Below are positions 1 through 64,000 of a DNA stretch of 64,000 nt, piece by piece. The notes under the pieces were generated by a model that was given only the letters and a program-made list of their open reading frames with translations, did not search any database and was not told the DNA's origin. A program made the position numbers and the translations under genes. Numbering within the stretch: position 1 is the stretch's first letter; each line of letters starts with the position of its first letter. This DNA comes from an uncultured Candidatus Melainabacteria bacterium (GTDB lineage: Bacteria; Cyanobacteriota; Vampirovibrionia; Gastranaerophilales; Gastranaerophilaceae): positions 1-64,000 of the forward strand of contig CANARY010000006.1 in the NCBI GenBank assembly GCA_947364235.1. Reading direction: 5' to 3'.

Positions 1-33
1 AAACCAGCCAAACCCGCATCGCGCTTAGCTCCA

Positions 34-55
34 TAACATTTTATACAAAATGTTA
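34..55. repeat. 22-bp palindrome, copy 1
   Basis: A perfect or near-perfect palindrome with arms TAACATTTT and AAAATGTTA. Its exact reverse complement occurs at 192-213, inside the hairpin behind murJ. The two copies therefore bracket about 136 bp of AT-rich DNA in inverted orientation. I see no gene between them. Confidence 0.6.
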
Positions 56-181
56 CAGTATCAATAATACCTATAACCCTATTATAACATATTGTTCAAA
101 CGATTTACACCCTTGCATTAAAAATTAATTCATTTGTAGGATTATAATGTAAAAGTCAAATAATAATACAACTTTTAGCCA

Positions 182-223
182 TAATCAAAGATAACATTTT
201 GTATAAAATGTTATCTTTGATTA
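182..223. repeat. 19-bp-arm hairpin after murJ (possible terminator)
   Basis: The arms at 182-200 and 205-223 are perfectly complementary around a 4-nt loop, 4 nt past the murJ stop codon on the minus strand. The position suits transcription termination. However, the minus strand has no clear T run after the stem, and the inner 22 bp also occur at 34-55, so a dispersed palindromic repeat is equally possible. Confidence 0.6.
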
Positions 224-227
224 GAAA

Positions 228-1808
228 TTATTTTTTTATCCGCTTTAGAAGTTCGTTTGCATACTCCATTTTGAATAACAAATTCAAAGAAACATAAATT
301 CCTGCTGTTAGCATCATTATTGTCATTATTTTTACAGCTTCAAATACATACTTCGGCAGGCTGATATTCTCAAAACCTAAGCCTGCAAACCAGCAAATAA
401 CAAACGTTACTGCTCCTGCAAATAACATTTTAACCAGGTTTATAAAAAGTGATTTATAATCCAGTCTAACTTTTTTATGTATAAATAAACCTAAAAATAC
501 AGCATTAAACAAAGTCACAAATGTCGTAGACAGTGTAATACCAGCAATTCCCATATCAAGTTTTAAAATAAGCAGCCAGTTTAAAAACGCTTTCAGCCCA
601 ATTGAAGACATCGCGATAATAAAAGGAGTCTTTGAATCGTTAAACGCATAGTAAACTCTCGTAATTGAATCTCTAAAAACATAAGGAAGAATAGAAAACG
701 ACAAGAAACACAGAGCTTCAGATACCATAACAACTGCATCGGAATTAAACGCTCCGCGTTCAAACACTAGAGAAATTCCATCACGCGCAAGAAGCAAAAT
801 TAAAATAAGCATAGGAATTCCAACAAAAAACAAAACTCCAACACCTTTATTAAAATATCTTTTTATTGCTTCAATATCTCCTTCTCCGGCTAAACGCGAG
901 AAAATCGGAAACAAAGGAACAAGAAACGCAGTAACAAGAATTCCCACCGGAAACTGGAATATTCGGTTTGCAAACACAACCGAAGTCCAAGCTCCTTCTT
1001 TTAAAGTTGAAGCAAAGAACATATCTATATAAATACTTATCTGACCAATAGTAGAGCTTAAAATCGCAGGAAAAAGAAGTTCGCAAATATTCTTAAACTG
1101 CGGATTATTTACAACATCAAAATTCGGTTTCAATTTGTAACCAAGCTCTCTCACTTTAGGAAGCTGGATAATCAGCTGGCAAAGCGCACCCACAGTCGTT
1201 GCAGCTGCAAGAACCATGCCGGACTTATCATTATGAGCAAGTGAAATCACTAATATCACAACCAGGCTTAATACCATAGGTGACAAATTTGGCAGAATAT
1301 ATTGTTTATGAGTTACAAGAATACCGTAAAAAATACCAATTATCCCGCCAATAAGTATTATCGGAGACATTATCTTAAAATGTTCTGCTGCAAGAGAAAG
1401 AAGTTCCGGAGAACCGGCAGAAATAATTACCCCCATAACTTTATCAGCAAAAAAGAATCCGCCGACTGCCATAAAAGCAAAAAATACAAACGAAACTGTC
1501 AAAAAAGTATTATAAAGCTTATTAACAACCTCGTCAGGCTTTGAGTCAAAATTTGGCAGAAGCTTTGAAAACACAGCTACAACAGCACTGTGAAAAGGAC
1601 CTCCGACTCCGCCAAGAATAATTATTGCAAGAGAAGGTATCTGTAAAGCATAAAAATAAGCATCAGAAACAAGAGTTGCGCCATAAAAGTTTGCTACAAC
1701 CATATCGCGGAGAAATCCCATAAATTTACTTGCAATCGTTACAAGCGCAATCAGCCAGGCAGCTTTTAAAACGCTCTGAGTTTCATCTTTCTTCGTCAGC
1801 TCTGCCAT
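228..1808 (-). CDS. murJ: MurJ/MviN lipid II flippase
   Basis: A 526-residue multi-pass membrane protein of the MATE-like MurJ family, which flips lipid II across the inner membrane for peptidoglycan synthesis. The N terminus shows the family's opening pattern (SKFMGFLRDMVVANFYG at about 27-43, followed by SDAYFYALQIPSL). About 14 hydrophobic segments cover the whole length, which is the usual family size. The ATG at 1808 lies inside the 3' end of the upstream SpoIID-like gene (26-nt overlap), so the two are probably translationally coupled. The gene is last in the cysS-spoIID-murJ run and is followed by a hairpin. Function is well supported by family resemblance; the exact start is less certain because the ribosome binding site is weak. 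Confidence 0.93.
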   Translation of the reverse strand: MAELTKKDETQSVLKAAWLIALVTIASKFMGFLRDMVVANFYGATLVSDAYFYALQIPSLAIIILGGVGGPFHSAVVAVFSKLLPNFDSKPDEVVNKLYNTFLTVSFVFFAFMAVGGFFFADKVMGVIISAGSPELLSLAAEHFKIMSPIILIGGIIGIFYGILVTHKQYILPNLSPMVLSLVVILVISLAHNDKSGMVLAAATTVGALCQLIIQLPKVRELGYKLKPNFDVVNNPQFKNICELLFPAILSSTIGQISIYIDMFFASTLKEGAWTSVVFANRIFQFPVGILVTAFLVPLFPIFSRLAGEGDIEAIKRYFNKGVGVLFFVGIPMLILILLLARDGISLVFERGAFNSDAVVMVSEALCFLSFSILPYVFRDSITRVYYAFNDSKTPFIIAMSSIGLKAFLNWLLILKLDMGIAGITLSTTFVTLFNAVFLGLFIHKKVRLDYKSLFINLVKMLFAGAVTFVICWFAGLGFENISLPKYVFEAVKIMTIMMLTAGIYVSLNLLFKMEYANELLKRIKK

Positions 1809-3411
1809 ATTTTTCCACTACTTCCACATATAAAGTAACCGTTCTGCCCAGAGTCGGAGGATAAAAGATAATTGTATTTGCTCCGTCTTCAATATACCTT
1901 GAAATATCTATTCTATATTCCTTCTGAAAAATTGTTTTAGTTACAGGAAACTCATGCACTTTACCGTTAATCATTACAGCCAGCTTAGGAGCTGTTGAGT
2001 TAGTAACAACTATCTGCGCCCTGCCTATAGGAGCCCAGAAAGTCTGCTTAACCTCATCTCCAAATACAGTTACAGGTATCGTACCCAGATTTATTCCTGT
2101 ATAATAATGTCTTAAAATATTATAATAAGGCTGTTTAAGTTTAGTAGACATATACCCTGCGCCATACTGGCTCATTCCCACACCATGGCCAAAACCTCCG
2201 CCTTTAATCACAACATCAGTTATATTCCCGTAATTATCTTTTTTATTTTCAAAAACAATATTTGCACTTGGAAGCGACACGCCATCTTTCTGAAAAACTC
2301 GTCGGATTACAAGTTCTTTTGCAATTCTATAACAGCCTCTATCTGTCATAAGCTCAACTTCAATAGCCTTGCCTGAAGCTCCGCGTCTCATGACTTTAAT
2401 ATCTTTTATACGCCCTAACGTTTCACCTTCTCGGAATACAGGATGAACAAAACCCGTCTTTGATTGAGCAGGAAGAGTTGTTTTTAAAACATTTTCAAGC
2501 TCTACAGCCATCCACTCTTTCTGCCATCTATAATATGGCGACTCAATATCAAAAGAAGGCACCTTAGCTTCATAAAACTCTTTTGCTTTATCTTCTTCAT
2601 TCAAAGGCTGAAACTCTGATTTGTCAGGTACTGCAACAAGGTAAAGTTTACTTATTGAAGGAAACATCTTTGTCAAAGGATCAGAAAAAGCATAAGAATA
2701 GCTTTCTGTATACCCTCCTGCTGTGGAGCTGTAAAGAGCCAGAATCGGCTCATTATTGTAAAGTGCAACAATTCCGTCCGTCTCCATAACAGCACGTGTT
2801 GCTAAATCATCTTCTGTATTAACTCCGTAATAAACCTGGCTTGCAACGCTATCAACAACATTGAATTCTTTATATGCCTGAGTTCTCGGCGTCAAAACAT
2901 AATTTCTTGCTGCAACAGCCTGAGCTTTCAAAGCTTCAAGCCCAAACCTAACCGGCATTTCATTAGGAACTACTCCTTTTAAGTATTCTTGAACCTCAAT
3001 AATGTTTACAAGATAAAACCCTTTGCTCTCCGGATGCTGTACAACTTCAAAAGCACCATGATAAAGAGCCGGCTTTCCTTTTCTGGTTAAATCTTTAACT
3101 CCAAGTACGCCGCGAGGACATATAATTACAACATCCCGCAAAGTCTGGTTTCTGCCTTTAACAGAAACCTCAAGACCGTTAGCTGTATTTTTAATATTTA
3201 TTTCAGAATTTTCTGGAGCAGACGCAATAATTTTTCTTGTTTCTTTATCACAAATTTCGCACTCAGCAGTACCATAAACCGTAATCTGCTGCTTCAAAAC
3301 ATTCTGAAACTTGTTATCAGTCAGCCCTACTCTAACAACACTATCAGCAAACACAGGAGATAAACAGTTCAGAACAAACAATAAAACTGCAATTATTATT
3401 TTAATTCGCAA
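1783..3411 (-). CDS. SpoIID/LytB domain protein (secreted)
   Basis: A 542-residue protein with a Sec signal peptide at about 1-22 (MRIKIIIAVLLFVLNCLSP then VFA-D). The SpoIID/LytB domain is recognised by VQEYLKGVVPNEMP, the LKAQAVAARNYVL stretch, a TAGGYTES segment and the C-terminal GHGVGMSQYGA motif. SpoIID family members cut denuded glycan strands in sporulating bacteria. In non-spore-forming Gram-negatives, including cyanobacterial relatives, the role is presumed to be cell-wall remodelling. The start codon is TTG, preceded by GGAAGG, and overlaps the end of cysS by 16 nt. A C-terminal extension of about 90 residues after the SpoIID domain is unassigned. It lies between cysS and murJ, consistent with an envelope role. 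Confidence 0.88.
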   Translation of the reverse strand: MRIKIIIAVLLFVLNCLSPVFADSVVRVGLTDNKFQNVLKQQITVYGTAECEICDKETRKIIASAPENSEINIKNTANGLEVSVKGRNQTLRDVVIICPRGVLGVKDLTRKGKPALYHGAFEVVQHPESKGFYLVNIIEVQEYLKGVVPNEMPVRFGLEALKAQAVAARNYVLTPRTQAYKEFNVVDSVASQVYYGVNTEDDLATRAVMETDGIVALYNNEPILALYSSTAGGYTESYSYAFSDPLTKMFPSISKLYLVAVPDKSEFQPLNEEDKAKEFYEAKVPSFDIESPYYRWQKEWMAVELENVLKTTLPAQSKTGFVHPVFREGETLGRIKDIKVMRRGASGKAIEVELMTDRGCYRIAKELVIRRVFQKDGVSLPSANIVFENKKDNYGNITDVVIKGGGFGHGVGMSQYGAGYMSTKLKQPYYNILRHYYTGINLGTIPVTVFGDEVKQTFWAPIGRAQIVVTNSTAPKLAVMINGKVHEFPVTKTIFQKEYRIDISRYIEDGANTIIFYPPTLGRTVTLYVEVVEKYGRADEER

Positions 3412-4769
3412 GTTGTACCTTCCTTAGAATCTTTTAAAACTATCCCGACATTATCAAGTGCAACACGAATTTTGTCCGCAGCTGCCCAATCCTTTTCTGC
3501 TCTTGCCTGTTTACGCCGTTCAATAATTTCTTCCATCGAAGTAAAAGTTTCACCAAGTTCAGCACTCACAGTTTTAAGCCTTTCAGCAAGCTCTTCTTCG
3601 GACAGTTTAGCTTTCTCAAATGTAAACCCAAGAACAGAAGCTAATTTAAACAGAAGTGTAAAAGCATAATTAACATCTTTATTTGCTTTATTAGTCAAAT
3701 CAAACAAAACTGCAAGAGCTTTTGAAGTATTCAAATCTTCATCCAGCGCTTCGACAAACTCTTTGTATTCATCAAACTTAGTGATATCAATTGTTTCATC
3801 AACAGGAGTTTGTTTTGCGTTAAGCATTCTCTTAACCCCGTTTGCTGCAGCCTTCAGAGCTTCATCAGAAAACTCAACCGGCATACGATAATGGTTTGTC
3901 AGAATAAAAAATCTAATTGTATTAGCATCATAAAGCTTTAATAAATCATCTATAGTAAGGAAATTACCAAGCGATTTTGACATTTTTTCTTTATTAATAG
4001 TCACAAACCCATTATGCATCCAGTAATTTACAAACTTACAACCATTTGCGCATTCTGACTGTGCAATTTCATTCTCATGGTGAGGGAAAATCAAATCAGC
4101 ACCGCCGGCATGAATATCAATAGTTTTACCTAAATATTTTCTGCTCATTGCAGAGCATTCAATATGCCATCCTGGTCTGCCAACTCCCCACGGAGATTTA
4201 TAGCCGAACTTTTCATCTTTTTTCCACAAAGCAAAATCAAGAGGATCTTCTTTCTGCTCGCCTACTTCAATTCTTGCTCCGCTTTCAAGCTGGTCAATAG
4301 GCTGCTTTGAAAGATAACCATACTGAGAAAACTTTTTCACCCTGAAATAAACATCTCCGCCTGCCTCGTACGCATAACCTTTGGCAATTAAATCTTTAAC
4401 AATTGAAATCATTTCTCCAAGAGTTTTCGTAGCAAAAGGCTCTATATCCGGCTTTAAATTATTCAAAGCTTTCATGCTCTCAGAAAATCTTTGATACCAG
4501 TATTTTGAAACTTCCTCAGGAGTCTTGCCTTCTTTTTCTGCTTTCTTAAGTATCTTATCATCAACATCAGTTACATTTCTGCAATAAGTTACATCAAACC
4601 CTCTAAACTTAAGATATCTATAAAGAATATCCCAGGTAATATAACATCTTGCATGCCCCAAATGCGCGTTATCATAAACAGTCGGCCCGCAGACATACAT
4701 TTTAACTTTATTATCTTCAATAGTCTTAAATTCTTCAATCTGATTTGTGTAAGAGTTGTGCAGTTTCAT
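3396..4769 (-). CDS. cysS: Cysteinyl-tRNA synthetase
   Basis: A 457-residue class I aminoacyl-tRNA synthetase that charges tRNA-Cys. The zinc-site start CGPTVYDNAHLGHAR (about 27-41) carries the HIGH-type motif as HLGH. The KMSKS signature follows in [10 protein letters not shown] at about 266-275. The GWHIECSAMS and GGADLIFPHHENE segments are diagnostic for CysS. The length is normal for bacterial enzymes. It heads an overlapping operon with the SpoIID-like gene and murJ. The intergenic stretch 4770-4825 is short and shows no clear terminator, so coupling with the upstream membrane-protein gene cannot be excluded. Confidence 0.97.
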   Translation of the reverse strand: MKLHNSYTNQIEEFKTIEDNKVKMYVCGPTVYDNAHLGHARCYITWDILYRYLKFRGFDVTYCRNVTDVDDKILKKAEKEGKTPEEVSKYWYQRFSESMKALNNLKPDIEPFATKTLGEMISIVKDLIAKGYAYEAGGDVYFRVKKFSQYGYLSKQPIDQLESGARIEVGEQKEDPLDFALWKKDEKFGYKSPWGVGRPGWHIECSAMSRKYLGKTIDIHAGGADLIFPHHENEIAQSECANGCKFVNYWMHNGFVTINKEKMSKSLGNFLTIDDLLKLYDANTIRFFILTNHYRMPVEFSDEALKAAANGVKRMLNAKQTPVDETIDITKFDEYKEFVEALDEDLNTSKALAVLFDLTNKANKDVNYAFTLLFKLASVLGFTFEKAKLSEEELAERLKTVSAELGETFTSMEEIIERRKQARAEKDWAAADKIRVALDNVGIVLKDSKEGTTCELK

Positions 4770-4825
4770 AAATTTAATACTCCTCCCCTAATACTCCCAA
4801 TCTTACAACAAACAGAAATTTAATA

Positions 4826-6682
4826 CTACCCTTTCATTTTTTTAGCATTGGCTTTTCTTGTATTATGGTAAGTCAGCATAGGAATCAAAATACCAAGAAT
4901 AATCGGAGAAATGAACACTGTCGAAATAGCTCCAGGAAGAGAATTCAGCCCTCTTGCCATTTTCGCAATCTTATTTTGTTTGATTCCTCCTGTACCTTTC
5001 ATCAGCTTCGAAATACCTTCTTTTACTCCAGCATCTGTATCGCTTATTCTTTCGAAAAGTTCAATAATCTTTTTATTCTTTTCTTCTTTAGAAAGATGCT
5101 TTATCGATTCAAGTGTAAATGTATTTTCGTTAAACATGCAAGTTTTGTTTTCAGATTTTGAAAGTATTTTTTCTAAATCACCGCCTTTATTTTTGACAAA
5201 ATTAGAAAAATTCATTAACTTAGCTTTTGAGTCTATATTACCGTAAATCGCATCTAAATCCGCAACTGATAAAACTTCTAAATCACTGTACGGATTAATA
5301 ATATCAAGAAACTTCTTGAACATATTTTTGCCGTCAGAAGCCCTATTTGTAAGGATAAACCCTTTTGCATCTTCATAACTTCTAACAAGAGCTTTTGTAA
5401 GCATAGGAACAGCAAAAACAACAGACAGAGATGAAACAGTATCTCTTAAAAGGATTTCATTTATTTCTGTCATATCGCGTTTGCCATTTTCATCAATCTG
5501 AGCTCTATCCCATGCACGTTTACCGCGCGGAAGCAAAAGCCCCAGAGTTGAAAGCAAAGCAAATGTAGTCTTAGTAAAATTATAACCGTTATACTCTAAA
5601 AGCTCCTGCCATTTTTCAGGAGTATACTTAGTAATAAGCTTGCCCAAACCGGCAAAAAATCCGCCGTTATTTACACCTTTACCTTTAAAAGCCACTTCTG
5701 AGCTATTCTCATTTTTATGCTGCATATGCTCTAAAGCTTTTGCCGAAGGTGATACATCACTGCGAGCATATAATTTAGGAAGAATTGATAAACCTCCTAA
5801 AGTTACAGCAATATTAGCTGCATTTGTAAACCAGCGCTTTGCAGCAAAATTATTTTTCATATTCTCTATTGCATTCGCATCTATAGCTGCATAAGAAGAA
5901 TTGTTAATTATTGCATCATCTCCAAAATCTTTAATCGCTCTTAAAGCTTCTGCTGTAGCAAAAGAAGCTTTTGTTCCGCCTTCGCCTACTACAACTTTGT
6001 TGACAGCATAATAATTTGTTGAATTTTCAAGCATTTTATTATTTATAGTTTCTAAAATATTTTGATAAGCCAACTTACTTGCTTTCTTATCTGCAGATGC
6101 ATATTTCGCAAACTCGCCCTGTAAATATTTTATAGTTTTTTCTGCATCAGCATCATTTGGAACAGTATCTTTATAAATTTTACTTATATTGTAATTATAA
6201 AATTCATTTTTAAACTTCTGTGCATCATTTTTTACAGCTTGATTAAATTCCGGCTTAGCAATCATACTCTTCATATTTTGAGCCATACGCTTAATCAATC
6301 TTGTATTAGTATTTGTAGATTTGCAAAATTTCCCGGTTAAAAACAAAACCAACGGAGCAACACCAATTATATAAGGACCTGTAATACCTTCTCTTCCAAG
6401 AACTTCAAAGCCTTCCTGCATATTGTACTGACCGGTAATTTCTTTGTCGCGGTTAAATCCCGTCCAAACACGAGGCGCAGTCATACCAAGCCCGTCCTGA
6501 ATCAAAAAAGAAACAAGATAACCTTTACTTTCTATCCATTGCATCAAAGAAGCAGACATACCAAGCATAGAAGCAGCTCCGACAGATTTAAATGCAGGAG
6601 TTTGCATTGTTTGTGTATGACCATATTTTTTCTGCCTATTTTTAGACAAATCACCCTGAGTGTTAATAGAAGATATTCTCAA
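4826..6682 (-). CDS. Large multi-pass membrane protein, unknown function
   Basis: I do not recognise this 618-residue protein. It has no Sec signal; the first 28 residues are polar and lead into a short TPAFKSVG motif. Hydrophobic segments lie at about 98-116, 285-306, 371-388, 412-433 and 583-606, separated by long charged helical loops. A second related motif, AFKGKG, lies at 331-336. The same AF[KQ]GK pattern occurs before the membrane segment of the coiled-coil protein at 23905-25845. It is monocistronic, with a good promoter at 6727-6754. This looks like a lineage-specific inner-membrane protein; no catalytic motif is visible. Confidence 0.8.
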   Translation of the reverse strand: MRISSINTQGDLSKNRQKKYGHTQTMQTPAFKSVGAASMLGMSASLMQWIESKGYLVSFLIQDGLGMTAPRVWTGFNRDKEITGQYNMQEGFEVLGREGITGPYIIGVAPLVLFLTGKFCKSTNTNTRLIKRMAQNMKSMIAKPEFNQAVKNDAQKFKNEFYNYNISKIYKDTVPNDADAEKTIKYLQGEFAKYASADKKASKLAYQNILETINNKMLENSTNYYAVNKVVVGEGGTKASFATAEALRAIKDFGDDAIINNSSYAAIDANAIENMKNNFAAKRWFTNAANIAVTLGGLSILPKLYARSDVSPSAKALEHMQHKNENSSEVAFKGKGVNNGGFFAGLGKLITKYTPEKWQELLEYNGYNFTKTTFALLSTLGLLLPRGKRAWDRAQIDENGKRDMTEINEILLRDTVSSLSVVFAVPMLTKALVRSYEDAKGFILTNRASDGKNMFKKFLDIINPYSDLEVLSVADLDAIYGNIDSKAKLMNFSNFVKNKGGDLEKILSKSENKTCMFNENTFTLESIKHLSKEEKNKKIIELFERISDTDAGVKEGISKLMKGTGGIKQNKIAKMARGLNSLPGAISTVFISPIILGILIPMLTYHNTRKANAKKMKG

Positions 6683-6726
6683 TATTACCGCCCCTATATT
6701 TTCGCTTTAAGTGTAACCTCTACACT

Positions 6727-6754
6727 ATTATACGGATTTGCAGGGTTTTGGCAA
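6727..6754 (-). promoter_or_regulatory. Sigma70-type promoter
   Basis: Reading the minus strand, TTGCCA (6754-6749) is followed after 16 nt by TATAAT (6732-6727). It lies about 45 nt upstream of the start of the 618-residue membrane-protein gene. Both boxes match consensus well. Confidence 0.7.
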
Positions 6755-6783
6755 GGGTTAGTATATACGATTTTAACAAAATG

Positions 6784-7323
6784 TTACTTATTTTGAGGGC
6801 CTTCGGCTATAAGGTATTCTTTCTCAATCCCTTGTGCTTCAAGAATAAAATCACAAAGCTCTCTTACAGCACCTTTACCGCCGCCATAAGAAGATTTAAA
6901 GTTACAAATTTCTTGGACTTCTTTTACAGCATCAGCAGGACAGCAAGCCAGACCAACTTTTTCTAAAATACAAATATCTGGCAAATCGTCACCCATATAA
7001 GAAATGTTCTCAAATCCTAAGTTATATTTTTCCATTAACTCTTCAAGCGCAGGAAGCTTATATTTTCTGCCCTGATAAAGTTCTGTAAAATTAAGATTTT
7101 TAGCACGATGCTGAACAGTACCGTTGTTTCTTGCAGTAATAATTGCTGTTATAAACCCTGAATTACGCATTCTAACAACACCGTGTCCGTCTTTCGCGTT
7201 AAAAGTTTTGTACTCAACTCCATTTTCATCGTAAGTTATACTGCCGTCAGTCATTACACCATCTACATCAAAAACAAGCATCTTTATTTTTTTAGCAGCT
7301 TTTAAAGCATTCTCTTTGTTCAT
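6784..7323 (-). CDS. kdsC: KdsC-type Kdo-8-phosphate phosphatase
   Basis: A protein of about 179 residues from the haloacid-dehalogenase family, class C0. KdsC removes phosphate from Kdo-8-P in the pathway to lipopolysaccharide. HAD motif I is the aspartate pair in FDVDGVMTDGSI near residue 14. The K of the HAD lysine motif and the late YMGDDLPD motif IV are also present. I place the start at the ATG at 7323, ten codons inside the longest frame, because AGGAGAG lies just upstream. kdsA is 6 kb away at 13314, so the Kdo genes are split. A related sugar-phosphate phosphatase is the main alternative. Confidence 0.88.
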   Translation of the reverse strand: MNKENALKAAKKIKMLVFDVDGVMTDGSITYDENGVEYKTFNAKDGHGVVRMRNSGFITAIITARNNGTVQHRAKNLNFTELYQGRKYKLPALEELMEKYNLGFENISYMGDDLPDICILEKVGLACCPADAVKEVQEICNFKSSYGGGKGAVRELCDFILEAQGIEKEYLIAEGPQNK

Positions 7324-7445
7324 AATAATCTCTCCTATGAAAAAATTATACAATAAAATTTCATACGATTGCAGGATTTAATAAAAAAAGCTTAAACTTT
7401 TATAACAATCCTGCCGATATATTCAGTATTAAGGAAAAAATATAC

Positions 7446-7730
7446 ATGCTTCAACTATTACCAAACAGCGAAACGCTGACCCCGAAGACAACAAACCCGC
7501 AGGAAGCTGTGGATTTTATCAATTCGTATATCGAAAGATATCATTGCAAAAATATGGATGTAGACATTTCATTCATGAATATATTAGATGCTTGTTATGT
7601 ATCTGCTATGTGCTCAACTAAGCACTATATCAAATACCCGGAAGGCAAAATCAACTGGAAAGTTTCTTCTAATCTGGTTAGAGAATTTAACAAAGACTTA
7701 GAACTTGGAAATAATAATTACAAGTTTTAA
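7446..7730 (+). CDS. Small hypothetical protein (94 aa)
   Basis: A 94-residue soluble protein that I do not recognise. It has three cysteines in the middle (DACYVSAMCSTKHY at about 57-70) and no signal peptide or membrane segment. AAGGA lies upstream of the ATG, with about 11 nt to the start. Its stop overlaps the convergent HEAT-like gene's stop by 4 nt. The composition resembles the neighbouring genes, so it is probably a real gene rather than a chance frame. Confidence 0.65.
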   Translation: MLQLLPNSETLTPKTTNPQEAVDFINSYIERYHCKNMDVDISFMNILDACYVSAMCSTKHYIKYPEGKINWKVSSNLVREFNKDLELGNNNYKF

Positions 7731-8896
7731 ATAGCTTCAATGTATTGTTTAAAACTATCGTCAGAAAGATTTTTAAGCGCAAGCTCTTTATGCGCAGAAG
7801 TTAACTTATCCTGGCTTTTTAAAATTGTCAAAATCTTTATAATAAGAGTTGGGTTGGAGCTGTCAAGCATAGTTTCAAGCTCTGCAACTTCATCAACAAA
7901 GTCGAGCGCAAAAAACACAAAATCACTTTCTTCATACAACTCATCATAAAGAAGGCTCGTAAGTTTTAAATCATTAAACTTCTTAAGAAGCATGTTTATC
8001 GCAAAAACTTCGTCTTTTGTATTTTTATCACAATCAAAGAGGTATTCGTCATTTGCCGTCAGCTCTTCAAACTTATCTTTTGCCAGCATTAAAAGTACAG
8101 CAGAAGCACTTGTAAGATTATTTGCATACAAGTCTTCAAATACAGTATACAAATTGTAATCTAAAACCGAAGAAGGAGGCATGATTTCAGGAATTGCACT
8201 TACAATATTACAGAGAGCAAGAATACCGTCATCACTTTTTGCAAGCTCTTCAACCGGAACCAAATACGGAATTTCCGCAGCTATATTTTCCGATAAAGAT
8301 GATTTTTTCATTATTAGAAATATTTGTTCCAACGCATCCTGCGCTTTTAATCCAACGAGATATTTAACACCGTTATACTGTTCAAACTCGTCATCAGAAT
8401 TCAATTTCGAAATAGCTTCATTCTTAAATACAGCATCGTTCACATTCGCAAGAACTTCTATAGAATTTACACTCAAAGGCTCAAATTCCGATGTTGCAGC
8501 CTGCCTGAGTGCAGGCAGAAGCTCCTGGATATATTTATCTTCAAATAAAGAAAAATATTTTGCAGCATAAGCTTTTTTACCATTATCTCCGCTCGCAAAA
8601 ATTTCTTTCATTACAGGCAAAAGCTCTATTCCGCCAAAATTATATAAAACTTCGGCAATCATAGCATCGTAAGAAGGCGAATAATAATCCAAAAAAGCCA
8701 TTAAATTTAAATAATTGTCTTTATTGCAAGCATATTTAATACGATTTGATACATTATTTTTAACAAAATCAAATAAAAAACCATCCTGCTTAACCAGTTT
8801 TGCAAAAAGATTTACGTCAGAATTATCTACAAGTGATTTTGCGACAGCTTCATACTCATCAGGATTTTTACCTGTGAGCTTTTTGATTAAGTCCAT
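7727..8896 (-). CDS. HEAT-repeat-like helical protein
   Basis: A 389-residue, acidic, almost all-helical protein. Successive segments such as LLPALRQAATSEFEPLSVNSI and FNGVKYLVGLKAQDALEQI-type helices, each about 30-40 residues long, resemble HEAT/ARM solenoid repeats. These usually make protein-binding surfaces, so a scaffold or adaptor role is likely, but no partner is indicated. It is preceded by GAGGTAAG and lies 14 nt after the DprA-like gene, so the two are probably co-transcribed. The catalytic function, if any, is unknown. Confidence 0.65.
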   Translation of the reverse strand: MDLIKKLTGKNPDEYEAVAKSLVDNSDVNLFAKLVKQDGFLFDFVKNNVSNRIKYACNKDNYLNLMAFLDYYSPSYDAMIAEVLYNFGGIELLPVMKEIFASGDNGKKAYAAKYFSLFEDKYIQELLPALRQAATSEFEPLSVNSIEVLANVNDAVFKNEAISKLNSDDEFEQYNGVKYLVGLKAQDALEQIFLIMKKSSLSENIAAEIPYLVPVEELAKSDDGILALCNIVSAIPEIMPPSSVLDYNLYTVFEDLYANNLTSASAVLLMLAKDKFEELTANDEYLFDCDKNTKDEVFAINMLLKKFNDLKLTSLLYDELYEESDFVFFALDFVDEVAELETMLDSSNPTLIIKILTILKSQDKLTSAHKELALKNLSDDSFKQYIEAI

Positions 8897-8910
8897 AATA
8901 CTGCTTACCT

Positions 8911-9483
8911 CTAATCCAAATAGAATACAGTTACAACTTTGTGATTTTCTTCTGCATACTCAACAGCTCTATGAAGAGTTTTACTTGTATGAGAAAGGAA
9001 GCAAATTAACTGATTACAATCATCAATAATTTCTCTGTTGCATACTCTTGAAGCATCAGCAAGAGTCATCATAGCTCTATCAGAATGTTCAACAATATTC
9101 GGCACTCCAATCAATTGGTCCTGCACATCAGAAGGCTGCTGACCAATGGTTTGAGGCAAAATAACTTTCAATTTATCAGGGTTTGATTTCATAGCTCCGC
9201 GAATAGCTGCAGCATTTGTACCGCAAGAACCGCCGGAAGTAATAATCGTATTTCCCTGTCTCACAAGAGCAGTTGTTAAAGTTTCAATCATCTGCTGGTG
9301 AGTAATGGCAAGGTTACGTGAACCGATAATAGCAATTCTCTTTGCCGGCTGTTTAATAGTAGCAAGCTCCATAGCAAGCTCATCAATCGTATCCGGCGAA
9401 TGTTCAGCTGTGTCCAAATCACCCATTGGAACCATAATGGAAGGCTGTTTGTCGTCGTCAATTGAATTAAAAATATCGTTCAT
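8911..9483 (-). CDS. Small DprA/Smf-like Rossmann protein
   Basis: A protein of about 190 residues whose core resembles the Rossmann fold of DNA-processing protein DprA: KRIAIIGSRN near 57-66, then TSGGSCGTNAAAIRGAM near 93-109. It lacks the extra N- and C-terminal domains of full-length DprA. Cyanobacteria carry a similarly short paralogue, usually annotated as a recombination-mediator-like protein. The start at 9483 is chosen because GGTGG precedes that ATG; nine more codons exist upstream. It faces away from the helicase gene at 9574. Nucleotide binding is likely (lysine-decarboxylase/DprA fold), but a true recombination role is inference. Confidence 0.75.
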   Translation of the reverse strand: MNDIFNSIDDDKQPSIMVPMGDLDTAEHSPDTIDELAMELATIKQPAKRIAIIGSRNLAITHQQMIETLTTALVRQGNTIITSGGSCGTNAAAIRGAMKSNPDKLKVILPQTIGQQPSDVQDQLIGVPNIVEHSDRAMMTLADASRVCNREIIDDCNQLICFLSHTSKTLHRAVEYAEENHKVVTVFYLD

Positions 9484-9573
9484 CGTACCACCTTTTGAAT
9501 ATATTGTCATTTGCGCATATTTTGTGTATGCTGATATATAATATCACAAAATTGACAATTTGGGAATAGGGGA

Positions 9574-12102
9574 ATGGAAAACATCTTAGAGAATCTTAAT
9601 AAAGAGCAGCTTGAAGCTGCAAAGACAACACAAGGAGCTCTGCTTATTTTGGCAGGCGCAGGAAGCGGAAAGACAAAGGTTTTAACTTCCAGAATAGCGT
9701 ATATGATACAAAATGGCGCTATTGCAGGTAAAATCCTTGCAGTTACTTTCACAAACAAAGCAGCTAAAGAAATGAAAGAAAGACTTTCTGCTATTTTAGG
9801 CGAAAATATCGTCAAATATATGTGGGTAGGTACTTTCCACAGCATTTGCGGACGTATTCTCAGGCAGGATATCGAAAATTATTCATTCCAATCAGGGAAA
9901 AAACTTGATAAGAATTTCACTATTTATGATGAAACAGATTCTCTTGCAGTTATAAAACAGGCTATCAAAAAAATTAACCTTGATGATAAGATTTATCAGC
10001 CAAAGCTAATTAAAGCAGTTATTTCAAATGCTAAAAACAAAATGCAGGATGCATATACTTTTGCAACTTTTGCCAGAGATTTCAAAACACAAAATATCGC
10101 AAAAGTTTTTGAGTTTTATGAAAATGCACTTAACAACAACAATGCAATTGATTTTGACGATATGTTGATGCTTTGCGTAAAACTTTTAGAACAAAATCCT
10201 GAAGTTCGTCAAAAGTATTATGACAAATTTCAGCACATTCTGGTAGACGAGTATCAAGATACAAACCAAGCTCAATACCAGCTTGTTAAAGCACTTTATA
10301 CAAACTTGCTTCCTGACATCCCTGAAACTCGTTCTCTATGCGTTGTAGGCGATGTCGACCAATCAATTTACAGCTGGCGCGGAGCTGACTTCAGAATTAT
10401 TATGAACTTTCAAAACGATTTTCCGAAAGCAAAACTCGTTAAACTTGAACAAAACTATCGTTCCACAGCAAATATTCTTAACGCTGCAAACGCGATTATT
10501 GAAAACAACGAAGAGCGTGTAGATAAAGTTCTTTATTCGCAAAAAGGCGACGGTGAAAAGATTTCGCTTTATGAGGCTCAAGACGAAGCAGATGAAGCAA
10601 ACTACATTGTTAAATCAATTAAAGACACTTCTGATAATTACAATCAATTTTCCATTCTTTACCGTACAAATGCTCAGTCTCGTGCTTTAGAAGAAGCTCT
10701 GATTGCAGCAGGTATTCCTTACAGGATTTACGGCGGTTTAAAATTCTATGACCGTAAGGAAATAAAAGACGCTATTGCATACTTAAAAGTGATATATAAT
10801 AACGACGATTCGCAGTCATTAAGAAGAATTATTAATGTTCCAAAGCGTGCAATTGGAGAAACTACGCTTAAACACCTTCAAGAATACGCTGATAGTCAAG
10901 ACATAAGCTTATTTGCTGCAATTCTTGATGTTGATAATATTGAAACAATCAAATCAGGAACTTCAACAAAATTAAAAGATTTTGCAACGCTTATAATGAA
11001 ACTTAAAGAAGCTGAAAGCAGATATTCTCTGCCCGAGTTCCTGAGCTTAATTCTTGAAAAAAGCGGATATTTAAGAGAGCTTACAGCTTCCGGAGCTGAT
11101 GAAGACCTGACAAGAATTGAGAACTTGCAAGAGCTTGTTAACGTAGCAAACGAGTTTGAGCCGGAAGAAGCAGATAATACTTTAGGAGAATTTCTCTCAC
11201 AAGTATCACTCGTCTCTGACATCGATGGAATGGACGAAATTCAAAATAACGTAACATTGATGACCCTGCACGCTTCAAAAGGTCTGGAATTTCCAATCGT
11301 ATTCTTAGCCGGCTGCGACGAAGGAATTTTCCCGTCTGCAAGATGTTCAAACAGCTTATCAGAATTAGAAGAAGAACGGCGGTTAATGTATGTAGGCGTT
11401 ACAAGAGCTGAAACAAAGCTTTTTTTAACAACTGCAAAACGTCGTCAGATGTGGGGTGAGTATAAATATTATTCTCCAAGCAGGTTTTTAGAAGAAATAC
11501 CGGCTAAATTGATTGAAGAAACAGAATCAACATTTTCTGAATATACAGCTCCAAAGAGTACTTTCAAAAGTGCAGTCAAGAAAGTTCAATCTAACAAAGA
11601 TGGTTATGTTAAGCCTGTTTCAGGTTTTGGTGCAAATTTTGTTGCACCGGGGGGTGGTAAATATAACAGAGGGACATCGACACCACAAACTGGAAACGCA
11701 GGTTTTGGCAAAGATTTTGTCGCTCCATCTCAAAAGAAAACAACAAATGTTGTACAGCGCACTCCTAGCCGTATGATAATCAAAAAAAATCCTATAAATA
11801 AAGAACGCGAAGAAGAAAAAATTAAAGCTTTCTTTGAAGATAACGTTATGAAACGCAAGCTTGAAGAGAAAAAACGCCAGGATGCAGAATTTGAAATCCA
11901 GCAAAAAGCTGAAGAAGAAGTAAAAACAGCTGCTACACAATATTTCTTCAACATCGGCGAGCGTGTATTCCACGACAAGCTTGGGATAGGACATATTACA
12001 GATGTTATACAAATCGGTGAAAGCACAATGTACACAATCGATTTCGGCAGGCTGGGCAAAAAAGCAATGGATGCAGCTTATGCGCATTTGAAGAAATTTT
12101 GA
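9574..12102 (+). CDS. pcrA: UvrD/PcrA-type superfamily 1A DNA helicase
   Basis: An 842-residue ATP-dependent 3'-5' helicase used in repair and clearing of replication blocks. Walker A is AGAGSGKT at about 28-35. Motif Ia has TFTNKAAKEMKER, Walker B is DEYQDTNQAQ, motif III is GDVDQSIYSWRGAD, and the later MTLHASKGLEFP and VGVTRAE motifs are all present. The last 60 residues (HDKLGIGHITDV...) form the Tudor-like tail typical of PcrA, which contacts RNA polymerase. Between them is a low-complexity linker at about 665-770. Family membership is secure; PcrA versus UvrD naming is a convention. Confidence 0.95.
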   Translation: MENILENLNKEQLEAAKTTQGALLILAGAGSGKTKVLTSRIAYMIQNGAIAGKILAVTFTNKAAKEMKERLSAILGENIVKYMWVGTFHSICGRILRQDIENYSFQSGKKLDKNFTIYDETDSLAVIKQAIKKINLDDKIYQPKLIKAVISNAKNKMQDAYTFATFARDFKTQNIAKVFEFYENALNNNNAIDFDDMLMLCVKLLEQNPEVRQKYYDKFQHILVDEYQDTNQAQYQLVKALYTNLLPDIPETRSLCVVGDVDQSIYSWRGADFRIIMNFQNDFPKAKLVKLEQNYRSTANILNAANAIIENNEERVDKVLYSQKGDGEKISLYEAQDEADEANYIVKSIKDTSDNYNQFSILYRTNAQSRALEEALIAAGIPYRIYGGLKFYDRKEIKDAIAYLKVIYNNDDSQSLRRIINVPKRAIGETTLKHLQEYADSQDISLFAAILDVDNIETIKSGTSTKLKDFATLIMKLKEAESRYSLPEFLSLILEKSGYLRELTASGADEDLTRIENLQELVNVANEFEPEEADNTLGEFLSQVSLVSDIDGMDEIQNNVTLMTLHASKGLEFPIVFLAGCDEGIFPSARCSNSLSELEEERRLMYVGVTRAETKLFLTTAKRRQMWGEYKYYSPSRFLEEIPAKLIEETESTFSEYTAPKSTFKSAVKKVQSNKDGYVKPVSGFGANFVAPGGGKYNRGTSTPQTGNAGFGKDFVAPSQKKTTNVVQRTPSRMIIKKNPINKEREEEKIKAFFEDNVMKRKLEEKKRQDAEFEIQQKAEEEVKTAATQYFFNIGERVFHDKLGIGHITDVIQIGESTMYTIDFGRLGKKAMDAAYAHLKKF

Positions 12103-12166
12103 TGCGCCGGATATATTCATCGCTGTTTATGATATAATAGACTTCAAAAGGGAAGAAGGTAAAAAG

Positions 12167-13171
12167 ATGAGTTTAGATGTATATTTAGGTATAGACGTTG
12201 GTTCGGTTACAACAAAACTTGCTTTGGTAGACGAAAAAGGAAAGTATGTAGACTCTTACATGCTTAAAACAGCAGGCAAACCGGTTGATGCCGTTCAAAA
12301 AGGTTTACAACAAATTGTATCACAGGCTTTATGTGAATATTCTGTAAAAGGCGTTGGTACAACAGGTTCAGGAAGAAACCTTGCCGGAGCTTTAGTAGGA
12401 GCTGACGTTGTTAAAAACGAAATCACAGCGCATGCAGTTGCTGCAAGTACAAATATTCCGGGAGTTCAAACAATTCTTGAAATTGGAGGCCAAGATAGTA
12501 AAATCATTATTCTTCGCGACGGTATCGTTACCGACTTTGCAATGAACACAGTATGTGCAGCCGGTACAGGAAGTTTTCTTGACCATCAGGCACAGAGACT
12601 AAATGTTCCTATCGAGAAATTCGGTGAAACAGCGCTTCGTTCAGAAAACCCTGCAAGAATCGCAGGACGATGCGGAGTATTCGCAGAATCTGATTTAATC
12701 CATAAACAGCAGTTAGGCTATCCTGTAGAGGACCTGCTTTACGGACTTTGCCAGGCACTTGTCAGAAACTACCTTTCTAATCTTGCATTAGGCAAAGAAC
12801 TTTTACCGACAATTTCTTTCCAGGGCGGAGTTGCAACAAACTCTGGTATGGTTAAAGCTTTTGAAGAAGCATTAAACACAAAAATCGTTGTTCCGGAAAA
12901 CCATCAGACAATGGGAGCAATCGGCGCAGCACTTCTTGCAATGGAAAATCACCAGTACACAGAAGTTGATACCAAATTCAAAGGCTGGGAAGTTGGAAGC
13001 ATGAATTTCCAATCAGTGACATGCCAGTGCAGCGGATGCTCAAATAACTGCGAAGTTATTACAATTCTTGAAGGAGCAGAGCCGGTCGGCCACGTTGAAA
13101 AAATAGGCGACATTAAAGGAAATATCATCGCTCGCTGGGGCGGAACCTGCGGAAGATGGGATATAGGATAG
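12167..13171 (+). CDS. BadF/HgdC-type ATPase (acyl-CoA dehydratase activase-like)
   Basis: A 334-residue ASKHA-fold ATPase. The phosphate-1 loop is YLGIDVGSVTTK at about 5-16 and the adenosine region contains GGVATNSG. The NTVCAAGTGSFLDHQ segment and GRCGVFAESD supply the cysteines that hold the [4Fe-4S] cluster in the 2-hydroxyacyl-CoA dehydratase activator family, which injects electrons in anaerobic metabolism. The C terminus adds a further cysteine cluster (CQCSGCSNNC near 287-296) not found in the shortest activases. A -10 box TATAAT lies at 12133-12138 and GGGAAGAAGG precedes the ATG. No dehydratase subunits are next to it, so its partner is unknown. Confidence 0.85.
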   Translation: MSLDVYLGIDVGSVTTKLALVDEKGKYVDSYMLKTAGKPVDAVQKGLQQIVSQALCEYSVKGVGTTGSGRNLAGALVGADVVKNEITAHAVAASTNIPGVQTILEIGGQDSKIIILRDGIVTDFAMNTVCAAGTGSFLDHQAQRLNVPIEKFGETALRSENPARIAGRCGVFAESDLIHKQQLGYPVEDLLYGLCQALVRNYLSNLALGKELLPTISFQGGVATNSGMVKAFEEALNTKIVVPENHQTMGAIGAALLAMENHQYTEVDTKFKGWEVGSMNFQSVTCQCSGCSNNCEVITILEGAEPVGHVEKIGDIKGNIIARWGGTCGRWDIG

Positions 13172-13216
13172 AGCTATAAGAAATGTAATATCTTTAGCTA
13201 TCTATATTGAAGAAAA

Positions 13217-13294
13217 AGTTAATTGTTTATTGTTTTGAAACAATAGCGGGAGCCGGAGGCGGGAGCGTCGTTGAAAAATAATAAACAATTAACT
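13217..13294. repeat. Long inverted repeat with GC-rich loop before kdsA
   Basis: Perfect 15-bp arms, AGTTAATTGTTTATT at 13217-13231 and its complement at 13280-13294, enclose 48 nt. The enclosed part holds a second small hairpin (ATTGTTT/AAACAAT) and a purine-rich GC block (about 13246-13267) that stands out in this AT-rich DNA. It lies between the stop of the activase-like gene and the kdsA ribosome binding site. It could be a terminator, a leader structure or a small dispersed element. Confidence 0.6.
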
Positions 13295-13313
13295 GTAAAA
13301 AAGGATTATAATT

Positions 13314-14120
13314 ATGAAACTCAAAAACTTTGAAATCGGAAAAGACAAGCTTACAATCCTTGCTGGGCCTTGCGCAGCTGAATCGATGGATATACTTAGA
13401 AGAACTGCAGAAGGGCTTAAAAAAGCTTGTGAAGAACTTGATATTAATTATGTTTTCAAATCATCTTTTGACAAAGCAAACCGAACCTCAATAACTTCTT
13501 ACAGAGGTCCGGGGTTAGAAAAAGGGCTTGAAATGCTCTCTCAAATAAAAAAAGAATTTGACTTGCCGATTGTTACCGATATTCACACTCCAGATCAAGC
13601 AGAGCTAGTTTCAGAAGTTGCTGACATAATTCAAATTCCTGCATTTTTATGCCGTCAAACAGATTTACTCGTTGCTGCCGCAAGAACAGGTAAAATCGTC
13701 AACATTAAAAAAGGACAATTCCTTGCTCCGCAGCAAATGAAATCTCTAGTAAAAAAAGTTGAAGACAGCGGAAATAATCAAATAATGCTGACAGATAGAG
13801 GTACAACATTTGGTTACGGAAACCTCGTTGTTGATTTTCGTGCAATACCTATTATGAAAGAATTTGGTTATCCTGTTGTATTTGATGCAACGCACAGCGT
13901 TCAAATGCCGGGTTCTAACGGTGATTCAACAGGCGGAGACAGGCGCTTTGTGCCGACTCTTGCAAAATGTGCAATGGCAGCAGGAGCTGAAGTTCTGTTC
14001 TTTGAAGTTCATCCAGAGCCTGATAAAGCTCTTTGCGACGGCCCGAATATGTTAGCTCTCAAAGATGCTAAAGAAGTTTTCAAAAAATGCAAAGAAATTT
14101 TTGAGGTTGTACGTGCTTAA
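13314..14120 (+). CDS. kdsA: 3-deoxy-8-phosphooctulonate (Kdo-8-P) synthase
   Basis: A 268-residue aldolase that condenses phosphoenolpyruvate with arabinose-5-phosphate to give Kdo-8-phosphate, the first committed step to Kdo in lipopolysaccharide. The PEP-binding opening AGPCAAES lies near 17-24, FKSSFDKANRTS near 47-58, and DATHSVQMPG with GGDRRFV mark the active site. FFEVHPEPDKALCDGPNM is the family's C-terminal signature. The length is normal. The stop codon overlaps the GTG start of aroA by a few bases, so the pair is an operon. Its presence with kdsC argues for a Gram-negative outer membrane. Confidence 0.96.
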   Translation: MKLKNFEIGKDKLTILAGPCAAESMDILRRTAEGLKKACEELDINYVFKSSFDKANRTSITSYRGPGLEKGLEMLSQIKKEFDLPIVTDIHTPDQAELVSEVADIIQIPAFLCRQTDLLVAAARTGKIVNIKKGQFLAPQQMKSLVKKVEDSGNNQIMLTDRGTTFGYGNLVVDFRAIPIMKEFGYPVVFDATHSVQMPGSNGDSTGGDRRFVPTLAKCAMAAGAEVLFFEVHPEPDKALCDGPNMLALKDAKEVFKKCKEIFEVVRA

Positions 14121-15411
14121 AAAAGTTTCCGGTTTAACAAAACCTCTCAAAGGTGTAATAACAATACCATCCGATAAATCAATATCACACAGAGCTGTGA
14201 TGTTTTCTTCTATTGCAGAAGGTGAATGTATTGTAAGAAATTTTTCAAGCGGCGCAGATTGCCATTCAACATTGAATTTATTTAAACAGCTTGGTGTTGA
14301 TATTCAGTTTATTGACAATAAAACATTAAAAATAAAATCAAATGGGAAATTAATCTCGTCACAATTACCTTTGGACAATGGAAATTCAGGAACAACAATG
14401 CGTCTGGTTTCTGGCATACTTGCAGGACAAAATTTCGACTCTGTTATGATTGGAGACGAAAGCCTTTCAAAACGTCCGATGAAACGTGTAATCGAACCTT
14501 TAACATTAATGGGGGCTGAAATTGACTCAATTGAGGGGCATGCACCGCTAAAAATATATGGACGTAAATTAAAAGGTATCATTTACCCTTCAAAATTAGC
14601 AAGCGCACAGGTTAAATCTTGTCTTCTGCTTGCCGGTTTAAACGCAGAAGGCGAAACAACTTTTATAGAACCTTACACTTCAAGAGACCACACAGAAAGA
14701 TTATTTAACTATCTTGATGCTGATATAAAAGTCGATGGAAAAAGTGTTACAGTAAAACCTTCAAAGCTTCAAGCCAAAGACATTGATGTTGTCGGAGACA
14801 TTTCATCAGCTGCATTTTTTATTGTCGCAGGATTAATCGTAAAAGGCTCTGATTTTGTTATCAAAAATGTCGGAATTAACCCGACACGTTCAGGAATACT
14901 TGATGTTGCTGCGCGTATGAGCAAGGGGGTAAAAGAAGGGATTGAAATTCAAAACTCCAGAATAATCGCTGGTGAGCCTTGTGCAGATATTAGAGTTCAG
15001 TACAGCGAGTCATTAAAAGGCTGCGTTATTGAAGGCTCTGACATACCTAGATTAATTGATGAACTCCCAGTAATCGCAGTTTTAGCTTCGCAAGCCGAAG
15101 GTGAGACAATTGTTAAAAACGCAGAAGATTTACGCAACAAAGAATCTGACAGAATTAAGTGTCTGGTCGAAGAGCTTACAAAAATCGGAGTTGATATAAA
15201 AGAAACTAACGACGGATTTATCATACAAGGGAAAAGGGATAAATATATACAGGGTAATGCCGAACTACAATGCTATCACGACCACAGGCTTGCAATGAGT
15301 TTTTACATAGCAGGACTTGTATGTAAAAACGAAATCGCAATCAACGGATTTGAATGGACAAAAATTTCTTTTCCAGAGTTTGAAGAGTTAATGTATAAAC
15401 TAACTACGTAA
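14113..15411 (+). CDS. aroA: EPSP synthase (3-phosphoshikimate 1-carboxyvinyltransferase)
   Basis: A protein of 432 residues if read from the GTG at 14113. This start is chosen because GAGG lies 7 nt upstream and the family's opening (PLKGVITIPSDKSISHRA) begins right after it. Longer frames would run into kdsA. The enzyme transfers the enolpyruvyl group of PEP to shikimate-3-phosphate. The PEP-binding segment reads LDNGNSGTTMRL, a variant of the usual LGNAGTAMR. Late motifs DLRNKESDRI and HDHRLAMSF are intact. It overlaps the end of kdsA; both enzymes consume PEP. A convergent fliF gene follows after 44 nt. Confidence 0.95.
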   Translation: MLKKVSGLTKPLKGVITIPSDKSISHRAVMFSSIAEGECIVRNFSSGADCHSTLNLFKQLGVDIQFIDNKTLKIKSNGKLISSQLPLDNGNSGTTMRLVSGILAGQNFDSVMIGDESLSKRPMKRVIEPLTLMGAEIDSIEGHAPLKIYGRKLKGIIYPSKLASAQVKSCLLLAGLNAEGETTFIEPYTSRDHTERLFNYLDADIKVDGKSVTVKPSKLQAKDIDVVGDISSAAFFIVAGLIVKGSDFVIKNVGINPTRSGILDVAARMSKGVKEGIEIQNSRIIAGEPCADIRVQYSESLKGCVIEGSDIPRLIDELPVIAVLASQAEGETIVKNAEDLRNKESDRIKCLVEELTKIGVDIKETNDGFIIQGKRDKYIQGNAELQCYHDHRLAMSFYIAGLVCKNEIAINGFEWTKISFPEFEELMYKLTT

Positions 15412-15455
15412 ATCTGCAGGTACAAATCAGGACAAATCGCCTTTTATTTAACCTT

Positions 15456-17123
15456 TTATCCCTGTTCTATCCAGCTGCGTATTTTTTCACCGGCTTCTGC
15501 TTCATCGACTCCGTCAAATTCACGTTTTAATTCTCTCAAAGCTTCACGAATATCAGCTCCGGAAGTAGGTATTGCAACAGGTCTATTTTGTTGTTCCAAT
15601 AAACCCTGCTGGAGTTGAGATTGTTTCTGTATTAAGTCTGCAGCATTAACGCTCAAATCTTTAATCTGTTTTTCTTGAGCTTCGTTCATTTCACGAAGAC
15701 GCATAATTTCTTCTTCTTGGGCAGCTTTTGCAGCGTTTATTTTCTGGCTGAGAGCTTTATGCCCAAAGAATAAACCGAACGCAAGGAGTGCAATTGCTAA
15801 CCACCAAGGGTTTCCATGTTCAGCTTTTATAGGAGCTTTTACATTCTTATCACCAGCCATAAACGGATCTAAAGAATCAGCAAACGCTATTGTTACGTTC
15901 TCAGGGTCTGCTTTAGGGCTCGCTGCATGTGCAACAAGTTCTTTCAACTCTTCTAAAGTTAACTCTACAGGAAGAGCATCTTTTTCAAGAGTTACTGCAA
16001 TTGAAATTTCTTCCAATGTTCCAGGTGACATATACTCATTTGTTTGTACTTTAGTAACGCCATACTGAGTCTCTCTTGCTGTTCTTGAATAGCTTCTGTT
16101 TTGAGCAGAATCAGAGCTTCCTGCCGGCAGACCGTTTGGAAGATAAACGCTGACTGCGTTAGTATTCTTATTAGTATCCTGGGTTTGATCTCCTAAGCCT
16201 TCTGAGAAAGTCTGTTCAGTAACAGATGCTTTTCTATTCGGATCATACTCAATAGTAAACTTTTCAACAGGAGCTTGTTTTAAAAAAGTACTTACTGTAG
16301 CAACATACTTTCCTTGACCGATAAGTCTGTTCAATTGAGTTTGAACTTTCTCCTGCATGTATTTATCGTTTTCTTGAAGCCTTGAAAGCATTTCTGACTG
16401 AGCATCAACTAAGCTGTTGTACACATGACCATTTGTATCAGTAATAGAAATATTTTCTGCTTTCAAGCCTGAAACACTTCCTAAAAGAAGATTTGAAACA
16501 GCTTTAATCGTTGTTAAGCTTAATGTTTGACCAACTGCTACTTGAAGCTGAACTGTAGCTGTAATAGGCTTTTGCATAGAAGAGAACATTGTCTGCTCAG
16601 GTATAGAAATAAACACAGAAGCATTTTCAATTCCGCCAATTCTTCTGATTAAGCGGGCTAGTTCACCGTTCATTGCTCTTACAAGCCTTATTCTTTTATC
16701 TTCTTTTGTAGAAGTAAAGTCACCTTTATCAAAAATTTCCAACCCTACATTCTGGTCATATAGACCACTTTCTACAATAACCATAATAGCTCTGTCTCTT
16801 TGTTCGGTTGTACATTTTTTCATACCGGGAGTACAGTCGCCTTTTTTAAGTTTTAAAACTGATTTAGTACCGTCAACAGCTCTTGCAGCTACAATATTAT
16901 TTCTAGCAAGCAGAGCCTGAATTTCAAGAGCTTTTCCAAGATTATCTGTTGTTAATAGGTCAACGTCTTCTTTCAAAGGTTCTTTGCTGACATCAACTTC
17001 ATCACCTTTTTTATTAGAGCCGGCTACAGCACCGCATACTATAAATATAATCAAAAGCAGAACAATACTGCCGCCGATTGCGGCTAAAAGAACTTTATTT
17101 TCTAATAACTGTTTAATATCCAT
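15456..17123 (-). CDS. fliF: Flagellar MS-ring protein FliF
   Basis: A 555-residue protein that forms the inner-membrane MS ring. Transmembrane segments lie at about 14-33 and 439-457. Between them are the periplasmic ring-building domains, recognised by KALEIQALLARNNI, MNGELARLIRRIGGIENASV and the long loop around 280-350. The last 30 residues (ALRELKREFDGVDEAEAGEKIRSW) form the helix that binds FliG in known FliF proteins. The segment before it is a coiled coil rich in Gln and Glu. It follows fliE after 48 nt. fliG, fliH and fliI are not adjacent here; fliH lies 38 kb away. Confidence 0.93.
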   Translation of the reverse strand: MDIKQLLENKVLLAAIGGSIVLLLIIFIVCGAVAGSNKKGDEVDVSKEPLKEDVDLLTTDNLGKALEIQALLARNNIVAARAVDGTKSVLKLKKGDCTPGMKKCTTEQRDRAIMVIVESGLYDQNVGLEIFDKGDFTSTKEDKRIRLVRAMNGELARLIRRIGGIENASVFISIPEQTMFSSMQKPITATVQLQVAVGQTLSLTTIKAVSNLLLGSVSGLKAENISITDTNGHVYNSLVDAQSEMLSRLQENDKYMQEKVQTQLNRLIGQGKYVATVSTFLKQAPVEKFTIEYDPNRKASVTEQTFSEGLGDQTQDTNKNTNAVSVYLPNGLPAGSSDSAQNRSYSRTARETQYGVTKVQTNEYMSPGTLEEISIAVTLEKDALPVELTLEELKELVAHAASPKADPENVTIAFADSLDPFMAGDKNVKAPIKAEHGNPWWLAIALLAFGLFFGHKALSQKINAAKAAQEEEIMRLREMNEAQEKQIKDLSVNAADLIQKQSQLQQGLLEQQNRPVAIPTSGADIREALRELKREFDGVDEAEAGEKIRSWIEQG

Positions 17124-17171
17124 AATCCTGCCCTATAATTATTATACACATATATATTAAATATGAGAAGA

Positions 17172-17519
17172 CTAAATCTGTATTTGCATTATTTTATCAT
17201 ACGCTTGGATGACTTTACCAGTTGCAGTTGTTGCTACGTTAACCGCTATTTCTGCTTTTGACATTGCAACCATTACATCGTGAATATCAACGTTTTCAGA
17301 GCCCATCATTGCATCTCTTAACAAATTGTCCGGCGCATTCATTGAAGTATTCAAACCTTCAACAAGTCCTGACATAACACTCTGAAAATCAGCTGTTGCA
17401 GGTTCTTCAACTCTGTTTAACCTTGCAGACGGAATTGTACCCCAGCTGTCAAGCTTTGTATGCTGAATTCTTGCTTCTAAATCGTATCTCGGATAAAAAC
17501 CGTTGAACATATTTTTCAC
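17172..17519 (-). CDS. fliE: Flagellar basal-body protein FliE
   Basis: A 115-residue protein. The C-terminal half (VDIHDVMVAMSKAEIAVNVA then KVIQAYDKIMQIQI) is the FliE family signature, with amphipathic helices that link the MS ring to the rod. The N-terminal 40 residues are longer and less conserved than in enterobacterial FliE. It heads the fliE-fliF pair. The usual partners flgB and flgC are not upstream, where an AT-rich intergenic stretch begins. Confidence 0.9.
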   Translation of the reverse strand: MKNMFNGFYPRYDLEARIQHTKLDSWGTIPSARLNRVEEPATADFQSVMSGLVEGLNTSMNAPDNLLRDAMMGSENVDIHDVMVAMSKAEIAVNVATTATGKVIQAYDKIMQIQI

Positions 17520-17644
17520 CTCTTTATTATTTATATCGGCTATTTTTTTATTTTTTTAAGAATTTCGTATAAAAATACTCCATTCGTAGTATCCTCTTAA
17601 TAATTATTAAAGAAATGTCAAGTTCTGCCGTCTAGATTATTACT

Positions 17645-17806
17645 ATGAATTTACATGAAGAATGCTTACTAAAATATTTATTAAACCCGCTTAATTTGTC
17701 TCACACAACAGAGCTTTTAAAAATCAACAACAGCTTGATAGAAAAAAGCTTGGGAGGTGACAAATTTATTGCAAAGAAAACAAATATTAACTATACTAGA
17801 ATATAA
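17645..17806 (+). CDS. Possible 53-aa small protein
   Basis: An open frame of 53 codons (begins MNLHEECLLKYLL, ends INYTRI) between the divergent fliE and CHASE2-GGDEF genes. It ends 23 nt before the next start. No convincing ribosome binding site precedes the ATG. It could be a short leader peptide or chance; I list it only because it fills most of the gap. Confidence 0.25.
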   Translation: MNLHEECLLKYLLNPLNLSHTTELLKINNSLIEKSLGGDKFIAKKTNINYTRI

Positions 17807-17829
17807 TTATAATCAATATTGGGGGAGAT

Positions 17830-19650
17830 ATGAAAAATCTTATCAAGACAAAATGGTTTATTTATGGAACTTATTTGCTGCTTGTTCTTACAACACTGCT
17901 TATAGGTTTTGTGCTTTTACAAAATAATAATACTTTAAAAAATGTTTTTGTATCATTTTTTGAAGTTGCTGAAAATAGAACTTTCGACTACAGGCAGTCT
18001 CTTCAAGTTTTGCACAAACGCCCTCTTCCAAATAAAGACATTGTTGTTCTTGCAATTGATGACGCAAGCTTGGAATCTTTATGGGATAAATACGGAGAAT
18101 GGCCTATTCCAAGAAATGTTTATGCAGATTTAATTAACTTTCTTGAGCAAAAGAAACCGCAAAGCATCATCTTTGATTTAATGTTTATAAAATCTATGAG
18201 AGCTTCAGCAGAAGCTGATAAATATTTCACAGATACAATGAATAAATATCCCAATATTTACACAGCAATGAATTTTGATGACCAGCCAAGCGATGTTAGA
18301 ATACCTGCAGACTTACCAGAAAGGCTTTCAATAAACATTGAAAATAATTCTAACATCAACCTTTTAAGTAAACAATTTACAAACTGCCGTCCTATTTTAT
18401 CAGAATTAATAAATGGCAGAGTTAATATCGGAAGCCCTAATACAGTGAGAAACAAAGATGGAATTATTCGAAATATCAGACCTGTTCTTGTTTATAAAGA
18501 CAAATATTATCCTTATCTTTCATTCAAAGCAGCTTCTGACTACCTTAACCAAAAACCTGAAACAAATTTTGTCATAGATTCTAACAATAACCTTAAAGTT
18601 TTGGATACTAAAATACCGCTGGTTAATGATGGAGACGCAATTTTAAACTGGTATGGACCAAGCGGTACACACACTGTTATCCCGATTTACAAAGTTATAA
18701 ACGAGATGAACGGAAAAAGTAAAGGTATTACTAACTTCGATTTCAAAGATAAAATTATTATCATTGGAACAACTGCAATGAGCCTTCATGACACAAAAAG
18801 CGTTCCAGTTCAAGATGAAGTTTATCCGGGAGTTGAAGTACACGCAACATTCTTTAATAATATGCTCGACAATAACTTTATCAACAAAACCGATTTTATT
18901 GTAAATATTCTAATAATTTCAGCTGTTGTAGCTTTAGTCGGCGCAATTGTTATGCTTTCAACCTCAACTCTTTTTGCGGTTCTCTCTACAACACTGTTTG
19001 GAATTGCTTATTTATTTATTTCATACTACACAATGGAACTTTATAATTTATGGATTCCTGTTGTTTTACCAGTAATGTCAATAATCGCAGCGTTTGCACT
19101 TTCATTCCTTGCAAAATATCTTCTAAAAGCACGTGACTTTGAATATCAATATAAGCTGGCTACAATTGACGGTTTAACAGAGCTGTACAACCATAGATAT
19201 TTCCAAGATGCTTTAAGAAAACAGATGGATATTTCAAGAAGATATAACCAGCCATTTTCACTAATAATAGCTGACATTGATTTCTTCAAGAAATTCAATG
19301 ACACATACGGCCACCAAGCAGGAGATGCCGTTTTAAGACAAGTTGCAAAAATACTTAAGAACAATTCACGTGCGACAGACTACGTTTGCAGATACGGCGG
19401 CGAAGAAATGACAATTATCCTTCCAAATACAAACGCTGAAGACGCTTTATTTAACGCAAATAGAATCTGCAAAGCCGTTGCTGACACTCCATTCAACCTA
19501 ACTCCTGTTGATAAAGTTAATGTAACAATAAGTTTAGGAGTTTCAACTTTCCCTGATAACGCACAAACTCCTCAGGACTTGATCGAATGGGCTGATAAAG
19601 GTTTGTATTATGCAAAAGAACACGGCAGAAATCAGGTAGGAAGGTATTAA
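17830..19650 (+). CDS. CHASE2-domain diguanylate cyclase
   Basis: A 606-residue membrane protein. One N-terminal transmembrane helix (about 10-28) is followed by an extracytoplasmic CHASE2 sensor domain (about 40-345; DIVVLAIDDASLESL, then YGEWPIPRNVYADLI and PQSIIFDLMF are typical). Three more transmembrane helices lie at about 357-435, and a cytoplasmic GGDEF domain follows. The active-site motif is GGEEM (about 523-527), a functional variant. RATD lies five residues before it, giving the RxxD inhibitory site for c-di-GMP feedback. It should make c-di-GMP in response to an external signal. GGGGGAGAT precedes the ATG; trmFO follows after 15 nt. Confidence 0.92.
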   Translation: MKNLIKTKWFIYGTYLLLVLTTLLIGFVLLQNNNTLKNVFVSFFEVAENRTFDYRQSLQVLHKRPLPNKDIVVLAIDDASLESLWDKYGEWPIPRNVYADLINFLEQKKPQSIIFDLMFIKSMRASAEADKYFTDTMNKYPNIYTAMNFDDQPSDVRIPADLPERLSINIENNSNINLLSKQFTNCRPILSELINGRVNIGSPNTVRNKDGIIRNIRPVLVYKDKYYPYLSFKAASDYLNQKPETNFVIDSNNNLKVLDTKIPLVNDGDAILNWYGPSGTHTVIPIYKVINEMNGKSKGITNFDFKDKIIIIGTTAMSLHDTKSVPVQDEVYPGVEVHATFFNNMLDNNFINKTDFIVNILIISAVVALVGAIVMLSTSTLFAVLSTTLFGIAYLFISYYTMELYNLWIPVVLPVMSIIAAFALSFLAKYLLKARDFEYQYKLATIDGLTELYNHRYFQDALRKQMDISRRYNQPFSLIIADIDFFKKFNDTYGHQAGDAVLRQVAKILKNNSRATDYVCRYGGEEMTIILPNTNAEDALFNANRICKAVADTPFNLTPVDKVNVTISLGVSTFPDNAQTPQDLIEWADKGLYYAKEHGRNQVGRY

Positions 19651-19665
19651 GGGTAGACAAAGCAG

Positions 19666-21078
19666 ATGCAAAACGAAGTTAAAATCATAGGTGCAGGACT
19701 TGCAGGCTCAGAAGCAGCACTGCAGCTATCAAAAAGAGGAATAAAAGTTAAATTATACGAAATGCGTCCTCACAAAACAACCGGCGCACACGTAACTTCG
19801 GACTGCGCAGAGTTTGTCTGTTCAAACAGCTTAGGCTCTTCAGATGTAACAAATGCAAGCGGTCTTTTGAAAAAAGAAATGGAGATTTTAGGCGGAGAAC
19901 TCATCAAAATCGCTTACGAAAACGCAGTTCCAGCAGGAAACGCCCTTGCAATTGCACGTGAAGACTTCTCAAAAGCTGTTACAAAAAGAATTGAAGAAGA
20001 TCCCAATATAGAAATCATACGAGAAGAAATAACAGAAATTCCGGAAGGAAACGTAATTATTGCATCAGGCCCGCTTACAAGCGACTCGCTTGCAAATTCA
20101 ATAAAAGAATTTACACAAAGCGAGCATTTACATTTCTTTGACGCTATAGCTCCAATTGTTGAAGCTGATTCAATCAACTTTGATAAAGCTTTCTGGGCTT
20201 CCAGATACGACAAAGGCGAAGCTTCTTATATCAACTGCCCGATGAATAAAGAAGAGTACGAAAAATTTTATAACATATTAATCAACGCTCCAAGAATCGA
20301 ACAGCATGATTTTGAAAAAGATGCCAAGTTCTTTGAATCCTGCCTGCCTGTAGAAGTTCTTGCTTCGAGAGGAGTCGATACACTTCGTTTCGGTCCTATG
20401 AAGCCGGTTGGACTTATTGATAAAAGAACTGGAGTCGAAAACTACGCCGTTGTTCAGCTCAGACAGGACAATTCAGCTAAAACATTGTTTAATTTAGTAG
20501 GTTTTCAGACAAACCTTAAATGGGGCGCTCAAAAAGAGCTTATACATTCAATTCCAGGGCTTGAAGAAGCTAATATAATCCGTTATGGCGTAATGCATAG
20601 AAACACGTTTATCAACAGCCCGCAAATCCTTTACCCGACCTTAGAAACAAAAAAAAGAGAAGGTTTATTCTTTGCAGGTCAAATTACAGGCACAGAAGGC
20701 TACACAGAATCAATCGCAACAGGCATGCTGGCTGGAATTAATATGGCAAGAAGAGTGTTATCACTCCAGCATTCCCATTCTGCAACCGGTAGTCACAAAA
20801 CTGAGCCAATATATTCACCCCTTATCCTGCCGCGCGAAACAATGCTTGGCGCTTTAACATTCTATATCACTGATATTGCGCACCTCAAACATATTTCATC
20901 ACGCGATAATTCTGTCAGATATTTACCACTCCAGCCGACAAATTCGAATTGGGCAATCGTTTCACCAATCGAGCTGCCTAAGAAAGAACGCAAAAACAAA
21001 AAGCTTAAAACTGAGCTCCTATCTAAGCGCTCCATTGAAACATTAGAAAAAATTATTAACAATTGTAAAGATATGTAA
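19666..21078 (+). CDS. trmFO: Folate-dependent tRNA (uracil-54-C5) methyltransferase TrmFO
   Basis: A 470-residue FAD enzyme that makes ribothymidine-54 in tRNA using methylenetetrahydrofolate. The N-terminal dinucleotide fold reads IIGAGLAGSEAALQLSKRG. The diagnostic YEMRPHKTTGAH and CAEFVCSNSLGS stretches follow, and the C-terminal FAD segment is FAGQITGTEGYTES. The length is slightly above the common 435-450 because of a short insertion near 365-380. TrmFO replaces SAM-dependent TrmA in Gram-positives and in several other phyla including Cyanobacteria. It is probably co-transcribed with the diguanylate cyclase. Confidence 0.95.
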   Translation: MQNEVKIIGAGLAGSEAALQLSKRGIKVKLYEMRPHKTTGAHVTSDCAEFVCSNSLGSSDVTNASGLLKKEMEILGGELIKIAYENAVPAGNALAIAREDFSKAVTKRIEEDPNIEIIREEITEIPEGNVIIASGPLTSDSLANSIKEFTQSEHLHFFDAIAPIVEADSINFDKAFWASRYDKGEASYINCPMNKEEYEKFYNILINAPRIEQHDFEKDAKFFESCLPVEVLASRGVDTLRFGPMKPVGLIDKRTGVENYAVVQLRQDNSAKTLFNLVGFQTNLKWGAQKELIHSIPGLEEANIIRYGVMHRNTFINSPQILYPTLETKKREGLFFAGQITGTEGYTESIATGMLAGINMARRVLSLQHSHSATGSHKTEPIYSPLILPRETMLGALTFYITDIAHLKHISSRDNSVRYLPLQPTNSNWAIVSPIELPKKERKNKKLKTELLSKRSIETLEKIINNCKDM

Positions 21079-21155
21079 ACACTCTGCGCAATTCTCGTTT
21101 GGAAAATTACTTTATATATACAAGAGAAAAAACGAGGAAATAGGAGTATATTATT

Positions 21156-23816
21156 ATGGGAATTGAATCAATTGAAGTTTCTAAATTAACAGGTAAGTTA
21201 CAACAATTAGCACAAGTTGCAGATGATGGCAATGGTAAGCTTGAAGGTAAAGAAATCGAAATTTTCCAAAGCACAGTTGAAGCTGCAAATTTAGAAGGAA
21301 CTAACGAATACAAAGCTATTTTTGGTTCAGAAATCAAAACAGCAACAAATCCGCAAGCGAATAAATATTCAGAAAAAACCATTGAAAGAATGGAAAGATA
21401 TGTTTTAACAATATTAAAAGAAGAAGCATCTGCTTCTCCTGAAAAACTTACAGCTAAGTTAACAGAAAGATTAGGAGCAAGTGCAAACGATCCTAAATAT
21501 CTTGAAATGCAAGCTGATGTAACTAATATCTTAAACGCTATCAATACAATCGGTTACAATTCAAAAGACGATGTTAAAAAGTTAGAAGATAAAGTTAAAG
21601 AACAATTAAAAATTGATAAAAAAGATAACTTTAAGAAAGATGTATTGAAAGCATTAGTAAAAAATGCTGAACAGACTCAAGCAAAAAAAGAATATGAAGA
21701 AGTAAAAGTAAAATATGATGAACTTGTTAACAAAGGCACACTGGAAGAAGAAGCTTATAAAGCTGTAAAAAAAGAATTTCAGCCTAAAGGTTCATACTAC
21801 AAAGATTTATTCAAAAATGGTTCATTCTTCTATAAAGCTATCCACTTTAGAGGCAAGCTTGGCAAATTTGAAAAATCACACATTATGAGTCAAGCAAGAA
21901 CTACTGCAAGAGAAGCTGTTTACGAATCTGACGGAACAACTAAAAAAGAAGTTAAAAAAGATGCAGAAACAACTTTAAAAGAAAATGACGATTACAACAA
22001 ATACACAAAACGCGCTCTTGGCGGAGAAAGAAGCTTTGCAGATAAAATAAACTTCCGTGAATCTGATATGGGATTTACTATCAAAAATCACGCAGCTAAA
22101 AACAGAGTGGAAGATATTAAAGAAGAAGGTCTTTCTGAACAAGAAATTCACGATGCAGTTGATAAAAAGAAAACTTTCTTATTCTTTAAACAAAAAACTG
22201 AATTGTTTGAAGCACTAAAATCAAGCGGTTTAATTGAATACAAAGGTGTTGACGAAAAAGGCGAAGAAATTTGGGATGTTTCATCTTTATCTGAAATCAT
22301 TGGACTTCACGTGGGCAGCGACTACACTTTGAACAAACAATCTGACGATTTCAAAGCATTAGCTGAAAAAACAAAAACTACAAGCGCTTTAGCAGCAGCA
22401 ACATTATTACAAAACTTAAATGAAAAAGAAGCAGAAATGCTTGTTAAAATGTGCGGATATAATGTTGAAGGCAAAAACATCGGTAAAGCAATTGTAAAAG
22501 CTACAGCAGGAGCTTTAGTAACAGGTCTTGTAACAGCAGGCAGTGCAGCTGCAGCAGTTGCTACAAATAAACGTCCAGTTTTAGACACAGTAATCAATAA
22601 CCACAATTACACTGAAATTAACATCAAATGTGACACTGAATTAATTGATGATATCAAAGATCAATTTAGCGGAGCAGAAGGAGTTACTGTTAATGTTATA
22701 TCCGGCGGTATCCAAATCATAGCCGAACAAAACCAAATTGTACCTCTATTCTGGAAAGGCTCTAGACATATCTTGAACTCGGCACTTAAAGCAGCTATCC
22801 CTGGTGCAGTAGTCGGATTGCTTGCAGGATTAAAAGATGATCCAGAAAAACCTATCACATCTACACAATTTGAATGCACAACACTTGAAGAATACGAAAA
22901 AGTTCTTAACAGCGAAGTTAAACAAAGAGCTATTGACCCTAAATACAAAGATGCATTGATGCTTATTGCAATGACATTTGCTGTAAAAGACAAAGACGGC
23001 AACATAACAGGCTGGGATTGCGAAGGCTACAAATCATTCTTAAACAAAGCAGCTGGTAACGGCGGTGTTCTTAACAGAGCTGAGCTTATGGGAGCTTTGG
23101 AAGGATTAAAAGATGTAAAAAAACCTGAAGCTGCAGAAGAAACTGACGAAACAGAAGAAATCCAAGAAACTCAAGAAGAAAAAGAACATACTTACGCAAC
23201 TCACAACAAAGCAGCAGTTGATGCTCAATACGAAAACATCCCTGTTATCGACGGTTCAACAACATCATGGGCAAAAATTGCAGGTCAATATGATTGTTTA
23301 ATCCAAAAATATACTCTACCTGGCGCCATCAGAATAATTAAAATAGCTCAAGCTATAAACAACGGTGACTACAGCAAAGAAAACTTAGAAAAACTTCTTA
23401 AATTATCTAAAAAAGGCCACATGAACTTACAAAATGTTGATGGCATCGATTTCAAAGCATATATGAGCGCAATTAATGCAACTTACTTACCAGCTCTTAA
23501 AAAAGACAGCAATGGCAACCCTGTTCCTGGCACAGGCGTAAAAGTTCCGGCTAATTTGGCAGACTGTGAAAGAGATGAATCAAAAGATTTAAAAGCTCCA
23601 AAAGCAAATGGTGATGGCCCTGTTGTAAAACCAAGCGGAAACGCAGCTGACAGAAAAAAAGTTAAAGACGGCGAAGATGCAAAATTCTATGCAAGATTTG
23701 ACGGCGGAGAAGCAATTGAATATACTAATATGAAAGATAGAGATGATGCAGTTGATGCTTTCAAAAAAGAATATCCAAACGCTAAAGTTGAAAAATGGAA
23801 CAAAGAAGAAGAATAA
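21156..23816 (+). CDS. Large acidic protein with N-terminal EF-hand-like loop, unknown function
   Basis: An 886-residue protein that I do not recognise. It is rich in Lys and Glu and has no Sec signal. Residues 22-33 (ADDGNGKLEGKE) resemble an EF-hand calcium loop lacking the first Asp. Two apolar stretches, at about 445-470 and 545-560, could insert in a membrane. A second acidic loop (DKDGNITGWDCE) lies near 610. A Glu/Thr-rich linker (about 655-685) leads to a C-terminal part ending in a compact charged domain. GGAG precedes the ATG, and a bidirectional terminator follows at 23851. The N terminus matches in position that of the lytic-transglycosylase protein at 46682-47674, which suggests a shared targeting module. 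Confidence 0.75.
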   Translation: MGIESIEVSKLTGKLQQLAQVADDGNGKLEGKEIEIFQSTVEAANLEGTNEYKAIFGSEIKTATNPQANKYSEKTIERMERYVLTILKEEASASPEKLTAKLTERLGASANDPKYLEMQADVTNILNAINTIGYNSKDDVKKLEDKVKEQLKIDKKDNFKKDVLKALVKNAEQTQAKKEYEEVKVKYDELVNKGTLEEEAYKAVKKEFQPKGSYYKDLFKNGSFFYKAIHFRGKLGKFEKSHIMSQARTTAREAVYESDGTTKKEVKKDAETTLKENDDYNKYTKRALGGERSFADKINFRESDMGFTIKNHAAKNRVEDIKEEGLSEQEIHDAVDKKKTFLFFKQKTELFEALKSSGLIEYKGVDEKGEEIWDVSSLSEIIGLHVGSDYTLNKQSDDFKALAEKTKTTSALAAATLLQNLNEKEAEMLVKMCGYNVEGKNIGKAIVKATAGALVTGLVTAGSAAAAVATNKRPVLDTVINNHNYTEINIKCDTELIDDIKDQFSGAEGVTVNVISGGIQIIAEQNQIVPLFWKGSRHILNSALKAAIPGAVVGLLAGLKDDPEKPITSTQFECTTLEEYEKVLNSEVKQRAIDPKYKDALMLIAMTFAVKDKDGNITGWDCEGYKSFLNKAAGNGGVLNRAELMGALEGLKDVKKPEAAEETDETEEIQETQEEKEHTYATHNKAAVDAQYENIPVIDGSTTSWAKIAGQYDCLIQKYTLPGAIRIIKIAQAINNGDYSKENLEKLLKLSKKGHMNLQNVDGIDFKAYMSAINATYLPALKKDSNGNPVPGTGVKVPANLADCERDESKDLKAPKANGDGPVVKPSGNAADRKKVKDGEDAKFYARFDGGEAIEYTNMKDRDDAVDAFKKEYPNAKVEKWNKEEE

Positions 23817-23850
23817 TAAAAAATCCTATGGTTGTTTTTGATAATAAAAA

Positions 23851-23882
23851 AAAAGAGGCGGACTTAAAAATCCGCCTCTTTT
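23851..23882. terminator. Bidirectional intrinsic terminator
   Basis: The arms AAAAGAGGCGGA (23851-23862) and TCCGCCTCTTTT (23871-23882) are separated by an 8-nt loop, with an A run on the left and a T run on the right. It sits between the convergent 886-residue and coiled-coil genes and can serve both. Confidence 0.9.
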
Positions 23883-23904
23883 CACTTTTTCCAGCTATTC
23901 AATC

Positions 23905-25845
23905 TTATCCTAAGATATCTTCTAAATCACCTACAATACCTTCATTGTTACCGCCGCAGCTGCCATTGCAGTTACATTTGAAGTTTTTGAGAAGTTCAAT
24001 AATCTCATCTAACTTAGCGTTGTAATCAGGATGTGACCAATCAATACCATTCAACTTATCAAGAATCTGGTTCAAGATATCTGAATTATCTTTGATATTA
24101 TCCATCTTCGCATCAATTGAAGCTAATAAGTCTTCGATATTTTTAAGGTCACCAGTATCTATACCAAGTTCTTTGATTAACTCACTGTATTTTTCAAAGT
24201 TAGCTTCATCATGTTTCTGCCACATTTCTTCCAACTTTTCATAATCAATATTTCCGCCTGCGATTTGGATATTCTTGATTTCTTCTTTTAAGTTTTCAAC
24301 TTCTTTAAGCAAGTTATCCAAATATATTTCTGCATTTTTCTGATTATCAATAATTGTTGAAAGTTGACCATCAAAACCTTCTAATGCATCTAAAATTGCA
24401 TCAAACTTAGCATCCCATTTTTCAAAGCTATTTTCAACTTTAGCAGCTAAGTCTCCAATTTTTTCATACATTGCATTTAATGTTGCTTGAAGTCTGTTAA
24501 GAGCATCAATAATTTCATCCAATTTTTCTCCAAGTTCAGGAGAAGCAGTTCCGCCGCCATTTATAGAAATATTTTTAATTGCTTCGATTATTTCATCTTT
24601 GTTCAAACCATTGAAATGTTTCAAATCATCCAATTTTGCGATAATTGATGCAAATTGTTCAGTCTGAGCAGCTTCTGTTTCAATGTAAGTATTTTGGAAG
24701 TTTTTGATAACTTCTTCTAATTGAGATGCTGACATGTTGATAGCTTCTGCAATAGTTACTCCCATTGCTTTAAACATTTCTTCAAGCTGTTTGTAATCAA
24801 TATCTACTGAACCGCTGTTACCGCCGCCTTGAATATTTTTGATAGCTTCAATAAGCTGTTCGAATTTAGAATCATCTTGAGTATATTCTAACAATACATT
24901 AGTTGTATTTTTTATATTGTTAATGTTTTCAGCCATTTCTGATTGAGTTTTTGACATATCAACAAGAATGTCTGTCTGTATTTCATCATTTTTAATAATT
25001 TGTTTTAAATAATCTAATTCAGTTTTCTTATCTTCTTTATATTCGTTATGGAATGTCTGGAACTCATTGATAAGAGTTGAAAGTTTATTATTAATTTCAT
25101 TTACAAGATTTTTAATTTGTTCAAGAGCTTCTTGGATTTTCATAGAACCATCTTGAACAGCTTCCAAAATTGCATCCAATTTTGCCATTGCTTCTTCTCT
25201 GTCAGCTCCTTGAGCGACCATTAAATCAATAATAAGCTTTTGATTTGCAAGTACAAGAGCCTGGAAAGAATCATTACTTAATTTTTGTTCTTGCATCAAT
25301 GTAATAACTTGATTAAACATAGAAATTAATTGATCATATTTAGCTGCCAGCTGTTCATCACGATCTGCTAAATCTTGACGCAGCCCTTTCAATTCTTCAA
25401 TCAATTCCATTAATGCTGATAAATCAACATTAACTATCGTATTATTTTCATTAGTAATATCAGGCATTCTAAATTCTTCTTTATCATTGCAAGAAGTAAC
25501 ACCTGCCATTGCAGCCATACCCAATAATGCAGCTACAGCAATATTTTTAAATTTAGAAGCTTTTCCCTGAAAAGCAATGTTAGATTGGAATGGTACTGTA
25601 TATTCTTTTGCAGAAGCATCTTCTGCCTGAGCAGGTTCAATATCATTCAACATTTTTAATTCTGATGCCAATTGAGGATTGCTTGCAACATTTTTCAATC
25701 CATGAAACATAAGCGCATTCATTCCTGTCTGCGGTGCAGATGTTTCCGGTGCAGCTATTGCTGCAGGAGCTGTTTGCTGAGCAGGCTCCTCTCCAAATCT
25801 GATTTTTTTGTCTAATAACAAAAGTTCGTTTGAATTAATGTTCAT
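23905..25845 (-). CDS. Coiled-coil protein with internal lipobox
   Basis: A protein of 646 residues if started at the ATG at 25845, which has AAGGAG 10 nt upstream; the frame is open for 29 more codons with no good site. Residues 1-85 are Ala/Pro-rich and polar. An AFQGK motif (about 91-95) leads to a basic patch and an 18-residue apolar segment ending in GVTSC-N, which fits a bacterial lipobox with the Cys at about 119. The remaining 500 residues are heptad-rich coiled coil interrupted by Gly-rich breaks that recur as IKNI-x-GG followed by LEEM. The tail is Cys-rich (CNCNGSCGG). It may be a surface or periplasmic lipoprotein; the function is unknown. Confidence 0.75.
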   Translation of the reverse strand: MNINSNELLLLDKKIRFGEEPAQQTAPAAIAAPETSAPQTGMNALMFHGLKNVASNPQLASELKMLNDIEPAQAEDASAKEYTVPFQSNIAFQGKASKFKNIAVAALLGMAAMAGVTSCNDKEEFRMPDITNENNTIVNVDLSALMELIEELKGLRQDLADRDEQLAAKYDQLISMFNQVITLMQEQKLSNDSFQALVLANQKLIIDLMVAQGADREEAMAKLDAILEAVQDGSMKIQEALEQIKNLVNEINNKLSTLINEFQTFHNEYKEDKKTELDYLKQIIKNDEIQTDILVDMSKTQSEMAENINNIKNTTNVLLEYTQDDSKFEQLIEAIKNIQGGGNSGSVDIDYKQLEEMFKAMGVTIAEAINMSASQLEEVIKNFQNTYIETEAAQTEQFASIIAKLDDLKHFNGLNKDEIIEAIKNISINGGGTASPELGEKLDEIIDALNRLQATLNAMYEKIGDLAAKVENSFEKWDAKFDAILDALEGFDGQLSTIIDNQKNAEIYLDNLLKEVENLKEEIKNIQIAGGNIDYEKLEEMWQKHDEANFEKYSELIKELGIDTGDLKNIEDLLASIDAKMDNIKDNSDILNQILDKLNGIDWSHPDYNAKLDEIIELLKNFKCNCNGSCGGNNEGIVGDLEDILG

Positions 25846-25979
25846 AAATTTTATGCTCCTTTTTACATAATTATTTAATACTAGTGTACTTTTGTTAAAC
25901 CACTTAAAAATATTTTTTGCTAGCGATATCAAATATTTTTTACAAATCTTTACGTTAAAATTTCACCTATTTTCACCTG

Positions 25980-26008
25980 TTGTCAAACAATTTATTTGCT
26001 TATATAAT
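25980..26008 (+). promoter_or_regulatory. Sigma70-type promoter of lysC
   Basis: TTGTCA (25980-25985) and TATAAT (26003-26008) are separated by 17 nt, near consensus. The start codon of lysC lies 30 nt after the -10 box, leaving a leader of about 24 nt with an AGGTAA ribosome binding site. Confidence 0.85.
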
Positions 26009-26038
26009 AGTAAACGAACATATAGCAGGTAAATAAAA

Positions 26039-27304
26039 ATGAAAAAAATAATTGTTCAAAAATTTGGCGGAACATCAGTTGCTGATACTGATAAAATAAA
26101 AAATGTAGCAAAAGCTGTAATCAGGGAGAGGAACTTTGGACACGATGTTGTTGTAGTTGTATCTGCAATGGGTCATACTACAGATTATCTTGTTAAAATG
26201 GCTAAAGAAATTTCCGATACTCCATCTTCAAGAGAAATGGACATGCTTCTTTCTACCGGAGAAGGCGTATCAATTGCACTGCTTGCTATGGCGCTTCAAT
26301 CACAAGGCTGTCCTGCCGTTAGTATGAACGCTGTTCAAGTTGGAATAATGACAGAAAAAGTTCATTCAAAAGCAAGAATTATAAATATAAAAACTGATAA
26401 AATAAAAGCACACCTTGATAAAGGTGAAGTTGTGGTTGTTGCCGGTTTCCAAGGGGTTACTGAAGATTTAGAAATAACTACTCTTGGACGAGGCGGTTCT
26501 GATACATCTGCTGTAGCTCTTGCAGGAGCTTTGCATGCCGAAAGATGTGATATTTATACAGACGTAGAAGGCGTTTATACAACTGATCCAAGAATTGTTC
26601 CAAACGCTTCTAAGTTAAATGAAATTTCTTATGAAGAAATGCTGGAGCTTGCCAGAGTAGGAGCAAATGTACTCCACCCTCGTGCAGTTGAAACTGCTAA
26701 ACAATACAACGTACCGCTTAGAGTCAGAAGTACTTTTAAGCTGGACAATTTAGGAACTTTAATATTAGGAGTTGATGAAATGGAATTACATAAACCTGTT
26801 ACCGGTGTTGCATCGGACTTATCGCAGTTAAGAGTTGTTGTATGTGACGTAAAAGATAATCCCGGAACAGCAGCTGTTCTTTTTAACGGACTTGCAAAAG
26901 AAAATATTTCTGTAGATATGATTATTCAATCTTATGCAAGAAAAGCTCTTAATACAAATGATATCGCGTTTACTATTGATAAAAGCGATAAAGAAAAAAC
27001 TCTTGAAATTATGGAAAAAGTTAAATCCCAGCTTGAATTTTCAAATGTATTTGTTGACGACAAAATTGCAAAAATTTCAATTGTTGGTGCAGGCATGATT
27101 GATAGGCCGGGTATAGCTGCTACGATGTTTAAAACTTTGGCTGACTGCAATATTAATATAAAGATGATTTCAACAAGTGAAATTAAAATCAGCTGTATCG
27201 TTGCAGAAGATGATGCAAAAGAAGCAGTAAAAGCACTTCATAAAATTTTCCATCTTGATTGTGACGAGATTGCTGAAGTAAAAGGTGACTTACCAAATGT
27301 ATAA
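26039..27304 (+). CDS. lysC: Aspartate kinase
   Basis: A 421-residue enzyme that phosphorylates aspartate at the head of the lysine, threonine, methionine and diaminopimelate pathways. The kinase domain opens with KFGGTSVADTDKI (about 7-19) and includes VVVVSAMGHTTD and LGRGGSDTSAVALA. Two ACT domains in the last 150 residues (VCDVKDNPGTAAVLF and ISIVGAGMIDRPGIAATMF) indicate feedback control by lysine and/or threonine. The size is that of the monofunctional enzyme. The matching lysA lies at 49974-51275. A good promoter precedes it and a small secreted protein gene follows after 22 nt. Confidence 0.96.
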   Translation: MKKIIVQKFGGTSVADTDKIKNVAKAVIRERNFGHDVVVVVSAMGHTTDYLVKMAKEISDTPSSREMDMLLSTGEGVSIALLAMALQSQGCPAVSMNAVQVGIMTEKVHSKARIINIKTDKIKAHLDKGEVVVVAGFQGVTEDLEITTLGRGGSDTSAVALAGALHAERCDIYTDVEGVYTTDPRIVPNASKLNEISYEEMLELARVGANVLHPRAVETAKQYNVPLRVRSTFKLDNLGTLILGVDEMELHKPVTGVASDLSQLRVVVCDVKDNPGTAAVLFNGLAKENISVDMIIQSYARKALNTNDIAFTIDKSDKEKTLEIMEKVKSQLEFSNVFVDDKIAKISIVGAGMIDRPGIAATMFKTLADCNINIKMISTSEIKISCIVAEDDAKEAVKALHKIFHLDCDEIAEVKGDLPNV

Positions 27305-27326
27305 ATTATACAAATAAGAGGTTAAA

Positions 27327-27800
27327 ATGAAAAAAACAATTCTATCACTTATAATTTTTTCAGCAATGACAATTTCTGTTTTTGCAGATGATAAACAGGA
27401 AGCTTTAGACTTTTTCAATAATTATGTTAAATCAGCGAATACATACAGTCCTGCAATAACTGAGATGTATTCGCCTTCAGCAAAAATCATTAGACAAGTG
27501 GTTAAGCCGGACGGAACAACTCAAGACGTTAACACAGACACTGCAACTTATATAAAACAAATGAAGCTTGGACAAGCAGGAGCAAAGCTTAAACATTACA
27601 CTAATAATTACACAAATATTTCTGTAACTCCTATGTCTGACGGGAAATACAAAGTATCATCTCTTCGTCAGCCATCAGGAGAATCTTATAAGCTTAAAAC
27701 TTACATGATTCTTCAAAAACAGCCTAATGGCAAATGGCTTATTGTAGAAGAAATGATGCAGACAAAAGTTCAAACGTTATTAAAATACGCCAAGAATTAA
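27327..27800 (+). CDS. Small secreted protein, NTF2/SnoaL-like fold possible
   Basis: A 157-residue protein with a clear Sec signal (MKKTILSLIIFSAMTISVFA, cleavage after residue 20). The mature part starts with a helix (KQEALDFFNNYVKSANTY), and its later strands (YKVSSLRQPSG, MILQKQPNGKWLIVEEMM) resemble the cone-shaped NTF2-like fold used for small-molecule binding. I see no catalytic residues. An AGAGG ribosome binding site precedes it. It is probably co-transcribed with lysC, although a link in function is not evident. Confidence 0.7.
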   Translation: MKKTILSLIIFSAMTISVFADDKQEALDFFNNYVKSANTYSPAITEMYSPSAKIIRQVVKPDGTTQDVNTDTATYIKQMKLGQAGAKLKHYTNNYTNISVTPMSDGKYKVSSLRQPSGESYKLKTYMILQKQPNGKWLIVEEMMQTKVQTLLKYAKN

Positions 27801-27812
27801 GTTATATATTCT

Positions 27813-29651
27813 TTATTCTCCCAATGATGGAGCAATTTGAATAAAAGTTCTTATCAAGTCTGCGTCCCACTGAGTTCCAGCACCTTCGTTAAGGATTGAT
27901 ATAGCTTTTTCAATATTCATACCGCGTCTGTACGGTCTGTCGCTAATCAAAGCGTGATAAGTATCTGCAATTGCAACAATTTTTGCTGCAAGCGGAATAT
28001 CTCCATTTGTTAAACCTTCCGGATACCCTTTTCCGTCTATTCTTTCATGGTGATATTTTACAATAGGGATTAAATCTCTCAAAGATGGGTTTGGCATAAG
28101 AACTTTTTCCGCGCCAATTGTCGGATGCTGTTTCATAATAGCCCATTCTTCATCTGAGAGTGGACCTTCCTTTTTCAAAACATTTTCAGGAATACCGATT
28201 TTACCTACGTCGTGTAAAAGCGCACCTAATTTTATGCGTTCAACTTCGTCTTCCGGAAGATTAACAGCTCTTGCAAGAGCTTCCGAAAATTTAGAAACAG
28301 ACGTAGAGTGACCTTTAGTATAAGGGTCTTTTGCATCAATTGCACCGGCAAGAGAAGTAGCGATTTCAGAAATTCTTGCTCCTGATATAGCATGATCAGC
28401 ATTAAACTTGGAAATCAATTCTTCTTCAAAGTTCACTCCCAGCTGAGCGTGACGTTTACCAATAACTTCTGCATAAGATTTTAAAGCTGCATCATCCCAG
28501 AAGTTAAAATCTGCAGAGCTGATAATTGCAGACATGCCGTCTTTATATCCTTTTGCTTGAGAAATATACATTGCCTGTTCTGCAAGTATCAAAAGTTTTT
28601 CTCTATCATCTGAGCAATCCGGATAAGTTGCAATTCCGACTGAAACTTTAACAGGACCTACGTCATCAATAAAACAGCAAGAGAGTGAGTAAGTAATATA
28701 TTCAGCAACATATTTTGCTTGAGTTATAGAAGTATTTGGAAGAATAACAGCAATTTCATCGCCGCCGTATCTTCCTGCGATATCACCTTCACGCATGCTT
28801 TGACGGACCTTTTCAGCGACAAGTTTTATAACTTCATCACCTTTTGCATGTCCCAGCTCACGATTAATTTTTGTTATATTGCAAACATCCATCATTACAA
28901 CAGAAAGTTTTTGTTTATTTGTTTCTGCTCTCAAAATTTCATTAGATAAAATTTCCTGAAAGCCTCTGTGATTATGGAGCAAGGTTAAAGAATCTATGTT
29001 TACGGCTTCTTCACTCATTTCAAGCAGCTCAAAATTATGAGAATACAAAGCAGCAAAATTTGAAATCAAGTTATAAAGAGTTATGTTCTGCCTTGCATAT
29101 TTATCTTCAATAATTATCACTCCTATACACTTATTAACAGAAATAAGAGGTAAGATAATTACTGCATTATCTTTGAAATAAGCAAGCTTCAAGAAATTAA
29201 CATCATCTTTAAAAATAACTTCCCTGCTTTGAAAAGATTGTACGATTGGATTGTCAAAATCTTTCAGAAAAATTTTAGTCGAATAGAAATTTTCAAGCTT
29301 ATCTTTCAATTTTAGATTAATGCATTTTGATTTTTCTTTATACATACCAACTGCAAAAAAATCTGAATCAATATTTTGCATTATAAGTGAATATATTCCT
29401 GAATAAAATTCAGTGGTACTTTTTGACTTTGAGAGTTTTACGAGCTCTTCTACAACAAATTTATGATTAAGAGTAAATCCTTTATCATTATTGAAATTTT
29501 TACTTTGCGGATTATTTAAAGAATTTGCTCGATTATTAAAAGTCAAAGCATTAACTTTTGACACAAGCTTATCTTGAAATATCGGAGAAGTCACCGGAGC
29601 TCTTTCTGACAAATTGGTTATTTTATCTGCTAAATTCTTTTCTTTCTTCAC
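27813..29651 (-). CDS. GAF-GGDEF-HD-GYP signalling protein
   Basis: A 612-residue cytoplasmic protein starting at GTG, with AGGTG just upstream. A GAF-like sensor domain fills about 65-200. The GGDEF domain follows, with an intact GGDEI motif and REGD five residues before it (RxxD inhibitory site). The C-terminal HD-GYP phosphodiesterase domain has LLHDVGKIGIPE and HHERIDGKGYP. The protein can therefore in principle both make and degrade c-di-GMP; which activity dominates cannot be read from sequence. The gene converges on the small secreted-protein gene with only 12 nt between. The 158-nt upstream gap (29652-29810) shows no gene. Confidence 0.93.
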   Translation of the reverse strand: MKKEKNLADKITNLSERAPVTSPIFQDKLVSKVNALTFNNRANSLNNPQSKNFNNDKGFTLNHKFVVEELVKLSKSKSTTEFYSGIYSLIMQNIDSDFFAVGMYKEKSKCINLKLKDKLENFYSTKIFLKDFDNPIVQSFQSREVIFKDDVNFLKLAYFKDNAVIILPLISVNKCIGVIIIEDKYARQNITLYNLISNFAALYSHNFELLEMSEEAVNIDSLTLLHNHRGFQEILSNEILRAETNKQKLSVVMMDVCNITKINRELGHAKGDEVIKLVAEKVRQSMREGDIAGRYGGDEIAVILPNTSITQAKYVAEYITYSLSCCFIDDVGPVKVSVGIATYPDCSDDREKLLILAEQAMYISQAKGYKDGMSAIISSADFNFWDDAALKSYAEVIGKRHAQLGVNFEEELISKFNADHAISGARISEIATSLAGAIDAKDPYTKGHSTSVSKFSEALARAVNLPEDEVERIKLGALLHDVGKIGIPENVLKKEGPLSDEEWAIMKQHPTIGAEKVLMPNPSLRDLIPIVKYHHERIDGKGYPEGLTNGDIPLAAKIVAIADTYHALISDRPYRRGMNIEKAISILNEGAGTQWDADLIRTFIQIAPSLGE

Positions 29652-29810
29652 ACTTACACCTGAACATTATAAAAATATTAAAACAGTTGGATTGAAAAAA
29701 TTGCGTTTTTATTTTACTCCTATTAATAATCTTAACATTTTTTATAAGTTTTTCCAGTCTTAAGTGAAGTTTTTTTACAAATCTTTAAATCATGAAGCTG
29801 TAAAAATCGT

Positions 29811-30548
29811 TTAAGAAAATGCAAAATTACTATGGATTAACGGCAATGTAAAAACAAACTTATTAATATTGTATCCTTCACGTTCAGAGAATATTGTTCC
29901 ATGGTGGCTGTCTATAATTTTTTTGCTCAGATAAAGTTTTATATTACTTCCTATTGCAGAATATTTTGGAGAATACATAGCACCTTTATTTTTAATCTCC
30001 ATTTGCAGCTGATTTGATTTTAAATCTATTGAAACGAACAGTTTTTCATTTTTATCAGAATACCCAACTGCATTTTGGAGCAGGTTAGAAATTACCGTTT
30101 TAATATCAGCTCTATCAGCTTCTACAAATATATTACCGTCAGCAGCTTCATAAACAAGCTCCAAATTCTTTTCAGTTGCTTGAGGCAAAACTTCATTAAA
30201 ACATTCAATAAACAGTTCAGACAAGTTAAAGTTTTCTAAAGCGAGGGTTTGCTTGCCGCATTCTATTCTGTAAGTTTTCAAAATCATCGCAATCATATCA
30301 AGAGTATATTTACAAGACTCTTTTATATGTATAACCAGTTCTTTTTGTTCACAGCTTAAATCTCCGTTCTGCAGTACTTCAATCCCTCTAAGCTGTGCCA
30401 GAGTCGGTGTTTTTAAATCATGCAGCAGGGCTTCTGTAAAGCTTGCAATTAGTTTTTCCTGCTTAAATTTTAACCTGAAATAACTAACGCAAAAATAAAC
30501 AAACATGACAAACGTTATTAAAAATATTAAATCTTTTAAAATACTCAT
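29811..30548 (-). CDS. Small membrane-anchored sensor histidine kinase
   Basis: A 245-residue protein. One transmembrane helix (about 7-25) is followed directly by the HisKA dimerisation helix, with phospho-acceptor His43 in LLHDLKTPTLAQLRG. The HATPase_c domain has the N box (NLLQNAVGYS) but its G boxes are degenerate: I see no clear DxGxG, and a GSNIKLYLSKKI segment stands in for the usual G2 region. No sensor domain is present. The H-box context is nearly the same as in the PAS kinase at 57149 (HDLK[TN]PTLAQ), so the two are paralogues. It follows folP after 62 nt. No response-regulator receiver is nearby. Confidence 0.85.
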   Translation of the reverse strand: MSILKDLIFLITFVMFVYFCVSYFRLKFKQEKLIASFTEALLHDLKTPTLAQLRGIEVLQNGDLSCEQKELVIHIKESCKYTLDMIAMILKTYRIECGKQTLALENFNLSELFIECFNEVLPQATEKNLELVYEAADGNIFVEADRADIKTVISNLLQNAVGYSDKNEKLFVSIDLKSNQLQMEIKNKGAMYSPKYSAIGSNIKLYLSKKIIDSHHGTIFSEREGYNINKFVFTLPLIHSNFAFS

Positions 30549-30610
30549 TGCTAAATTCTCATCTAATGTATATTTTTATATTACCGTATTCTACTAATAA
30601 TAAAAATTGC

Positions 30611-31720
30611 CTAGTCGGGTATAGAATTCAATAAAGTTTTATGCAATTTAACATTATGCACTCTCAAATAATCAACTCCTGCGCGGATTAAAGGATACGA
30701 GTATGCAAGAGTCATGGCATCTTTAACTTCATTATCAGCTTTTTCCACTTTTAAAAAGCGTTTTCTTGAAATACCTGCCATCACAGGACAGCTTAATGAA
30801 AAATAAGTACTAATATTATCTAAAATTTTTAAATTATCAGCGCATGATTTTCCGAAACCTATTCCTGGGTCAACAATAATATTTTCTATTCCTGCACTTT
30901 TAGCAATAATTACTTTATCTCTGAGAGAAGAATAAACCTCTTCTACCACGTTATCATATACAGGAATATCTTCCGGCAACCCTTTAGAATGCTGAATAAT
31001 AACTTCTGCTTTATATTGTGCAATAACTTCTGCCATCTTTGGATCAAATTCCAATCCAGAAACATCATTAATCATGCTTGCACCGTTATTTAAAGCAAAA
31101 TCAGCAACTTCAGCACTTCTGGTATCTACACTTATTTTAACACCTTGAACAGTTTTTAAAACCGGCTTCAAACGTCTTATCTGTTCTTTTGCATCTACAG
31201 GTTTTGAAAAAGGCTTAGTGCTTTCAGCGCCAATATCAATAATATCAGCTCCATCTTCAATCAGCTGTTCGAATTTTCTTTTTGCATCTTCCGGATTGAA
31301 ATACAATCCTCCGTCTGAGAAAGAATCAGGAGTAATATTCAAAATTCCTGCTAACTTTGTCTTGACAGCTTCTTGTTTAAGAAATTGCAGAATTTCTTCT
31401 GCTAAAATAGAAAGTTTAAACGGCTGGGCTTTAAGCTTCTGCGCTATCTTCTTTAACTGCGAATAACTCCCGCAAAGAATCGCATTTGATTGTTCAATAT
31501 TTCCGGTAATTACATTACGATTTACTGCACAGTCAGCTCCAAACGTAAGCGCAGTTTGTTTAATAATATTAGCTTGAGCTGCTGATAAATTATAAATTTT
31601 TATATTTTTATTTCGGAATTTTTCAGAAATTACACTTAAATAAGCAGAATCGAACCCGATACTACTTAATTCTTGTTGTATGTTATTATAAAAAATTTCC
31701 CTTAATAAAAATGTTCCCAT
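30611..31720 (-). CDS. folP: Dihydropteroate synthase
   Basis: A 369-residue enzyme joining p-aminobenzoate to the pterin pyrophosphate in folate synthesis. The catalytic TIM barrel begins at about residue 115 with AGILNITPDSFSDGG, continues with DIIDIGAESTKPFS, and includes NDVSGL and VDPGIGFGK. An N-terminal extension of about 110 residues precedes it, as in several other bacterial phyla; its role is not established. The ATG has no ribosome binding site, and a TAAAAT lies 6 nt before it, so a leaderless message is possible. It lies between the LuxR-type HTH and the sensor kinase. Confidence 0.93.
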   Translation of the reverse strand: MGTFLLREIFYNNIQQELSSIGFDSAYLSVISEKFRNKNIKIYNLSAAQANIIKQTALTFGADCAVNRNVITGNIEQSNAILCGSYSQLKKIAQKLKAQPFKLSILAEEILQFLKQEAVKTKLAGILNITPDSFSDGGLYFNPEDAKRKFEQLIEDGADIIDIGAESTKPFSKPVDAKEQIRRLKPVLKTVQGVKISVDTRSAEVADFALNNGASMINDVSGLEFDPKMAEVIAQYKAEVIIQHSKGLPEDIPVYDNVVEEVYSSLRDKVIIAKSAGIENIIVDPGIGFGKSCADNLKILDNISTYFSLSCPVMAGISRKRFLKVEKADNEVKDAMTLAYSYPLIRAGVDYLRVHNVKLHKTLLNSIPD

Positions 31721-31750
31721 GTGTAAATTTTAGCACAATTAAAACTGAAG

Positions 31751-31951
31751 TTAAACCTCAACAATATTATGCGTTATGGCTTTTACAACAGCTTGTACTT
31801 TATTTTTAGCATCCAGCTTTTGGCAAATCGTTTCTGTATAAACTTTTGCGTTATTTATCGGCATATTTAATTTTTCAGCTATTTCACGAGTATTTAAGCC
31901 TTGAGCAAGCAAACTCAGGACTTTAAGTTCCTGCTTAGTAAAATCATTCAT
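31751..31951 (-). CDS. Stand-alone LuxR/GerE-type HTH protein
   Basis: A 66-residue protein that is almost only the LuxR-family DNA-binding domain: TKQELKVLSLLAQGLNTREIAEKLNMP then AKVYTETICQKLDAKNKVQAVVKA. The residues that pack the four-helix fold are present. There is no receiver or ligand domain, so regulation must come from abundance, dimer formation or a partner. AGGGATT precedes the start. It is transcribed away from the ncRNA promoter at 32034 and toward folP and the kinase. Pairing with that kinase is possible but not shown. Confidence 0.85.
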   Translation of the reverse strand: MNDFTKQELKVLSLLAQGLNTREIAEKLNMPINNAKVYTETICQKLDAKNKVQAVVKAITHNIVEV

Positions 31952-32033
31952 AATTAATAAATCCCTTTCACTAAATTATTTTTGACTGAAAAATTTTATT
32001 TGTCTATTAGCTAGTTGGTTAGTTTAAATAAGC

Positions 32034-32062
32034 TTGAAATAAAAAAATAAACATGACATAAT
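32034..32062 (+). promoter_or_regulatory. Promoter of the ncRNA candidate
   Basis: TTGAAA (32034-32039) and CATAAT (32057-32062) with a 17-nt spacer face the structured, gene-free region to the right. Expected transcription start is near 32069. Confidence 0.55.
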
Positions 32063-32068
32063 ATTATT

Positions 32069-32235
32069 ACTTAATACGGGTGTTTATTTTGTTCCTACAT
32101 TTTTATAAATAGGGAGAGTAAGCTCTGTAATTCTTGAAGTATACCCGTCGATAAAGAATCGCCAGCGGGAAACGGATAAATTGAGGCGCTCACCCACCTG
32201 CGAGTCTTTGCAGGTAACAAAATCGCATCTGTATT
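32069..32235 (+). ncRNA. ssrS: Structured non-coding RNA, candidate 6S RNA
   Basis: The 326-nt gap 31952-32277 holds no gene. It has a promoter on the left and a strong hairpin end on the right. The proposed transcript folds as a closed rod: a 7-bp end helix (32087-32093 with 32216-32222), a hairpin AGAG/CTCT near 32114-32125, a CCCG/CGGG arm with an inner CGAT/ATCG, and a perfect ACCTGC/GCAGGT hairpin (32196-32215). The segment GGCGCTCACCCACCT (32185-32199) resembles, from memory, a conserved part of bacterial 6S RNA, which binds and holds RNA polymerase. Size (about 160-180 nt) also fits. It does not look like SRP RNA, tmRNA or RNase P RNA. Structure is well supported; the 6S identity is tentative. 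Confidence 0.45.
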
Positions 32236-32239
32236 TAGT

Positions 32240-32275
32240 AAGGGCGGGTTTTGCAAATGCAAAACCCGCCCTTAA
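32240..32275. terminator. Strong hairpin terminator, ncRNA/phosphohexomutase
   Basis: Perfect 16-bp arms (TAAGGGCGGGTTTTGC and its complement) around a 4-nt loop, 2 nt from the stop codon of the minus-strand phosphohexomutase gene and at the end of the plus-strand ncRNA. T runs are short on both sides, but the stem is the strongest in the region. Confidence 0.75.
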
Positions 32276-32277
32276 AC

Positions 32278-33645
32278 TTAAATTTCTATACTACCCTTCA
32301 GCTCTTCTAATTTCTCTAAACTATCCGTCTCGAAATATATTCTAAGTAAAGGCTCCGTACCGCTCGGCCGAACAAGAATTTTAGTATTATTACCAAGCAT
32401 CAGCTTGACTCCATCTTTCGTATCAACAGAAGTTACTGAATAATTACCGACAGACTTAAACTCTTTAACTTTTTCTAGAATAAGCTTAATTTCATCTTTA
32501 TTATCAAGCTTGAAATCCAGCCTGTCTGTATAAAATTTACAACCTGCAAACTCATATAAATCACTTTGAAGCTCAGTAAGAGACTTACCTTCAGACGCCA
32601 TAGCTTCCAAAATAAGTAAATTAGCAAGCAGGCCGTCTTTTTCTGGAATATGCCCTCCAATACTCAAGCCGCCAGATTCTTCACCTCCAATGATAACCTT
32701 ATTCAAACGCATAGCTTCGCCAACATGCTTAAAACCAACAGCTGTTTCAATTACTTCAACTCCCAGCTTTTTAGCTGCAGCATCAATCAAAAGGCTTGAA
32801 CCTGCTGTTTTAACCACACCTCCTTTTAAACCTTTTTTAAGAAGATGCTTAAGTAAAATAGCAATAATTTCGTTTGGAGACACATACTCACCATGTTCAT
32901 TAATCACCCCAAAACGGTCAGCATCGCCATCATTAGCTAAACCAATCGTATTTTCAGAATTTTTAACCGTTTCAATAAGCTCTTTTAAAAACCTTGGCTT
33001 AGGATCAGGCATACCGCTTCCGAAATCAACATCATGATACATGTGCAATGTTTGAAACGGAATATTATATTTTTCCAATATCTTATCAAAGTACCCAATT
33101 GAAGCAGAATACAGACCATCAAAAACAATATTAGTTTTTAAATTTTTAATTACACCAAAATCTATTAGTGTTTCCAAATGTTTATAATATTCTGAAGCAA
33201 AATCAACTTTACTCAAAACCCCGCTTGGCTTGCTTGTAACCGGCTTATCAATATTTGCCACAATTTTATCTGTTATTTCACTTGTAGCAGGCCCCGCATA
33301 ATCAGGAATAAACTTCATACCAAGATATTCAGGCGGATTATGAGAAGCTGTAAACATAATTGCACAAGCGTTTTGAATAAGTGCATTGTACGCTAAAATT
33401 GGCGTCGGAATAACTCTGGCAGAAAGCTTAACTTTAAAACCAAGTTTTTTAAGAATATCTGCACACTTTTCAGCAAAAACATCTGCCATTTTTCGCGGAT
33501 CGTAACCAACAAGGATTATCTTATCAATACCAAAATTATCAAGTACATACTTTCCGATAGCAGTGGTAACCCTCTCGACATTTTCCTCAGTAAAATCCCT
33601 GCCTAAAACAGCTCTCCAGCCGTCTGTACCAAATGAAATATCCAT
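32278..33645 (-). CDS. Phosphohexomutase (phosphoglucomutase/phosphomannomutase family)
   Basis: A 455-residue alpha-D-phosphohexomutase that moves phosphate between C1 and C6 of glucose or mannose. The phosphoserine is Ser101 in FTASHNPPEY. The metal loop NDGDADRFG, sugar loop GGEESGG and phosphate loop RPSGTEPLLR are all present. Substrate preference (glucose, mannose or glucosamine) cannot be decided from these motifs. The ATG follows immediately on the stop of the 110-residue gene, suggesting translational coupling. A second, distinct member of the family is at 58307-59788. Confidence 0.92.
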   Translation of the reverse strand: MDISFGTDGWRAVLGRDFTEENVERVTTAIGKYVLDNFGIDKIILVGYDPRKMADVFAEKCADILKKLGFKVKLSARVIPTPILAYNALIQNACAIMFTASHNPPEYLGMKFIPDYAGPATSEITDKIVANIDKPVTSKPSGVLSKVDFASEYYKHLETLIDFGVIKNLKTNIVFDGLYSASIGYFDKILEKYNIPFQTLHMYHDVDFGSGMPDPKPRFLKELIETVKNSENTIGLANDGDADRFGVINEHGEYVSPNEIIAILLKHLLKKGLKGGVVKTAGSSLLIDAAAKKLGVEVIETAVGFKHVGEAMRLNKVIIGGEESGGLSIGGHIPEKDGLLANLLILEAMASEGKSLTELQSDLYEFAGCKFYTDRLDFKLDNKDEIKLILEKVKEFKSVGNYSVTSVDTKDGVKLMLGNNTKILVRPSGTEPLLRIYFETDSLEKLEELKGSIEI

Positions 33646-33978
33646 TTAACCTCTTTTTACAAATCTCTCAGCCTGTTGACGCATTAAATCTGAGCGTCTT
33701 CTTGATTTAAGTTCCTTCTCCGCAGGTGATTTTATCCTGAAAAAGTTTAAAAACATCACTTTCATCATTCGTAATCCCGCTTTTGAAAATAAAGGAACTT
33801 TAAAAGAAGGATGACCTGCTTGTTTTGAAAGTTCATAATGCTCCAAAACAAGCTTTGCATGTTCTTTTGCAGCGAATTTGAAATTTTTATAATTTCCTTC
33901 AAACGCAGAATACGCAACTTCATTACGAAGCTGCGTTATTCTTTGAACTATTGGATTTACTCCAGAAACTTTAGTCAT
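33646..33978 (-). CDS. Small basic hypothetical protein (110 aa)
   Basis: A 110-residue helical, strongly basic protein that I do not recognise. The C terminus is Arg/Lys-rich (KSRRRSDLMRQQAERFVKRG), which could bind nucleic acid or lipid head groups. It has no signal peptide or clear membrane span. Its stop abuts the start of the phosphohexomutase, and the secreted-protein gene lies 10 nt upstream, so all three form one operon. The function is unknown. Confidence 0.65.
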   Translation of the reverse strand: MTKVSGVNPIVQRITQLRNEVAYSAFEGNYKNFKFAAKEHAKLVLEHYELSKQAGHPSFKVPLFSKAGLRMMKVMFLNFFRIKSPAEKELKSRRRSDLMRQQAERFVKRG

Positions 33979-33988
33979 TCTTTAAACC

Positions 33989-34342
33989 TTATTTTGCTAC
34001 TTTAACACCCATAGGATCAATTGCAAAATCAGTGCCTGTTTCAGTTGTAGTAAACTTAACAGGAATTCTTGCAGTTCTTTCACAAGCTTTTACGGTCCAA
34101 ATTTCTTCCCAAGCTCCGTTTTCTTTTGCTTTTGAAACAGCTGTATCAGTTATTGAAAACTCTTTACAATCAGGAGCTGCAATTCTTAAGCCGTAAGCGT
34201 ATACAGGAAATAACATTTCTGACTGAAGCTTGCCGTCAGCAAGAGTCTTTCCAGGCACAGGAACTTGTGTATTATAAGTGTATGCATAAGCTACAGTTGT
34301 AATAGCAGCTGCTGCGATTAGCATTAATAATCCCTTTTTCAT
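33989..34342 (-). CDS. Small secreted protein, unknown function
   Basis: A 117-residue protein with a Sec signal (MKKGLLMLIAAAAITTVAYA, cleavage near residue 20). The mature 97 residues are mostly beta strand, with two cysteines (APDCKEF and VKACERT) that could form a disulfide. AAGGATATG-like sequence precedes the start. I see no family. It heads the small operon with the 110-residue gene and the phosphohexomutase. Confidence 0.7.
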   Translation of the reverse strand: MKKGLLMLIAAAAITTVAYAYTYNTQVPVPGKTLADGKLQSEMLFPVYAYGLRIAAPDCKEFSITDTAVSKAKENGAWEEIWTVKACERTARIPVKFTTTETGTDFAIDPMGVKVAK

Positions 34343-34383
34343 AACATATCCTTTCTTATATCTACATATTATAGCATAAAATT

Positions 34384-35352
34384 TTATTTTGAAAGCATTT
34401 GTTTAATTCCATCAATAGAACTTAATATTCCAGTAGCTTCATAAGGCATGTAAACAACTTTATTATCTTTACCGCTTGTAATTGTTTTCATTGTTTCTAA
34501 ATACTTCATAGCAATAAGATATTTATCCGGCTGACCTTTGTCTGCAAGAGCATTGATAATTCTCTCAATTGCTTCTTTTTCGCCATCAGCTTCAAGAATT
34601 CTTGCCTGAGCAATACCTTCAGCTCTTAAAATATTAGCTTGCTTTTCACCCTCCGCTCTATTAATAGCCGCTTCTTTTTCACCTTCTGCTTTCAATACAG
34701 CAGATTTTTTCAAACCTTCTGCTTCTAAAATAGCAGCACGCCTGTCACGTTCAGCTTTCATTTGCTTTTCCATTGCAGATTGAATATCAGCCGGCGGAAT
34801 AATATCCTGAAGCTCAACCCTGTTAACCTTTACACCCCATTTATTAGTAGCATCGTCCAGAATTGCTCTCAACTCATGATTGATTTTATCACGAGAAACA
34901 AGAGATTCATCCAAATCAAGCTGACCAACAAGGTTTCTTAAGTTTGTTTGAGTTAATTTTTCAATCGCATCAGGTAAATTTTGAATTTCATAAACAGCAG
35001 ATTTTGGATCAATAATCTGGAAATATAAAAGCGCATTAATACTAATAGAAACATTGTCTTTTGTAATTACGTTTTGACGAGGAAAATCATAAACAGCTTC
35101 TCTCAAGTCAATTTTTGTTCGTTTTTGAATTATTGAATAAGTAGAACCATCAAAACCTTTTTGAGTAACTTTCCAATCAATCGCACGCGGTGCTTCAATT
35201 ATAGGAATGATAAAATTAAAACCCGATTGCAAAACTCTGTCAAATTTTCCCAAACGCTCAACAATTACAACTTCTGCCTGCTGTACAATTATTACCCCTT
35301 TTGATACAAAAACAATTGCTAATGCAATCAAAAATATTGATAAACCAAACAT
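34384..35352 (-). CDS. SPFH/stomatin-family membrane protein (QmcA-like)
   Basis: A 322-residue protein with one N-terminal membrane helix (about 3-24) followed by the SPFH/band 7 domain (VIVERLGKFDRVLQSGFNFIIP). A long Ala/Glu/Lys/Arg helix (about 195-275) with repeated AEGEK and AEG units is typical of stomatins. These proteins form cage-like microdomains at the membrane and often protect or sort partner proteins. It starts 2 nt before the NfeD-like gene ends, the classic SPFH-NfeD pairing. Assignment to the family is firm; the client is unknown. Confidence 0.92.
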   Translation of the reverse strand: MFGLSIFLIALAIVFVSKGVIIVQQAEVVIVERLGKFDRVLQSGFNFIIPIIEAPRAIDWKVTQKGFDGSTYSIIQKRTKIDLREAVYDFPRQNVITKDNVSISINALLYFQIIDPKSAVYEIQNLPDAIEKLTQTNLRNLVGQLDLDESLVSRDKINHELRAILDDATNKWGVKVNRVELQDIIPPADIQSAMEKQMKAERDRRAAILEAEGLKKSAVLKAEGEKEAAINRAEGEKQANILRAEGIAQARILEADGEKEAIERIINALADKGQPDKYLIAMKYLETMKTITSGKDNKVVYMPYEATGILSSIDGIKQMLSK

Positions 35353-35354
35353 AA

Positions 35355-35783
35355 CTACTTCTCCTTACTACTTACAAACATAATCAAACCATCATTCTTT
35401 TCAATGCAAACTTCAGAACCTGCAGGTATTAAGCTGCAGTCTGCACTTCTTGCATCCCAGCGCTCGCCGTAAATATGTATAACTCCTGATGTTTCTGTTA
35501 TATCCTCTATGGCTTTTGCTGTCTTTCCAATATATTTCCCTTCAACCCCGGTTTCTGTCTCTTTTGAACTCTTTCTAAGTAAAATAGGTCTTAGAAAAAC
35601 AAAAGACAAAAACGACAGTGCAAAAAATACAAGCACAAGTGTAAATTTATCAGGTGTAATTAAAGAAACTACTGCAGTTATAAAAGCCGCTAGAGCAAAA
35701 TTCAAAAAGAACATGCTCGGAGTAAAAATTTCTAATATAACAAAAGCAATCCCTACAACGCATAAAAACTGCCACATAAACAT
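35355..35783 (-). CDS. NfeD-family membrane protein
   Basis: A 142-residue protein with three or four membrane helices in the first 70 residues (including FFALSFLSFVFLRP). A C-terminal OB-fold follows, with the NfeD pattern GKTAKAIEDITETSGVIHIYGERWDA. This is the short NfeD type that accompanies SPFH proteins; it lacks the ClpP-like protease domain of the long type. It sits between the DUF1858 gene and the stomatin gene with almost no spacing, so the three are one operon. Confidence 0.9.
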   Translation of the reverse strand: MFMWQFLCVVGIAFVILEIFTPSMFFLNFALAAFITAVVSLITPDKFTLVLVFFALSFLSFVFLRPILLRKSSKETETGVEGKYIGKTAKAIEDITETSGVIHIYGERWDARSADCSLIPAGSEVCIEKNDGLIMFVSSKEK

Positions 35784-35987
35784 TTATTTTCCCTCAATGA
35801 TTGCGTTAATTTCATTAACCATATCATCAGGATTAAATCCGTGAACTTTAGCTCCAGCTTCCAAATTTTCAAAATGTGCAGCAGCACACCCAATACAACC
35901 CATGCCATATTTTTGGAATACAGCAATTGCTTCTGGATGCTGTTGAACTATATCCATAATCCCCATTTCTTTTGTAATCTTTGCCAT
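35784..35987 (-). CDS. DUF1858 redox-disulfide domain protein
   Basis: A 67-residue protein matching the DUF1858 or 'hybrid cluster protein-associated redox disulfide' family: an N-terminal helix with MGIMDIVQQHPEAIAVFQKYGMGCIGCAAA. The Cys-x-x-Cys pair lies at about 31-34. These small proteins are found in anaerobes, and the role of the cysteine pair is thought to be redox sensing or metal binding. AAGGTTG precedes the start. It is directly upstream of the NfeD-SPFH pair with no gap, an arrangement worth comparing across genomes. Confidence 0.85.
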   Translation of the reverse strand: MAKITKEMGIMDIVQQHPEAIAVFQKYGMGCIGCAAAHFENLEAGAKVHGFNPDDMVNEINAIIEGK

Positions 35988-36170
35988 TTTTTACAACCTT
36001 CTTTCTAACTTATATTATTACTCCACCGTATTTTGTTCATCTATACTAGCAACTTTAATAAATACTATTGGACAAAATACTAAACTATTTTAGAAGCTTT
36101 TACTCCTACCCTTGACTATATCATCAAAATCCTTAAAAGCATTATACCACATAATCGAAAGGAATAAAAT

Positions 36171-36320
36171 ATGGAATTTATCAAAAATTTTTTTAAACAT
36201 GATTCTGTAATTGGTTTGAGCGGATTAAGAAAAAAAGAAGAATACGTAAAAATTACAGTCCCAGAAAGTTACAAAAAAACCTTTATAACCAACACAAAAA
36301 ATAATTATTTACTAATATAA
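36171..36320 (+). CDS. 49-aa small basic protein
   Basis: An open frame of 49 codons that starts with ATG after GAAAGGAAT (good ribosome binding site, about 7 nt spacing). The product is basic, with SVIGLSGLRKKEEYVKITVP in the middle and a TNTKNNYLLI end. It is too short for standard gene calls. It lies alone in the gap between the DUF1858 gene and tuf and ends where the tuf terminator begins. Codon use looks like the neighbouring genes. I do not know its function. Confidence 0.55.
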   Translation: MEFIKNFFKHDSVIGLSGLRKKEEYVKITVPESYKKTFITNTKNNYLLI

Positions 36321-36352
36321 AAAAGAACCAACCCTTACGGATTGGCTCTTTT
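36321..36352 (-). terminator. Terminator of tuf
   Basis: On the minus strand the arms AAAAGAGCCAATCC and GGGTTGGTTCTTTT pair over 14 positions if two G-U pairs are allowed, followed by further T residues. On the plus strand the same pairs would be mismatches, so it is built for the tuf transcript. Confidence 0.85.
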
Positions 36353-36372
36353 AAAATTAGTTATTGGTATTA

Positions 36373-37581
36373 TTATTCAATAATTTTGTCAACAACACCA
36401 GCACCAACTGTTCTGCCGCCTTCACGGATAGCAAATCTCATACCTTCTTCGATAGCTACTGGGTTGATAAGTTCAACTTCCATAACTACGTTATCACCAG
36501 GCATTACCATTTCGCCTTCGAATTTGATAGAACCAGTAACGTCAGTTGTTCTGATATAGAACTGAGGTCTGTAACCAGGGAAGAATGGAGTGTGACGTCC
36601 GCCTTCATCCTTAGTTAATACGTAAACGTTAGCAGTAAATTTAGTGTGCGGATGAATTGAACCAGGTTTACAAAGAACTTGACCTCTTTGAATTTCAGTT
36701 TTATCAACACCACGAAGCAATGCACCAATGTTGTCACCAGCTTGACCTTGATCAAGTTGTTTTCTGAACATTTCAACACCAGTTACAGTTGTTTTCTTAG
36801 TTTCACCAAGACCAACTAATTCAACTTCTTCACCAACTTTAACAGTACCGCGTTCTACTCTTCCTGTAGCAACTGTACCACGACCTGTAATTGAGAACAC
36901 GTCTTCTACAGGCATCAAGAATGGTTTGTCTAAATCACGTTCAGGTTCTGGGAAGTAAGAATCGATAGCATCCATCAATTCCCAAATTTTGTCAACCCAT
37001 TTATCTTCGCCGCGAGCAATTGTAGCATTAGCTTGAACAGCTTCCAAAGCTTTAAGAGCTGAACCGTGGATGAACGGAATGTTGTCACCATCGAATTCGT
37101 AAGAAGAAAGAAGTTCTCTAACTTCCATTTCTACTAATTCTAACAATTCAGGGTCATCAACCATATCACATTTGTTCAAGAATACTACTAAGTTAGGAAC
37201 ACCAACCTGTCTTGCAAGCAAGATGTGTTCACGAGTCTGAGGCATAGCACCGTCTGTAGCAGCAACTACAAGAATAGCGCCGTCCATTTGAGCTGCACCT
37301 GTAATCATGTTTTTAACATAGTCAGCGTGGCCCGGGCAGTCTACGTGTGCATAGTGTCTTGCATCTGTTTCGTATTCTACGTGAGCTGTAGAAATGGTTA
37401 TACCTCTTGCTTTTTCTTCTGGAGCAGCATCGATTTCATCGAATTTTCTTGCTTGTGCTTTACCAGCAGCTGCCATACATCCTGTGATAGCAGCAGTTAA
37501 TGTTGTTTTACCGTGGTCAACGTGGCCTACTGTACCAACGTTAACGTGCGGCTTTGTACGTTCAAACTTTTCACGTGCCAT
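36373..37581 (-). CDS. tuf: Elongation factor Tu
   Basis: A 402-residue GTPase that brings aminoacyl-tRNA to the ribosome. G1 is GHVDHGKT (19-26), G3 is DCPGHADY, and G4 is NKCDMVD. Domains 2 and 3 follow with [13 protein letters not shown] and the late [10 protein letters not shown] region. The length is slightly above the 394 residues of E. coli owing to a short insertion near 190. GGAG precedes the ATG, a promoter is at 37645-37672 and a terminator at 36321. Here tuf is outside the str operon, downstream of rpsR and a 62-residue gene. Confidence 0.98.
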
Positions 37582-37644
37582 GAGATTAATCTCCTTCTTT
37601 GATTAAATATACTACGTTAACTTACTATACTAAGTTATATTATA

Positions 37645-37672
37645 ATTCTAGTCTCTAAAGATTTCTTGTCAA
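37645..37672 (-). promoter_or_regulatory. Promoter of tuf
   Basis: Minus strand: TTGACA (37672-37667), 16-nt spacer, TAGAAT (37650-37645). The -35 box is perfect. The leader to the tuf start would be about 57 nt and ends in GAAGGAG. Confidence 0.7.
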
Positions 37673-37689
37673 TGTGTTTAAAACCTTCG

Positions 37690-37878
37690 CTATTTCACAT
37701 CATCTTTAATTACAATCAGATTTTTTACAATTTTCATTGCGCATGTCGGAAGTACTACTTCAGAAAGACCGTCAGCAATACTTATAATACTGCCAGCTTT
37801 TAAAGTTACATCCTCTCCATTGTACTGAAATTTGTAATCATCTTTTCTGTCAGATCTGATTGTGATTTGATTGTTCAT
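37690..37878 (-). CDS. Small beta-rich hypothetical protein (62 aa)
   Basis: A 62-residue protein made mostly of predicted short strands (ITIRSD, YKFQYNGEDVTLKAGSIISI, VVLPTCAMKIVKNLIVI). AAGGATTAATTT precedes the ATG. It lies between rpsR and tuf and may be co-transcribed with rpsR, from which it is separated by about 100 nt. I do not recognise the family; a small barrel (OB or SH3-like) is possible. Confidence 0.55.
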   Translation of the reverse strand: MNNQITIRSDRKDDYKFQYNGEDVTLKAGSIISIADGLSEVVLPTCAMKIVKNLIVIKDDVK

Positions 37879-37977
37879 AAATTAATCCTTATTTTACTGC
37901 TAATAAACATTAAGATAGGAATGACAAAATAAATTCCGCCATTCCTACTTATAAATCATTTGAATTCACTCACAAAA

Positions 37978-38211
37978 TTAGTCAAATACATAACTGATAA
38001 TTGCAGCTTCTCTAGCTCTTTTAATAGCTTTTGTAACCATTCTCTGGTGTTCAGCACAGTTGCCAGTAACTCTGCGAGGAATAATTTTTCCTGCTTCTGT
38101 TAAGTATCTTTTTAATTTTGCAGCATCTTTATAATCAATAGATTCTACGTGATCTGCGCAGAAAGAGCAGGTCTTACGTTTTTTTCTATCTTGTGCATCT
38201 TGTTTTGCCAT
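37978..38211 (-). CDS. rpsR: Ribosomal protein bS18
   Basis: A 77-residue small-subunit protein that pairs with bS6 on the platform of the 30S subunit. It shows the family core: DYKDAAKLKRYLTEAGKIIPRRVTGNC followed by HQRMVTKAIKRAREAAI. The N-terminal KKRKTCSFCADH keeps a Cys pair found in many bacterial S18 proteins as a zinc-binding form. It is third in the rpsF-ssb-rpsR order, with a structured 115-nt gap after ssb. Confidence 0.96.
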   Translation of the reverse strand: MAKQDAQDRKKRKTCSFCADHVESIDYKDAAKLKRYLTEAGKIIPRRVTGNCAEHQRMVTKAIKRAREAAIISYVFD

Positions 38212-38240
38212 TGTTATCTTTGCCTTTCTAGTTTATTCGA

Positions 38241-38284
38241 CCGCCTCTCCTGTGAAGAGGACTGGGCAGGAATCAACGCCGCCC
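38241..38284 (-). promoter_or_regulatory. Possible structured leader of rpsR
   Basis: Read on the minus strand, two hairpins lie in the ssb-rpsR gap: GGGC/GCCC (38284-38264) and CCTCT/AGAGG (38260-38244), followed by CGG. The GC content stands out locally. S6-S18 autoregulatory RNA motifs with a GC-rich hairpin are known, but usually sit before rpsF. A processing or attenuation element is the alternative. Confidence 0.3.
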
Positions 38285-38326
38285 GTTTACTTTTATTTTA
38301 CGTTTGCTGCTTGCAAACAAATTATA

Positions 38327-38728
38327 CTAAAACGGAATTTCGTCTTCTCCGATAAGTTCATCAGAAAACTCTTCCTGAGAAAATTTTACGATATCGCCGC
38401 TTGAGCTTGAAGCTTTAGGAGCAGAACCTGAGCCGGCTCCCATTGGCTCAATTGTATTTGCATCAATCTCGTAAATTCTTCTTTCAGCTCCGCTGTCATT
38501 CTTAACAGTCGTAATCTGAAGTCTGCCTTCTACAAGAACTCTGTCGTCTTTAGAAATTTCTGAAACTGCATCATCAAGCCCTGAGCGTCTTACAACAACC
38601 CTGATGAGCATTTCTTCTCTATCTCCAATGTTAAGAATAAATGACGATACCGGAACATTGTTTTGTGTAAAACGTTTTTCCGGAGCTCTATAAACATTTC
38701 CTGTTACAACTGCTTTTGCTAATGTCAT
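38327..38728 (-). CDS. ssb: Single-stranded DNA-binding protein
   Basis: A 133-residue OB-fold protein that coats single-stranded DNA. The fold is recognised by KAVVTGNVYRAPEKRFTQNNVPVSSFILNIGD-type strands and the later VLVEGRLQI. A Gly/Ser-rich linker (about 98-112) leads to an acidic tail ending in GEDEIPF, the docking peptide for repair and replication partners. It lies between rpsF and rpsR, the conserved bacterial order. Confidence 0.95.
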   Translation of the reverse strand: MTLAKAVVTGNVYRAPEKRFTQNNVPVSSFILNIGDREEMLIRVVVRRSGLDDAVSEISKDDRVLVEGRLQITTVKNDSGAERRIYEIDANTIEPMGAGSGSAPKASSSSGDIVKFSQEEFSDELIGEDEIPF

Positions 38729-38819
38729 ATTTTAACTTCACTTTCTGATTAGCAGGTAAACTTCCAAATCGAACTCATTTACCTCTTTCATATTCTAGCT
38801 TTTCAGCTTTCGTTCTAAA

Positions 38820-39122
38820 TTAAACAGCTTGAGCTTTCTTAGCTTCTTCCATAAGCATAAATCTCAAAACATTTTCATTTAATTTCAAGTTTCTTTTAAA
38901 TTCAACGATTGATTCAGCTGGAAGTGAAATGATTAAGTTTGTAAAATAACCATCTCTGTATCCTTGTACATCATAAGCTAATTTTTTTCTGCCCATTTTG
39001 TCGATAGAAGATACAGAACCTTTGTAAGATTTAACTTCTTCTGAAATTTTATCTACAACTTTGTCTAATTCTTCTGAATCAAGACTTGGTTTAAAAATTG
39101 TCAATAATTCGTAATTTTTCAT
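38820..39122 (-). CDS. rpsF: Ribosomal protein bS6
   Basis: A 100-residue protein with the S6 fold: MKNYELLTIFKPSLDSEELDK at the start, GRKKLAYDVQGYRDGYFTNL in the middle, and LKLNENVLRFML near the end. It binds bS18 on the 30S platform. AAGGAGAAAT precedes the ATG. It heads the rpsF-ssb-rpsR group. The upstream gap to recJ is 78 nt. Confidence 0.96.
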   Translation of the reverse strand: MKNYELLTIFKPSLDSEELDKVVDKISEEVKSYKGSVSSIDKMGRKKLAYDVQGYRDGYFTNLIISLPAESIVEFKRNLKLNENVLRFMLMEEAKKAQAV

Positions 39123-39200
39123 TGTAATATTTCTCCTTATGACAACATGCTAACATGAACAGCAGTAAAAGCAAGGGGGTAAATGCAAGCAGGGGTAAAG

Positions 39201-41534
39201 TTATACATCCATTGTCATAAACTTATGTTTATACTCATTTATCGTATTCATAAGTTCCACAAACTCAGCATATTTAAGCGTGTGCAAAGTTTTTGACAAC
39301 TCAACAGAACCCAAAAACTTAATCTTAAAACTATTCTCGCCCCGTTCAACAATCCTAATCATTTCGACATCTTCAAACATTTCTAAAAGAGTTTCAATAA
39401 CGTCTCCTGTAACCCCGAGAGCTGAAGCTGCACGCTCAATAGCAAAGTCACCGTCAAGTGTATTGCAAGTATACCTTATCATTCCGGAAAACATCTTAAG
39501 AATAGTTTCTTCACAATGTTTTCCTGCCTGATAATTCATATAATGAATCGTTTCAGGAGAGACTGTCGTCATTAAGCCTTGTAATATATCTTCATCTGCA
39601 GGATAATCGAAAAACATCAAAACATCGCTTTTTTCAGCATTATCTCTTTTAGATATACACTCACAAATTGACGCATAAGGTTTTAAAGCGTCCAAAATCG
39701 TCTTGTCTTCAGCAAAAGCACAAATCTTAAGTTTTGAATTCTTTATATAATCATTTACCTGAGATAAAATATTTGTTTTTTTGCGATGGTCATAAACTTT
39801 ATTTTTTGCAGTTTCTTCATCTTTTAAAGCTTCAGAATGAACATCTTTTAAAATCAACTGAACAGAAGTAACGCCATTAAAAGTATTCAGCTGCGGAGCA
39901 AAAGCGATATCCATTTTATCACCCTGAATAAGCGGAATATCACCTCTTGACCACCAGACACAATCTATTGTTCCTGTTGGAGTTTCAACTGTCAGCTTTA
40001 AATGATCTTTTGTAGAACCCATCAGCTTTTTCTGTTTCAAAGTCAAATTATTAACTACAAAAGTCGGCGAAGGATTATTCATTCCAAAAGGCTCAAGTTT
40101 TGAAATTTCTTCAACAAGAGAAACATCAACTTCATCTATTGTAAGTTCCAAATCCACATCAATCGACGGATTTAGCTTTTGACCGTTAAGCATTTCATCA
40201 ACGGTTTTATTCAGAGCTTTTTTAATATCTTCGAACTTTGCTTTCTCCTCAGAAAACGCAAACCCTCCTGCCATCTGGTGACCGCCGAACCCTTCAAGAT
40301 TTTCAGAAATATGAGAAATTATATCGTAAAGATTGAGTTCTTTAACCCCTCTTGCCGAACATCTAAACATTTTTGTTTCTTCATTATAATTCATTATAAA
40401 AGTCGGTTTATAATATTTCTCAACAAATTTTGAAGCAACAATTCCGATAATTCCGATATGCCAGTCTTTAGAAAATAGCACAATCGCATTATCGCGGCTT
40501 TTTTGCGCACGCCATGCTTCATCAGCTTCTGCAAAAGTTTGAGAACACATTTCCTGTCTAAGTTTATTAAAGTTTTCCAGAGAAATAATCGCCATTTCGA
40601 TTTCTTGTTTATTTTCTGAAATCATTACCTTCACTGCATTATCAACTGTATCGATTCTTCCGGAAGCATTAATTCTAGGCGCCAGCGTAAACGCAACCTG
40701 TTCAGCAGTCAGCCCGTTATCAGTTCCAACTCCCGCAACATCAAGCATTCTCTTCAATCCATAATGTTTTCCTTGTGCAATCAAATCTAAACCGCGTGTT
40801 ACAAAGTACCTGTTTTCTCCAATCAAAGGAACTAAATCAGCAATTGTTCCCACAGTCACAAACGGCAGGATTTCAAGTGAAAACTCTAATTTACCATATC
40901 TTTCAAGAACCCCTTGGGCAAGCTTAAATGCAACACCGACACCGGCAAGAGAAGTCAAAGACTCAATCTGAGCCGGAGTAAGTTTTTCATCTAAAGCATT
41001 CATAGCTTTCGGGTTAATTATAGCAAGCGCAGGAGGCAGCTCCTCCGGAGCTTCGTGGTGGTCAGTAATAATAACATCACGTCCAAAACTATTTACAAAC
41101 TTAACTTCTTCTGCGCTGCTTATACCGTTATCAACCGTTACAATGAGTTTCGGCTGTTTTTTTGTTAAAAGCTGAACAAGAGATTTTGTATTTAAACCGT
41201 GACCTTCCGATTCCCTCTCAGGTATATAAAAATCAACATTAGCGCCAAGATAAGCAAAAGTCTTCATCAATACAGAAGTAGAAGTCACGCCATCTGCATC
41301 AAAATCGCCATAAATAAGAATATTTTCTTTTTCATCTATCGCTTTTACAATTCTGTCAACAGCTTTTTGCATATCACAAAAAGCGTTAGGGTGCATAAGG
41401 GTGATTTCCAGAGGATTAAGAAAATCTCTCCTTTGTTCTTCACCTGTTATGCCCCTAACATCTAATAATCTATCTATTAAAGATTTTTTGGAGTTTTTAT
41501 CCCCGCGAATTAACCATTCTTTTGTACAAGACAT
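39201..41534 (-). CDS. recJ: Single-strand exonuclease RecJ
   Basis: A 777-residue 5'-3' exonuclease of the DHH family, used in recombination and mismatch repair. Metal ligands are seen in YGDFDADGVTSTS (Asp77, Asp79, Asp81) and in ITDHHEAPEE (DHH at 158-160). The DHHA1 motif reads GGHQMAGGFAF. The OB domain follows. An extra C-terminal part of about 200 residues (from about 575) exceeds E. coli RecJ (577 aa) and matches the longer forms found in Gram-positives and Cyanobacteria. The 5' end overlaps the end of ctpA by 25 nt. Confidence 0.94.
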   Translation of the reverse strand: MSCTKEWLIRGDKNSKKSLIDRLLDVRGITGEEQRRDFLNPLEITLMHPNAFCDMQKAVDRIVKAIDEKENILIYGDFDADGVTSTSVLMKTFAYLGANVDFYIPERESEGHGLNTKSLVQLLTKKQPKLIVTVDNGISSAEEVKFVNSFGRDVIITDHHEAPEELPPALAIINPKAMNALDEKLTPAQIESLTSLAGVGVAFKLAQGVLERYGKLEFSLEILPFVTVGTIADLVPLIGENRYFVTRGLDLIAQGKHYGLKRMLDVAGVGTDNGLTAEQVAFTLAPRINASGRIDTVDNAVKVMISENKQEIEMAIISLENFNKLRQEMCSQTFAEADEAWRAQKSRDNAIVLFSKDWHIGIIGIVASKFVEKYYKPTFIMNYNEETKMFRCSARGVKELNLYDIISHISENLEGFGGHQMAGGFAFSEEKAKFEDIKKALNKTVDEMLNGQKLNPSIDVDLELTIDEVDVSLVEEISKLEPFGMNNPSPTFVVNNLTLKQKKLMGSTKDHLKLTVETPTGTIDCVWWSRGDIPLIQGDKMDIAFAPQLNTFNGVTSVQLILKDVHSEALKDEETAKNKVYDHRKKTNILSQVNDYIKNSKLKICAFAEDKTILDALKPYASICECISKRDNAEKSDVLMFFDYPADEDILQGLMTTVSPETIHYMNYQAGKHCEETILKMFSGMIRYTCNTLDGDFAIERAASALGVTGDVIETLLEMFEDVEMIRIVERGENSFKIKFLGSVELSKTLHTLKYAEFVELMNTINEYKHKFMTMDV

Positions 41535-42709
41535 GTCATTTTTTCCAATATTTCAATAGCTTTTTTCAACTGAACGTCGTTTTTAGCTTCGGCGTTCTCC
41601 TGAGTTAATTCTACCACAACATCGGGAGTTATGCCTTTTTTATGAATATCGCTTCCTGACGGAGTCAAATACCTTTGAATAGTAATGTTCATGCCGGCTT
41701 CATCAGGCAATTTATTAATCTCCTGAACAAGCCCTTTCCCAAAAGACTGTTCACCTACAATTGTTGCTCGGTGATTATCTTTCATTGCTCCGCTTAATAT
41801 TTCGCTTGCAGAAGCCGAGCCTTTGTTAATCAAAATTACAATCGGCTTATCTGTAATCTGCTGCATTCTTGCCCTTGTAGTTGATTTATAGCTGTCACGG
41901 TCAACAGTACTTACAATAGTACCGCCTCTAAGCAGCATGTCAGATATATAAATTGCATTTGTTAAAAGTCCGCCCGGATTTGAACGAAGGTCAATAATAA
42001 AACCTTTCATACCGCTTGAATTTGCAAGAATAGATTCAATTTCTCCTGCAGCATTTTTACTGATAAAAGAACTTAATCTAATGTACTGAATATCTGAAGG
42101 AATTTCTGTTGTTTCAAACGGAGGCTTACAAGAAACAGACTTAACTTCAATTTCATCTCTTACAACGCTGTAAAGTTTGTTTGGCACACCTTTTCTTTGG
42201 ATTAAAAGAGTAACTGTTGTACCTTTTTCTCCTCGAATCTTATCTGCTGCAGCATCAATATTGATTCCCTTTGTGCTTTCTCCGTTAATTTCAAGAATCC
42301 TATCGTCAGCAAGAAGCCCTGCTCTTTCGGCCGGAGAATCCTCCAAAGGCGCAATAATAACAAGCTCGCCGTCTCTTAAGCCGATTTGAGTACCAATACC
42401 TTTCAAAGAACCTTTAATAGACTGTGTTTCTTCAGAGAATTCTTTCGGGTCAAGAAAACGGGTATAAGGGTCGTTCAAGCTTGAAAGCATAGTCTCAATT
42501 GCAACATAAGCATCTTCTTTTGTTTTCAGCTTGTTCTGGTATCGATATCTCCATTTTGACCAATCCTGAGAATTATTGGTCGGGTCGTAATATTTTTTAT
42601 TAACTATTTTCCAAACATCATCGTACAATTCAGCCGGAGTCGCAGCAAAAGCTGACCCCATGCCCGCGAGCATTGCTGTTATAAATAATGTACTTGCTAA
42701 TCTTTTCAT
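41510..42709 (-). CDS. ctpA: Carboxyl-terminal processing protease (S41A, CtpA-like)
   Basis: A 399-residue periplasmic serine protease with a signal peptide (about 1-22, ending AFA). A PDZ domain (about 90-180; GIGTQIGLRDGELVIIAPLEDSPAERAGL is typical) is followed by the S41 catalytic domain. The Ser-Lys dyad lies in GSASASEILSGAM (near 306) and GKGLVQEI. It trims C termini of envelope proteins; in cyanobacteria a relative processes photosystem D1. Here a peptidoglycan-hydrolase control role is more likely, though not shown. The upstream gap holds two palindromes and a TATAAT that could be its promoter. Confidence 0.93.
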   Translation of the reverse strand: MKRLASTLFITAMLAGMGSAFAATPAELYDDVWKIVNKKYYDPTNNSQDWSKWRYRYQNKLKTKEDAYVAIETMLSSLNDPYTRFLDPKEFSEETQSIKGSLKGIGTQIGLRDGELVIIAPLEDSPAERAGLLADDRILEINGESTKGINIDAAADKIRGEKGTTVTLLIQRKGVPNKLYSVVRDEIEVKSVSCKPPFETTEIPSDIQYIRLSSFISKNAAGEIESILANSSGMKGFIIDLRSNPGGLLTNAIYISDMLLRGGTIVSTVDRDSYKSTTRARMQQITDKPIVILINKGSASASEILSGAMKDNHRATIVGEQSFGKGLVQEINKLPDEAGMNITIQRYLTPSGSDIHKKGITPDVVVELTQENAEAKNDVQLKKAIEILEKMTCLVQKNG

Positions 42710-42748
42710 AAATTTCTACACTCCTCTTAAATCAAAAGCGCCTTTTAT

Positions 42749-42800
42749 ATTATACTACACAAATTTATGTAGTATATCAAATATTTGCAGGAATATTTGA
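42749..42800 (-). promoter_or_regulatory. Twin palindromes over the ctpA promoter region
   Basis: TATACTACA/TGTAGTATA (42751-42776) and TCAAATATT/AATATTTGA (42777-42800) are back to back. On the minus strand TATAAT (42754-42749) overlaps the first. The layout fits an operator over a promoter for ctpA, or a terminator for the upstream 519-residue gene. Confidence 0.45.
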
Positions 42801-42874
42801 CGAGTTTAAAGAAATGTAGTAAAAATAATACCTTCTTTTTTTCAGAACAAAAGGATAACCAAATATATTTACAC

Positions 42875-44434
42875 CTAGTCGCTAAATGTTTTGAAAGTCT
42901 TCTCAACATTGTCTTTGATAACTTTCTTAACAGCATCCATTTCCGTAGCCAGCGCATTTTGCTCAGTATCAAGCTGTTTTAATCTCAGCTCAAGAGTCCT
43001 ATCTTCTTGTTGAATAATCGAAGTCTGCGCATTAATATCGGCTATTGTTTTTTCGTACTGTTCTTTTTTATACAAATACTCATTCATCGCATCTTTGTAA
43101 GCAGCTTCATCAGTTACTGTTTCAACATTAAGCGAATAAACAACGCTGTCATTATCAAATTTAACAGAAGTAAACCTTCCGTTACCATCTGTTTCTAAAA
43201 GAGCATGATTCGTTCCTTCAATTTTTTTATCAATATAAGATGCATTATAATAAGTAAGCCTATTCTGGATATCAATTGGTTTTTCAGGTGATTCATAAGC
43301 CGTATTCATACTATGATACAAATCAGCTTCAGTGGTAAAATACGTTTTTCCATTCATTGTAAACGTATAGATTCCCTGCCCGTTATAGATTAAATTACCG
43401 TTGTTATCGAATGATAAGTACTTACTAATAGAAGAATCCGGACAATCGCGCAGAACTTGGGCAAGCTCTGCTGCTTGATCCTTATTAAAAGAAGTAAGCT
43501 CAGAAGCTTTGCAGTTTCCAATCCACATACTCTGCTCGGAAGTATACTCCACAGGATTCTCCAAATCACCCGGAATAAAGAAATGCCAGTTTCCATTTGC
43601 ATCATGACTTACATAAATATTATCATCACTAACTTCTTTACCGGAAGCTTTCATTGCAGCCTTAAACTCGGCAAGCGCTGTTTCAAACTTTTTATCCTGC
43701 TCAATTTCTTCCAAAGGCTCGTAAGTAATAGTCTCTTTGCCGTCAGCAGTTGTAATTGTATACGTGTTATTAAGCGGGTCTAATGAAACTTCAGGTTTCA
43801 TCTCATCAATAGCATCAACTTCTTCTTTTAAGAAAAAATGCCAAGTACCGCTAGCATCCTGGTACCCGTAAACTTCCCCTGCAGGAATCGCACCTGCTTC
43901 ATAAGCCAGTTCTTTTGCTTTTGCAAAATCATTAAACTGAACTGTCAGCTTATCATCTTTTTCAGCCTTCTCATTTGTAATTTCATCCAGTGTAGTTACC
44001 GCTCCATTCGGAAAAGTTACCGTACACGTTCCGTTATCATTCCAAACAACAGAAGGATTTACAAACTGATTTTCAACAACTTCATTTCCTGTATGCACTT
44101 GAGGATCTTCTAACAGTTTTTTTGAGCCAGTATAAACTTTTGCCATATAATAATGGTTTACAATATAATTGTAATCAGGGTTTGCAGAAGAAAGCTGCTG
44201 CCAGCTGTCAATAACAGATTCGTTGTCGCCGTCAGAAAATGAATACTGAAGTTCTGTATAATCTGTTGTCTTAGGAGCATTAGGAACTTCCAGCCCGAGA
44301 AGCCTGTTGAATAAATTCGCACTCTGATTTGCAAGCGCAGTTCTTGCTTGATTTATCTGCTGACCTTCCCATTCGGTATTAGTCTTCCTTGCTGTTAGCG
44401 CCAGATATCTTGCCTGTGATGCTGCCATTCCCAT
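42875..44434 (-). CDS. 519-aa protein with helical ends and a duplicated central domain
   Basis: I do not recognise a named family. There is no Sec signal; the N terminus (MGMAASQARYLALTARK, then QQINQARTALANQS) is a polar helix. The C-terminal 60 residues are heptad-rich (LELRLKQLDTEQNALATEMD). This architecture, helices at both ends around a variable beta-rich core, resembles filament and hook-associated proteins exported by flagellar machinery. The core has two imperfect copies of an about 80-residue unit (about 126-206 and 213-290), each ending in G-x-WHFF. A Lys/Asp-rich segment with strand-turn repeats follows. Export and surface location are inference. Confidence 0.75.
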   Translation of the reverse strand: MGMAASQARYLALTARKTNTEWEGQQINQARTALANQSANLFNRLLGLEVPNAPKTTDYTELQYSFSDGDNESVIDSWQQLSSANPDYNYIVNHYYMAKVYTGSKKLLEDPQVHTGNEVVENQFVNPSVVWNDNGTCTVTFPNGAVTTLDEITNEKAEKDDKLTVQFNDFAKAKELAYEAGAIPAGEVYGYQDASGTWHFFLKEEVDAIDEMKPEVSLDPLNNTYTITTADGKETITYEPLEEIEQDKKFETALAEFKAAMKASGKEVSDDNIYVSHDANGNWHFFIPGDLENPVEYTSEQSMWIGNCKASELTSFNKDQAAELAQVLRDCPDSSISKYLSFDNNGNLIYNGQGIYTFTMNGKTYFTTEADLYHSMNTAYESPEKPIDIQNRLTYYNASYIDKKIEGTNHALLETDGNGRFTSVKFDNDSVVYSLNVETVTDEAAYKDAMNEYLYKKEQYEKTIADINAQTSIIQQEDRTLELRLKQLDTEQNALATEMDAVKKVIKDNVEKTFKTFSD

Positions 44435-44550
44435 AGCACAACTCTCCTGTTTATTACTTGTTTATTGTTTAATGCCCAAAAAGGCAAAGTCAATATATAA
44501 AACGACTTAATCGCAATATAACTTTAGAATATCTGAAAAAAATCATACGT

Positions 44551-44579
44551 TTGCCCTAGAAGCATATTTAAGGTATTAT
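44551..44579 (+). promoter_or_regulatory. Leaderless-type promoter of the alpha-mannosidase gene
   Basis: TTGCCC (44551-44556), 17-nt spacer, TATTAT (44574-44579). The ATG is at 44587, 7 nt past the -10 box, with no ribosome binding site between, so transcription would begin at or next to the start codon. Confidence 0.65.
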
Positions 44580-44586
44580 AAATCGT

Positions 44587-46689
44587 ATGAGAAAACACGT
44601 TATTGCGTATTTGCACACACACTGGGACAGAGAATGGTACAGAGAACACGAAGTTTTTAGACTGCGTCTTTTAAGAGTATTTGATAATGTTCTTGAAATG
44701 CTTTCTAAAAATAAAATCCCTTCTTTTTATTTTGACGGACAAATAAGCGCTCTTGAAGATTATCTCGAAATGCGTCCTGAAAAAGAAGAGCTTATTCGCA
44801 CTTTAATCAGGCATAAAAAGCTGTTTATCGGACCGTTTTACTGTCTGATTGACGAATTTCTAACAGACAGAACCTGTTTTTCTAAAAACCTTGAAATCGG
44901 GATTAAAACAGCTCAAAAATTCGGATGTAATGATTATATAGCTTACCTTGCAGATACGTTCGGCCACAGTCAGAATGTTGTGGACATTCTACGTGACTTT
45001 GGAATAGATAAGTGTATTGTCTGGCGCGGAACACCAAATTGTCCCTCAGAGTTTTCTTGGTGCGGAATGGATACAGTTAATCTTATCCGAGGATACTTTA
45101 ACGATATTTTCTCAATAGATGCTGCTATAGAAAAAAAAGCGGAGCTTCTAAAATCCAATCTAGATAAAATAGCAGAAAAATCCGGGAATGTCTTACTGCT
45201 GCCAATCGGAGCCGACCATTTAGGAGTTGAAACAGACATTGCCGACCAAATAGAAGCAGTTAACGAAATTCTTAAAAACGATTATTTTATCCGGTTAGGC
45301 TCGCCTTTTGATTATTTTAAACGAGTAGAAGGAAAGTTCAAAGAATTTGAATGGAATGACGAGCTTAGAGACAATTCCAACACTTTCACACTTCAAGGCT
45401 GCTACTCTTCAAGGCTGGACTTAAAGAGGGAAAATATTGAATGCACACATATTCTCGATTTAGCTTCAAAGTTTGTAAAACATCAAAAAGCAGCAGGATA
45501 CGACGCTGTTATTGAGCACGCATACAAAATGCTTCTGCAGAACCAAGCACACGATAGCATTTGCGGTTGTTCAACAGATGATGTTCATGCAGAAAACTTA
45601 ATCAGATACAAAAAAATTAAACAAATAGCAAACACTATTATTGATGAGTTGAAGTTTAAAAATAACTTTGACGACATAAAAATCTTAAATCTTTCCGCGA
45701 AACCATTTTCCGGCATAGTTGAATTTGAATCTTCTAAGCATCTCGAAGGTTATGACTTAGTTAAAACAAAAAAAGAGTTTGACAGCAGCTTATTATCTGA
45801 CACTCAAAGAATTCCTGTAACAGAAGATTATACAAATATATACACTTATCTTGCAAATATTGATACATTAAAATCAGATGAAATTGAACACATAATATCA
45901 GAATACAGCCGCTCTGATTTGAGAATTACAGATACTTCAATTGAAAATTCAAATCTCAACTTAAAAATAGAAGACGGAGTTATTTATATAAACGGGATTC
46001 GTTTTTCTCTAATCGATTTTGCCGACCTCGGTGACAGCTATAACTTTGGACCAAAACAAGAGGACAAAGGAAACGAATTAAAAATTCTAAGAAGCAGGGC
46101 TGTATTAAAAACATCTTCACGCGTAAGCTTAAGAATAGATTTTGAAGGAGCTTGGGATGTTGTATCGCTTTTTATAAGCCTTGATAAACATTCAACTTAT
46201 CTTAGTTTCAACTTTGATTGGGTAAATACGCAAAAAAATCACCTCCTTTGTGTTCAATTTAATCTTGCTGAGCCGATTTATGAAGTATTCTCTGAAGACA
46301 TGAATATTTTAATCAAAAGAAACTTTAATCCGGCTTATAATATAAGAGAAAATCTTCCTCAAGAAAGAGGTATTGAGGCAAAAAACAACACTGCTCCAAT
46401 GCAGCGCGGACTTCTGATAGATGAAGAAAAAAATAACTTAGGAATTGTCACAAAAGGATTAACCCAATATGAAGTTTTTGAAAACAAACTTTTAATCCCG
46501 ATTTTGCGTTCAACAGGATTAATTTCCAATCCGCAGAATCCAGCAAGAACAACGCCTGCTGGTCCGCCGATTGAAGTGGAAAGCTTACAGCAAATCGGAC
46601 GCAGCAAAGCCGAATTTCACGTATTTTTCGGAAATCACAATGCTTTTGATGATGTGCTAAATCAGGTTTTCAAAAAAATTATTATTTAA
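44587..46689 (+). CDS. Glycoside hydrolase family 38 alpha-mannosidase
   Basis: A 700-residue enzyme that releases alpha-linked mannose. The zinc site begins with HTHWDREWY (10-18; His10, Asp14 and others are ligands). The catalytic nucleophile is Asp123 in LADTFGHSQN. The QAHDSICGCSTDDVH segment (about 320-335) supplies more metal ligands and is a family hallmark. C-terminal beta domains fill the rest. It is shorter than many bacterial GH38 proteins (about 850-1000), mainly in the last domain. No signal peptide, so it probably acts on imported oligosaccharides. It is convergent with the lytic-transglycosylase gene (8-nt overlap). Confidence 0.93.
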   Translation: MRKHVIAYLHTHWDREWYREHEVFRLRLLRVFDNVLEMLSKNKIPSFYFDGQISALEDYLEMRPEKEELIRTLIRHKKLFIGPFYCLIDEFLTDRTCFSKNLEIGIKTAQKFGCNDYIAYLADTFGHSQNVVDILRDFGIDKCIVWRGTPNCPSEFSWCGMDTVNLIRGYFNDIFSIDAAIEKKAELLKSNLDKIAEKSGNVLLLPIGADHLGVETDIADQIEAVNEILKNDYFIRLGSPFDYFKRVEGKFKEFEWNDELRDNSNTFTLQGCYSSRLDLKRENIECTHILDLASKFVKHQKAAGYDAVIEHAYKMLLQNQAHDSICGCSTDDVHAENLIRYKKIKQIANTIIDELKFKNNFDDIKILNLSAKPFSGIVEFESSKHLEGYDLVKTKKEFDSSLLSDTQRIPVTEDYTNIYTYLANIDTLKSDEIEHIISEYSRSDLRITDTSIENSNLNLKIEDGVIYINGIRFSLIDFADLGDSYNFGPKQEDKGNELKILRSRAVLKTSSRVSLRIDFEGAWDVVSLFISLDKHSTYLSFNFDWVNTQKNHLLCVQFNLAEPIYEVFSEDMNILIKRNFNPAYNIRENLPQERGIEAKNNTAPMQRGLLIDEEKNNLGIVTKGLTQYEVFENKLLIPILRSTGLISNPQNPARTTPAGPPIEVESLQQIGRSKAEFHVFFGNHNAFDDVLNQVFKKIII

Positions 46690-47674
46690 TAATATCCAAC
46701 TCTTCAAATTTTATTCCTTGGCTTTTTAAAGAGTCTATTACAGAAGAAGCATAAGAAGAGAATACTGAATTGTAGTTTTTTAACGCTGTTTCAACAAGAT
46801 TTTGACTCTCGATTGCATTCATCTTTATACTATCATTCTTAATTGCATCTATGGCTTTATGAGCCGTTTTCCAAGCAGGTCCGCTGTAATATTTCTCTGC
46901 AAACGCACAAACATAATGCATCTCAAAAGACAATAAACCCACCTGTATTCCAAGCTCATCATCTGCGGCGCAAGCATCTCTGAGTTCTTCCGCAGTATTA
47001 TATTTTAAAATATAATCACCTTTAGCATCTTTAACAAAGTTTCCATTATTATCTTTTTTATATAAAATATCATTTAGCAAAGTTTCATTCATTTGCTTAT
47101 AAATACCATTCCAATTTCCCCTTGCACCTGGGAAAAACGCACGGCAGGCAATACCTGTTACTCCCATTGGACCTTTACCGTTTGAAGAATTGATATTCTT
47201 TTCAAAACAAGATTCTTTTGCAATAATTGCTGTTAATAATTCAGGAGGAAAATTATATTTCTTAGAAACACGATCTATCCGTTTTGACCAGTATGGCAAG
47301 TCAATTTGAGAAACATTTCCGCCCCTCTTCTTTATTTCTTTTTCAATTATTGATGAAATGTTTTTATTCATTTCTTCTGTTTTCTTTTCATCTGTTTTAT
47401 TTTCTTTTGCTTTATTTATAAGTTCTTTTACACGTACAGGTTTAGGCATAAACTTAGGAGCTACGTATGTTGCATCCCTTTTTGCAATATATTTGTCATT
47501 GAATATAGAAGAACCTGTACCTTCTTTTTTATAATCGTTTTTCATCGTATTAAAAAGACTAATTTCATCAAAACTATCAGTCTTTTCAAGAATTCCATTA
47601 CCGTCTTTATCGCATTTTAATGCAATAAGTCTCTCTAAACCTTTCAAGTTTTTAACAAAAATTGGTTCTGACAT
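46682..47674 (-). CDS. Lytic-transglycosylase-like protein with N-terminal EF-hand
   Basis: A 330-residue protein. Residues 22-33 (DKDGNGILEKTD) form a canonical EF-hand loop. From about 140 an SLT-type lysozyme-like domain begins: FPPELLTAIIAKESCF, with the catalytic Glu at about 154, then SSNGKGPMGVTGIA. Such domains cut the glycan strands of peptidoglycan. There is no Sec signal, so the export route is unclear; flagellar rod hydrolases can be exported by the type III apparatus. The N-terminal 35 residues resemble the 886-residue protein at 21156 in the position of the DGNGxLE motif. Confidence 0.82.
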   Translation of the reverse strand: MSEPIFVKNLKGLERLIALKCDKDGNGILEKTDSFDEISLFNTMKNDYKKEGTGSSIFNDKYIAKRDATYVAPKFMPKPVRVKELINKAKENKTDEKKTEEMNKNISSIIEKEIKKRGGNVSQIDLPYWSKRIDRVSKKYNFPPELLTAIIAKESCFEKNINSSNGKGPMGVTGIACRAFFPGARGNWNGIYKQMNETLLNDILYKKDNNGNFVKDAKGDYILKYNTAEELRDACAADDELGIQVGLLSFEMHYVCAFAEKYYSGPAWKTAHKAIDAIKNDSIKMNAIESQNLVETALKNYNSVFSSYASSVIDSLKSQGIKFEELDIIK

Positions 47675-47762
47675 CTTACCTTTACCATCCTTTCAAAATA
47701 TATATCGGCAAAAGATGGAAAAACTTTAGTTTTTTTAAAAATTTTTTTACAAAAGTTAACAT

Positions 47763-47792
47763 AAAAAGACCTTCTTAAAAGAAGGTCTTTTT
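47763..47792 (-). terminator. Intrinsic terminator
   Basis: A near-perfect hairpin, AAAAAGACCTTCTT with its complement, followed on each side by A or T runs, lies 1 nt past the stop of the 114-residue gene and downstream of its operon. Confidence 0.9.
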
Positions 47793-47793
47793 A

Positions 47794-48138
47794 TCAAAAT
47801 GGTTTTGTCTGGTTCAATTTTGCTCTCAGCTCTCTAAACCTTGCAATATCTTCCTGAGTTTTAGGAGTTTCTCTAAACAGGGCTTGAGATGTCGGATGTA
47901 CCATTCTAATTGAATCCATATGAATTTCCAAGAACTCATATCGTTTTGGCGGCTGATTTGAATTCTTAGCATAAATTTCTACATTAGTTACTGCCAGAAA
48001 TCTGCGATTGCCATCGTTTAAAAGTTCTGTAAGCTGCCTGTTTGCAGCCACATTAGTTGAAACATAAACTGTTCCTTTAATATCATCTGTATCTGTTAAA
48101 ATTATTACTTCAACCGGTATCATATCTTTGTTTGGCAT
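47794..48138 (-). CDS. Small conserved hypothetical protein (114 aa)
   Basis: A 114-residue soluble, mainly beta protein: IPVEVIILTDTDDIKGTVYVS, LTELLNDGNRRFLAVTNVEIY and YEFLEIHMDSIRMVHP. This layout recalls the DUF6812 family found in Cyanobacteria and other phyla, but I am not sure. No motif of catalysis is visible. It is the last gene of the lysA-cdaA-yitT run and ends at the terminator. Confidence 0.65.
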   Translation of the reverse strand: MPNKDMIPVEVIILTDTDDIKGTVYVSTNVAANRQLTELLNDGNRRFLAVTNVEIYAKNSNQPPKRYEFLEIHMDSIRMVHPTSQALFRETPKTQEDIARFRELRAKLNQTKPF

Positions 48139-48189
48139 TCTTATTCCTCTCTTAATATTAAAGATTATATAATATTTTACAATATATTT

Positions 48190-49080
48190 CTAGTGTTTAT
48201 TCTTTTTTACCCTAACACCCTCAACCTCGTGAACATCTTCTGTAACAAGAAAAGCTCTCGGGTCAATAGTATGCACAAGCTCTTTTAGCCTTGCCATTTC
48301 AAACTTATTTACAACACAATAAGTCAAAATCTTTTCCTGCCTTGAATATCCGCCCATTGTTTTCATATAAGTAACACTTACATCTAAATCTTTCATAATA
48401 GCGTTTCCGATTTCTTTATGATAATCAGAAACAATTCTCACTGATTTAGCCTTATCAAGCCCTTCTATTACAGAATCTATAACTTTAGAAGCTATATAAT
48501 AAGTCATGATTGAATACAAAGCCCTGTCCCATCCGTATAGGAATCCTGCTCCCATATAAATAAACAAGTTAATACACATCAAAAGCTCGCCTACAGAAAT
48601 TACTTTCAATTTCTTAGACAGATTAATTGAAACCATCTCAGTGCCGTCTAAAGAGGCATTATTTCTCAAAATCAATCCTACGCCAAAACCAAGAATAATT
48701 CCGCCGAAAACAGTTGCAAGCAGCAAATCTTCAGTTGCTTGTATTCCATGGCACAAATTTGTTGCAAAAGCCAGCATTGCTGTTGCAAAAAAAGTTTGAA
48801 TAACAAATTTGTGCCCTAAATTTTTTAAAGCCATCAAAATAAACGGTATGTTAATACAAAAAATCAACAAACCTAAGTTCCACTTTGTTAAATATGAAAC
48901 CATCATTGAAACACCAATCACACCGCCGTCAATAATTTTATTCGGCAGTAAAAACATTTCTAATCCGACAGCAACAATAAAAGCTCCAGCTGTTATAAAA
49001 AAAGCCTTACCAACATATTCTCTTACAACTTCACTCTTTGTCTTCTTTACCGGCTCAGGTTTCTTCTTTGCAAAAAACAT
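48190..49080 (-). CDS. YitT-family membrane protein
   Basis: A 296-residue protein with five or six membrane helices (from about 25 to 180; VGLEMFLLPNKIIDGGVIGVSMM is the family's opening). A soluble C-terminal DUF2179 domain follows (MKDLDVSVTYMKTMGGYSRQEKILTYCVV). YitT proteins are widespread and suspected transporters; the substrate is not known. The start is 4 nt after the stop of cdaA, so they are co-transcribed. Confidence 0.9.
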   Translation of the reverse strand: MFFAKKKPEPVKKTKSEVVREYVGKAFFITAGAFIVAVGLEMFLLPNKIIDGGVIGVSMMVSYLTKWNLGLLIFCINIPFILMALKNLGHKFVIQTFFATAMLAFATNLCHGIQATEDLLLATVFGGIILGFGVGLILRNNASLDGTEMVSINLSKKLKVISVGELLMCINLFIYMGAGFLYGWDRALYSIMTYYIASKVIDSVIEGLDKAKSVRIVSDYHKEIGNAIMKDLDVSVTYMKTMGGYSRQEKILTYCVVNKFEMARLKELVHTIDPRAFLVTEDVHEVEGVRVKKNKH

Positions 49081-49083
49081 TAA

Positions 49084-49971
49084 TTAATTTTTTCCTCTTA
49101 ACATATCAAAAATATTTTTATGTTTTTCAACAGACTCTTCTTTTGGTTTTATCCCAAGAATAGATTCTAAGTCTGTTTTCAAAGTCATCAAATCTTCGTA
49201 TTTTTTAAGCATTCCATCCATAGTAATTGAAACATCGCCGGTTTCTTCAGAAACAACTAAACAAGCAGCATCAGAAACTTCTGACATACCAATCGCTGCT
49301 CTGTGGCGTGTTCCATATTTCCAGCTAAGCTTAGGATCTTCTGTTAAAGGCAGAAGCACTCCTGCTGAATGAATTCTGTTATTTTCAATAACCATTGCTC
49401 CATCATGAAGCGGTGTATTTGGATGAAATATCGTTAAAATCAGCTCGGTTGAAATCAAAGCATCAATTTTTGTTCCTACATCAGAATAAGCCCCTGCACT
49501 CATTTCTTTTTGGAAAACAATCAATGCCCCAGTCTTTGTTTTTGTTAAATATTTAACAGCTTCAATAATCTCTTTAATGACATCAATTTCATTAATTTCA
49601 GCTTCTCTATATGAACAGGTTGAGAATAATGCTCTTCTGATAAACCCCGGCTGGCCAAGATATCCGAGAAAACGCCTCAGCTCCGGCTGGAAAATTACAA
49701 TTAAGCTTAAAGCAATAAGAGTTACTAAAGATTTTAAGAAAACACCTATAATTCTCAAATCAATAAGAATAAGAATTTCACTAAAAATCCAGGCAAAAAC
49801 AAGGAAAAATATACCTTTTACCAGTTTTTCCGATTGAGTATTCTTGATAAATTTTTTGTAAAAAACAAGAAGAGTTATACCAATAAACGCAATTTCAAGA
49901 ATATTTACCCAATTCAAAGACCATTGAAGCGGGCTGAAAATATCTTGAATTAATGAAATTAGCGCGTCCAT
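49084..49971 (-). CDS. cdaA: Diadenylate cyclase (CdaA type)
   Basis: A 295-residue membrane enzyme making cyclic di-AMP from two ATP. Three N-terminal helices (about 20-95) precede the DAC domain. The DGA motif is at 190-192 (LHDGAMVIENNRIHSAG) and the RHR motif at 222-224 (GTRHRAAIGMSE). C-di-AMP controls osmolyte and wall homeostasis. It lies between lysA and yitT with almost no spacing. In Gram-positives cdaA sits with cdaR and glmM; neither is adjacent here, though two phosphohexomutases are in the window. Confidence 0.95.
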   Translation of the reverse strand: MDALISLIQDIFSPLQWSLNWVNILEIAFIGITLLVFYKKFIKNTQSEKLVKGIFFLVFAWIFSEILILIDLRIIGVFLKSLVTLIALSLIVIFQPELRRFLGYLGQPGFIRRALFSTCSYREAEINEIDVIKEIIEAVKYLTKTKTGALIVFQKEMSAGAYSDVGTKIDALISTELILTIFHPNTPLHDGAMVIENNRIHSAGVLLPLTEDPKLSWKYGTRHRAAIGMSEVSDAACLVVSEETGDVSITMDGMLKKYEDLMTLKTDLESILGIKPKEESVEKHKNIFDMLRGKN

Positions 49972-49973
49972 CT

Positions 49974-51275
49974 TTATCTTCTTAACCTATCAGGAATGTT
50001 GTCGTGTGATATGAGATTATCCAGTGTCTCTCTATATACTATAATATCAGAATGTGAATTATTTACAAGTACCATCGCTGGTTTTTCTACACGGTTATAA
50101 TTCGATGCCATAGAATAATTGTAAGCCCCTGTATTATAAACACAAAGAATATCTCCAGCTTCAAGCTCTGGAAGCTCGATTTCATTAATCAAAATATCGC
50201 CGCTTTCACAAAATCTGCCTGCAATTGTAACCTTTTCTTTCTTAAAATCATCTGGTTTATTAACAACTTCAGCTGTATACTCAGCCTGATACATTGAAGG
50301 ACGCGGATTATCAGCCATTCCGCCATCAACAGCAGCATATTTTCTGCCATTCGGAACTTGTTTAGAAGAACCTACAGTGTAAAGAGTTACTCCGGAAGTA
50401 GAAATAATACTTCTGCCGGGCTCAATATAAATTGTTAAATCATCTGCACTACTTACCACTTTTTTTACAGCTTCAGCCAGCTCTTCTGTGGAAGGCGGAT
50501 TATCAGAGTTTGTATACCTAACTCCTAACCCCCCGCCAATATTCATTTCGTCAAGCTTTAATCCAAATTTTTTATTTATTCGATTTATCTCTTTTACAAG
50601 AATTTCAACCTCATCAGAATAAGATTGAAGTTCAAAAATTTGCGAGCCAATATGAGCGTGAAGCCCGTGCAAATCAAGGTTTTTGTATTGTTTTTGGATT
50701 AAAGTGATTATTTCATCCATTTGTGACAAATCAAACCCAAATTTAGAATCTATCTGACCTGTTTGAATGTATTCGTGCGTATGACATTCAATCCCCGGAG
50801 TTACTCTAAGCAAAATATCAGCCTTGAGATTTTTTTCAAAAGCTATTTTATTCAAAAGTTCTGCTTCATAAAAATTATCAACAGAAAATCTTCCAACACC
50901 TAAATTAAGCGCTAATTCAATTTCTGAAGCCGACTTATTATTTCCGTTAAACAAAACTTTTGACATATCCGCACCAGATTTATGCAGTGTATAAATTTCA
51001 CCAGCTGACACCGCATCAAATCCAAAACCTTCATCATCAAGAATTCTTACAACTGCTGAAGTACAAAGCGCCTTACAAGCATATTTCATTTTTATATTTT
51101 TACACTCAGCAAACGCTTTTTTATAATCATGACAAATTCCACGCAAAGTGGCTTCATCAATTACATACAAAGGCGTTCCATATTCCTTTGCAAGCTCCAT
51201 TAAATCACACCCGCCTATTGTTAAATTTTCTTTTCTCTCCGTAGTAACCGGCCTGATATATTGATTTAAACTCAT
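49974..51275 (-). CDS. lysA: Diaminopimelate decarboxylase
   Basis: A 433-residue PLP enzyme that converts meso-diaminopimelate to lysine. The PLP-lysine segment is KMKYACKALCT (near 62-72), and the Gly-rich phosphate loop is NIGGGLGVRY. EPGRS and CESGD motifs mark the second half. The length is typical. The start is the ATG at 51275 with GAGAGG before it, but both lie in a long hairpin (51274-51337) that may restrict translation. cdaA follows after 2 nt. Confidence 0.95.
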   Translation of the reverse strand: MSLNQYIRPVTTERKENLTIGGCDLMELAKEYGTPLYVIDEATLRGICHDYKKAFAECKNIKMKYACKALCTSAVVRILDDEGFGFDAVSAGEIYTLHKSGADMSKVLFNGNNKSASEIELALNLGVGRFSVDNFYEAELLNKIAFEKNLKADILLRVTPGIECHTHEYIQTGQIDSKFGFDLSQMDEIITLIQKQYKNLDLHGLHAHIGSQIFELQSYSDEVEILVKEINRINKKFGLKLDEMNIGGGLGVRYTNSDNPPSTEELAEAVKKVVSSADDLTIYIEPGRSIISTSGVTLYTVGSSKQVPNGRKYAAVDGGMADNPRPSMYQAEYTAEVVNKPDDFKKEKVTIAGRFCESGDILINEIELPELEAGDILCVYNTGAYNYSMASNYNRVEKPAMVLVNNSHSDIIVYRETLDNLISHDNIPDRLRR

Positions 51276-51337
51276 TGTAAAACCTCTCTTATTTTATCTT
51301 TGCTTTAATCTTAACAAAATAGGAGAGGTTTTACAAT
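51274..51337 (-). promoter_or_regulatory. Hairpin hiding the lysA ribosome binding site
   Basis: Perfect 15-nt arms at 51274-51288 and 51323-51337. After one A-C mismatch, six further pairs extend the stem inward (51290-51295 with 51316-51321), leaving a loop of about 20 nt. In the minus-strand RNA the proximal arm contains GAGAGG and the first bases of the AUG. If this RNA is made, ribosome access to lysA would depend on unfolding. Confidence 0.7.
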
Positions 51338-51350
51338 AATACAGCTTATA

Positions 51351-51596
51351 CTATGCGGCTTCTTCAGTGCAGACGTACTTGGCTGACTTCGCCACAACAC
51401 CGTAACACACCATAGTAAGTCTGTTATTCAATGCCAGCATTGTCCTAAAATTATTTGCAGAGCAGTTCATCGCACTCATCATATCATCTGCAGACACTTT
51501 TGATGTCAAAGCTGCTTCATCATGATTATCAACTTTTTCCTGTGCATACTTTTCAACCAATAACTTGTCAATAAAATCTCTTGCTCCAATTGCCAT
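51351..51596 (-). CDS. Small hypothetical protein (81 aa)
   Basis: An 81-residue, mostly helical protein that I do not recognise. A central SADDMMSAMNCSANNFRTMLALNN-type helix pair and two further cysteines (VCYGVV, YVCTEE) are the only marks. AAGGAG precedes the ATG. It sits between flhA and lysA and could be the first gene of the lysA transcript. Nothing identifies it as flagellar. Confidence 0.55.
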   Translation of the reverse strand: MAIGARDFIDKLLVEKYAQEKVDNHDEAALTSKVSADDMMSAMNCSANNFRTMLALNNRLTMVCYGVVAKSAKYVCTEEAA

Positions 51597-51706
51597 AATC
51601 TTGTAACTCCTTATCTCTTATATATCACTTATGTATATATAAAGTATTTAACTTTAAAAAAATTGCCTTTTAAAACCGCAATTATTAAGTTTTATTAAGA
51701 AGTTAA

Positions 51707-53806
51707 TCAATATCCGCTGTTATCACCAATAGTATCAACAGCTTCAACTTTGATATCTGTAATTAGTTCAGAGTAAGAAATTACAACAATCGTCGGAATA
51801 TGTCGTTCTAGAAGCTGGAAGAGCGGCAGACGAATTCTTGGAGAGCACAGGATTACAGGCTGCTGACCGATTTGCTGGTGTGCACGCATCAACGTCATAG
51901 CAGTTGATTCAATCAAATCCTGAACCTGCATAGGATTTAGCAGGAACATTGTACCAAGCTCTGTTCTCTGACAGCTGTCATCAAGCGTTTTTTCCCATTC
52001 CGGAGAAAGAGTAAGAGCGTACAAAACATGTTCTCTATCAACATTGCTTAAACAAATCTGACGACCTAGCGCAGCTCTCAAACGTTCTGAAAGAATATCA
52101 GGTTCTTTTGAAAATCTTGCATAATCGCACAAACGTTCAAATACAAATATAATATCTTTTATTGAAACTTTTTCTCTGATAAGGTTAACAAAAATCTTAC
52201 GCAAATCTGAAGTTGAAATAATAGCCGGAACAAGGTCATTAACAAGAGTCGGGTCTTGCGAACGTACAAGTTCCATAAGCTTAAGCACATCAGTTTTTGT
52301 CATAACTTCGTCAACATGTTTTCTTACACATTCTTGCAGGTGAGTAACAAGGACATCTGTAGCATCAACTGCTGTGACATTTTTAGTCGCTTTTGCATCA
52401 TCCTGTGAAATCCAGTAAGCCTGTGTTTGATAAGTAGGGTCTACTCCAACAATCGCGTCTTCTGGAATAGACTTCTTAACAGAATCCCACTGGTCAGCAA
52501 TTACCATATATTTACCCGGATAAACAAAGCCGGAAGCCACTACGTTATTACGAATTGAAATTACGTATTCATTAGCTTCAAGAGCAGATGAGTCCATAAT
52601 ACGTATATTTGGTAAGATATAACCCAATTCATCTGTAACTCTTTGACGAAGAGCAGCGATTTTAGCAAGCAATTGACCTTCTTGATCAGGGTCGGCAATA
52701 ACCAACAGCCCTGCACCAACCTGCAAGCTCAAAACATCAACCCCGAGTCGTTCATACATTTTATTAGGGTTAACCAAATCCTGCATATTCTGACGTACGC
52801 TTTCTAATTGGCCTAATTGTGATTGAACATCTGCGTTAACGAGTACTGAGAAGCCTGCCACTGCAAGGATTATAGTAAATATCAAAAACGGCAGAAACGG
52901 CAAGCCTGTTATTGGGCAGGTCACCGTAATCAAGCCTAAGAATAAAGCTGCAAAGAACAGAGAATACGGTTTTGCCATAATCTGGTTTGTCAAATCGCCG
53001 CCTAAAGAAGTATTTCCGGCAGAAGCACGTGTCATCACGATACCAGCAGCAATTGACATCAAAAGCGAAGGAAGCTGGGATGCAAGACCGTCGCCAATCG
53101 TTAAGACAGTGTATTTGCTTACAGCGTCTGCAACCGGCATCTGATTCATTAAACATCCGATAGTCAAACCGCCTACAATGTTAATTATAACAATGATGAT
53201 ACCTGCCATAGTATCACCTTTTACAAACTTCATAGAACCGTCCATTGAACCGAAAAGACTTGATTCTCTTTGAAGATCTTCACGTTTCTTTACGGCTTCT
53301 TCAGGAGAAATCAAACCGGCGTTAAAATCGGCGTCAATTGTCATTTGTTTACCAGGCATCGCGTCTAAAGCAAAACGCGCAGCAACCTCGGCGATACGTT
53401 CAGCACCTTTTGTGATTACCATAAACTGAACAACGGTAATAATAAGAAAGATTACACCGCCTACAATCATATTTCCGCCTGTTACGAAAGTTCCGAATGC
53501 GTGAACAACTTCTCCAGCATCGCCTTTTGCCAAGATAAGACGAGTTGATGCAATTGAAAGTACCAGCCTAAACATCGTACCAAGAAGAATAATAGAAGGA
53601 AATGCAGCAAGTTCAAGAGGTTTCTGGACATAAAGGGATATCATCAGAAGCACAATTCCCAAAGTAATATTTAAGCTTATGGAAAAATTGATAACCCAAT
53701 TTGGCATTTCCATAATGAGGATTAACACCAAAGTCATTACGAAGAGTGCCAAAAATATTTCTGATATTGGTTTATTTTGTCCTTCTGCTGCCATTTTTTT
53801 CACCAT
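51707..53806 (-). CDS. flhA: Flagellar export gate protein FlhA
   Basis: A 699-residue inner-membrane component of the flagellar type III export apparatus. The N-terminal half holds about eight helices and the conserved loop VVQFMVITKGAERIAEVAARF then LDAMPGKQMTIDADFNAG. The cytoplasmic half contains the ring-forming domain, with DILSERLRAALGRQICL near 600. The length matches the family. The start is either the ATG at 53806 or the one at 53794, which has GGTG before it. It lies 16 nt after fliH. Not a virulence-type homologue: its neighbour is a flagellar FliH. Confidence 0.94.
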   Translation of the reverse strand: MVKKMAAEGQNKPISEIFLALFVMTLVLILIMEMPNWVINFSISLNITLGIVLLMISLYVQKPLELAAFPSIILLGTMFRLVLSIASTRLILAKGDAGEVVHAFGTFVTGGNMIVGGVIFLIITVVQFMVITKGAERIAEVAARFALDAMPGKQMTIDADFNAGLISPEEAVKKREDLQRESSLFGSMDGSMKFVKGDTMAGIIIVIINIVGGLTIGCLMNQMPVADAVSKYTVLTIGDGLASQLPSLLMSIAAGIVMTRASAGNTSLGGDLTNQIMAKPYSLFFAALFLGLITVTCPITGLPFLPFLIFTIILAVAGFSVLVNADVQSQLGQLESVRQNMQDLVNPNKMYERLGVDVLSLQVGAGLLVIADPDQEGQLLAKIAALRQRVTDELGYILPNIRIMDSSALEANEYVISIRNNVVASGFVYPGKYMVIADQWDSVKKSIPEDAIVGVDPTYQTQAYWISQDDAKATKNVTAVDATDVLVTHLQECVRKHVDEVMTKTDVLKLMELVRSQDPTLVNDLVPAIISTSDLRKIFVNLIREKVSIKDIIFVFERLCDYARFSKEPDILSERLRAALGRQICLSNVDREHVLYALTLSPEWEKTLDDSCQRTELGTMFLLNPMQVQDLIESTAMTLMRAHQQIGQQPVILCSPRIRLPLFQLLERHIPTIVVISYSELITDIKVEAVDTIGDNSGY

Positions 53807-53822
53807 TGGGGCGGTTAATCAA

Positions 53823-54608
53823 TTAACTGCCCTCTAATGCCTTTTTAATTATATCTAACTGCGTATCTATTGAAGCATCTACAATCCCGTTATTTGTCTG
53901 AAAAACGCACCCTCCTTCTTCTATTGAAGGATCTGCTACAATATTTATTTTAGCATCTATCCCGAACTGATACGTAATGTTCGGAATCGTATCTTTAATA
54001 AACTGCACGGCTTGAGGCCTCACTCTAATATTTATTTTAGGCTCATTTTTAGAAACTGTTTTCAAGACATCAACTATTGTATTAATAAGTACCTGCGGGT
54101 CTGTTTCTACTTCTTTTTTAATGACTTTCTTTGCAATATCAATACTTATCTCTAAAATATCCGGAGCAATATATTCAAAAACATTTTGAGTCGCATTCAT
54201 AAAAGAAGAAATATTATCTCTGAATGCTTGCAAATCAGCTTCTGCTTGTTCAAGTCCTTTCCTGTAACCTTCTTCAAACGCCGATTTCTTAATTGTATCA
54301 GCTTCTTCTTGAGCACGGGATACCAAATTTCTATCATCAATTCTTCTATAACCGCGCCTTCTTGAACCTCTGCGTCGTTCCTGCCTCTGTTCAAAATCTA
54401 TGTTCTCAATATCAAATAAATCAATTTCAGGTTCTTTAGGCAAATTTTCTACCGGCTGATAAACATCCTCTTCGTCATCTTCCATTTGTTCAGGAACATA
54501 TTGAGCTGCAGGCAAAGAAACTTCTTCCGGCTGTTTTGGTTCTACTGCCGGTTTTTCAACGTCCCTTATTACCTCCCTGAATTTTTGACTATTTTTCTTA
54601 ATTATCAT
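53823..54608 (-). CDS. fliH: Flagellar export ATPase regulator FliH
   Basis: A 261-residue protein. A Pro/Glu-rich N-terminal part (about 15-75) and an Arg-rich patch (RRGSRRRGYRR) precede a long helix with EEGYRKGLEQAEADLQAF, the FliH glycine-spaced helix. The C-terminal domain (ILEISIDIAKKVIKKEVETDP to INIVADPSIEEGGCVFQT) binds the ATPase FliI in known systems. No fliI is in the window. The gene lies between flhA and the FliG-like gene with short spacers (16 and 13 nt), forming one operon. Confidence 0.88.
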   Translation of the reverse strand: MIIKKNSQKFREVIRDVEKPAVEPKQPEEVSLPAAQYVPEQMEDDEEDVYQPVENLPKEPEIDLFDIENIDFEQRQERRRGSRRRGYRRIDDRNLVSRAQEEADTIKKSAFEEGYRKGLEQAEADLQAFRDNISSFMNATQNVFEYIAPDILEISIDIAKKVIKKEVETDPQVLINTIVDVLKTVSKNEPKINIRVRPQAVQFIKDTIPNITYQFGIDAKINIVADPSIEEGGCVFQTNNGIVDASIDTQLDIIKKALEGS

Positions 54609-54621
54609 AATTTCTTTATTA

Positions 54622-55662
54622 TTATATACTATCTTCTACGTATTGCGCAACAATTCCTGCTACTTTAAGCGGAAGTCCGGAATACTCGCCTTCATACGCC
54701 TGCGAAATAAATCTTTTTACAAATGGACGCTCATTTTTTATAATCTTTTCAATTCTTTCTCTTGGAGTTGCTCTATATATTCTAAGCAAATCACCCATAA
54801 CATTTTCTTGAGTAAGTTTACGTTTAACCGGAAGATATTCGCGCATTTCTTTAATACAGCTTGAAATCAAATCACCGTCAATCCGAGATTCTAAATCTGC
54901 CATATTCATGTACTGAGAAATAGCTTCAGAATCATCCGTATCAAATTTATTTAGTATTGTTGTAACCTTATCTTGGGATAGAATTTTTAAAACAAGAGCA
55001 AGCGTCATAAGCTTCATCTGCTTGTTTGTAATTCCTGCCGAAACAGGCTGAGAATGTCTTTCCTGTCTTCTTTTATTTCGTCTTTCTTCCCTTCTTCTCT
55101 CAGCTTCTTTTTGTTTATTTTCCGCTTCATCAGCAGCAGCTTGCTGCTGCCTTTGATGCTCAGCTTGAGCTTGCTTTGCCATAGCATCAATATTTGACTG
55201 GCTTTCAGCTCTTGTCCTTACTTCTTCATCAATAACTCCTTTTTTCTGAAGCTCTTCAATACAAGAGTTATAAACTTTTATAACATGGTGTTCTACCGCC
55301 TGCAAAAGCTGCTCTTGAGGAATTTTTCTGATTACTGCTTGTTTTGCAACTTCAAAAATAGTAAACGCTATTTTTTGCATTATACTATCCCAGTATTCAG
55401 GAAGAATGCCGGAATGAATTAAGTCAATAGATTTATGAAAAGACCATTCTGCAATAACCTGAGTTATAAAAACAGCCTGATCAGCAGTAAGATTAAGCTG
55501 TTCATCGTTATAAAGCGCTTCTCCTGCAAGCAGAGTAAAGTTTCCAAGAGTTTTTACAATGTATTCTTTCTCTCTATCCTCCAGCTCCTGCGGTACAAGC
55601 TCTTTCGCCTGTTCTGCCATCGAAGCGGCAAACGCTTGAAAATCAAATCCTTCTATTGGCAT
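54622..55662 (-). CDS. Flagellar-cluster protein with a FliG-N-like segment
   Basis: A 346-residue, highly helical protein that I cannot assign with certainty. A central Gln/Glu/Arg-rich coiled coil (about 155-205) separates two halves. The second half starts with KLMTLALVLKILSQDKVTTILNKF-type helices (about 217-265), which resemble the N-terminal domain of FliG, the part that binds FliF. The C-terminal torque domain of FliG is not recognisable. Position before fliH fits fliG. It may be a divergent FliG, an adaptor or a lineage-specific basal-body part. Confidence 0.55.
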   Translation of the reverse strand: MPIEGFDFQAFAASMAEQAKELVPQELEDREKEYIVKTLGNFTLLAGEALYNDEQLNLTADQAVFITQVIAEWSFHKSIDLIHSGILPEYWDSIMQKIAFTIFEVAKQAVIRKIPQEQLLQAVEHHVIKVYNSCIEELQKKGVIDEEVRTRAESQSNIDAMAKQAQAEHQRQQQAAADEAENKQKEAERRREERRNKRRQERHSQPVSAGITNKQMKLMTLALVLKILSQDKVTTILNKFDTDDSEAISQYMNMADLESRIDGDLISSCIKEMREYLPVKRKLTQENVMGDLLRIYRATPRERIEKIIKNERPFVKRFISQAYEGEYSGLPLKVAGIVAQYVEDSI

Positions 55663-55765
55663 ATAATCCTTCCTCGTCCGGTTATAACAACCCCGATTTT
55701 ATTATACCCCGACTGTTTTTTATTATCCTCATATAATTTAATGATTTTTGAGTTAAAATAAAGGT

Positions 55766-56377
55766 ATGAAATATAAATGGCTTAACAAAAAGCAAAACGA
55801 AAACCTAATTGTATTTTTTAACGGCTGGGGAATGGACGAGAGCATTATAAACCACCTTGACTGTGAAAACTTTGATGTAATCATGTTTTATGATTACAAT
55901 TCTTTAGACATAGATTTTGTTTTCGAAGATTTAGAAAAATACAAAAAAAAGCATCTAATAGCTTGGTCAATGGGAGTTATGACAGCATCTCTCTTTAACA
56001 TAAGCTGCAACTCAAAAACAGCAATAAACGGCACTCTAAAACCAATTGACAACTTGTATGGAATCCCTGAAAGAATTTATGATTTAACCATCAAAGGATT
56101 TAACGAAAAAGGAGCTGCAAAATTTATCAAAAATATGTTTGATAAAGACAGTGACTTACCGGAAATTAACCGCACAATTGAAAACCAAAAATCTGAACTT
56201 TCTGCTTTAAAAACATACAAAGCAAGTTTAGATTTTAAATATTCAAAAGTTTTAATAAGCAGCAGCGACAAAATTATACCAACTAAAAACCAATGCGCTT
56301 TCTGGAAAATTGAGCCAAATATAGAAAGCGGACATTGTCCTTTTCTGCTGTTCAAAAAATGGAGCGAGCTTTTATGA
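55766..56377 (+). CDS. bioG: BioG-type pimeloyl-ACP methyl ester esterase (DUF452)
   Basis: A 203-residue alpha/beta hydrolase of the DUF452 family. It begins with LIVFFNGWGMDE and has the nucleophile Ser68 in IAWSMGVM. The late IESGHCPF supplies the catalytic His. BioG removes the methyl cap made by BioC so that the pimeloyl chain can enter biotin synthesis. It directly overlaps bioC (ATGA), which strongly supports the assignment. Later biotin genes (bioF, bioA, bioD, bioB) are not in the window. Confidence 0.88.
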   Translation: MKYKWLNKKQNENLIVFFNGWGMDESIINHLDCENFDVIMFYDYNSLDIDFVFEDLEKYKKKHLIAWSMGVMTASLFNISCNSKTAINGTLKPIDNLYGIPERIYDLTIKGFNEKGAAKFIKNMFDKDSDLPEINRTIENQKSELSALKTYKASLDFKYSKVLISSSDKIIPTKNQCAFWKIEPNIESGHCPFLLFKKWSELL

Positions 56378-57099
56378 ATAAAGATTTGATAAGAAAAAGA
56401 TTCGCTAAAAACCTTAGCACTTATAACGAAAACGCACGCATTCAAGAACAAATGTCTGAAAAGCTTTTATCTTTTGCAGATAAAAACGAATACGAAAATA
56501 TTTTAGAAATAGGATGCGGCACAGGTTTACTAACCCAAAAAACCTTTGAAAAATTTTTATTCAAAAATTATATCTCAAACGACATTGTAGAAGATTGCAG
56601 CAAATACATACAATCAATTTCTCCGGAAATAAATTTTATATGCGATGATGCTGAAAACTTTATAAAAAATGACAAAAAAAAATACGATCTTATATTATCT
56701 AATGCAGTTTTTCAGTGGATTGAAAATTTTGAAGAATTCATATTTGAACTTATAAATAAGCTAAACACCGGCGGAAGTTTATTGTTTTCAACTTTCGGTA
56801 CAGAAAACTTTCGTGAAATCTACCATGTTTTAGGAAAAACCCTGCCGTATAAATCAGTAAAAGATTACCAAGAAATTTTTAAAACACAGAATTTCATAAT
56901 AGAAGAAGAAATAAGAATACTAGCATTTAAATCTTCAAAAGACATTCTTAAGCATATTAAAAATACAGGAGTTAACGCCTTGAATGAAACTTACTGGACA
57001 AAAACTGACATGTCAAATTTTGAAAAAGGCTATAATAACTTCTGTTCAGGCTCACCAACACTTACATACAACCCTATTTATATAAAAATTACAAAATAG
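56374..57099 (+). CDS. bioC: Malonyl-ACP O-methyltransferase BioC
   Basis: A 241-residue SAM-dependent methyltransferase. Motif I is NILEIGCGTGLLT (about 42-54). The opening KDLIRKRFAKNLSTYNENARIQ is characteristic of BioC. It masks malonyl-ACP with a methyl group so that fatty-acid synthase can build the pimeloyl chain. I choose the ATG at 56374, which overlaps the bioG stop and has GGAGCG upstream, over a longer frame. It is followed by the PAS kinase gene after about 50 nt. Confidence 0.9.
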   Translation: MNKDLIRKRFAKNLSTYNENARIQEQMSEKLLSFADKNEYENILEIGCGTGLLTQKTFEKFLFKNYISNDIVEDCSKYIQSISPEINFICDDAENFIKNDKKKYDLILSNAVFQWIENFEEFIFELINKLNTGGSLLFSTFGTENFREIYHVLGKTLPYKSVKDYQEIFKTQNFIIEEEIRILAFKSSKDILKHIKNTGVNALNETYWTKTDMSNFEKGYNNFCSGSPTLTYNPIYIKITK

Positions 57100-57148
57100 C
57101 ACACAAGGGTAATATCAAATATTCAATATATATTATAAAATACTGTTT

Positions 57149-58267
57149 ATGGAAACTAACATTACAGAACAGGAAGATTTGAAAAAGCGCTTTTTTATTA
57201 GTCAATATCAATTAAATGCGCTGCTGGATAACATACCAAAAATTATTTATATGAAAGATTTAGAAGGTAATTATATTACCGGAACAAAGTATTCTAAAGA
57301 CTTTTTTCAAAATGGATTTGATTACTTTCACCAGCTCAATCTAGATTACGAACCGTGCAAAATTACCGATAATTATGAAGATATGTTTGTTATAGATAAT
57401 AATAAATGCATATCTTATGAAAAAGAAATTCTTGGCAAGAACAAAGTTCCGCACTGGTACTCGATTTATAAAGCACCAATAAACGATTACAATAATGATG
57501 TTATTGGAATTATTGTCATTGCAAATAACATTGACGAAGAAAAACTGCTTCAAGCTCAAAGAGAAACTTTTGTCGCTTCGTTAGGACATGACCTGAAAAA
57601 CCCGACTCTTGCACAAATAAGAGCAGTTGAGCTTCTGCTTAAAAATGAATTTGGAACCGTAACAGAAGAACAACACGAAATTCTTGATATGGTACTCGAT
57701 TCTTGTAAATACATGAACGCGATGCTAAGCTCGCTCCTTGCAACTTATAGAAACGAAAAAGGCATTGTAAAACTCAACTACGAAGATTTTTCTCTAACCG
57801 AAATGACAGATGATTGCATCGGAGAAATGATTTACCTGGCAAAAGACAAAGGAGTAAACATTCAAATTAAAAGAACCTGTGCGATTCCATCTGTATACGG
57901 TGATAAAGTCCAAATAAAACGTGTAATTATGAATTTACTCTCAAACGCCATAAAATACGCTTACAAAGATTCCAGCATCAAAATTCGATTATTCAATGAA
58001 TCAGACTATACATGCTTCAGCATAGAAAACAAAAGTCCATACATTCCAAAAGACAAAAAAGAAACAATTTTTGCCCAATATGTATCATTCGCGGAAGCAC
58101 ATAAAGAACTTGGAATCGGTTTAGGACTGTATACATCTAAGAAAATCGTAGATGCACACGGCGGAACAATTTGCGTCGACAGCTTCCAAGACGAAAGAAA
58201 TATTTTCACTTTTAAAATTCCAAATACCAAAGACTGCATCTGCGCATCAAAAACCGTCTCCTTTTAG
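57149..58267 (+). CDS. PAS-domain sensor histidine kinase
   Basis: A 372-residue cytoplasmic kinase. A PAS domain (about 20-130; LLDNIPKIIYMKDLEGNYI is typical) precedes HisKA with His147 in ASLGHDLKNPTLAQIRAV. The ATP-binding domain has the N box (NLLSNAIKYAYK) and a G2-like segment (LGIGLGLYTSKKIVDAHGG). The kinase core is more complete than that of its paralogue at 29811, which shares HDLK-x-PTLAQ. A TATAAA lies 9 nt before the ATG and there is no ribosome binding site, so a leaderless start is possible. No response regulator is adjacent. Confidence 0.9.
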   Translation: METNITEQEDLKKRFFISQYQLNALLDNIPKIIYMKDLEGNYITGTKYSKDFFQNGFDYFHQLNLDYEPCKITDNYEDMFVIDNNKCISYEKEILGKNKVPHWYSIYKAPINDYNNDVIGIIVIANNIDEEKLLQAQRETFVASLGHDLKNPTLAQIRAVELLLKNEFGTVTEEQHEILDMVLDSCKYMNAMLSSLLATYRNEKGIVKLNYEDFSLTEMTDDCIGEMIYLAKDKGVNIQIKRTCAIPSVYGDKVQIKRVIMNLLSNAIKYAYKDSSIKIRLFNESDYTCFSIENKSPYIPKDKKETIFAQYVSFAEAHKELGIGLGLYTSKKIVDAHGGTICVDSFQDERNIFTFKIPNTKDCICASKTVSF

Positions 58268-58306
58268 GTTAGTTTTTAGCAAGCCGTAAGTTTGCAGTCA
58301 GCTAAG

Positions 58307-59788
58307 CTAGCCGGCAGCTCCGGTTGAGAGCTCTTTTACAATTTCCAAAAGCTTATTAACCATCAAGTCTTCATATTTCTGCGCATTTTCTCTGCTGTCA
58401 GCTTCAAATCTCAATGTAAACACCGGCTCTGTATTACTCTGCCTGATTAACGCAAACCCTTTGTCAAATACGATTCGCATACCATCCAAAGTTATAATAT
58501 CTTTAATCTTTGTCTCAAAGAAATCTGGATTAACTTCAATAACTTTCTGAAATTTTGCTAACGTTTCAGCCTTTAATGAGTTAGGACAAGGCAGGCGCAC
58601 TTCGCTTGAAGAATACATTGATTTAAACGGAGCAAGCATGTCAGTAATTTTGAAATCAGCATTCTGCTTCTTTCTATTAGCAACAATTTCAATAATCCTG
58701 CATCCAGCATAAACCGCATCATCAAAACCGTAATATCTGTCTTTAAAGAACGTATGACCGCTCATTTCACCTGCAAGAACAGCACCGGTTTCTTTCATCT
58801 TAGATTTAATATATCCATGCCCTGTTTTACACATTACAGCGTTTCCGCCTCTTGCATTAATCGTGTCATAAAGTACCTGCGAACATTTAACTTCAGACAC
58901 AACAACCGGCTTGATACCCTTTGCATTGTATTCATTGATAACATCCTCTGCGTAAATCAAAAGCAGCTTATCTCCTGTCATAGAATTACCGCTCGAATCA
59001 ATCACGCCAATTCTGTCACTATCACCGTCAAATGCAATACCAATATCGGCTTTATTCGCTACAACAGCTTTTTTAATATCATTTAAAGTTCTTTCATCAC
59101 TCGGGTTTGGATGGTGATGCGGAAATCTTCCGTCAGGCATTGAATAAAGCTCAACAACTTCGCATCCCAAAGCTCTATATAGTCTCGGAGCAACAACTCC
59201 GCCTGTTGCATTTGCACTGTCTACAACAACTTTAATACCTTCTCCGATACGCCCGAAACGCTTCTTCATATCTTCAATGTAATCAGGTATTAAATCATAC
59301 TCATTTAAAATTCCCGGAGTTACAGGGGGCATCTTCATTTCGTACTCTTTTTCCGTTAACGTCTTAACTTCTTTAATCTGCTCTTCATTCAAAGAAGACT
59401 TTGCATAAGTCATTTTTAAACCATTGTACTGGCTTGGATTGTGACTTGCAGTAATTATCATAGCACCGGACACTGGAGCGTATTTAGTAATAAAAGGCGG
59501 AAGTCCGACAACTTCTGAATAATATCCCAGAGGAGTCGGTGCAAGCCCCATATCAACAACGTTCGCACCGCAAGAACGAATTCCTTCTATTAACGATTTA
59601 GAAAGCGCAGGAGAATGAAGCCTTGCATCTCTGCAAACAGTAACCCAGATTTCAGAAGGTTTAAGCTCTGTTTTTTCTTCTAAAAACTTTACAAAACCGC
59701 GGCCTGTATAATAGAAAACTTCTTCCGTTACGTTTTCTCCGTAAATTCCTCTTATATCGTTTTTACCAAATGCTGATACGTCTAACAT
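58307..59788 (-). CDS. Phosphomannomutase/phosphoglucomutase
   Basis: A 493-residue phosphohexomutase. The start at 59788 is favoured by GGAGGAGC just upstream; seven more codons exist before it. The phosphoserine is Ser115 in ITASHNPSQYNG. The metal loop FDGDSDRIG, sugar loop GEMSGHTFF and phosphate loop RQSNTEPVFTLR are those of the AlgC/ManB type, in which GEMSGH marks dual mannose/glucose enzymes. It supplies sugar-1-phosphates for surface polysaccharide. It differs clearly from the 455-residue mutase at 32278, which has GGEESGG. Confidence 0.92.
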   Translation of the reverse strand: MLDVSAFGKNDIRGIYGENVTEEVFYYTGRGFVKFLEEKTELKPSEIWVTVCRDARLHSPALSKSLIEGIRSCGANVVDMGLAPTPLGYYSEVVGLPPFITKYAPVSGAMIITASHNPSQYNGLKMTYAKSSLNEEQIKEVKTLTEKEYEMKMPPVTPGILNEYDLIPDYIEDMKKRFGRIGEGIKVVVDSANATGGVVAPRLYRALGCEVVELYSMPDGRFPHHHPNPSDERTLNDIKKAVVANKADIGIAFDGDSDRIGVIDSSGNSMTGDKLLLIYAEDVINEYNAKGIKPVVVSEVKCSQVLYDTINARGGNAVMCKTGHGYIKSKMKETGAVLAGEMSGHTFFKDRYYGFDDAVYAGCRIIEIVANRKKQNADFKITDMLAPFKSMYSSSEVRLPCPNSLKAETLAKFQKVIEVNPDFFETKIKDIITLDGMRIVFDKGFALIRQSNTEPVFTLRFEADSRENAQKYEDLMVNKLLEIVKELSTGAAG

Positions 59789-59810
59789 TGCTCCTCCTTT
59801 TGATTTCATT

Positions 59811-59859
59811 CCCTCTCCTTAGGGAGAGGGTTAGGGTGAGGGGTTTTCATAAAAAATCC
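59811..59859. repeat. GC-rich palindromic repeat
   Basis: CCCTCTCC TTAG GGAGAGGG (59811-59830), then TTAGGGTGAGGGG and a second imperfect hairpin with AAAATCCCC. This string resembles a REP-like motif seen in many unrelated bacterial genomes. It lies upstream of the ABC permease and may end the divergent mutase transcript region. Confidence 0.5.
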
Positions 59860-59877
59860 CCTTGATATAATAATAAC

Positions 59878-60726
59878 ATGGATAAATCAAAGAATGGATT
59901 AATTTTTATATTACCGGCACTTATCGGTACTTTTATTTTCATAATCATTCCGATTTTCTGTTCTTTCGCACTGAGTTTTACAGAATGGGATTTACTCAAT
60001 GAAATCAAATTCATCGGACTCGAAAACTACAAAAATATACTTACAGAGCCGGATTTTATTCAAATCCTTGTAAATACGTTTGTATATGCAATTTCTACAA
60101 CCGTCTTTGCAGTAATCATTCCGCTTCTAATAGCTTCAATATTGAACACAAAAATCCGCGGAAGCGAAGTTTTTAAAACAATCTACTTTTTACCGTTCAT
60201 CACTCCAGCTGTAGTAATCGCAATTGTCTGGGCCTGGATTTTTGACCCTAATATCGGCGGGGTAAATATGTTATTTAAAACCCGCCTCAATTGGCTGTTT
60301 GATACACAACTCGCAATGCCGGTACTTATTTTTGTATCTGTCTGGAAACTCATAGGCTATAATGTGGTTCTTTTTCTTACCGGGTTTTCAACAATTAACC
60401 AAAATGTTTATGAAGCAGCAAAAATCGACGGAGCAGGGATAAAAGAAACTTTTTTTGAAATCACACTCCCGTTATTGAAGCCAACTACATATTTCGTAAC
60501 ACTCGTGACCTTAATTTCTTCGTTTCAGGTATTTGACTTAATCTATGTAATGACTTCAGGCGGCCCAAACAATTCCACAAACGTAATTGTCTACTCAATC
60601 TACAAATATGCATTTGAATACTTTGATATCGGTAAATCCTGCGCTTTAGCCTATATTTTGTTTGGTATAATTTTCATATTGGCGCTTGCTCAAAAAATTA
60701 TCGGCAGCTCAAAAACTCAATATTAA
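59878..60726 (+). CDS. ABC sugar-transporter permease (MalF/UgpA type), orphan
   Basis: A 282-residue permease with six membrane helices. The cytoplasmic EAA loop reads YEAAKIDGAGIKETFFEITLPLLKP, the site that docks on the ATPase. It belongs to the carbohydrate-uptake family 1, which normally needs a second permease, a binding protein and an ATPase. None is next to it. A TATAAT (59866-59871) lies 6 nt before the ATG, without a ribosome binding site. It may work with components encoded elsewhere. The end overlaps a minus-strand small gene by 4 nt. Confidence 0.88.
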   Translation: MDKSKNGLIFILPALIGTFIFIIIPIFCSFALSFTEWDLLNEIKFIGLENYKNILTEPDFIQILVNTFVYAISTTVFAVIIPLLIASILNTKIRGSEVFKTIYFLPFITPAVVIAIVWAWIFDPNIGGVNMLFKTRLNWLFDTQLAMPVLIFVSVWKLIGYNVVLFLTGFSTINQNVYEAAKIDGAGIKETFFEITLPLLKPTTYFVTLVTLISSFQVFDLIYVMTSGGPNNSTNVIVYSIYKYAFEYFDIGKSCALAYILFGIIFILALAQKIIGSSKTQY

Positions 60727-61040
60727 ATACTTTTTATTTCTACCGCCATTTCATTAAGCTCCCGCAAAACTTCATCCATATACACACGAATTTTTTGCAA
60801 TTTACAAAATATTAAATCAATCTTTTTATTATCAAACTCTTCATTTTCATGTAAATCAATAATACAATTTTGCAATATAGCAAAATCAAAATAAGAATTA
60901 ATCAATTTTCTCAATATCTTTTTGGACACGCTCAATAAATATTCCTTAAAATTATTACCATAGCGTTCACGCATACTCGAAATTTCTTTTTTGCTTATTT
61001 CATCTAAAAATTCCACTACACTTTTTCCTTCAATATTCAT
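60723..61040 (-). CDS. Small helical hypothetical protein (105 aa)
   Basis: A 105-residue, all-helical protein with no recognisable family. The ATG at 61040 is preferred because AAAGGACGG lies before it; eleven more codons are open upstream. It is divergent from the HTH gene at 61125, the two sharing an 84-nt intergenic region. The geometry is that of a regulated pair, possibly HTH regulator plus partner, but no toxin signature can be named. Confidence 0.55.
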   Translation of the reverse strand: MNIEGKSVVEFLDEISKKEISSMRERYGNNFKEYLLSVSKKILRKLINSYFDFAILQNCIIDLHENEEFDNKKIDLIFCKLQKIRVYMDEVLRELNEMAVEIKSI

Positions 61041-61124
61041 AAAACCGTCCTTTAATCTACTATAGACCAACAATCGTCATTATAAACTATCGAAATATTA
61101 TTGTCAAGAATATAAAATTAAACT

Positions 61125-61343
61125 ATGGACGAACAAAAAATATTAGAAAATTTTGGTATTAATTTTAAACATTACAGAAACAAAGCAAAATTGTCACAAG
61201 ACGATGTTGCGGATATTACAGGTTTTAGCAAGTCTTACATAAGCAATGTTGAATGTGCGAAGCACAACCTTTCACTTGTAAATGCTGTTAAATTCGCAAA
61301 TGTTGTCAATAAAACAGTTGATGATATGATAAAAGATTTGTAA
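61125..61343 (+). CDS. Small XRE-family HTH regulator
   Basis: A 72-residue protein that is one XRE/Cro-C1 HTH domain: NFKHYRNKAKLSQDDVADITGFSKSYISNVE then AVKFANVVNKTVDDMIKDL. It should bind DNA as a dimer. TATAAA at 61111-61116 is 8 nt from the ATG, without a ribosome binding site. The shared region with the divergent gene has short inverted repeats (ACAAT and ATTGT about 25 nt apart) that could be its operator. trpS converges on it 7 nt further on. Confidence 0.85.
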   Translation: MDEQKILENFGINFKHYRNKAKLSQDDVADITGFSKSYISNVECAKHNLSLVNAVKFANVVNKTVDDMIKDL

Positions 61344-61350
61344 GCTTTAT

Positions 61351-62415
61351 TTATTTTAAAATCAGCGCTTTATCTTCAAAATAATTAAGTTTCATAGCCT
61401 GTTTAACTTCTGCCAAAGTAGCGGCAGCAACTTCTTTAGCTTTATCAGTTCCTTGAACAAGGATATCGTAAACTGCGTTTAAATCTTTTTCATATTCTTT
61501 TCTTCTTGTTCTAATTGGTTCAAGCTCTTCGTTTACAATGCTGTTTAGGAAGCGTTTGACTTTCACATCACCCAAACCGCCGCGCTGATAATGCTCTTTA
61601 ACTTCGTTTAAAGAAGCGTAGTCATTCCAATAGCGTTCGAAGTGTTCAGGCTTACAGAAAGCATCGAGATAAGTAAACACAGTATTACCTTCAATATGTC
61701 CCGGATCAGTAACTTTAAGATGAGTTGGATCTGTGTACATGCTCATAATTTTCTTTTGAACATCTTCAGCCGAATCTGATAGATAGATGCAGTTTCCGAG
61801 TGATTTGCTCATTTTAGCTTTTCCATCAATGCCAGGAAGTCTCATGCAGACTTGATTATCAGGAAGCATTGCTTTCGGTTCAACAAGAACTTCATCATAG
61901 ATGTGATTGAACTTTCTAACGATTTCTCTTGTTTGTTCAATCATAGGAAGCTGATCTTCTCCGACAGGGATTACATCTGCTTTAAACGCTGTAATATCTG
62001 CTGCCTGGCTTATCGGATAACATAAAAAGCCGACAGGAATGCTTGATTTAAAATCACGCATCTGGATTTCATTTTTTACAGTCGGATTTAGCTGCAAACG
62101 TGCAAGAGTTACAAGGTTCATGTAATAAAAAGTCAACTCTGTAAGTTCAGTAATCATGGACTGTATAAATATTGTGGACAAGTCGGGATTAATTCCGACA
62201 GAGAGATAATCAAGCGCAACTTCCATGATATTTTGTCTAACTTTTTCAGGATTATCAAAATTATCGGTAAGCGCTTGAGCATCCGCAATCATAATATAGA
62301 TATTTTTATACTCACCGGAATTCTGCAGATCAACTCTACGCTTAAGCGAACCTACATAATGTCCCAAGTGTAATCTTCCTGTTGGTCTGTCACCTGTTAA
62401 AATTGTTTTTGCCAT
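61351..62415 (-). CDS. trpS: Tryptophanyl-tRNA synthetase
   Basis: A 354-residue class I synthetase. The HIGH-type motif is HLGH (16-19 in [12 protein letters not shown]) and the signature KMSKS lies in [11 protein letters not shown] at about 200. Segments [11 protein letters not shown] and [17 protein letters not shown] belong to TrpS rather than TyrS. The length is normal. AGGGAG precedes the start. It lies downstream of tRNA-fMet, with a terminator in between, so they are separately ended. Confidence 0.96.
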
Positions 62416-62437
62416 AAAGTTATTATCTCCCTTAAAA

Positions 62438-62464
62438 AAAAGAAGCTCTTATGGAGCTTCTTTT
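62438..62464 (-). terminator. Terminator after tRNA-fMet
   Basis: Minus strand: AAAAGAAGCTC, 5-nt loop, GAGCTTCTTTT, then a run of T residues. It begins 5 nt after the tRNA 3' end and lies before trpS. Confidence 0.92.
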
Positions 62465-62468
62465 AAAA

Positions 62469-62545
<77 letters not shown>

Positions 62546-62930
62546 TTATTAAATTATCATGCTGAGGAAACTCCCTCAACAACTCTATTATGCTCCGTAA
62601 ATTTTAAAAATCAAGTACCCTGATTTTTTATTTAAAAATTCATCTTCCCTACAATTATTATCAGGGAAATTGTAAGTATGGCGGATTGAAAAGTTTTAGT
62701 ATGTATGCGGCGATAAAATAAACCTGCCGCGACGAATAAAATTTGTGTTTTAGTTATGAATATAACATTAAGTAGTCTATAACTACCAATAACACTTATT
62801 ATATCAAGCAAGGAAGTAAATCTAAAAAGCCCCTTATGAGCCGACAAGCTACCAAGAGTTAATAAATATTTAAAATGCATAATTATGTATTATTTTTATG
62901 GTATCCTTAATTTACGAAGGAGTATATCAT
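62546..62930. other. 385-nt gene-poor stretch next to tRNA-fMet
   Basis: The first 40 nt probably hold the tRNA promoter. I see a GCGGC/GCCGC hairpin near 62709-62733 and a decayed tRNA piece at 62834-62854. The one minus-strand open frame (about 82 codons, hydrophobic) has no ribosome binding site and overlaps the tRNA piece; I do not accept it as a gene. The region looks like remnants of past insertions. Confidence 0.5.
62834..62854 (-). pseudogene. Fragment of a tRNA-fMet-like gene
   Basis: Twenty of 22 positions match the D-stem-to-anticodon part of the intact tRNA-fMet (62508-62529 region), with one base lost and one changed. Flanking sequence does not match. It suggests a partial duplication or an old insertion scar. 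Confidence 0.5.
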
Positions 62931-64000
62931 ATGTCTTCAATAATGCAATCTAACATTGAAAATAGAATTTCAAAACTAAAATTATCCAAAGATAAATTCC
63001 TAATGCCAGTTTTTGAATCTATTTCAAACTCATTACAAGCAATTGAAGATAAGTTTGGTAATTGTTTTAAAAATGGTAAAATAGTTATAAAATTTATTAG
63101 AGATGACAATAGCCAAACAACAATTGAGGGTATAGATAAATCATTATTGCCAATTAAAAATATCATAATATATGATAATGGTATTGGTTTTAATATTGAA
63201 AATTTTCAATCTTTTAGAACATATGACTCACCTTATAAGAAAAATAGAGGTGGAAAAGGGGAAGGACGACTTTATTGGCTAAAGGTATTTGAAAAAGCTA
63301 TAATTTCAAGTACTTATTTTGAAAATAACAAGTATAAAACTATAAATTTCCCTTTTTGTATTGAAGATGAGGGTATAGATAGTGAACATGTTATATATTC
63401 AGACAGTGAAGATTCAGAAACTAGTACAAAATTAGAATTACAAAATTTAAAAACTAAATATAATGAATTATATTTAGTTCAATTAGAAACTATCGCAAAA
63501 AAAATAATTAAGCATTTTGTTTCGTATTTTATTGATGAAAATTGTCCACAAATCATAATAGAAGAAGACTCCAATAGAATAAACTTAAATGACTATTTTA
63601 AAAACACTTGGTTACAAGGTGACATTTCTACTCAAGCATTAGAAATAAAAGAGCAAAGTTTTATGCTTTGCTATATAAAACTAAAAGAAGTTGGAAATTC
63701 TAATCATAAGCTTCATTTGTGTGCAGATAAAAGAGAAGTAGAAGAATATAATTTAAAAGATTTTATACCTAATTTATACTCAAAACTAGGAAATGATGTT
63801 GAAGATAAGTACTATTATCATGTTTTTGTATATAGTGATTATCTTAATAAGTTAGTCAAGAATGATAGAAGTGGATTTTATACAAAAGATGATGATGAAA
63901 AGAAAATGCTCTATCCGTTAAATATTGACGACATAGTCAAAAATTTAATTGCTAAAATAAAAAATGACTTAAATGATGAAATTGAAAAAATTAAAAATGA
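62931..64000 (+). CDS. GHKL-type ATPase, partial at right edge
   Basis: An open frame of 356 codons that runs off the window; no stop is seen. GAAGGAG lies 8 nt before the ATG. The N-terminal ATP-binding site is of the Hsp90/gyrase B/MutL type: the N box FESISNSLQAIED (Glu29 and Asn33), the G1 motif YDNGIGFN (about 81-88) and a Gly-rich lid GGKGEGR (107-113). The next 240 residues are Lys/Asn/Ile-rich and unassigned. Histidine-kinase H boxes are absent. Similar stand-alone GHKL ATPases occur in anti-phage defence loci and near restriction genes. AT content is higher than in neighbours, which hints at transfer. Confidence 0.8.
   Translation, partial: MSSIMQSNIENRISKLKLSKDKFLMPVFESISNSLQAIEDKFGNCFKNGKIVIKFIRDDNSQTTIEGIDKSLLPIKNIIIYDNGIGFNIENFQSFRTYDSPYKKNRGGKGEGRLYWLKVFEKAIISSTYFENNKYKTINFPFCIEDEGIDSEHVIYSDSEDSETSTKLELQNLKTKYNELYLVQLETIAKKIIKHFVSYFIDENCPQIIIEEDSNRINLNDYFKNTWLQGDISTQALEIKEQSFMLCYIKLKEVGNSNHKLHLCADKREVEEYNLKDFIPNLYSKLGNDVEDKYYYHVFVYSDYLNKLVKNDRSGFYTKDDDEKKMLYPLNIDDIVKNLIAKIKNDLNDEIEKIKN

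Follow-up and report, generated by a model that had tools for sequence, protein, structure and literature searches.

A hairpin around the lysA promoter and start codon as a probable insulator against read-through transcription in a Gastranaerophilales genus

In the fold-back inhibition known from IS10, read-through RNA from outside the element folds over the start of the transposase gene. For sigG of Bacillus subtilis, a large hairpin (over 20 pairs) has been proposed to block translation of the spoIIG read-through RNA, and transcripts from the sigG promoter cannot form this hairpin, according to the account of this gene in PMC5942855, which cites Masuda et al. 1988. In phage T4, the Shine-Dalgarno (SD) sequence of I-TevI is hidden in RNA from upstream early and middle promoters but not in late transcripts from the adjacent promoter; I-TevI and similar genes stay silent in RNA of the early and middle classes, their late promoters exclude part of the hairpin, allowing translation, and soc and e are listed as repressed by structures that hide the ribosome binding site (PMC2988022).

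Several features of these read-through-silencing hairpins recur at lysA of an uncultured Gastranaerophilales bacterium. In the window, meaning the whole stretch of 64,000 nucleotides that was analysed, the lysA SD is paired, no intrinsic terminator is called between the codirectional unit upstream and the hairpin, and the pairing covaries among relatives; exclusion of the distal arm by the gene's own promoter is predicted from an extended -10 that is conserved and sits at the apex of the hairpin. On all features tested here, and as judged from sequence, lysA would work like sigG and the T4 genes. As with sigG (PMC5942855), a chromosomal gene has its own promoter placed so that its own transcript would escape a large hairpin, but sigG is a Firmicute gene for a sigma factor of development, whereas here the lysA-cdaA unit of Gastranaerophilales is concerned, and the lysA case, unlike that of sigG, includes varied upstream genes as well as covariation and orientation evidence from many species. 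The likeness to the T4 hairpins (I-TevI, segB, soc and e) is that, for I-TevI, RNA from upstream promoters hides the SD and transcripts from the gene-adjacent late promoter escape; their role in phage timing has no evident counterpart at lysA. IS10 would share the read-through RNA folding over a start, although there a mobile element is protected against activation. The lysine riboswitch (L box) is likewise a leader RNA of lysine genes, but lysA has no Rfam match and a predicted mRNA leader of only about 26 nt.

The lysA gene (positions 49974-51275, minus strand) encodes a diaminopimelate decarboxylase of 433 amino acids (Pfam PF02784/PF00278) and is directly followed by cdaA, encoding a diadenylate (c-di-AMP) cyclase (49084-49971, minus strand; PF02457/PF19293). 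The Pfam matches confirm the identities assigned in an earlier sequence-only reading of this DNA, and the gene boundaries, with lysA ending at 49974 and cdaA starting at 49971, confirm the 2-nt gap that it described. Upstream of lysA and codirectional with it lies an ORF of 81 amino acids with no Pfam match and no assigned function (51351-51596, minus strand), whose stop is 12 nt upstream of the hairpin; flhA, also codirectional, is located beyond it. The terminator scan calls no intrinsic terminator between the 81-aa ORF and the hairpin. This ORF occurs immediately upstream of lysA in 16 genomes of the genus (70-92% identity), often following flhA. A weak terminator-like element, AATTGC...GCAATT and then T, was noticed by eye after flhA (51683-51655, minus strand), and transcription of the 81-aa ORF may therefore be separate from that of the flagellar genes.

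Folding of the RNA from 51240 to 51400 revealed a hairpin at 51339-51272 of the minus strand with 26 pairs, arranged as 17 pairs, a C-A mismatch and 9 further pairs, in which a distal (5') arm (51313-51339) is joined through a 14-nt loop (51299-51312) to a proximal (3') arm (51272-51298). The minimum free energy of this 161-nt fold is -47 kcal/mol (z -5.2), a value equalled by none of 200 shuffles. The 15 perfect pairs reported previously are indeed present (ATTGTAAAACCTCTC/GAGAGGTTTTACAAT, 51337-51323 with 51288-51274), as are the single mismatch (51322/51289) and the inner pairs, and folding lengthens the helix to 17 plus 9 pairs. The proximal arm contains the SD, GAGAGG (51283-51288, minus strand), and the AUG (51275-51273, minus strand); the proposed burial of the SD agrees with the fold, in which 4 of 4 SD positions and, in addition, 3 of 3 positions of the AUG are paired. 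A comparison of start regions in about 718 kb of this genome showed that lysA has the longest start-codon helix among the 439 genes tested, with 16 uninterrupted pairs by a strict count against 12 for the runner-up; the expected number of helices of at least 12 pairs in the class of lysA is about 0.08. Apart from its reverse complement and a single match of 23 nt, the hairpin sequence is unique in the genome, and a repeat family or mobile element was rejected on the grounds of this single-copy state. A search of the hairpin region against Rfam at both thresholds gave no match at the gathering score and nothing credible, the weak sub-threshold matches being mostly hairpins of miRNA precursors, in line with the earlier statement that no lysine riboswitch is visible.

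A putative promoter coincides with the hairpin. Its predicted -35 element, TTGTAA (51331-51336, minus strand), lies within the distal arm and is common to most close relatives, where it precedes the -10 by 17 nt, as in the window, or by 16 nt in two of them. The predicted extended -10, TGT-TAAGAT (51308-51316, minus strand), follows the motif TGnTAnnnT, which is found 60 to 15 nt before the start codon in 56 of the 62 lysA leaders of the genus, compared with a mean of 7 and a maximum of 18 shuffled leaders in 200 trials. TAAGAT is a mediocre -10, which counts against an insulator with the promoter inside the hairpin. Most of the -10 hexamer falls in the loop, as does the predicted transcript start (51299-51303, minus strand), some 6-8 nt past the -10 at about 51301. 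All hairpin-bearing leaders have the -10 at the hairpin apex and the distal arm within the spacer that separates the -35 from the -10, and the proximal arm takes in most or all of the SD in every hairpin-bearing relative. With start sites assigned by motif, the lysA transcript of each species that has the hairpin is predicted to begin in the loop; such an mRNA would lack the distal arm and could not form the hairpin, so that only transcripts entering from upstream would be able to fold.

Taken with the comparative results below, the most probable explanation is that the inverted repeat insulates the lysA-cdaA unit against read-through. The -35 and the spacer of the lysA promoter would form the distal arm, with the -10 at the apex, and the gene's own mRNA, starting in the loop, would carry only the proximal arm and keep its SD free. 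Polymerase arriving from a codirectional gene upstream (in the window, the 81-aa ORF) would produce RNA with both arms, which would fold and hide the SD and AUG, leaving lysA untranslated from such RNA, and cdaA would be insulated together with lysA. Three or four lineages have a U-tract behind the stem, and there the hairpin probably also terminates the read-through RNA. Our conclusion is that read-through RNA is kept silent chiefly because the hairpin conceals the start site, and that some species use termination as well.

The comparison across one Gastranaerophilales genus was based on 62 lysA leaders out of 65 genomes, and a hairpin was taken as significant at p < 0.05 against shuffled distal arms together with an energy below -12 kcal/mol. 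Individually significant hairpins, with varying arm sequences, were found in 20 of the 62 leaders; the upstream neighbour is codirectional in all 20, and no significant hairpin occurs in the 22 leaders whose upstream gene is divergent (Fisher p 9.4e-6). Phylogenetic independent contrasts gave the same association of hairpin with neighbour orientation (t -5.5, p 1.1e-6), and about 12 changes of orientation can be placed on the lysA tree. Since the presence of the hairpin depends on which way the upstream gene points, it would act on read-through RNA and not in response to lysine status. In hairpin species the upstream stop is 50-94 nt before lysA wherever the gap could be measured. The upstream genes, assigned by ORF length, differ among these species and include the 81-aa ORF and, with labels read from sequence, an AAA ATPase, a glucanotransferase-like gene and a large repetitive protein; persistence beside such different neighbours indicates that the hairpin goes with lysA and not with one neighbour. 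A clear upstream intrinsic terminator is present in just one hairpin-bearing species and in 4 of the 18 codirectional species without a significant hairpin; for the remaining 14 of these no terminator was called either, which counts against the insulator. The cdaA gene is located 3' of lysA in 60 of the 62 loci, and contig ends truncate the other two. As it follows lysA with or without the hairpin, the suggestion that the hairpin governs lysA-cdaA coupling was not upheld. In other genera of the family, the lysA leaders show a promoter-like -10 and no hairpin despite codirectional neighbours, and insulation is thus not universally needed.

In the MAFFT alignment of hairpin leaders the promoter is aligned and the proximal arms are not. 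Due to these misaligned arms, sister comparisons gave only a handful of clean compensatory changes, and an arm-swap permutation was used along with them in place of a covariance model, comparing the pairing of each species' own two arms with that of arms exchanged between species. The codirectional set comprised all such species except near-identical ones (n=33), with no selection by pairing. Their own pairing averaged -14.6 kcal/mol versus -10.3 kcal/mol for permuted arms (z -8.6), a difference reached in 0 of 5000 permutations. For 21 divergent species the own pairing was weaker than the permuted one (-7.2 versus -8.9 kcal/mol; z +3.1). Complementarity has therefore been kept through sequence change only where the neighbour can transcribe into lysA, and the conservation of pairing in related genomes, which the sequence-only reading had singled out as a check, was found in codirectional species. 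The weaker pairing in divergent species suggests that structure at the start site is avoided where insulation is unneeded, although a composition effect could be an alternative cause of the z of +3.1.

These results bear on the other explanations of the repeat. CU-rich and GA-rich stretches always pair partly, as the average of about -10 kcal/mol for permuted pairs illustrates, and a chance match of a pyrimidine-rich promoter spacer with a purine-rich ribosome binding site would account for some pairing, but own arms surpass all 5000 permutations in codirectional species and fall short of permuted arms in divergent ones, and chance may be practically dismissed. A palindromic DNA operator for a repressor acting over the lysA promoter would fit an inverted repeat that surrounds the -10. 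However, the arm sequences vary among lineages while their complementarity is retained, the repeat is missing from species with a divergent neighbour that have the same promoter, and an operator need not follow neighbour orientation, all of which renders this explanation highly improbable. Translational control of lysA's own mRNA, with a ligand, a protein or temperature opening the hairpin, was the proposal of the sequence-only reading, and the burial of both SD and AUG would suit it. The evidence points elsewhere: the distal arm corresponds to a conserved predicted promoter, the predicted start is in the loop in all hairpin-bearing species, Rfam returned neither a lysine riboswitch nor any other match at the gathering score, the unconserved arm sequences leave no ligand or protein site visible, and control of this kind would not predict dependence on neighbour orientation. 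The reading itself had named a transcript start inside the loop as the observation that would speak against it, and the promoter position predicts such a start. We regard own-message control as very unlikely.

More weight, though still as an unlikely alternative, is given to the hairpin being the intrinsic terminator of the upstream gene, placed in a short intergenic gap where it overlaps the lysA promoter and ribosome binding site and hides the SD as a by-product. Codirectional neighbours and short gaps are likewise predicted by this explanation; 5-7 T within 8 nt are found at the stem end in the lineages G022/G055/G051, G010/G039/G015 and G045, a T run is located near the AUG in G163, and hairpin species are slightly richer in T beyond the stem (p 0.03), indicating that termination contributes somewhere. 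A G+C-rich stem followed by a U-tract, as expected of an intrinsic terminator, was found in three or four of the 12 hairpin lineages of the genus. In 8 of the 12, however, an adequate U-tract is missing, and this includes the genome of the window, where the sequence is UUUUACAA with its U inside the stem. The earlier remark that no T run follows was nearly right, as four T do come after GAGAGG but belong to the stem, and its statement that the hairpin is not a simple terminator holds for this genome, the terminator scan making no call at the lysA hairpin. Also, the hairpin loops are often far longer than terminator loops and are arranged around the -10, and the SD, which the stem always covers in large part or completely, appears as the shared target.

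Silencing of read-through RNA by a hairpin over the ribosome binding site is otherwise known from single examples, namely sigG and T4. As the lysA hairpin is kept only with an inward-transcribing neighbour, the genus offers a clean comparative case, a natural multi-species record in which covariation maintains the structure only where the neighbour can transcribe into the gene. It adds a well-supported new example of a read-through insulator on a biosynthetic gene, within one Gastranaerophilales genus. The finding points to a need, in this uncultured gut lineage, for synthesis of lysine, cell-wall precursor and c-di-AMP independently of neighbouring transcription. It is also a warning that a hairpin which covers a start codon does not necessarily regulate the mRNA made from that gene's own promoter.

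Whether insulator hairpins around own promoters repeatedly arise and vanish as neighbours flip, as a general alternative to terminators in the compact gaps of this genus, is doubtful, and the genome-wide evidence for such a habit is mixed. Codirectional genes with gaps of 30-150 nt in this genome show excess start-region pairing even when lysA is left out (z -5.5), in a scan without a -10 requirement that includes ordinary terminators, and when a -10 within the loop was demanded, there was no excess apart from lysA. No conserved version was found across the genus for enolase or for mraY, of which 14 of 30 starts were located. Candidates for a lysA-like architecture, in which the promoter region and the SD share 8-12 perfect pairs, were noted at other genes of the same genome (G000), at C1:2413, C1:80565, C2:24495, C1:135752 and C5:17372. 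In several enolase leaders of the genus (L253, L256, L242, L261 and L263), the last ~35 nt ahead of the start contain a short hairpin, e.g. TACTCTTTT...AAGGAGTA, which hides the SD and, unlike the lysA hairpin, possibly controls the gene's own message.
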